NCBI GenBank assembly: GCA_027082875.1
Contig: JALWTK010000202.1
Coordinates: 1-33,855, forward strand
Origin: Sulfurimonas sp.
GTDB lineage: Bacteria > Campylobacterota > Campylobacteria > Campylobacterales > Sulfurimonadaceae
Length of the DNA stretch: 33,855 bases
Direction: 5' to 3'
How positions within the stretch are numbered: position 1 is the first letter of the stretch; every line of letters begins with the position of its first letter. Positions 1 through 33,855 of this stretch are shown here, piece by piece. Under the pieces are notes generated by a model. It had not been told where the DNA came from, made no database searches, and saw nothing but the letters and a program-made list of their open reading frames with translations. Position numbers and translations under genes: made by a program.

Positions 1-725
1 GTATAAATCTTCATGAAAAATCTGATAGGCTCAAACACTCCATAGCTTATGTAGCCCAGTACTTCGGTCTCTATGATGAACTCACTGTCTTAGAAAACCT
101 CAAGTTTTATGCCTCACTTTATAAAGACCAAAATGAAAAGACTCTTTTAACACTCTTAGAAAAATACCAAATACTAAACTTCAAAGATGCAAAAGCAGGC
201 AGTCTTAGTGGTGGGTATAAACGCAGACTCTCTATGTGTTGTGCACTCTCACATGACCCGGAAGTAATATTTCTAGATGAGCCTACCGCAGGAATAGACC
301 CTGTAACGCGGAAGGCTCTTTGGGATATTTTCTATGACCTTGCCGAAGAAGGAAAAACACTCTTTCTCACAACACACTATATGGAAGAGGCACAAAGATG
401 TAATCGTATCGCTTTTTTAAGTAAAGGCAAAAAAGTCATAGAGGGAACACCTAAAGAGGTGCAAAACTCTTTGAATGAATTTAACATCTATAAAAATACG
501 CAGAAGTTTGCACATAAACTTCTTCGAGAGTTGAAAAAAAATGAAAATATTCACTTTATCAATCAGTTTGGAGATGAGCTACGTTTTGTGGTAAAAAAAG
601 CCTTAAGCAAAGAAGCACTTGCTGAGTTACTTGCACCTTATATAGAAGAGAAGGTACACTTAGAGCTAGCCGAGCCTAACTTAGAAGATGTATTTATAGC
701 GCTCACTCAAGAGGAGCAAAAATGA
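1..725 (+). CDS. ABC transporter ATP-binding protein (ABC-2/exporter type), 5' end truncated by window
   Basis: Frame is open from position 3 (INLHEKSDRLKHSIAYVAQYFGLYDELTVLENL...). Signature LSGGYKRRLS, Walker B VIFLDEPTAGIDP, H-loop TTHYMEEAQ. ATGA overlap with the next gene. Confidence 0.95.
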   Translation, partial: INLHEKSDRLKHSIAYVAQYFGLYDELTVLENLKFYASLYKDQNEKTLLTLLEKYQILNFKDAKAGSLSGGYKRRLSMCCALSHDPEVIFLDEPTAGIDPVTRKALWDIFYDLAEEGKTLFLTTHYMEEAQRCNRIAFLSKGKKVIEGTPKEVQNSLNEFNIYKNTQKFAHKLLRELKKNENIHFINQFGDELRFVVKKALSKEALAELLAPYIEEKVHLELAEPNLEDVFIALTQEEQK

Positions 726-1849
726 ACATCATAAAAGCACTCGCAAAAAAAGAGTTTATGCAGCTCAAAAGTGAACCTCGTTTGATTGGATTTATCATTT
801 TTATGCCTATCTTAATGCTTATACTCTTCGGTTATGCACTCAAACTTGAGCCAAAAAATGTAAAAATGGCTTATGTAGATAAGGATAAATCCTACTTCTC
901 TAATCTTATCAAAACAAATATTTGGTCTGATGGTTATTTTAAACTTTACAAGGTCAACTCCAAAAAGCAGATAATAGAAGATATTCGTTCAGGTAAAGCA
1001 AGTGCCGGTCTCTTCATCCAAAAAACATTTTCCAGAGAGCTCACAGACAATGCTCAGCCACATCTGCAGTTTTTTGTAGATGGAACCATGCCCTCTCTTG
1101 CAACTTCGATGAAAAATAACTCTGGTGCTATCAATGACTCTGCTGTTACTAATGATATGTACTTTTTAAATGCAGATACGAAAAATGTTATCATCGCTAA
1201 AGATCCTTTTGTCATAGATACAAAAGTTCTTTTTAATAAGCAAGAGAAAGAGACATGGTTTTTTCTCCCCTCCGTTATAGGTGTACTTATTATGCAAATT
1301 TCACTTATACTTACTGGTATTAGTATGGTTCGAGAGAAAGAGAACAACACCTTAGAGCAGTTACTTGTAGCCCCTATTAGTAGGACTCAGCTTATCATTG
1401 CAAAGATTCTTCCCTACTCACTTATAGGGCTTTTTGAGTTTTACTTTATTTTAGCACTTGGGTATTTTATCTTTGATTTACCTCTGCCTCCTAGTGCTTA
1501 TCTCTCTCTAGTACCACTAAGTATAGTCTATGTCGGAGCGATGATGGCACTTGGGCTTTTTATCTCTGTCATTTCACAAACACAACAGCAGGCTATGTTT
1601 ATCGCTATCTTTATCATCATTCCTTCTGTTTTACTCTCGGGAATGATATTTCCCATAGAGGCTATGCCCTCTTTTATTCAGCCCATAGCATATATCTTTC
1701 CACTCACTTATTTTAATGAGATTATTCGGGGTATCTTGATAAAAGAGACACTTTTTAGAGACTTAAGTCTGGACTATCTCGCACTTTTTAGCTTTATTCT
1801 CTTTTTCTCAGTTACAAGTATCTTAAAGTTTAAAAGGTATATAGGCTAA
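722..1849 (+). CDS. ABC-2 type transporter permease
   Basis: N-terminal TM, large extracytoplasmic domain, then TM cluster with MVREKENNTLEQLLVAPISRTQLIIAKILPY, typical of YhhJ/YbhR-like permeases. Overlaps the upstream ATPase by 4 nt. Confidence 0.93.
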   Translation: MNIIKALAKKEFMQLKSEPRLIGFIIFMPILMLILFGYALKLEPKNVKMAYVDKDKSYFSNLIKTNIWSDGYFKLYKVNSKKQIIEDIRSGKASAGLFIQKTFSRELTDNAQPHLQFFVDGTMPSLATSMKNNSGAINDSAVTNDMYFLNADTKNVIIAKDPFVIDTKVLFNKQEKETWFFLPSVIGVLIMQISLILTGISMVREKENNTLEQLLVAPISRTQLIIAKILPYSLIGLFEFYFILALGYFIFDLPLPPSAYLSLVPLSIVYVGAMMALGLFISVISQTQQQAMFIAIFIIIPSVLLSGMIFPIEAMPSFIQPIAYIFPLTYFNEIIRGILIKETLFRDLSLDYLALFSFILFFSVTSILKFKRYIG

Positions 1850-1867
1850 TCTAAAGTAAATTTACCC

Positions 1868-1873
1868 TATAAT
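1868..1873 (+). promoter_or_regulatory. Putative -10 box (TATAAT) upstream of the sensor kinase
   Basis: Exact TATAAT in the 53-nt gap, 30 nt before the TTG start at 1903; no -35 assigned. Confidence 0.4.
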
Positions 1874-1902
1874 AAAAGAAAAATAGTGGAGAATTTTTAC
1901 TT

Positions 1903-3333
1903 TTGCCTAATACATTATCAGCCAAATTTACAGTTTTTTTCTGGTCTATTTTTTTTATTATCAATCTTGGAATTTATCTTTTTGCCACGGGATATCTCAA
2001 AGATATTCTGCTCTCAAGTGAGAGAGAAAAAGTTGAACTTCTCGTAAATACCTTAGAGCCTGTCCTAGCTATCAACCTCTCTTTTGAACAAACAGCGGAG
2101 CTAGAACAACTCCTTGAGACAATTTACAAAGTCCCAAACATTACAGAGGTCTCACTTGTTTCACAAAACTACAAAAAAGAACTTTTAGGAAAACAAGATA
2201 CATCCAGACAAAGAAGTTACAAAACTTCTCTCCATGACCCACTTACAAAGCGAAAAATAGCAACATTAACTCTCCACTACTCAAATAAAAACCTACTTTT
2301 AGTCGAAAGGAAAATTAAAATTGCAATGTTTAGTGCCTTTGCTTTTGCTCTACTGCTCTTTTTATTTTTCTATCTCCTTATAAAAAAAGAGCTTAACATA
2401 CTCAACTATATCTCAAGTACACTAGAGAGATATTCACAAGATAAAAAAATCAAAATTATAGAAGTAAAAAATACAACAAGTGAGATTAAGACCATTGCGA
2501 ATGTTGCCAACACTATGATGCAAAATATCTCATCAAATCTTACAGAGCTTCAATCATTTAACCAAAGACTCGAGAATGAGGTTTATACACAAGTAGCGAA
2601 ACTCCAAAATCAAGAGAAAATGATGATCCACCAGTCTCGCCAAGCTGCCATGGGTGAGATGTTAGAGTCCATAGCCCACCAGTGGAGACAGCCCCTTAAC
2701 ATCATAGGGCTCGCCTCATCAAACTTAGAACTAGAGAACTCTTTAGGTATCCATAATCAAGAAAATTTTCAAGAAAAGATGACTATTATCTCAGATAATA
2801 TCAACTATATGTCCAGTACCATTGATGACTTTCGAGACTTTCTCAACCCAAATAGAGAACAGCAACTCTTCAATCCTTCAGATGTTATAGAAGAAGTACT
2901 CAAGATTCTTAAAGCACAACTCTCTAACAACAAGATTACCTTAACTATAGATAGAGATGATACTATTGAATTTTATGGGGTAGAAAATGAGTTTAAACAG
3001 GTACTTTTTGTACTCATAAACAACTCAAAAGATGCTATTAAATCCCAACAAGAACAAGGCTTACTTACAGAAGGAAAAATCCATATCTCCATATATGCTA
3101 AAAATAATAGTATCTCCTTATGTGACAATGGAGGAGGTATCCCCAAAGATATCATCAACTCAATCTTTGATCCTTACTTTACAACGAAGTTTGCTTCTTC
3201 TGGTACAGGTATAGGTCTCTACATAGCAAAAAATATCATCACATCGCGTATGCAAGGTGAACTTCATGTCAAAAATACCGATGAGGGATGCTGCTTCACA
3301 ATTCTTCAATCTCATAAAAATCTACAGGAATAA
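1903..3333 (+). CDS. Membrane sensor histidine kinase (TTG start)
   Basis: Two TM segments flank a periplasmic domain (VNTLEPVLAINLSFEQTAELEQLLETIYKVPNITEVSLVSQ...). H-box SIAHQWRQPLN, N-box LINNSKDAI, G1 CDNGGGIP, G2 GTGIGLYIAKNII. Confidence 0.93.
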   Translation: MPNTLSAKFTVFFWSIFFIINLGIYLFATGYLKDILLSSEREKVELLVNTLEPVLAINLSFEQTAELEQLLETIYKVPNITEVSLVSQNYKKELLGKQDTSRQRSYKTSLHDPLTKRKIATLTLHYSNKNLLLVERKIKIAMFSAFAFALLLFLFFYLLIKKELNILNYISSTLERYSQDKKIKIIEVKNTTSEIKTIANVANTMMQNISSNLTELQSFNQRLENEVYTQVAKLQNQEKMMIHQSRQAAMGEMLESIAHQWRQPLNIIGLASSNLELENSLGIHNQENFQEKMTIISDNINYMSSTIDDFRDFLNPNREQQLFNPSDVIEEVLKILKAQLSNNKITLTIDRDDTIEFYGVENEFKQVLFVLINNSKDAIKSQQEQGLLTEGKIHISIYAKNNSISLCDNGGGIPKDIINSIFDPYFTTKFASSGTGIGLYIAKNIITSRMQGELHVKNTDEGCCFTILQSHKNLQE

Positions 3334-3336
3334 TAT

Positions 3337-5325
3337 ATGAAATATACTTTTAGACTACTTCTACTCACCCCAATTCTTCTTTTTGGAGAGGCACAACAAG
3401 AGTTTAACCTCCTTGAAGATCTTGATAATGCTTCACAGATCAGTACAAGAACAAAACTTAACATGAACCAAACGCCTTCAGTCGTTTCTGTACTCCATGC
3501 AAGCGAGCTACAAAAACTGGGAATCACTGATGTTTATGGTGCTCTTGAAACAGTTCCAGGTGTAGAAGTTTCTATGGGTATTGGTGGTGGAAAACAGATA
3601 AGTATGCGTGGAAATAAGTCTATAGTGACAGATAAACTCAAGTTTATGGTTGATGGTGTAAGTATAAATGCTGAGCTCAGTGGAGCAAATCATTTCTATC
3701 TCAATATGCCTATAGAGCAGATTGAGCGTATAGAGATAATTCGTGGTCCTGCTTCTGCACTTTATGGTTCTTTTGCAAATATTGGAGTTATTAACATCAT
3801 CACAAAAGCGGCTACTCATAAAAAAAGTATCTATTATGGAAGATTTTCTAGTGAGGGTTCAAGCAACCTAGGATTCACACAAAATGTAAACTCTAAAGAT
3901 ATGAAAATAGCCCTCTCTGCATTCGGACAAAAAAACGACTATTCTCAAGAATATGACAACTATTCAAAACTTCCAACACAAGGGCCATTTACCTCTTATG
4001 AAGATTTTACAGATAGCTCACTTGCTCTAAATCTCGAGCTCTATAAGAATATCCACTTCCTCTCACGATATCTACAACATGACACACAAAACTACTTTGG
4101 TTATGGAGCAGCACCTATAATACAAGATCCTAAAAATATTGCTCACACCTCGTGGATCAATGAGCTTGAATATACTCCATATATCACAAAAGATCTCTCT
4201 GCTGACTTAAAAGCAGGATATAAAACATATAGTATGATAGGAGAAGCGAGACTTTATCCAACAACCTTACTAGGTACTCCTTCAGACTTTATTGGCTCAG
4301 GAAACTACAAAGAGCAAAAATACTATACAGATCTCTCACTCAAATATAAACTCTCTAGTAATGATATTATCATGGGAGCCTACTTTGCACAGACACGAGC
4401 AGATAATACGACTTATTATGTAAATGATTATCACACACCTCCTACACCAGTATCTGATAAAACTATTTATGCTCTGCCAAATGGTGGTTTAGCAGAGCAC
4501 ATCAAACGCACTCAATATGCCCTATATCTCAGTGATATCATCAACTTTAATGAGAAATGGAGTGCAAATATAGGTCTTCGTTACGATAACTATTCTGATG
4601 CACAGAACTCATTTTCTCCTAAGCTTGCACTCCTTTATAACCTCAATGAAAAACAGAGCTATAAACTCCTATATCAGCGCTCTTTTCGGGCTCCCTCTCT
4701 TGTAGAGATGTATGGGTCTTACACACCATTTATTGGAGATCCTGAGTTACATTCTGAGACTATAGATACCGTAGAGTTCGCCTACAGATACCAAAGAAAT
4801 TTTCAAAGTTGGATGGGTATGAATCTTTTCTATTCTCAAACTCAGAACTTTATCTACAGAGATCCTACTTTTCATCTTAAAAATGGAGCAGATACAAACT
4901 CTTATGGTCTAGAGTTAGAATTTAAACAGGCACTGCTTAGTGTCGCTTCTCTACAGGGGAACTATAGCTATATAGACAACAGATATAAGGATAACAGCTC
5001 TGTACCCCTAAGTGCTAAACATCTTGCCAATCTAATGCTCTCGTATAAGCTCATGCATAACTTTCACTCAGGAACACACCTTCGCTACGTAGGTAAGAGA
5101 GAACGCGAAGAGTCAGATACAAGAGAAGCACTTGATGCTTACACAACTCTTGACCAAACTTTTACCTACATGTATAAAGATATCTCTCTTCAAGCAAGTG
5201 TAAAAAATATTTTTGATGCAGATGTTAGCTTTGTTGCTCCAATAGGAAGTAATGGTACATATCTTGATGACTTAGCACAAACTGGCCGTACTTTTTGGCT
5301 TAGTGCACAGTGGGAGTTTGAGTGA
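3337..5325 (+). CDS. TonB-dependent outer membrane receptor
   Basis: Signal peptide, plug domain (TPSVVSVLHASELQKLGITDVYGALETVPGVEVSM, IERIEIIRGPASALYGS), barrel repeats, C-terminal aromatic WLSAQWEFE. Confidence 0.95.
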   Translation: MKYTFRLLLLTPILLFGEAQQEFNLLEDLDNASQISTRTKLNMNQTPSVVSVLHASELQKLGITDVYGALETVPGVEVSMGIGGGKQISMRGNKSIVTDKLKFMVDGVSINAELSGANHFYLNMPIEQIERIEIIRGPASALYGSFANIGVINIITKAATHKKSIYYGRFSSEGSSNLGFTQNVNSKDMKIALSAFGQKNDYSQEYDNYSKLPTQGPFTSYEDFTDSSLALNLELYKNIHFLSRYLQHDTQNYFGYGAAPIIQDPKNIAHTSWINELEYTPYITKDLSADLKAGYKTYSMIGEARLYPTTLLGTPSDFIGSGNYKEQKYYTDLSLKYKLSSNDIIMGAYFAQTRADNTTYYVNDYHTPPTPVSDKTIYALPNGGLAEHIKRTQYALYLSDIINFNEKWSANIGLRYDNYSDAQNSFSPKLALLYNLNEKQSYKLLYQRSFRAPSLVEMYGSYTPFIGDPELHSETIDTVEFAYRYQRNFQSWMGMNLFYSQTQNFIYRDPTFHLKNGADTNSYGLELEFKQALLSVASLQGNYSYIDNRYKDNSSVPLSAKHLANLMLSYKLMHNFHSGTHLRYVGKREREESDTREALDAYTTLDQTFTYMYKDISLQASVKNIFDADVSFVAPIGSNGTYLDDLAQTGRTFWLSAQWEFE

Positions 5326-5846
5326 TACAAAAACTCTTTTTTCTCTTTTTGCTCTTTGTAGCAAATCTATCAGCACTAGAGTATGATGAAACCATACTAG
5401 AACTTGAAGCGAAGCTTTTTCCTAAGATGATTCTCTTAAGTGATGGCATAAAAAAGGAGAGTGACACTCTAAGTATCTATATCATTGCACAAGAAGTTGA
5501 TAATAAAAGTGCCGAGTATTTCAAGACACTTATTCTCTCAAACTATCCAAAAAAGATCTCAGGTAAAAAAATTGAGGTAAGTATAAAAGAGTTTGTAGCG
5601 TTTAAGACAAAGCCTGATGCTATTATTGTACTTGATTATGATGGGGAAAAACTCACAGAGATAGCGAACTGGGCAAACACTCATAAGGTTATATCTCTTG
5701 CTTACGATCCATACTATATGAGTTATGGTTTACTTGCTTCTCTATACATTGGAAAAGCAACTAAGCCATATCTTAACAGTGCAGTTATAAAAAAATACGA
5801 TTTTAGCTTTAATCCCTACCTCTTAAAACTCTCAAAGTTTTACTAG
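5322..5846 (+). CDS. Periplasmic YfiR/DUF4154-like protein (GTG start)
   Basis: Signal peptide MIQKLFFLFLLFVANLSA. C-terminal half (GLLASLYIGKATKPYLNSAVIKKYDFSFNPYLLKLSKFY) resembles YfiR-like proteins by eye. GTGA overlap with the receptor stop. Family call is tentative. Confidence 0.7.
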   Translation: MIQKLFFLFLLFVANLSALEYDETILELEAKLFPKMILLSDGIKKESDTLSIYIIAQEVDNKSAEYFKTLILSNYPKKISGKKIEVSIKEFVAFKTKPDAIIVLDYDGEKLTEIANWANTHKVISLAYDPYYMSYGLLASLYIGKATKPYLNSAVIKKYDFSFNPYLLKLSKFY

Positions 5847-5854
5847 TAAAAATC

Positions 5855-7951
5855 TTACTTTTTATTTTCTATCTCTTCTTCTTTTTCAGCATGTTTCATT
5901 ACCATCGCTCTATAAGCATCATCTTTTGGGACTAAGCCCGCTTCATAAAGAAACTGACTCGCTAAGAAGTTCTGTTTTTTTACCTTGTCATATCTTGCAA
6001 AACTCAAAAAGAGTATATCTTTTGCCCGTGTAACTGCTACATAAAAGAGGCGACGCTCTTCATCGAGACTTCCACCTCGTTGCATCAGTTTTCTGTTTGG
6101 AAAACGCCCATCCATAAGGTCAACTACATAAACTTCTTTATACTCTAGTCCCTTACTCGCATGAACAGAGAGAAGATTTACCCCCTCGCCTTGCGTTAGG
6201 TCTGAAGAACCAAGTATCATGGCGTTTAAAAAACGCTCATGCTCTAAGTAGGGTTTTGTGAGCTCTTTTAGGAGTAGATTTTTTCGCTCTATTCTTGTCA
6301 ATGCTTCTGTCTTTTGCTTCTCATCTATACTTCCATCTTTAAGTGTTGCTCGCTTTGTCGCTAAGACATCGGCTATATACTTAAAGAGTTCTGACTTGGT
6401 TATCTTATCTACCACTGTAGTCGGCTTTTTCACACCCTTAAGGTCACGAAAGAGAAGATAAAAGTTATGTACAAACGCAGCAGACTCTTTTGTAAGGCGT
6501 GGGTGTTTAAGTACTGGGTTTTTCATAAATTTTGGCTCAAAACCTAGCTTAGCATACTTCCCTACAGCTCCTAGTTCTAAAAACTCATCAAAGAGCCCAA
6601 GTTGTCGGTTGAGCTTGCGTTTCTCAAAAGGATTACTCATAGACTCATCAGGTGCATACAGACCATAAAACATACTTCCCTGCCCTAAGGTCTTGAGTGC
6701 AAGATAAAGCTCTTTTGCCATAGCTGAGCCTATCCCACGAGCAAACTCAAAGAGGTGTATAAACGCCATCATATCAGACTCATTGACAAGCAGAGTGTAG
6801 AGGTCAAGAATAGCTTTTACTTCTCTGGCATCAAAAAAACTTGTACCACCCTTGCGTTTACAAGGGATATCCAGCTCACGAAGCCCTACTTCTATACCAT
6901 CAGCCGAAGAGTTGTTACGAAAAATAACTGCTATCTCTTCATGTGGCGTTTGGGAGTCTCGTATCATCGCAGCTATGGCATGGTACTGATCGAAAAGCTC
7001 ATCAAACGCGATAAGACTCGGTGCCTTCGCATCAAAATTTCGTGTCACTTCTAACTGCTTAGGATAGATACGTTCATTATGTTCTATCACCTTAGTAGCG
7101 AGTGAAAGGATAGGTCTTGAGGAGCGGTAGTTCTTTGTCAGAGTGTGGACATGAGCCTCAGGAAACTTCTTCGTAAATCCTCCGATAATACCTATGTCTG
7201 CACCATTAAACGCATAGATACTCTGGTCATAATCTCCTACACAAAAGAGTGAGGGTGGATTCATCACATCTATAAGTGTTCCTTGAAGGGCATTTGTATC
7301 TTGATACTCATCAACTAGTACTTCTTTATAACCCAAATCCTTTGTCTTACACATCTCACGGAAGTTGAGTAAAAGGTCGTTAAAGTTTACAAACCCATAC
7401 TCGTGTTTTAACTTCTCGAACTCATCAACAACATCAGCATATATAATAGCAAACTGAGAGTGTTCTTCATACTTCTCTTTGACCCAGTCTTCGAAGTTTT
7501 TTTCTAACTCAGTGTTTTGATAAAAGGAGTACATATCGTAGAGGTGATTTCCACCGTAAGGTGTTACATCAGCATCTATGTGAGAAAAGTTACGTTTTTC
7601 AAAAACAGAACGGAAAAGTGTTTTTAACTCGCGTTGCTGTTTTAAGACCACTCGTTTATCATGTTTTTTAAGCCATCTGTAGCTCACTGCATGAAAGGTT
7701 CCGGCATCTATCTTTCCTGCAACTCCTTTTCCAAAGTACTCCGCCACACGGGCGACCATTTCAGCGGCTGCTTTGTTGGTAAATGTAAGGAGGAGTATCT
7801 CACTTGGCTGTATGTTTTGTGCAAGAAGATGACCGATACGACCTACTATGGTAGAGGTTTTTCCAGTCCCGGCAGAAGCGATGATAAGGTTTTGGGCATA
7901 CGAAGAGGTAGCGGCTGCATACTGTTCTTCATTTAAACGTGATAAAGGCAT
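5855..7951 (-). CDS. UvrD/Rep-family ATP-dependent DNA helicase (SF1)
   Basis: Walker A IIASAGTGKTSTIVGR, LLTFTNKAAAEMV, VLVDEYQDTN, VGDYDQSIYAFNGAD, LTKNYRSS, HASKGLEYKEVYV, FYVAVTRAKD. Start taken at MPLSRLNEEQY rather than the upstream ORF-track start at 7987. Confidence 0.94.
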   Translation of the reverse strand: MPLSRLNEEQYAAATSSYAQNLIIASAGTGKTSTIVGRIGHLLAQNIQPSEILLLTFTNKAAAEMVARVAEYFGKGVAGKIDAGTFHAVSYRWLKKHDKRVVLKQQRELKTLFRSVFEKRNFSHIDADVTPYGGNHLYDMYSFYQNTELEKNFEDWVKEKYEEHSQFAIIYADVVDEFEKLKHEYGFVNFNDLLLNFREMCKTKDLGYKEVLVDEYQDTNALQGTLIDVMNPPSLFCVGDYDQSIYAFNGADIGIIGGFTKKFPEAHVHTLTKNYRSSRPILSLATKVIEHNERIYPKQLEVTRNFDAKAPSLIAFDELFDQYHAIAAMIRDSQTPHEEIAVIFRNNSSADGIEVGLRELDIPCKRKGGTSFFDAREVKAILDLYTLLVNESDMMAFIHLFEFARGIGSAMAKELYLALKTLGQGSMFYGLYAPDESMSNPFEKRKLNRQLGLFDEFLELGAVGKYAKLGFEPKFMKNPVLKHPRLTKESAAFVHNFYLLFRDLKGVKKPTTVVDKITKSELFKYIADVLATKRATLKDGSIDEKQKTEALTRIERKNLLLKELTKPYLEHERFLNAMILGSSDLTQGEGVNLLSVHASKGLEYKEVYVVDLMDGRFPNRKLMQRGGSLDEERRLFYVAVTRAKDILFLSFARYDKVKKQNFLASQFLYEAGLVPKDDAYRAMVMKHAEKEEEIENKK

Positions 7952-8077
7952 TTTGCAATTATAGCTTGGGGAGTTTAAAGCTTGCAAATATTTGTTACAA
8001 TTTTATCAAAAAGAATTCCTTTTCAATAAAAGATATATATTGTCTCTCACTTATGCAATGAAGTAGATGTAAAATGA

Positions 8078-8083
8078 TATAAT
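8078..8083 (+). promoter_or_regulatory. Putative -10 box (TATAAT)
   Basis: Exact TATAAT 28 nt before the ATG at 8112. Confidence 0.4.
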
Positions 8084-8111
8084 TCTTTATCTAACTAAAA
8101 GATTGTACACA

Positions 8112-8942
8112 ATGACAGCTGATACCAAAATATTACAGATTATTTCAAATGAGACTAAAGATTCTATCAACCAGATGAATGTAGTTACACCTTCTGTATA
8201 TGCCTCTATATTTACAAATTTCTCTAAAGAACATGATGCAGAGATAGAAGATGATTCGGATCTTGCTAATGATATTCTTACACAAGAGTGTTCTACTTTA
8301 ACACAGATGCAAGAGTCAACTTCACAAAATGTCATGCACCTTAGTGAACACACAGAAAAAGCGATTACTGCTATTCAAGAAAAAGATGAAACGGCTCTTA
8401 GTGCTGTTTTAGAAGAGACTCAGAAGCTTAAAGCAGAACTAGAGAAGCTTAAAGAGGCAGTTTATCTAGATGAACTCACTCATATACACAACAGAAAATG
8501 GCTTAATGACCAAAAGTTAGAAAATGGTACAACACTCTTTAAAGAGGATGGTGTTTTAGCGATGATAGACCTCAACTACTTCAAGCTTATCAATGACACA
8601 CATGGACACCTTATAGGTGATAAAATTTTGATGTTTCTCTCTAATGAACTTAAAAAGACAGGCTTTGATGTGATACGTTTTGGTGGTGATGAGTTTATTG
8701 TTCTTTTTCCAAAAAATATCAGTGCCAAACATGCCTTTGAAACACTCAGCAAGCTACGAGAGACTATTCTTAAGAAAAAATTCAAATCAAAAACCACTCT
8801 TTTTAAAGTTAGTTTTTCTATTGGTGTGAGTGAGTATACTACAAAAGATGAACTCGCATCAGCAATAGAGCTCGCTGATAAACATATGTATGAAGATAAA
8901 CTCAGTATAAAAAAGAGAGTTACAGGTATAGATATAGAGTAA
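8112..8942 (+). CDS. Diguanylate cyclase (GGDEF domain), cytoplasmic
   Basis: DELTHIHNRKWLND ... IRFGGDEFIVLFPK intact signature. ATG at 8112 (MTADTKIL) preferred over TTG at 8103. Confidence 0.92.
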   Translation: MTADTKILQIISNETKDSINQMNVVTPSVYASIFTNFSKEHDAEIEDDSDLANDILTQECSTLTQMQESTSQNVMHLSEHTEKAITAIQEKDETALSAVLEETQKLKAELEKLKEAVYLDELTHIHNRKWLNDQKLENGTTLFKEDGVLAMIDLNYFKLINDTHGHLIGDKILMFLSNELKKTGFDVIRFGGDEFIVLFPKNISAKHAFETLSKLRETILKKKFKSKTTLFKVSFSIGVSEYTTKDELASAIELADKHMYEDKLSIKKRVTGIDIE

Positions 8943-8969
8943 TTTATAAAAGCTTTATGACTATTTAGA

Positions 8970-8975
8970 TATAAT
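8970..8975 (+). promoter_or_regulatory. Putative -10 box of valS (TATAAT)
   Basis: Exact TATAAT 26 nt before the valS ATG. Confidence 0.4.
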
Positions 8976-9001
8976 CGCGTAATTTTAAATTAGGCGAAAT
9001 T

Positions 9002-11626
9002 ATGTCAGAGAACAGATACAATCCACAAGAAACAGAAAACAAATACTATAAAATATGGGAAGAACGTAAGTACTTCGAGATAGATGGTAACAAAGCTATT
9101 CAAGAAGAGGGAAAAAACTTCTCGATCATGATGCCACCACCAAATGTTACAGGACGTCTGCACATCGGTCATGCACTTACATTTACACTTCAAGATATCA
9201 TCACTCGTTACAAACGTATGGATGGTTATAAAACTCTCTGGCAGCCAGGAACAGACCATGCAGGTATCGCTACACAAAATGTCGTAGAGAAACAACTCCT
9301 AGCAGAAGGCACAACAAAAGAGGAGCTTGGTCGCGAGAAGTTCTTAGAACGTGCTTGGGCTTGGAAAGCTGAGTCTGCTGGGATTATGACTGAGCAACTT
9401 CGTGTTCTTGGGGTAACTCCTGCATGGGAACGTGAGCGTTTTACTATGGATGCAGGTCTACAGAAGTCTGTAAAAGAGGCGTTTGTAAAACTCTATGATG
9501 ATGGACTTATCGTTCGTGGAAACTACATGGTAAATTGGTGTACACATGATGGAGCACTCTCTGACATAGAAGTAGAACACGAAGACCACGACGGTAAATT
9601 TTACTATATGACTTACCCTTTTGCTGATGGAAGTGGAAGTGTTGAAGTCGCAACAACAAGACCTGAGACATACTTCGGTGATACGGCTGTTATGGTGCAC
9701 CCTGATGATGAACGCTACAAAGCTATACTCGGAAAAGAGATAAAACTTCCACTTCTTGAGAGAACAGTTAAAATCATAGCTGATGAGCATGTTGATATGG
9801 ATTTTGGAACAGGTGTCGTAAAAGTAACACCTGCACATGATCAAAATGACTACGAGGTTGGTAAACGCCACGACCTAGAGTTTATCACAGTCTTTGATGA
9901 GAAGGGAATCCTTAACGACTATGCTGGAGAGTTCAAAGGTTTAGAGCGCATCGAAGCTCGTGATATCATCGTGAAACGCCTTGATGAAGAGGGATATATC
10001 GTTAAGATAGAAGACCATAAGCACCAAGTAGGACACTGTTACAGATGTAAAAACATCGTAGAGCCTTATATCTCAAGACAGTGGTTTGTGAAAAAAGAAG
10101 TAGCTGATAAGTCTATAGAGAAGACAAATGAGGGTGAAGCTCAGTTCTTCCCTCCTCACTGGATTAACTCTTATAACTCTTGGATGGGTGAACTTCGTGA
10201 CTGGTGTATCTCTCGTCAGTTATGGTGGGGACATCAAATCCCAGTATTTTACTGTGATGATTGTGGACATGAGTATGCTACTGAAGATGAGCATCCAGAA
10301 TCTTGCCCTAAGTGTTCTAGTAAAAACCTAACACAAGACCCTGATGTTCTTGATACATGGTTCTCTTCTGCTCTGTGGCCTTTCTCAACTCTTGGTTGGG
10401 CAAATGGCGAAGAGGGGAAAGGTGCACTTTGGAATGAGTCTGACATGAAAGACTTCTATCCAAATACTCTGCTTATAACAGGTTTTGATATCCTCTTCTT
10501 TTGGGTAGCTAGAATGATGATGATGGGTGAGAACTTTAACGGAAAACTTCCATTTAATCATATCTACCTTCATGCCCTTGTACGTGATGCAAACGGTGAT
10601 AAGATGAGTAAGTCAAAAGGAAATGTTGTAGATCCTCTCGATACAGTTGAGAAGTACTCTGCGGACATCCTGCGTTTTACTCTTGCTATCTCAGCGGCTC
10701 AAGGTCGTGACATCAGAATGAGTGATGAGAAGTTAGAGTTAAATCGTAACTTCACAAACAAACTTTACAATGCGACAAAATACCTACAGATGAATGTAGA
10801 TGTTTTCCCTGATATGAATGGTTTTTGTGTAGAGACTGATCTCGGTCGTTACATGATGAGCCGTCTAAACTTTGCAACCAAAGAGGTACGTGCAAACCTT
10901 GATGAGTATAAGTTTAACGATGCAGCTCTTGTACTTTATAAGTTTCTATGGAATGAGTTTTGTGGTTGGGGTATCGAACTTTCTAAGGCTGACAAAGCAT
11001 CTATAGTTGAACTTGGAGCAATTTTTAAAGAAGCTATGAAACTCCTCCACCCATTTATGCCATTTATCACAGAGCATCTTTACCATGAGCTTAGTGGTAC
11101 TACACTTGAAGAGGGTGAATCTATCATGCTTATGCGTTACCCAAGCAAGACGAAACAACGTAAAGAGGAAGAGACTTTTGAAGTTATCATGGATGCTATT
11201 GTTTCTATCAGACGTGCAAAAGTTCTTGTAGACTTAGCGAACCAGAAGATAGAAAAAGCCTTCGTAAAAATAGACGGACTAAGTGAAAAATCCAAAGAGA
11301 TGATGAAACCTTTCATCATAAAACTTGCAAAAGTAGAAGTGCTTGAGTTTACAGAGTCTAAGGTAGAAAATGCCGTAAGTGATATCTCAGATAAGTGTGA
11401 GACTTTCATCCCAACTGATAGTATAGACCTTACTCCTATCATCACAAAGCTTGAACGCCAAGATGAAAAACTTCAAAAAGAGATAGGTAAACTAAACGGT
11501 ATGCTTAATAATGAGCGTTTCGTAGCAAATGCTCCAGAAGATGTACTAGAGAAAAACCGTACACAGCTTGCAGATGCTACTGCTAAACGCGAGAAGGTTT
11601 TAGAGCAACTTAGTTCTTTAAAGTAA
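9002..11626 (+). CDS. valS: Valyl-tRNA synthetase
   Basis: PPPNVTGRLHIGHAL (HIGH), editing domain TTRPETYFGDTAVMVHP, DKMSKSKGNVVDP (KMSKS), C-terminal coiled coil. Confidence 0.98.
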   Translation: MSENRYNPQETENKYYKIWEERKYFEIDGNKAIQEEGKNFSIMMPPPNVTGRLHIGHALTFTLQDIITRYKRMDGYKTLWQPGTDHAGIATQNVVEKQLLAEGTTKEELGREKFLERAWAWKAESAGIMTEQLRVLGVTPAWERERFTMDAGLQKSVKEAFVKLYDDGLIVRGNYMVNWCTHDGALSDIEVEHEDHDGKFYYMTYPFADGSGSVEVATTRPETYFGDTAVMVHPDDERYKAILGKEIKLPLLERTVKIIADEHVDMDFGTGVVKVTPAHDQNDYEVGKRHDLEFITVFDEKGILNDYAGEFKGLERIEARDIIVKRLDEEGYIVKIEDHKHQVGHCYRCKNIVEPYISRQWFVKKEVADKSIEKTNEGEAQFFPPHWINSYNSWMGELRDWCISRQLWWGHQIPVFYCDDCGHEYATEDEHPESCPKCSSKNLTQDPDVLDTWFSSALWPFSTLGWANGEEGKGALWNESDMKDFYPNTLLITGFDILFFWVARMMMMGENFNGKLPFNHIYLHALVRDANGDKMSKSKGNVVDPLDTVEKYSADILRFTLAISAAQGRDIRMSDEKLELNRNFTNKLYNATKYLQMNVDVFPDMNGFCVETDLGRYMMSRLNFATKEVRANLDEYKFNDAALVLYKFLWNEFCGWGIELSKADKASIVELGAIFKEAMKLLHPFMPFITEHLYHELSGTTLEEGESIMLMRYPSKTKQRKEEETFEVIMDAIVSIRRAKVLVDLANQKIEKAFVKIDGLSEKSKEMMKPFIIKLAKVEVLEFTESKVENAVSDISDKCETFIPTDSIDLTPIITKLERQDEKLQKEIGKLNGMLNNERFVANAPEDVLEKNRTQLADATAKREKVLEQLSSLK

Positions 11627-11639
11627 ACCCTCCCTCTTT

Positions 11640-11655
11640 CACCTCATTAGAGGTG
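11640..11655 (+). terminator. Possible Rho-independent terminator after valS
   Basis: Perfect 6-bp stem CACCTC-ATTA-GAGGTG followed by a weak T tract (CCTTTAAT). Confidence 0.4.
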
Positions 11656-11713
11656 CCTTTAATACTATTCTAACATTAATATGCTATACTTTTTCACAAA
11701 ATAAGGATTTTTA

Positions 11714-12124
11714 ATGTTAAATGTTATGATAGTTGACGACTCTAAAATTATTACAAGAACACTTAGTAAAAACTTTGAAACTATGGGTTTTAATGTGGTT
11801 GGCATTGCGATGAATGGGCAAGATGCCATTGAAATGTTTAAGAAACTCAAACCTGATTTAGTAACTATGGATATTACTATGCCTGTTATGAATGGGATAG
11901 AAGCTCTTCAGCATATTCGTGAGTTTGATGAAAAAGCAAGGATTGTCATGGTTACTTCTCATGGAGAAGAGAAGCTTGTTATGGATGCCATTAGCTTTGG
12001 AGCAAAAGGCTATATACTCAAACCAATTACACCTCTCAAAATAAAACAAGCTATTCAAAAGACATTCCCGAAAATAGCTAATGAGATTGAAGAAAACTAC
12101 TTAAGCACTACACTAACATACTAG
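11714..12124 (+). CDS. CheY-like single-domain response regulator
   Basis: MIVDDSKI, LVTMDITMPVMNG, VMVTSHG, GYILKPI. The next gene's ATG immediately follows the stop. Confidence 0.94.
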   Translation: MLNVMIVDDSKIITRTLSKNFETMGFNVVGIAMNGQDAIEMFKKLKPDLVTMDITMPVMNGIEALQHIREFDEKARIVMVTSHGEEKLVMDAISFGAKGYILKPITPLKIKQAIQKTFPKIANEIEENYLSTTLTY

Positions 12125-14608
12125 ATGCATAAACTACTCAAACTTTTCCATACTACTTACCATCCAAAGTTGATAGATGCCATGATAAAGGCAAACTTTT
12201 CAGGTGCTATTCTTGTCAATATTTTTATTCCTATTATTATTTTTTATCTTTTTCACGAGAGTATTCCTCTTGGACAACTTGAGATTTGGTCAACTGCTCA
12301 GTTTCTAATATTTACACTCCGACTTGCCCTACAGAAAAAAATCAAGGACAATATCAATATCCAGTTTGTTCTTCTAAGCTTTACATCCTTTTTATATGCC
12401 ATTCTTTCATGGGAAGCACTTCTTTATGCAGATGATACACACCTCCTTTTAGTGGCTATGATTATTGCTTCTATTGTTGCGGGATCTATTGCAACTATTG
12501 TGAGTGTTTATCATATATTTTTTGCCTTTGTACTTATTCAAATGCTTGGTCTTATCTCAGCATTTCTGGCAAAAGGTGAAGATATATTTTTTCTTTCTGC
12601 TCTCTTAGCAAGCTCATTTTTGCACTTAGTTCTCAAAAATGGGTATAAGCAGTATCTAAATATGAAAGAGACATTAGCACTCAACAAGCAGGTCAAAAAT
12701 CTTTTAGACAATACCGGTGATGGCTTTTTATCTTTTGACAAACATCTAAAATGCCAAGATGGTTTTTCAAGTGAGTGTACACGTATTTTTGAGACTAAAG
12801 AGATAAAAGACAGAGATATAACAGAACTACTTTTCAAGGATGATTCCTATGAAAAAGAGATCTTTGTAGAAGCCATAGAGCGCTCCCTCAAAGCTGATAA
12901 TAGTTTTCAGATAGATATGTTTCTATCTCTTATACCTCAAGATATAAAGATACGAAACTTAGTCATCTCTTTAGAGTGTAAACGCCATAGTGATGCTTAC
13001 TTTATACTTATACTTCGAGATGTTACAGATAAAAAACGACTTGAATTTAAACTAGAGCATCAACATAAAGTACAGAGACTTCTTGTCAATGTAGCTTCTA
13101 ATAAAAATGATTTTATTGATTTAAAAAATGACTTTGAACAGCTCCTCAAAATACTCTACACTCCGAGCGACTCTTCTGCATCTAGTATCAGTAAAATTAA
13201 AAAAGAGCTTCATACTTTTAAAGGAAATTTTTCTCAAAAAGGGATGATATATATCTCTAAGTATATTCATGAGCTAGAACTTAAGGTCCAACATCTCTCT
13301 TCTGAGGAAGAGATTATTTCAACCTATCAAACATCTGATCTAAGAGAAATATTTGACAAAGATATTGCAGTGATAGATAGTGCACTTGGAGAGGAGTTTC
13401 TCAACTCCACAGAGTCTATCAGTGTTAACATTGAAGAGATTAGTGCTATTGAGTTTGAGCTAAAATCCTTTGTATATAAGTTTAATTTAGAACAGCAGAT
13501 AGCACTCAACACAATACTCAGTGATATTCATAAACTCAAAAATATTCCACTAAGAGAGATGCTCACTCCCTACATCACTTATGTTGAGCGGCTCTCTAAA
13601 AAGCTTGATAAAGAAGTTTTACCACTTGTTATCATAGGAGACGAGTCACTAAAAGTTTCACCACGACTCAAAAACTTCATGAAGCAACTTGTGCATGTTT
13701 TCAATAACTCTATTGACCATGGTATAGAAACTATAGAGGAGAGAGAAGAGAGTAAAAAAGATCCTTTTGCAAAAATAGTTTGTAAGTATCGCTTAAACTC
13801 TGAAATCTTAGTCTTAGAAATTAGCGATGATGGAAAAGGTATCAACACAAAAAATCTTGCATCTCAAGCTCAAGAGAGTGCTATGAAAAGCACTCAAGAG
13901 TTAAATACTATGAGTGAAGAAGAGTTATGTTCTCTTGTATTTCAAGAAAAACTTTCAACTAAAGGGAATGTTGACTTTATATCGGGGATCGGAATAGGCT
14001 TAGCCTCACTCTATAGTGAACTTAAAGAACTTCATGGAAATGTCTCTATTCAAAATCATCCAGGAGAGGGTGTAACATTTACTTTTTTTATTCCTCTACA
14101 TACAAGTAAAAATCAAAATCTCTTTTATGAAGGAGCCTCTTCTCAAAAATCTCAAACAATTTTGGCAACAATAATTACCCAATCAGAGCTCTTTATCAAA
14201 AAATCATTAGGCATAATAGTGAGTACAAATAGAACATTAGAAATCTCTGATACAAACCTTCATGTCGCACAGATTCAATTTTCTAAAGATTTTACTGGTA
14301 AAGTCATCCTTATATACTCTGGTAATATCCTCCAAGCATTTAGTGAATATATGCTTCCCGACGGTTTTGAGGAGGAAGAGAGAGAAGAAATTTATCAAGA
14401 TGTAGCAAAAGAGACTATAAACACCATTGTAGGTCTCTCGCTTCAGTACTTTGATAAGTCTATAGATGAAGTAGAGATTTCCCCTCCTCTTGAAAATTCA
14501 CCAGAGGAACTTTTACATATTATACAAACAAAAGAATTAAGATCTATCGCCACTATCGAAACATCACAGGGTACTTTAGGAATCATAGTTTTAAATGAAG
14601 ATGCTTAA
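12125..14608 (+). CDS. Membrane-anchored CheA-like histidine kinase with Hpt and C-terminal CheX/CheC-type phosphatase domain
   Basis: N-terminal multi-TM region; Hpt-like HTFKGNF (His codon 13211); CheA-like N-box VFNNSIDHGIETIEEREE; G1 ISDDGKGI; G2 ISGIGIGLASLYSELKELHGNVSIQNHPGEGVTFTFFIPL; C-terminal DVAKETINTIVG fits D-x3-E-x2-N. Confidence 0.88.
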   Translation: MHKLLKLFHTTYHPKLIDAMIKANFSGAILVNIFIPIIIFYLFHESIPLGQLEIWSTAQFLIFTLRLALQKKIKDNINIQFVLLSFTSFLYAILSWEALLYADDTHLLLVAMIIASIVAGSIATIVSVYHIFFAFVLIQMLGLISAFLAKGEDIFFLSALLASSFLHLVLKNGYKQYLNMKETLALNKQVKNLLDNTGDGFLSFDKHLKCQDGFSSECTRIFETKEIKDRDITELLFKDDSYEKEIFVEAIERSLKADNSFQIDMFLSLIPQDIKIRNLVISLECKRHSDAYFILILRDVTDKKRLEFKLEHQHKVQRLLVNVASNKNDFIDLKNDFEQLLKILYTPSDSSASSISKIKKELHTFKGNFSQKGMIYISKYIHELELKVQHLSSEEEIISTYQTSDLREIFDKDIAVIDSALGEEFLNSTESISVNIEEISAIEFELKSFVYKFNLEQQIALNTILSDIHKLKNIPLREMLTPYITYVERLSKKLDKEVLPLVIIGDESLKVSPRLKNFMKQLVHVFNNSIDHGIETIEEREESKKDPFAKIVCKYRLNSEILVLEISDDGKGINTKNLASQAQESAMKSTQELNTMSEEELCSLVFQEKLSTKGNVDFISGIGIGLASLYSELKELHGNVSIQNHPGEGVTFTFFIPLHTSKNQNLFYEGASSQKSQTILATIITQSELFIKKSLGIIVSTNRTLEISDTNLHVAQIQFSKDFTGKVILIYSGNILQAFSEYMLPDGFEEEEREEIYQDVAKETINTIVGLSLQYFDKSIDEVEISPPLENSPEELLHIIQTKELRSIATIETSQGTLGIIVLNEDA

Positions 14609-14622
14609 AAGTAAAAAATAGA

Positions 14623-14628
14623 TATAAT
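14623..14628 (+). promoter_or_regulatory. Putative -10 box (TATAAT) of the SulP gene
   Basis: Exact TATAAT 35 nt before the TTG start. Confidence 0.4.
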
Positions 14629-14663
14629 TCGCAAATTTAAAAATCTACTCTTGAAGGCATAAT

Positions 14664-16202
14664 TTGTTTGATTTAAAAAAATATACAGCGGCAAATATCA
14701 AAAACGATATTTTATCTGGTTTAGTTGTTGCTGTTGCACTTGTTCCAGAGGCTATTGCATTTAGTTTCATTGCGGGAGTAAGTCCTATTGTTGGGCTTTA
14801 TACTGCATTTATACTTGGTCTTATCACTGCTCTTATGGGTGGAAAACCTGGGATGGTTTCTGGTGCTACTGGTTCTGTTGCTATTGTCCTTGTTGGGCTT
14901 TCACTTCAAGCAAATGCACTTTTGAGTGCACAAGGGCTCAGTGGTGATGCACTTGCTATGGGTATACTCCACTATATTTTACTCGCAACTATTATTGCTG
15001 GAGCTATTCAGATAAGTATTGGGGCGTTTAAGCTCGGAAAATTTATCCGTCTTGTACCTACTCCTGCTATTCATGGTTTTGTGAATGGGCTTGCTATTGT
15101 TATCGGTACGGCTCAGTTTAAGTTCTTTGAGGGACAAGGGTATATGATGTATGTTATAGTGGCTATAACTATGGCTATCATGTATATTTTACCTAAATTT
15201 ACGAAGGCTATTCCTGCTGGTCTTGTAGCTATTGTCGCTATCACTCTTGGCGTTTACTTCATGGGTGTTGATACACTTTTACTCAGCGGTCTTGATGATA
15301 TGAGCAAGTATGCTGGGCAGTTTCCATCATTTGTAGTGACTGACTATCTTTTCAGTCTTGATGCTATCATAATGGTACTCCCTTATGCTGTCATAGTTGC
15401 TCTCGTTGGTATTATAGAATCTCTTCTTACTCTAAGTGTTTTAGATGAACTGAGCAACACTCGTGGTTCAGCAAATAAAGAGTGTATAGCTCAAGGAACA
15501 GGTAATATCTGTTGTGGTTTCTTTGGTGGTATGGCTGGTTGTGCAATGATTGGACAGAGTATCATCAACTATACTTCTGGTGGAATAGGAAGACTCTCCT
15601 CATTTGTAGCTGCTGTTGGTCTCATACTACTAGTAGTCACAATGAGTGGGGTTTTAAATGCTATTCCTGTCGCTGTTCTTGTAGGTATCATGTTTATGGT
15701 AAGTATCGGGACATTTGAGTGGTCTAGCTTCTCGCGTTTAAACAAGATGCCTCGTACCGATGCTGTTGTTATGGTAGCTGTAACAGTCATCACTGTTGTT
15801 TCAGACTTAGCTATTGCCGTTATCTCTGGAGTTATCATCTCTGCATTAGCGTTTGCCTGGAAACATGCTCGTATTTTTGCGAACACACATATGGAGGAAG
15901 ATGGCACAAAAGTTTATGAGCTTGATGGACCACTCTTTTTTGGAAGTGCTTCTACCTTTGCGGATAACTTTGATGTAGAACTTGACCCTCCTAAAGTTGT
16001 TATTGATTTTAAAAATGCTAGAGTTATGGACTCAAGTGGTGTTGAGGCTGTTGATGCTATTACTAAAAAATATGAAGAAGCTGGTAAAAATCTTCTTCTG
16101 CGTCACCTCTCACCAGACTGTAAAGCTATTTTAAAACTTGCAGGACCACACTGCTCTTATGAAGAGGATGATCCAACTTACAAAGTGGCTTTTAACTACT
16201 AA
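14664..16202 (+). CDS. SulP-family anion transporter with C-terminal STAS domain (TTG start)
   Basis: SGLVVAVALVPEAIAFSFIAGVSPIVGLY, SGATGSVAIV, PTPAIHGFVNGLAIVIG; STAS part VVIDFKNARVMDSSGVEAVDAI. Confidence 0.94.
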   Translation: MFDLKKYTAANIKNDILSGLVVAVALVPEAIAFSFIAGVSPIVGLYTAFILGLITALMGGKPGMVSGATGSVAIVLVGLSLQANALLSAQGLSGDALAMGILHYILLATIIAGAIQISIGAFKLGKFIRLVPTPAIHGFVNGLAIVIGTAQFKFFEGQGYMMYVIVAITMAIMYILPKFTKAIPAGLVAIVAITLGVYFMGVDTLLLSGLDDMSKYAGQFPSFVVTDYLFSLDAIIMVLPYAVIVALVGIIESLLTLSVLDELSNTRGSANKECIAQGTGNICCGFFGGMAGCAMIGQSIINYTSGGIGRLSSFVAAVGLILLVVTMSGVLNAIPVAVLVGIMFMVSIGTFEWSSFSRLNKMPRTDAVVMVAVTVITVVSDLAIAVISGVIISALAFAWKHARIFANTHMEEDGTKVYELDGPLFFGSASTFADNFDVELDPPKVVIDFKNARVMDSSGVEAVDAITKKYEEAGKNLLLRHLSPDCKAILKLAGPHCSYEEDDPTYKVAFNY

Positions 16203-16216
16203 GACGAAGGAAGCAA

Positions 16217-18904
16217 ATGAACTACAAGTCCCTGCAAGCAAAAATAATAATCATTTTTTCTATTCCTATGCTTGCACTGATCTACTTTTCATACTCCTTC
16301 GCCGTTTCAAAGTACCAACAACTTGAGCTAAGTAAAGCACATGTTCTCTCTGCAAATGCAACAAACACCCTCACAGACCTCATTCATAACCTACAATCAG
16401 AACGCGGTCTAAGTGCTGGATACTTAGTCTCACAAAACCTTATACTCAAAAAGAAACTTCAAACTCAATACATCAGGAGTGATCTCTCTTATGAAAACTA
16501 TCTAAAATACTGCCAAAAGAGTCAAACTCAGCAGGAACTACTCCAAAAGTTTTTACCATTCAATCCTCAAAAAAAGCAAAAGCATATTAGTGCACATTTT
16601 AAAAAAATACAAGAGATTAGAGAAAAAGTCTTAAATCAGAAATTAAATTTACACACGGAGCTAGAGTATTACTCTCTTATCAACAAAGAGCTTATGCAGA
16701 ATATTGACCTCTATGTCAGCCTTCTCAATGGTAATCAATATATAAATAACTCCTTCTCTCAGCTACAAAACCTCCAAGAGATAGCAGGTCTGCAAAGAGC
16801 ATATATTTTTAGCAATATTCTTAAACAGAACTTCTCCAAAAGTACCCTACTAAATGTTCAAGAGCTAGAAACAAAACTTAACCTTACAAAAGAGAACTTT
16901 CAGCTTCTAGCACCAAGTAAAGCAAAAGTAATTTACAACTCCATACTCCAGCAAGAGACAAGAGATAAACTAGAAGATATGAAAAGCAAATTTTTTCAAT
17001 CAGAACTTCAAAAAGAGAAAGCACAGATATGGTTTACACTAAGTTCTTTGTATATAGACCAGTTACATCACATCTCTCAGCTCATCCTAAAAAACTCTAT
17101 TATTACTGCTACAAATAGTGAAGAAGATGCAAAAAAGATACTCTATCTCAGTGCTGCATCATGGATTTTTTCTATTCTAGCTTACCTTTTTTTTCTATAT
17201 ATCATAAATAAACTACTCAACAAGGAGAAAAAACTCCTTGAGAAACTTCGTATATCTTCTTATATTTTTGACTCACACGAAGCGATGGTTCTTACCTCGC
17301 CCAAGGGTCTTATTATCCAAGTGAATGGTGCTTTTACTAGTATCACTGGTTACTCAGAAGAAGAGGCTATTGGAAAGAGTGTAAACCTTTTAAAGTCATT
17401 TAAACACTCCGAAGATTTTTATAAAAATATGTGGAAAAGACTAAAAGAAGAGGGAAAATGGAGTGATGAGATCTACAATAAACGCAAAAATGGAGAGATC
17501 TATTTAGAGAGACTCTCTATTACTGCCATTAAAGATGATCAAGGTACTCTTATAAACTATATTGCCCATTTTTTAGATATCAGTGATCTTAAAAAAGCTC
17601 AAGAGAGAGCAGAGCATCAAGCTGACCATGATTTTTTAACTGGTCTTTTTAATAGAAAAGCACTTATGAAAAGACTCCACGAAGAGTCTGCAAAAGCACA
17701 ACGCCATAAGTTTACCCATGCCTTTCTTTTTATGGATCTTGACCACTTTAAAGCAGTCAATGATACTTACGGACATGCAATGGGTGACAAACTCTTACTA
17801 GAAGTCACAAACAGAGTCCAGTCTTTACTTCGAGAAGAGGATATTTTTTCTCGTATTAGTGGCGATGAGTTTACTATTATCATGCTCAATCTTGATAATA
17901 AACGACCAACTGCAGCACTACAGGTAAAAGAGAAATGTAACACAATCATCGAAAATCTTTCTAAAGAGTTTTTTATAGATGAAAATAGTATCAATATTAG
18001 TGCGAGTATAGGGATCAAGATATTTCCAAACAAAGAAGAGTCTATAGAAGATGTTATATCTCATGCAGATACAGCTATGTATCAAGCCAAAGCGAATGGT
18101 AAAAATAGATATACCTTTTTTGATAAAAATATTGAAGTAAAACTCAAAGAACTTGCTCGTTTAGAAGAGGAGTTACTCAAAGCGATACAAAATAAAGAGT
18201 TCACATTTTATTTACAGCCAAAAATAGATATTCAAACAAATACAATTTGTGGTGCAGAAGCACTTGTGAGATGGCAACACCCCTCACGTGGTCTACTCTT
18301 CCCTAATGACTTTTTAGAAGTAGCTTCAAAAATGGGACTTATCCCATCTTTGACAAAGCTAGCACTCCAAAGTGTCTGCCAATTTTTACATAACTATAAG
18401 GATTGGCAGGGTATTGTCTCAATAAATATCAATGCAACTGAGCTCCTAAACCCTGAGTTTGAAGCATCTGTCTTAGGTATTATTAACTCCTACAGTATCA
18501 ACCCAGAACACATAGAGCTTGAAATACTTGAAGATGATCTTATTGAAGATATTGATAAAGCTATAGAGAAGATTAGCTCACTTCGCCAACACGGTATCAA
18601 ACTCTCTATTGATGACTTTGGAACGGGATATTCATCTATTACCTATCTCAAACGATTGCCAGTAAACCACCTCAAAATTGATCGTAGTTTTACTCAAAAT
18701 CTTCATGATGCTTCAAATAAAAAACTTATGAAGATGATGATAAATATGGCTAAAGCCTTTAATCTCAAAACAGTTGTTGAAGGTGTTGAAGATGCTGAGC
18801 AACTTGAGTATATCAATAGATGTGGGGCAGATATCTACCAAGGATTTTACTGCTCCCCTGCAGTGGAGAAGGAGAAGTTTATAGAGATACTAAATAGGGC
18901 TTAG
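16217..18904 (+). CDS. NIT-PAS-GGDEF-EAL protein (c-di-GMP metabolism)
   Basis: Two TM segments flank a NIT-like sensor (NLQSERGLSAGYL; LQNLQEIAGLQRAYIFSNIL). PAS (GLIIQVNGAFTSITGYSEEEAIGKS), diverged GGDEF signature ISGDEF, EAL (GAEALVRWQHP, DDFGTGYSSITYLKRLPVNHLKIDRSF). Confidence 0.93.
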   Translation: MNYKSLQAKIIIIFSIPMLALIYFSYSFAVSKYQQLELSKAHVLSANATNTLTDLIHNLQSERGLSAGYLVSQNLILKKKLQTQYIRSDLSYENYLKYCQKSQTQQELLQKFLPFNPQKKQKHISAHFKKIQEIREKVLNQKLNLHTELEYYSLINKELMQNIDLYVSLLNGNQYINNSFSQLQNLQEIAGLQRAYIFSNILKQNFSKSTLLNVQELETKLNLTKENFQLLAPSKAKVIYNSILQQETRDKLEDMKSKFFQSELQKEKAQIWFTLSSLYIDQLHHISQLILKNSIITATNSEEDAKKILYLSAASWIFSILAYLFFLYIINKLLNKEKKLLEKLRISSYIFDSHEAMVLTSPKGLIIQVNGAFTSITGYSEEEAIGKSVNLLKSFKHSEDFYKNMWKRLKEEGKWSDEIYNKRKNGEIYLERLSITAIKDDQGTLINYIAHFLDISDLKKAQERAEHQADHDFLTGLFNRKALMKRLHEESAKAQRHKFTHAFLFMDLDHFKAVNDTYGHAMGDKLLLEVTNRVQSLLREEDIFSRISGDEFTIIMLNLDNKRPTAALQVKEKCNTIIENLSKEFFIDENSINISASIGIKIFPNKEESIEDVISHADTAMYQAKANGKNRYTFFDKNIEVKLKELARLEEELLKAIQNKEFTFYLQPKIDIQTNTICGAEALVRWQHPSRGLLFPNDFLEVASKMGLIPSLTKLALQSVCQFLHNYKDWQGIVSININATELLNPEFEASVLGIINSYSINPEHIELEILEDDLIEDIDKAIEKISSLRQHGIKLSIDDFGTGYSSITYLKRLPVNHLKIDRSFTQNLHDASNKKLMKMMINMAKAFNLKTVVEGVEDAEQLEYINRCGADIYQGFYCSPAVEKEKFIEILNRA

Positions 18905-20093
18905 GCTCACTAAAGTAGTAGCCCTGAGAGTAGTCTATTCCAAGAGCTTTGACTCTATTTTGCACCTCTTCGTTATGTATAAACTCTGCAATAATTTTAA
19001 TACCACTGCGTCTGCAGATCATAATAATCGCATCGACAATTACCTGACTCTTTTCATCATCTATGATATTTTTTATAAATGCACCATCTATTTTTACATA
19101 GTCTGGATGAACTTCTAATAGGCGTGACATATTAGAGTTTTGTGCACCAAAATCATCTATAGCTATTTTAAAGCCCTTCTCTCGCAAAGAGTTTATCTGA
19201 TTGAGTATCACTGCTTTTTCAAGGCTCTCTATCTCCTCTAAAATTTCTAATACAACACGAGAGGGGTCTATATTATATTTGCTAACATTTTTAAGAAGAT
19301 ACTCTTCTAAATAATCTTCTATAAGGTCTTCAGCAGTAATATTAAGAGAAAATTCATACTCATTGTCACTAAATATTTTAAAACTTTGGGAGATAAGTGC
19401 CTTTGTAACATGGGAAAGATTTCCTGTCATTTTTGCAGCATTCATAAAAAAGTATGGAGAGATAATAGTCTCTTCATCTCGTAGGCGTGCTAAACACTCA
19501 TACTTCTCTATCTTCTGTGTATGGTTATTGACTATTGGCTGAAAGTAGGCGATGATATCTTCATTAGATACAGCATCTTTTATTTTTGTTATCCAGTAGA
19601 TATTTTCTTGCTCTTTTTGGATGTACTCTGAGTTTGCATCAAAAATTTTATAATTGTTTTTTTTACAGACTCGCAGTTCATTTATAGCAAGTTCTGAATG
19701 AGAGAGATTTATAAGACCAGAACCATGTGAAATGCCAATGCTCAAAGAGATTTTTAGTTCAATGTCATTTTCTAGAGTAATCTCTGTATGCGAGAAAAAA
19801 GAGAGTATAGACTCTGCTACTTCAGCAATACTAACAAGGTTATAGTGAGTGTAGTCCAATAAGACAAACTTATCAGAGTAAAAATGATAGAGTCTAGAAC
19901 TAGGAGGTTTTATATGGTTTACATACTCAACAAATATTTTTAAAAGCTCATTACCAGCTTCATAGCCATAACCGTAATTCACATTTGAAAAGTTATCAAT
20001 ATTGAGTACAAAACAGGTGACAGGCTGGTTTTTTTTCAGCTCTTCTTCTAAATCTTGGTTAGTGCCTATATCCATATCTTTATATATAGTCAT
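18879..20093 (-). CDS. EAL-domain phosphodiesterase with degenerate GGDEF domain
   Basis: GGDEF position reads YSDKF. EAL features kept: YECLARLRD, FSLNIT, VVLEILEE, IAIDDFGAQNSNM, DYVKIDGAFIK, IIAEFIHNEE, YSQGYYFSEP. Confidence 0.9.
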   Translation of the reverse strand: MTIYKDMDIGTNQDLEEELKKNQPVTCFVLNIDNFSNVNYGYGYEAGNELLKIFVEYVNHIKPPSSRLYHFYSDKFVLLDYTHYNLVSIAEVAESILSFFSHTEITLENDIELKISLSIGISHGSGLINLSHSELAINELRVCKKNNYKIFDANSEYIQKEQENIYWITKIKDAVSNEDIIAYFQPIVNNHTQKIEKYECLARLRDEETIISPYFFMNAAKMTGNLSHVTKALISQSFKIFSDNEYEFSLNITAEDLIEDYLEEYLLKNVSKYNIDPSRVVLEILEEIESLEKAVILNQINSLREKGFKIAIDDFGAQNSNMSRLLEVHPDYVKIDGAFIKNIIDDEKSQVIVDAIIMICRRSGIKIIAEFIHNEEVQNRVKALGIDYSQGYYFSEPKPYLVSL

Positions 20094-20096
20094 GCA

Positions 20097-21509
20097 TCAA
20101 TCCTTTTGTAGCACTATAAAATGCTCTGGCTTTTTAAGCTTATACTTTGGCATACTCTGCCCAATGTTCGCATCAATATAAGTAGGATCTGCTATAAGAT
20201 AACGATGCATTCCATAGTGAACATTATCACCTCGCATAGGGATATTGAGCCCAGTTGCCATATGATCTTTATATTTTACTCCAACTACACTTATATGAAA
20301 CAGTTTTTGTACAAGAAAAGCAAAAAGTGTTGCACGATCTTCACAATCTGACTTATTATAATAGAGTGTTTCATAAGCAAACATTACCTTTTCACGACCA
20401 AATTGCTTTTGATCAGCTTCATAAACAAAGGCCTTTTGCACAAAGTGGAGTACAAAGTTGAGGGCTTCGCTCGCTTTTTTTCCATCAAGGTACTTTTTCA
20501 TTCCCTCTGCTATCTCACTACATGTTCTTTGGCTAAATGCAGCATTAAAATATATCTCATAGTCTGTTTGAGGATATGTAGCTAAAAAATCTATTAGATT
20601 TTTATCATAAGTATAAGAAAGGGGGTATTCTACCCCAAACTGACGAAAATGCACAGTTTTTGAATGCGTATCCTCTTGAAAACTTGGAAGAGTTTTTAGT
20701 GAAAGATCAAGTGCTTTATTTGCCCCAGGGTACTCTTGTTTATATGTATATACTCGTGGCTGTTTTCCCATAGCATAGCTACTGAGCAAATAATATTTTT
20801 TGTCTGCAAAGCTATATCTACTTGTTGCATAAATTATCTGTTTAGTCCAGTGAAGCAAAACAACGTGTTTGTTACTAAGTCCTACTTTCACATCATAGCC
20901 CAGTTTATTGAGTATAACCCATATATAAAGTCTCTGTTCATCTCTCTTGGTATAGAGTTTTTCTGCTATTTGTTTAACAAGTAAGTACTCTCCCCAATCA
21001 TTTAATGCTAATTCACTAGTGATTTTCTTTATATCACGAAGCGAATCTTCATACTCAGAGTGTACAAGCACATCAAAAAAGCTGACTATGCCAGTTTGAT
21101 TTTGGGGATAAAACTGTGCACTTTTTATATTTAAATCAACATTCAGAGATATCTTCTGTCCAAAGTAGAAAAGATGAAGATTTTGACTACTCTTATCCAG
21201 AGAGAGACTCTTTTGTTTCTGTTCTGCTTTAGGAAGTAATATATTTATAAGAGGCCCAACACTTTTAATCTTTCTTTGCGCTGTTTTTTCTGTATGTTTT
21301 GGTTTAGGCTTTTCATAAAAGTTTTGTGTTTGCTTCGCTGAATACTCCTGCCACGAGGAGTGTAAATACTTACTAAATTCTTTATCTTTTACATCTTTAT
21401 AATGTGTAAAAGAGCTACTTTGTGTGCGCTTAAAGTCTTCAAAACTTTTAGCAAAAAGTGTAGAACTTATTAAAAAGAAAAGTAAACTAGAAAGGCCAAA
21501 CAGCCTCAA
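20097..21509 (-). CDS. Transglutaminase-like domain protein with signal peptide (probable TTG start)
   Basis: Cys/His/Asp-type motif order SDCEDRATLF...YKDHMATGL...LIADPTY. In-frame TTG at 21509 gives the signal peptide MRLFGLSSLLFFLISSTLFA and cuts the overlap with flgH from 98 to 23 nt. Confidence 0.8.
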   Translation of the reverse strand: MRLFGLSSLLFFLISSTLFAKSFEDFKRTQSSSFTHYKDVKDKEFSKYLHSSWQEYSAKQTQNFYEKPKPKHTEKTAQRKIKSVGPLINILLPKAEQKQKSLSLDKSSQNLHLFYFGQKISLNVDLNIKSAQFYPQNQTGIVSFFDVLVHSEYEDSLRDIKKITSELALNDWGEYLLVKQIAEKLYTKRDEQRLYIWVILNKLGYDVKVGLSNKHVVLLHWTKQIIYATSRYSFADKKYYLLSSYAMGKQPRVYTYKQEYPGANKALDLSLKTLPSFQEDTHSKTVHFRQFGVEYPLSYTYDKNLIDFLATYPQTDYEIYFNAAFSQRTCSEIAEGMKKYLDGKKASEALNFVLHFVQKAFVYEADQKQFGREKVMFAYETLYYNKSDCEDRATLFAFLVQKLFHISVVGVKYKDHMATGLNIPMRGDNVHYGMHRYLIADPTYIDANIGQSMPKYKLKKPEHFIVLQKD

Positions 21510-22239
21510 TAAGTTTTGTTCCCCATCCCTGTTTTGTTGCACGATCAACATCCCCTTCTGTTTTATACAAAATTTTTGCATCACTCATCTGTGCTGAGTT
21601 TATCTTATTGTTTTGATCTATATCATAGGGGCTAATAACACCACTAATTTGAATAATTTGCTTCTGATCATCAATAAGTATCTCACGTCGTCCTGAGATA
21701 AAATAATTTCCATTTTTTAAAATTTTCACAACACGAGCAGAGACGGTAGTTGTAAAACTCGCATCTTTTGTTGCTGATCCTTGACCTTTATAATTACTTG
21801 TAGAATTGGACTTAAATCCTATGTCTGTAAAGCCATTAGCCTTAGAAATAGCCTTATTTGTACCACCATTTGCACCACCTAGTGTACTAAATGTACCACC
21901 ACCAAGAGCAATAGCATCAGACTCGGATAACTGTTTTGCTCCTGTATTTGAGCTTTTTGCAGTCTCTGAGATAACTACAGTCACAATATCATTTACATTC
22001 ATAGCCTTATGATCAGAAAAGAGTGGATTTTCACCCTGACCAAAAATACTCCCTGTAGATGTGAAGTTCTGTCTCTCTTCACGGGCAGGCATCTGCTCCA
22101 CATACTTTGGTGGTTCAAAGTTCATCTCAGGATCACTTAAACCTGCAGTACAGCCACTTAAAGAGAGTATAGCTAAATATAACATAAAAGAAGTAAGTAT
22201 TGTATTTTTCATATCTCTTAATAGCAATTTTAGTTCCAT
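21487..22239 (-). CDS. flgH: Flagellar L-ring protein FlgH
   Basis: Lipoprotein signal LAILSLSGC. SIFGQGENPLFSDHKAMNVNDIVTVVISETAKSSNTG and NGNYFISGRREILIDDQKQIIQISGVISPYDI are FlgH-typical. True start may be an internal ATG (MKNTIL). Confidence 0.96.
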   Translation of the reverse strand: MELKLLLRDMKNTILTSFMLYLAILSLSGCTAGLSDPEMNFEPPKYVEQMPAREERQNFTSTGSIFGQGENPLFSDHKAMNVNDIVTVVISETAKSSNTGAKQLSESDAIALGGGTFSTLGGANGGTNKAISKANGFTDIGFKSNSTSNYKGQGSATKDASFTTTVSARVVKILKNGNYFISGRREILIDDQKQIIQISGVISPYDIDQNNKINSAQMSDAKILYKTEGDVDRATKQGWGTKLIEAVWPF

Positions 22240-22247
22240 AACACCTC

Positions 22248-22478
22248 TTAATCTGTAAATTCTAAAGAGTATTCATGGGTATTATAAAAAAGGATCATCA
22301 CTCCTAAAATCACTACTATGCGGGAGTATTTATCCTGCATAGGTGCTGGTCGGTACTGCTCTAATTTCTGTGAGAAATGCCCCACTATATCTAAAAAAGC
22401 TATCCAAGCTTGTGCTCCAATAGAGGAGACGAAAAGCATAAATGCTAAAAGTTTTACCATCTCTAAAACACCATCCAT
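22248..22478 (-). CDS. Small membrane protein of unknown function (76 aa)
   Basis: Two predicted TM stretches. Spaced 8-9 nt between mutS-like and flgH, consistent with an operon. Confidence 0.65.
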   Translation of the reverse strand: MDGVLEMVKLLAFMLFVSSIGAQAWIAFLDIVGHFSQKLEQYRPAPMQDKYSRIVVILGVMILFYNTHEYSLEFTD

Positions 22479-22487
22479 ACCTACTCC

Positions 22488-25400
22488 TTACCAATCATCA
22501 AGAACGAAACCTTTTGGCTCTTCCTCGACCTCTTTTATCTCTATATCTTCATTTATCTCAGGCTCTTGCACTTTTGTGACCTCAGGTCTGCTCATCTGCT
22601 CTTCAAACTTCAACTCGAGACCCTTACTTGTCATCACAAAGCCATTGACTTGAAGTTTTCCCTCATGTATGAGCTTGTGATGCTCTTTACACAAAGGTAT
22701 AAGGTTGTGCTTATTGTCTTTATGAAAATGCCCGATAAATCCAGCTTCATCTGCTAAACTACGTTGAGAGATATGATGCACATCCTCAGCAATAGCACCA
22801 CAGATGATACACTTCGTAACATAAAGCTCTTTGTTATACTTACTCGTTTTTTTCTTCACTAAAAGTTCTAACTCATCAAAGTCATTTGATAAACGCTTAC
22901 GGATGGCATTTGCCTCTTCTAAAAACTCACTATCCATGTGTAGAGACTTTGCAAACTCAAGTCCATAGATACTACTACCACTTCCAGCTTGAAGTACACG
23001 GTTAAAGACTAAGGTATCTTTTTCTTCATCATACTCTACACTAAGATGTAGGTCTACGACATTATCAAGTGTAGTTATCTCTTGCATCGTTGAGAGCTGG
23101 TGCAAGTGTGTCGCAAAGAGGAAAAGACAACGAGTATTTGCAAGTTTTTTGATAGCTGATGCAACTATAGCAACACCTGAGAGTGTCTCTGTTCCATGGC
23201 TTATCTCATCCCCTAAAACTAGAGAACGAGTAGTTGCACGGTTAAAGATGTTTTTGAGTTCAAGCATCTCTACAGCAAAAGTAGAGAGCCCTTTTGCAAG
23301 GTTGTCTTTAGAGACTATGCGAGTAAAAAGCGAATCAAAAATACTAAACTTCATCACAGCAGCACTCACAAAAAATCCAGACTGTGCCATAAGAGTAGCA
23401 ATCCCTATACTCTTCATAAGAGAGGATTTTCCACTTGAGTTTATCCCATAAAGAAGCACACCGTTGATATCATGTCCATCATGAACACCCACTTCAAGCA
23501 TAACTGTTTCAGGATGAGGCAAGTCCATATACTCACGATTTCCCATCACTATGTCATTTGGTACATAGAGTCCACCTCTCTCTTGTACCTCTATGAGAGG
23601 GTGTCGAAGTTGCATGATCTGCATAAAGTTCTCATTCTCTTTCACCTCAACGATTGTAGGGCGAGAGTGCTTGTATGTTTGAGCTACTTTTGAGGAGCTT
23701 ACCCCTACATCAAGATCAGAGACATAGGCTATAACTCTGTCAAAAAGAAGGGAGTATCTGCGTTCATAAAGTGTTTGAAGGTTTATGTACTTCTCTTTAA
23801 CAAGAGTCACTATCTTTCGACGGTTTTTCATGATCTTATCTGAGAGTTCATCAGTAAATGTAGAGGTAATTTTCACAGAGTTTGTCAATTTTTTGACATT
23901 GTAACTAAGAAAAAACTCCTCTTGTTTAAACGCACTCTCTATGAGAGAGTAGCGGTTTTTTGAAAGAGAGATATAGTAACCCTCTTTCTCTAAAAGTCCA
24001 AGTGTAACAAGTCGGTTAGAGCTTCCGGCGTTTACAGACTCTAGTAAACCTTCTATTCGTTTCATGATGTCCTTAAATGCCACCAACATCACACTATTTT
24101 CTTTGACAAGTGTATCTATAGATTCATCTACACCACTCATCAAAAAGTTCTCATCTACTGTGTTGTTTGTAAAACGACGAGAGACATCAAGATCTATGCT
24201 TTTGCTTATATCACGAAGAAACTCTTCAACTTCACTCTCATGAAAAGGTGTCTTTTGGATTTTGTGTTTTTTGACATAGAGCATTAACTCTTTAACTGCG
24301 AGCATTGAGTCATAAACATGATTCATCTCAAAAGGATGAAGTCGACCTAAGTTAAGTCGGCGTGAGAGTCGCTCTAAGTCATAAACACCACGCATCATCT
24401 CATCGAGATAACGAACATGCGAAGAGACTCGCTCTATAAGGTTATAACGGCGATTAAGCTCCACCTCTTCCATAATAGGGTTAAGCAGACGCTCTTTAAG
24501 CAGACGCCGACCGATGGCAGTAGCACTACGGTCTAACATCTTAAGGAGTGTAAACTCTCTTCTATCTTTAGAGATGATGCCCATCTGCTCTAAGGCATTG
24601 TTTCCAAGGTACATAAAACGGCGATTATCTATCAAACGCGGCATAGACATCTTCTGTACTATGTGGTAGTCATGCTCGATGACAAAGTGAATAAGTATCG
24701 CGAGCGATTCTGTTATCATAGGAGAGCGTTCTAAGTCAAGATGCTCTATAGGCGAGAGCAAAGACTGTATCTGATAGACCTCCCCAAAGAGTCTGTTTTG
24801 AAACTCTATCCTTGGTCTTTGGTTATTCACTGCATAGTGGTAGTGTTCTGGTATCTCTAAGTACTGCATCACATGGCGTTGGTCATCTATGCCATCTAAG
24901 AAAGTAACAACTATCTCACTTGTTCTATAGACATTCAGGAGATTAAAAACCTCATCAAGGGCATAAGAGGGGTCTTCACTTGTGGAGTGTGTCTCATACA
25001 TCCAAGTCTTTCCAGTGGTGACATCTATGGCAGAGTAACCCACACTATAAATCCCACGGTACTTATCTATGGCAAGAGAGACTATATAGTTATCATCATT
25101 ATCTACAATATGCTCAAAGTTTGTTCCAGGGGAGACAATTTGAGCTATATAACGGCTTATTTTTGGAGGATTACCCTTTTGTTTCACAACTATAACCGTG
25201 TACTTCTGCTCTTGTATAAGTCTGTTTAGATAGCGTTCAAAGGAGACAGCAGGAACACCTGCTAAAAGTGGGTTTCTATCAGAATTTTCTATGATATTTT
25301 TGTTTTTCTTTGTAAGCTGGATGTTGAGGAGTTCGGCTATCTCTTTAGCCTTCCCTATCTGCTCCTCATCGTTGTTGACCTCATAGACCTCATAAAAAGT

Positions 25401-25529
25401 ACCTATCTCCATAAAGACAACAGTATCGCTTCCATACTTCTCTTCAAAGTGGCGTTGTAGATCAAAATAGGTCTGGGTGAGCAGTCGCTCTTTGTTATTG
25501 AGCATATTGCTTACATCGGAGATTTTCAT
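22488..25529 (-). CDS. MutS family protein with C-terminal HNH endonuclease domain (MutS7 / mtMutS-type architecture)
   Basis: Domain I mismatch motif [10 protein letters not shown]; Walker A-like [40 protein letters not shown]-terminal HNH/zinc pattern CIICG...EDVHHISQ...[19 protein letters not shown]. Confidence 0.93.
22665..22817 (-). other. HNH nuclease domain within the MutS protein
   Basis: CxxC (CIIC), HH (VHHI), N (HNLIPL), CxxHH (CKEHH) in HNH order, downstream of the ATPase domain. Confidence 0.88.
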
Positions 25530-25532
25530 AAA

Positions 25533-26039
25533 CTAGCCTCTTGCCTCTTTTATAGCGGCATAAGCTTCGTTAAGTCTTTTTGTTTTTGCTTCTGAAAACT
25601 CAAGCATATCTTTGGGAAGTCCCTTGCTTACTAATGAATCGTAATGGTGTTCTTTCATCAAACGGCGATAATTTTTTTTCACAACTGAAAAGTCATCACT
25701 TTGGCTACACTCAAGTTCAGCATAATACTCTGCCATTTTATTTAGAGGTGTTTGGCGAACATACGAGTTACTACCACCCTGTCCAGAACTTGAGTAGTTT
25801 GTATAAGAGTAACTATACCCTCCCCCATTTTTACGAGCATTTTCGAAGTTTTTAAAAGCCTGTGCATACATAATCTTCAGACCAAGTAGCAAAAAGAAAT
25901 TGAAAGGAAAAAAGAGAACACGAGGTGCAAAGATCAAAAGAAAGATACCAATAACAACACTTCCAAAAACAAAGCCAAGCCATGTAACCTCTAGAAATAT
26001 TCCTAATGCTATTAATGCAAAACCAATTATTTTTTTCAT
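25533..26039 (-). CDS. Membrane-anchored DjlA-like J-domain protein with non-canonical HPD motif (HYD)
   Basis: N-terminal TM segments, then DjlA-like C-terminus YYAELECSQSDDFSVVKKNYRRLMKEHHYDSLVSKGLPKDMLEFSEAKTKRLNEAYAAIKE; motif codons at 25638..25646. Confidence 0.82.
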   Translation of the reverse strand: MKKIIGFALIALGIFLEVTWLGFVFGSVVIGIFLLIFAPRVLFFPFNFFLLLGLKIMYAQAFKNFENARKNGGGYSYSYTNYSSSGQGGSNSYVRQTPLNKMAEYYAELECSQSDDFSVVKKNYRRLMKEHHYDSLVSKGLPKDMLEFSEAKTKRLNEAYAAIKEARG

Positions 26040-26124
26040 AAACTTCCTTATATTGTAAACGAATTATAGCTAAAGAAAATAACCATTTGAACTATTTATT
26101 TATAAAAATATTGGAATATTTTAA

Positions 26125-26254
26125 AATGGTGAAGATATTTCTGTGGGCTAGTAATATACTAGGTCATGCTGATGCTTCTATGACTCTTTAGATGTATGCT
26201 AAGTATAGAAAAAGGGATGATGTTAAAAGAGCTTCATTTCTCGGTGCTATATGA
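26125..26254 (+). pseudogene. Remnant of a tyrosine recombinase/integrase C-terminus
   Basis: NGEDIS, +1 shift, then WASNILGHADASMTL*MYAKYRKRDDVKRASFLGAI*, matching the phage/GI integrase GEDI-WVS-LGH-(x)n-TL-xx-YA-Y pattern, with one frameshift and an internal TAG (26189). Confidence 0.8.
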
Positions 26255-26338
26255 GTGCATATATGCTTAGTCACTTTAGGGGAACAGTAGCTAAATAAAT
26301 CAGTTGGAATATCAGTATTTATGGGGTTTAATTAAGTC

Positions 26339-26413
<75 letters not shown>

Positions 26414-26441
26414 ATGTGATTAGAATTATAGCTAATAAGAA

Positions 26442-27266
26442 TTAAACTAATCTAAATTCAGCTATTTTTTCTTCATAAGTTTTTATATCTTGTTTTCGTT
26501 TATGTTTTAAAGCACCTTTTAGTAGGAGTGTATACTTTTTAAGAAGTTCTTTTTCTATAAGTTCTCTCTTTTCCGGGATAAGATTTTCTTCATCCCTCAA
26601 AAGATTTTCAAGAGTAATTATGCGAAATCTATCCATGCCCCAATGCTTAAAACTGAGTTGATCTGCATGCCCTGCATATTTTTTGATGAGTTTTTTATCT
26701 ACTAATGCTATTGTACTTTTCAAACTTATTCGTAGCCAGAGGTCATAGTCTTCACACACTTCTAAAGCCTCATCAAACATACCTATAGACTTAAAAAGAT
26801 TTTTATGGATGAGTGATGATGAAGGGGCTATATTGCAATAGGAAAGATTTTCTGCAAAGGCATCTTTACCTATTTTTTTAAATTTTTTAGGAATCTTTAC
26901 ATTCATTCCATCTCTTATCCAAGTTTCATCTGTATAACTCATCAGTATAGTGCTATCTTCTTGATGAAATACCACTTGTTCTTCTAGTTTTGTAGGTAGC
27001 CACTCATCATCAGAGTCTAAAAAAGCAATCCATTCTGAACTTGTACTCTTTATACCTCTATTTCTTGCAGAAGAAACACCACTATTTTCTTGATATATAT
27101 ATATTACAGAGGGGAAATCACTTTGAATATCTCTAGTATTATCTGTTGAGCCATCATCAACAACTATGATTTCGATGGGTTTGTAAGTTTGAGAGAGTAC
27201 AGAATTTATCGCTCGAGAAAGAAGTGCATAACGGTTGTAAGTAGGAATAACAACCGTTATTTGCAT
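26442..27266 (-). CDS. Family 2 glycosyltransferase
   Basis: VVIPTYNRYALLSRAINSVLSQTYKPIEIIVVDDGSTDNT, SSARNRGIKSTSSEWIAFLDSDDEW (DxD). Confidence 0.95.
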   Translation of the reverse strand: MQITVVIPTYNRYALLSRAINSVLSQTYKPIEIIVVDDGSTDNTRDIQSDFPSVIYIYQENSGVSSARNRGIKSTSSEWIAFLDSDDEWLPTKLEEQVVFHQEDSTILMSYTDETWIRDGMNVKIPKKFKKIGKDAFAENLSYCNIAPSSSLIHKNLFKSIGMFDEALEVCEDYDLWLRISLKSTIALVDKKLIKKYAGHADQLSFKHWGMDRFRIITLENLLRDEENLIPEKRELIEKELLKKYTLLLKGALKHKRKQDIKTYEEKIAEFRLV

Positions 27267-27277
27267 TGTAGCATTTA

Positions 27278-28312
27278 CTACCAGACTTTTATCTCATTGT
27301 AAAGACTATCACGTTCTACTGGTACAAAACCACTATTTTTTATAAGTTCTGTAAATTCTACAACATCCACACCATTTGCACTCTTCGCACCTGCTGCTGA
27401 GTTGATAGACTCTTTTTCTATTGTGCCATCAAGATCATTTGCCCCAAACTCTTGAGCTACTAAAGCGAGGTTCACAGTAGATGTTACCCAGTAGGCTTTG
27501 AGATTTGGTACATTATCTAGGACTAAACGCGAGACTGCCATAGTTTTTAGTATCTCATTTGCTGTTATAGGGGCTTCTATATTTAGATAGTTATTTTCTG
27601 TTTGGTAGACAAGAGGGATGAAGCAGTTAAACCCACCTGTTATATCTTGAAGCTCACGTATACGCATCATATGGTCAATACGATTCTCACGAGACTCTAC
27701 ATGTCCAAAAAGCATAGTAACATTAGACTTCTTCCCGCGTTCATGCCATTTTCTATGTATTTCAAACCACTGATCAGAAGTTACTTTTCCTTTACAAATG
27801 TAGTCACGAACCTTCTCATCGAAAATCTCAGCACCACCACCAGGCATAGAGTCCACACCATTTTCTACCATCAGATCAAGTACTTCATCATAAGTAAGTC
27901 CATGGTGGCGAGAGAGAAAGTCTACTTCTGCAGCTGTTAAGGCTTTTACATGTAGATGAGGATACTGCTCTTTTATCTTTTTAAATATCCCTAAATACCA
28001 ATCAAGTGTTACTTCCGGGTTGTGTGCGGAGACTATATGCACCTCTTTAGCACCTCTTGCATCTATCTCTTTGACAGTTTTGAGTATATCTTCATGACTC
28101 ATAGTATACTGGTTAGGATTTTTCCGAGTTGCAGAGTAGGCACAAAACTTACAAACATCTGCACAGACATTTGTTGGGTTGATGTGGCGGTTGACATTAA
28201 AATAGGTCTTTTTTCCATGAAGTTCTTGGCGTGCAGTATCTGCAAGTGATCCTAAGTCAAAAAAATCCATATCATAGAGTTTTAGTGCATCTTCAAAGTT
28301 TATTCTATTCAT
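27278..28312 (-). CDS. mqnE: Aminofutalosine synthase MqnE (radical SAM, futalosine menaquinone pathway)
   Basis: Radical SAM cysteines CADVCKFCAY; VHIVSAHNPEVTLDWYL; MPGGGAEIFDEKVRDYICKGK, typical of MqnE rather than MqnC. Confidence 0.92.
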   Translation of the reverse strand: MNRINFEDALKLYDMDFFDLGSLADTARQELHGKKTYFNVNRHINPTNVCADVCKFCAYSATRKNPNQYTMSHEDILKTVKEIDARGAKEVHIVSAHNPEVTLDWYLGIFKKIKEQYPHLHVKALTAAEVDFLSRHHGLTYDEVLDLMVENGVDSMPGGGAEIFDEKVRDYICKGKVTSDQWFEIHRKWHERGKKSNVTMLFGHVESRENRIDHMMRIRELQDITGGFNCFIPLVYQTENNYLNIEAPITANEILKTMAVSRLVLDNVPNLKAYWVTSTVNLALVAQEFGANDLDGTIEKESINSAAGAKSANGVDVVEFTELIKNSGFVPVERDSLYNEIKVW

Positions 28313-28344
28313 TTTTTAATCTTTACTATTTTTTCGAATTATAG

Positions 28345-30513
28345 CTAAATTTTCAGCTTATAAATTTTTACATTTGGATTTAATTCCACCGCTTCAAAGA
28401 GTTTCGAATCTGCTTTTTCTAAGACCATTAACTGAATGTACAGAGAATTATACATTGCATCATCAAGAATTAAAAATGTATTATAATTAGACATATAGAT
28501 AATATTAAGATTTCCGGTGATATTGAGTAACTTTTCATCCACATGCAATTTCATATGCTTATCATAAGCTGTTTTTACAAATCTTTTGAGAGGTACATGC
28601 TGATGTCCTATTATCACATTACCCGTTTTTTTATCTAAGTAGAGTCCACGACCAAAGTTTATCTTATCACCCATATCTTTAAAGTTACGGCTTACAAAGA
28701 AGAAAGGTTTTGCACCCTGTTTGCCACTCATAAGATTTATATTTGAAAATAGATCAACAGTTGGTAAAATATTTATCATCTTAAATGGTAAGTAGAAATA
28801 GATATCTCTTGTTTTTTTAGGTAACTTTATATCTGTTTGTAGTGAAAGTAAAAAGTCATTAGTATCCTTAAAACCATATTCTGTTGTCATCTGCTCTATC
28901 GTGGAAAAAATAGTAAGGTTTTTATCTTCTATAAGTTTTTTATTAGCATCCACAAAGGCAAAAATTTTTTCTGTCTGCTCGACATCTAGTCTAGCCATTT
29001 TTGCCGCTACATCTTGAGGTTTTGTAAGGATATAACTCAAAGGAAAGTTCACAGATCCACTATGCTTACCACCATCGGCAAGGGTTTTCACATCTGCATA
29101 ATAACGAATAGGATAACCATAATCCCACCAACCGATTACATAATCTTCTCTAGTAGCAATATGTTTCAGCGTATCTAGTGTTTTTACCTCATTTGCTGAA
29201 AAAACTGTAGGCACCTTATAGGCTACTATATGTTTATAGTTCGGATAGAGTATCGCCAGTGTAAAAACAAGCATACTGAGTACTTTAAGTTTAGAGGTTG
29301 GCATAAGGGAAGCAAGTTCAGTGATAAGAAACGCAATACCAAATGCTAAGATAGGCACGGCATAGATAGTAAAACGCAGACCACCTACACTTGCTAAAAA
29401 TCCTAATCCTACTAAAGGAAGTGCTAAGAGCATTATCTTATGTCTATAGGAGAGATAAGCATACCCAGTAAGTGAAATAACGAAAGTAATAGGGCTTCCA
29501 CTAATACGGTTTGCAAATGTCTCAAAAGGGATATGCCCAGCTTCACGGATAGTCTGCATAACTGTGAAGAAGTGAAGCTTTAAGCCTTCCTCTCCAACAC
29601 TAATAACATCTTTAAATACATATCCTTTTAACTTTACCCAGATAGGTGTAAATCCACCAGTCACAAAATACATCAAAAGACCAAGTGCTAAAACATGGTA
29701 AACATACTGCTGCATACTCTCTTTTTTGAGTGTTACATAAGCAATAAAAACAATAACTAACCTAACATATTCAGGAAGCCCCATCATTGCAAAAAGCATC
29801 ATGGCTAAAAGTTTGTAGTTATATTTATTCTCCCTATCAAAAAGAAGAGTATAAAAAAGAATCAAGCCAAAGAAAGATGTTTCTAGTGCATAAGATTGTG
29901 GATACCACCATCTATAAACAAGTATATCTAAGGCTGTAAGGAGTAGATAGATATCTTGCTTGGTACGAATCGCCCAGATGATAGACCAGAGAAGGAACAT
30001 AGGAAGTACTATGTTAAGCATATCTGTGTCAAAGTATCCTGCCATAGTACGATTATAGTAACTCCAAGCTATAGAAGCTAAAAGAGCAGCTATAAGTCCC
30101 ATCTCTAAGTTTTTAAGAGACTTTGCTATAAGGATAATAGGCACAACAACTAAAGAGCTTAAAAAAACAGGCATATAAAAGATAACAGACTCAAAAGAAA
30201 ATGGCAGTATATAGGCAAAAAATGCTGTTAACTCTGCAGCTGCTGTAGCTACAGGAGAGAGATCATGTAGCTGATGAAAACGATCAAAAAAATCTTTCGC
30301 ATCTGGATTTGTCGTAGTTCCAGAGAGCAGATCTCTCGCCCCCTCAGCCCAAAAATAACCATCATTTGTATTTATCATAAATTGACCATGAAAGATAAAT
30401 GGCTCATATCCATAAAACTGATAGACCCAAATGAGTCGCATAAGTACGGAGAATGAAAAGGCTACAAGTATATAAAGGAGTGTTGTTTTTGTTTCTTTAG
30501 AGAGTTTTGACAA
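28345..30513 (-). CDS. pglB: STT3/PglB-family oligosaccharyltransferase
   Basis: Multi-TM N-terminal half with NTNDGYFWAEGARDLLSG; catalytic motif WWDYGYPIRYYADVKTLADGGKHSG. Confidence 0.92.
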   Translation of the reverse strand: MSKLSKETKTTLLYILVAFSFSVLMRLIWVYQFYGYEPFIFHGQFMINTNDGYFWAEGARDLLSGTTTNPDAKDFFDRFHQLHDLSPVATAAAELTAFFAYILPFSFESVIFYMPVFLSSLVVVPIILIAKSLKNLEMGLIAALLASIAWSYYNRTMAGYFDTDMLNIVLPMFLLWSIIWAIRTKQDIYLLLTALDILVYRWWYPQSYALETSFFGLILFYTLLFDRENKYNYKLLAMMLFAMMGLPEYVRLVIVFIAYVTLKKESMQQYVYHVLALGLLMYFVTGGFTPIWVKLKGYVFKDVISVGEEGLKLHFFTVMQTIREAGHIPFETFANRISGSPITFVISLTGYAYLSYRHKIMLLALPLVGLGFLASVGGLRFTIYAVPILAFGIAFLITELASLMPTSKLKVLSMLVFTLAILYPNYKHIVAYKVPTVFSANEVKTLDTLKHIATREDYVIGWWDYGYPIRYYADVKTLADGGKHSGSVNFPLSYILTKPQDVAAKMARLDVEQTEKIFAFVDANKKLIEDKNLTIFSTIEQMTTEYGFKDTNDFLLSLQTDIKLPKKTRDIYFYLPFKMINILPTVDLFSNINLMSGKQGAKPFFFVSRNFKDMGDKINFGRGLYLDKKTGNVIIGHQHVPLKRFVKTAYDKHMKLHVDEKLLNITGNLNIIYMSNYNTFLILDDAMYNSLYIQLMVLEKADSKLFEAVELNPNVKIYKLKI

Positions 30514-30575
30514 GAAGAGTTCCTAAGGAGTAAAATTTTAAAATATTATAGCATAATAGAGTATTTATATGAAAT

Positions 30576-31376
30576 TTATTTTATTTCTCTAACTCTAAGA
30601 AAAATAGGAAATCTCGGTTTTTTATACTTTGTAAGCTCTTTATACTTAAAAGTTACCTTACTCCCAAGAGCTGGTGGAGTTTTTCGTTCAGCATCACTAA
30701 AACCACTCCCTATCTTAAAAAGTATCCCAGAGGGTAGCTCACACCTGAGTGCACCCATCATTCCTAGATACTTTCCTTTTCCTTCTGCATAACCTACAAC
30801 TCTGCACTCATCATCTAAAAAACTTTTTACTTTTAAGGCTTTTGAGGTTCTCTTGTTTATGTAAGGAGCTAAAGGGTCTCTCACAACTAAGCCCTCTGCC
30901 CCTTTTTGCTCTAGTTTATGCAGATAGGCGATCATAACCTTTTTCGATTTTATCGGTATCTGTGCTATGATTTTTAGTCTCTCATTTCTATAAGGTTTTA
31001 TCTTTGCAAGTCTAGCAAAAAGATCACCTGAGGCATGTGGCACTTCAAAGATATTGTACTTAATCTGATGCCACTCTTGAGATGGGACTTTATCTCTTAC
31101 GATAGAGGAGATATTTTCAAAATCTTGGCGTTTACTCCAAAGTTCTCCATCTATCTCAAAAGGTGGAAAACCTTTCGTAAACCACAGAGGGGCATGAAGG
31201 ACTTTCCCTCCACGGCTAATAAGCTTTTTCCCATCCCAATAAGCACGAATACCATCAAGCTTTTCACTCATCACCCAGCCTGTAAGATTTTGATCTTTAT
31301 AGACTTTAAGAAGTAGTAGATTAGGTTTAGATGCCAACAGAAGCAGAGGTAAAAGCAAAAAAAGAAGTAGTCTCAT
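30576..31376 (-). CDS. Exported minimal ATP-dependent DNA ligase (Lig E-like)
   Basis: Signal peptide MRLLLFLLLPLLLLA; nucleotidyltransferase motifs SEKLDGIRAYW (I), PPFEIDGELW (III), EGLVVRDP (IV), KALKVKSF (V). Confidence 0.9.
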   Translation of the reverse strand: MRLLLFLLLPLLLLASKPNLLLLKVYKDQNLTGWVMSEKLDGIRAYWDGKKLISRGGKVLHAPLWFTKGFPPFEIDGELWSKRQDFENISSIVRDKVPSQEWHQIKYNIFEVPHASGDLFARLAKIKPYRNERLKIIAQIPIKSKKVMIAYLHKLEQKGAEGLVVRDPLAPYINKRTSKALKVKSFLDDECRVVGYAEGKGKYLGMMGALRCELPSGILFKIGSGFSDAERKTPPALGSKVTFKYKELTKYKKPRFPIFLRVREIK

Positions 31377-31377
31377 T

Positions 31378-32961
31378 TTATATACCAGGTGCAGACCACA
31401 TACTAGAAGTCACACCTCTATCTACAAGTTCAAGTTGTACTTTATATGCCTCTTGCCACTGCTTTTTTATCTCTTGATACTTTTTATGATTTGCCATTGA
31501 AGGCATATACTCTTTTTCCCACACTACAAGTTCTTTTGCAGCACTCTCTATGCTCTTATAAATGCCACACCCTACCCCAGCAGCCATAGCACCACCTAGT
31601 GCTGTTGCTTCTGTGACCTTTGGAATTTTCACTTTCTTTCCTGTAACATCTGCAAGTATTTGTGACCAAAGGGCACCCTTACTCGCTCCCCCTGCAAAAA
31701 CTATCTCTTCTATCTTTATGCCTGAAAATTTCTCTATGTTTTCCAGATTGATGCTTGAGACTATGGCAGCATTCTCTTCTAAACTTCTAAACATACTTAT
31801 ATGGTTATACTTCTCACTATCTAGTCCAAGATTTAAAAAGCTCGGTGCTGCATGGTACCACTTCGAGTATTTCATAGAGTCGGAAAATATTGGGAGTATT
31901 CCGTAAGAGCCTACTGGCACTTCACTCGCTTTCTCTTCTAGGAGTGAATAAACATCTATCTCGCGTTTATCAGCCTCTCTCTTTTCCAAAGCACAAAAAG
32001 CATCCCGAAACCATCGCATCACTAAACCACTAAAGAAGGTAATCCCCTCTGCTTGCGAGAGATTCGGAATAACATGAGGGTTTACACGGATGTTTCTATC
32101 TTCTGGAGGAGGTGTCTCTTTTGGGATATTTACGACCTGTTGCCAAAAGCTCCCACCCAGAACTGCCACATCACCTGTTTTTACTACACCAAGACCAGCG
32201 GAACCTAGTTGGACATCACCACCACCAATGACTACAACTGTTTTCATGCTCAGCCCTGTCTCGCTCACAACAGACTCTCCTACCTTGCCTGTAGGAGTCC
32301 CAACTTCTAAAACTTGAGGAAAGATATCATCTTTAAGCCCTACTTCATGAGCCATCCTGCTCACCCAGTCGCGTTTATTGAGAGAAAATATCCCCGTAGT
32401 TCCAGCATTACTAGGATCAGTCGCAATAATTTCCGATAGCTTCGCTAAAATCCAATCCCCTATCATAGAAATAGTTGCCACTCTTTCATATATCTCAGGT
32501 TTATTGTTCTTCAACCAAAGTAAACGAGGTAGTGCTCCAAGTGCAAAAGTCTGTCCAGATTCAACATAGCACTTCTCTTCAAGCCCCTCAAAATACTCTT
32601 TTAGATACTTCACCTCATCACTCGCTCTAGCATCTACATTTGCCACTGCCCAGAGTTCTTTACCTTGTGCATCATAAAGTATAATCCCTTCACGCATACT
32701 CGTAGCACTTAGAGCCAGAATATCATCTGTATCTATACCAGCAAGTTCGATAGACTCTCTAATACATGCACAAACTAATCCCCAATTTTTCTCAAAATCA
32801 AAGCTCATAGAGTTTGCTACACCCTCTTCTTCTAAGTGTGTCCACTCTTTTTGTGCTACACTTATTTGATTGCCTTTTGTATCAAAAATCACTGCACGGA
32901 TACTTCCTGTTCCTGCGTCTATTGCCATTAGGTATTTTTTTGTATTCATTCTGTATTCCAT
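31378..32961 (-). CDS. lsrK: Autoinducer-2 kinase LsrK (FGGY family)
   Basis: LMAIDAGTGSIRAVIFDTKGNQISVAQKEW, SMREGIILYD, WAVANVDARASDEV, VVVIGGGDVQLGSAGLGVV, IFSDSMKYSKWYHAAPSFLNL. Closely matches recalled E. coli LsrK along its length. Confidence 0.88.
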   Translation of the reverse strand: MEYRMNTKKYLMAIDAGTGSIRAVIFDTKGNQISVAQKEWTHLEEEGVANSMSFDFEKNWGLVCACIRESIELAGIDTDDILALSATSMREGIILYDAQGKELWAVANVDARASDEVKYLKEYFEGLEEKCYVESGQTFALGALPRLLWLKNNKPEIYERVATISMIGDWILAKLSEIIATDPSNAGTTGIFSLNKRDWVSRMAHEVGLKDDIFPQVLEVGTPTGKVGESVVSETGLSMKTVVVIGGGDVQLGSAGLGVVKTGDVAVLGGSFWQQVVNIPKETPPPEDRNIRVNPHVIPNLSQAEGITFFSGLVMRWFRDAFCALEKREADKREIDVYSLLEEKASEVPVGSYGILPIFSDSMKYSKWYHAAPSFLNLGLDSEKYNHISMFRSLEENAAIVSSINLENIEKFSGIKIEEIVFAGGASKGALWSQILADVTGKKVKIPKVTEATALGGAMAAGVGCGIYKSIESAAKELVVWEKEYMPSMANHKKYQEIKKQWQEAYKVQLELVDRGVTSSMWSAPGI

Positions 32962-33002
32962 TTATTTATATGTATTAAGGGTATGTCGAAAAAGTAATCG
33001 GA

Positions 33003-33063
33003 ATAAAAGCCTTTAGAGAGGCTCAGACCGGAGGGAGGATTTGTCTTCTTTAAAGGTTTTTAT
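33003..33063. terminator. Long stem-loop between the aldolase gene and lsrK; possible (bidirectional) terminator or structured RNA
   Basis: 33003-33020 pairs with 33046-33063 over 18 positions, 3 of them G-U in the plus-strand transcript. 25-nt GC-richer loop. Plus-strand 3' arm ends GGTTTTTAT. Confidence 0.5.
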
Positions 33064-33094
33064 GGAGATGGATTGATGTTACATAGCCTTCAAG

Positions 33095-33855
33095 CTATTT
33101 CTTAAGTTTAGCCTGTTCGAGTTCCCAGTACTCCATCGCAAAACTATCTGCTAAACTTATACTCTCATATCCACCTAACTTGTCAGCACGTAAAACTGCT
33201 TTCATAGTATGATCTACTATATCATTTATAACCGCTGCTTCTTTGGGTGTCTCACCAAAACTAATCACAGCAAGATTTTTAATGACCATGTAATTAGGTG
33301 CCGCATTTACCATCACCTCATCTCTTGCAAACTCTTTGAAGTATGCTTCATACTCTTCCATATACCGCTTCACACCACCTTCGAGATCAGTATCTTCCAT
33401 GATAAGAGGTACTCTCTTTGTGCGGATGATATGCTCAGGAGTTAAAACACCACGAGTTGCGAACTCTCTTAGGTTCTCTTGTGAAGCGTAGTAATTAGCC
33501 AAAGGTGTTTGGTTAATATTTATAGAGATAGGATAGCCCTTTGCAGCAGAGAGTACTTTTACTATTCTCTGCATATCACACTCGCTCGGTTCAAACTTTT
33601 GTGCTACATGAAGTGTTGCATTTTGTTCTAAAAACACTTCCGCTTGCATAACGGCATCGATCATCTTGTCATAAGATTCTCTTGCATCATCATCAAAAGT
33701 GAAGATACCATGGTTGTGAAGAATAATCCCATCAATAGTAGACCAATCAAGCTCTTTCGTCATCTCATAAATAGTATGAGCAAGCTCAAAACCAGGCATC
33801 ACATAATCAACAATCAAAAAGTTAGGAAAAACTTTTTCAATATCTCTCTTGCCAT
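33095..33855 (-). CDS. Class II aldolase/adducin family protein (rhamnulose-1-P aldolase-like, YuxG/RhaD type), N-terminus beyond window
   Basis: Frame stays open to the window edge (GKRDIEKVFPNFLIVDYVMPG...). GIILHNHGIFTFDDDARESYDKMI and C-terminal SFAMEYWELEQAKLKK resemble the aldolase half of YuxG-type proteins. Confidence 0.85.
   Translation of the reverse strand, partial: GKRDIEKVFPNFLIVDYVMPGFELAHTIYEMTKELDWSTIDGIILHNHGIFTFDDDARESYDKMIDAVMQAEVFLEQNATLHVAQKFEPSECDMQRIVKVLSAAKGYPISININQTPLANYYASQENLREFATRGVLTPEHIIRTKRVPLIMEDTDLEGGVKRYMEEYEAYFKEFARDEVMVNAAPNYMVIKNLAVISFGETPKEAAVINDIVDHTMKAVLRADKLGGYESISLADSFAMEYWELEQAKLKK

Follow-up and report, generated by a model that had tools for sequence, protein, structure and literature searches.

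Organisation of the kinase-CheX locus

The window examined here is a 33,855-nucleotide stretch of DNA from a Sulfurimonas sp. On its forward strand, an ORF with an ATG start (12125..14608) encodes a putative kinase-CheX protein of 827 aa, with orthologues at 66, 63, 55 and 39-45% identity. Ahead of it on the same strand is the gene of a single-domain CheY-like response regulator of 136 aa (11714..12124; Pfam Response_reg, 106 bits), the presumed substrate. This receiver possesses the usual phosphorylation set (D8/D9, D53, T81 and K103) and its gene also neighbours that of the kinase in orthologues. Its gene stops one base ahead of the kinase ATG; an earlier note on this DNA had placed a CheY-like gene directly upstream with zero spacing, and this is what was found.

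The full-length protein was modelled using AlphaFold (827 aa, 35-row alignment; mean pLDDT 79), with the relative placement of its domains being uncertain because the pTM of this model is low (0.39). In this model, about six membrane helices extending up to residue 196 are followed by a PAS-like alpha/beta domain (197-300), a bundle (327-421), a hairpin (436-470), a P4 domain (474-658) and a CheX fold (673-827), all features being encoded on the forward strand. The N-terminal membrane segment (residues 14-196; 12125..12712) was predicted from its hydrophobic sequence and the ~6 model helices, the pLDDT of which is mostly 56-87. The PAS-like linker domain (residues 186-310; 12680..13054), recognised by alignment and model, carries conserved DNxGxGFLSF and SxEC motifs, and no Pfam match was obtained for it in the kinase family. 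Cys218 is invariant in this domain of the window protein and its relatives, and all members examined share an S..C pair without exception.

An Hpt five-helix bundle (residues 327-421; 13103..13387) possesses the phosphorylatable His363 within HTFKGNF. The Pfam match to Hpt (336-399) is sub-threshold (16 bits, cutoff 24.6), and the assignment was made despite this because H363 and G367 are invariant and a helix bundle is predicted. A P3-like helical hairpin (436-470), consisting of two model helices with no match to Pfam H-kinase_dim, and a CheA-type P4 ATPase (474-658) follow at 13430..14098. Pfam analysis identified HATPase_c at 521-659 (44.9 bits), phmmer aligned residues 465-658 with P3P4 of Thermotoga maritima CheA (E 3e-23) and in Foldseek the kinase core matched P3P4 and P4 of T. 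maritima CheA. Matches to the CheA models of NCBIfam are confined to about 470-668. The P4 boxes within this region (N box, N528/D531/H532; G1, D568/G570/G572; G2, G621/G623/G625) are, like H363, invariant in an alignment of 35 kinases from many taxa. No HisKA-family match was found in the protein at E<=10 (Pfam), the His being located in the Hpt domain.

The C-terminal CheX domain

Residues 673-827 (14141..14605) are predicted to form a CheX domain, which occupies the place of the CheW-like P5 in CheA. Pfam CheX (PF13690) was matched at 715-789 with 34.0 bits (cutoff 27, E 3e-8). The last 159 residues gave no match when used as a single-sequence query of the PDB, a profile of 61 relatives being needed; this profile matched the CheX entries 3hzh, 1squ and 1xko at 5e-12 to 4e-10, the match at 5e-12 being Borrelia CheX of the CheX-CheY-BeF3 complex (3hzh), with the Glu and Asn aligned. 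When the domain was modelled alone by AlphaFold from the 61-row alignment, a pLDDT of 92.6 was obtained and the top PDB matches by Foldseek were CheX of Thermotoga and Desulfovibrio (E 6e-9), with CheC, FliY and FliM ranking after these. A fold comparison of this region had been proposed in the earlier note, which had also pointed to the signature of a CheY phosphatase (D/S-x3-E-x2-N with a downstream Pro) in it. The signature is present: DVAKETIN is encoded at 14399..14422 as D759-x3-E763-x2-N766, and P787 and P788 lie 21-22 residues past the Asn.

All of the 61 CheX domains compared, which share 12-69% identity with that of the window, retain the Asn, one Gly and one Pro (61/61). The acid of the motif is Glu in 53 of these and Asp in eight, all eight being stand-alone CheX proteins, and both Glu and Asn are kept in 30/30 fused domains examined. 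The CheX parts of the relatives L008 and L009 differ with a dN of 0.07 and a dS of 0.54, and this part is under purifying selection between them. Chance occurrence of the motif was ruled out by the profile match at 5e-12 and the fold match at 6e-9, and decay of the domain by the low dN relative to dS together with the invariant motif.

The domain could instead have little phosphatase activity and mainly provide the receiver with a site for docking or an element for dimerisation, replacing the P2 or P5 that the chain lacks. CheX folds dimerise, the CheX fold binds CheY in the 3hzh complex and Pfam identified no P2 domain in the chain, all of which would suit such a role; pure docking would not, however, need the catalytic Glu and Asn that every fused domain examined has kept, and this explanation is regarded as unlikely. 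A catalytically competent CheX-type phosphatase is the preferred reading of the domain.

Absence of the CheW-like P5 domain

The earlier note had seen no CheW-like P5 in the chain. This was borne out, as no CheW match was obtained in the kinase-CheX protein even at E<=10 (Pfam), and a CheW scan of the source genome located P5 in its two true CheA-like kinases (C82 and C110) but not in this protein. An array kinase was ruled out by the absent P5, with these two proteins as the same-genome positive control. Since both CheX and the CheA-type core are components of chemotaxis, the system might be thought a branch of the flagellar array feeding the motor CheY. Against this, the protein has no P5/CheW for joining an array and has membrane and PAS-like segments of its own, the genome has separate CheA genes (C82 and C110), and receivers at other loci are fused to GGDEF or DUF2225; a link to the motor is thus highly improbable, and a kinase acting outside the array is favoured.

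Distribution of fused and separate CheX

Eighty named loci were retrieved from the 84,980 species genomes scanned, and the merged set contained 101 non-redundant kinases. Kinase-CheX fusions, for which the earlier note had proposed a survey of domain architectures, were found among them: CheX is fused to the kinase in 39 and encoded by a separate gene just downstream in 41, while five loci are cut by a contig end and 16 have no CheX gene directly after the kinase, a class that is overcounted because it consists partly of operons with two kinases in tandem, where CheX follows the second (L082 and L083). The maximum-likelihood tree of the kinase core from all 101 requires at least seven changes between the fused and separate states, the exact number being soft because a quick tree search with SH-aLRT support only was used.

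Family members span several phyla, with isolates and MAGs both represented. Fused copies occur in isolates of Chromobacterium, Paenibacillus and Syntrophomonas, and separate copies in isolates of Clostridium chromiireducens, Sulfurospirillum arcachonense and Desulfurivibrio. The kinase is patchy, with a clear relative (E<=1e-32) in 13/347 genomes of the window's phylum; a close fused orthologue was present in only four of the genomes examined from the window's genus (G000, G095, G140 and G142), and the closest named orthologues are from Sulfurimonas MAGs. Separate-gene relatives have the gene order kinase-CheX-receiver, and in the taxonomic family of the window most kinase relatives end with P4, the next gene being that of a CheX of roughly 155-177 aa and the one behind it that of the receiver. 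An assembly artefact was ruled out, with L057, L058 and L060 carrying the same fusion and L058 and L060 also the same flanking genes.

Campylobacterota-clade members were also identified in records titled Bacteroidales (L117), Gammaproteobacteria (L123/L135) or Helicobacter pylori (L093). These titles are probably binning or naming errors, and the phylum labels of L117 and L123/L135 were left unused because the sequences were placed inside Campylobacterota clades on the tree.

The probable partner receiver

A receiver gene is adjacent in 32/39 fused loci (the window included) and 38/41 separate-gene loci, and was not seen nearby in 7/39 fused loci. The gaps between kinase and receiver at fused loci are mostly <50 bases, or the genes overlap, and MDITMP and TSHG motifs are common to most partner receivers. 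For the window kinase and its nearest orthologues (L057, L058 and L060; 55-66% identity) the receiver lies upstream, and in a sister lineage (L008-L010 and L059) it lies downstream, the pairing remaining constant among these loci while neighbour genes vary; a SulP permease gene is shared at L058 and L060. A common substrate of the kinase and CheX is supported by the occurrence of a kinase-CheX-receiver operon in different phyla, of which the fusion represents one form.

The CheX domain may alternatively act on another receiver, so that the partner is phosphorylated while the signal of a second pathway is erased. The source genome does encode further receivers and CheX/CheC-like proteins, and there are loci with two receivers or with an additional CheX (L038 and L079), but the tight three-gene operon of relatives usually holds one receiver, and action on a different receiver is considered quite improbable. 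The adjacent receiver is retained here as the probable target of both domains.

Inputs, outputs and neighbouring genes

The N-terminal parts of the family are freely variable, and include receiver-PAS (L037), 7TM-PAS (L088) and HAMP with a weak Cache (L091). A Desulfosporosinus kinase-CheX (L071:3534-6983) possesses an iron-only hydrogenase domain with ferredoxin-type 4Fe-4S clusters, its probable sensor, and adjoins a receiver-DUF2225 protein. A Calditrichales protein of 2157 aa (L136:471-6941) combines Ser/Thr kinase, AAA, GAF, CheA-type kinase and CheX in a single chain.

Partner receivers are fused to GGDEF (L099) or DUF2225 (L071). GGDEF genes occur in the flanks of 18/37 well-covered loci, nearly all on the same strand, a raw count that gives only a lead; control of c-di-GMP as the output of the receiver, from these neighbours and the one receiver-GGDEF fusion, is a guess. 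Three GGDEF or GGDEF/EAL-like genes surround the kinase in the window (8103-8942, 16217-18904 and 18879-20093), with counterparts of two neighbouring the kinase of L058 and of two that of L060. Also in the window, 22488-25529 encodes a MutS-like protein that ends in an HNH-like stretch at its C-terminal side (CIICG...HHI...H) and may resemble MutS7-type proteins.

Elsewhere in the source genome, a 464-aa protein (L001:433-1824; G000 contig C179) consists of an N-terminal STAS domain, a middle without a Pfam match and a C-terminal CheX (49 bits). On contig C5 of G000 (L003:1339-2287), the gene of a 197-aa CheX/CheC-like protein is flanked by that of a receiver and that of a PAS-type histidine kinase, a putative second kinase-phosphatase-receiver operon on an ordinary-looking kinase.

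Proposed mechanism

The membrane domain, Hpt, CheA-like kinase and CheX-type domain described in the earlier note as a single chain were all recovered. Its proposal of a bifunctional enzyme outside canonical chemotaxis is supported because the predicted CheX fold has an intact Glu/Asn pair, the Hpt His and ATPase boxes are intact, P5/CheW is absent and the receiver gene remains adjacent in relatives even where it has changed from a 5' to a 3' position; both activities are predicted from sequence and models. On its architecture and evolution, that is, the directly observed content and order of its domains, intact catalytic residues, conserved receiver linkage, repeated fusion and separation, and purifying selection, the protein is likely to be a one-piece sensor kinase/phosphatase for the adjacent receiver that works outside a CheW array. 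The docking-only, other-receiver and motor-linked readings are less likely than this one.

We infer that the chain has both kinase and phosphatase activity, with the receiver as the substrate of both, under the control of a signal. This signal would be received at the membrane segment and relayed through the PAS-like domain to the CheA-type core, where the P4 ATPase would phosphorylate His363 of the Hpt domain of its own chain, in cis or across a dimer. From His363 the phosphoryl group would then pass to the adjacent CheY-like receiver, at Asp53. The CheX domain, like stand-alone CheX, would put Glu763/Asn766 into the active site of the receiver and hydrolyse the phosphoryl group. The phosphorylation level of the receiver would thereby be set by the balance of kinase and phosphatase, with no involvement of receptor arrays, of CheW or of a phosphatase encoded elsewhere.

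More tentatively, the family may form a class of chemosensory-type receptors that spans several phyla and works without arrays. Its Hpt/CheA-type kinase would be driven by a sensor that varies between members, and with CheX standing where P5 would be, one chain would both write and erase the signal. The input (membrane segment, PAS, Fe-hydrogenase-like, receiver, 7TM or Ser/Thr-kinase-AAA-GAF modules) would set the kinase:phosphatase ratio, and the output would often be c-di-GMP enzymes rather than flagella.

Comparison with known systems

Classical chemotaxis has its kinase and its CheY phosphatase on two different proteins, whereas here they have been joined repeatedly and the array-coupling P5 is missing. 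This points to a use of chemotaxis-type catalysis for ordinary two-component sensing in several phyla, and the natural fused and separate versions allow a comparison of whether joining alters signal gain, speed or insulation. Bifunctional HisKA kinases such as HK853 also phosphorylate and dephosphorylate their receiver with one protein, using the same DHp helix pair for both, whereas the window protein would use two separate domains of different origin. With CheA (P1-P3-P4-P5) the protein shares the Hpt domain and CheA-type P4, but it is without P5 and has its own sensor, with CheX at the P5 position. Its CheX domain has the fold and E-x2-N motif of CheX of T. maritima (1xko/1squ) and B. burgdorferi (3hzh); those are stand-alone chemotaxis proteins, whereas that of the window is fused behind a kinase.

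Stand-alone CheX in Campylobacterota chemotaxis has been described for the F3 class, next to fliNO (PMC9321776). Fusions of CheA with CheC/CheX have been reported in Leptospirae, where they are F1-class CheA, and a dual activity has been proposed for them (Berry, Andrianova and Zhulin 2023, PMC10782961). That survey defines CheA by a core of P1, P3, P4 and P5, of which the Hpt His and P4 were found in the kinase-CheX protein and P5 was not; the family therefore lies outside the CheA of that survey. Neither a name nor a description of it was found in Pfam, NCBIfam or the literature searched, most subscription papers lying outside that search. Both the Leptospirae proteins and the window protein combine a CheA-type kinase and a CheC/CheX-type phosphatase in one chain, but the former possess P5 by the survey definition, whereas the latter has none and carries a membrane segment and a PAS-like domain. 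The fusion and the idea of dual activity are thus already known from Leptospirae, and what is novel relative to these is a P5-less kinase-CheX-receiver family with its own sensor.
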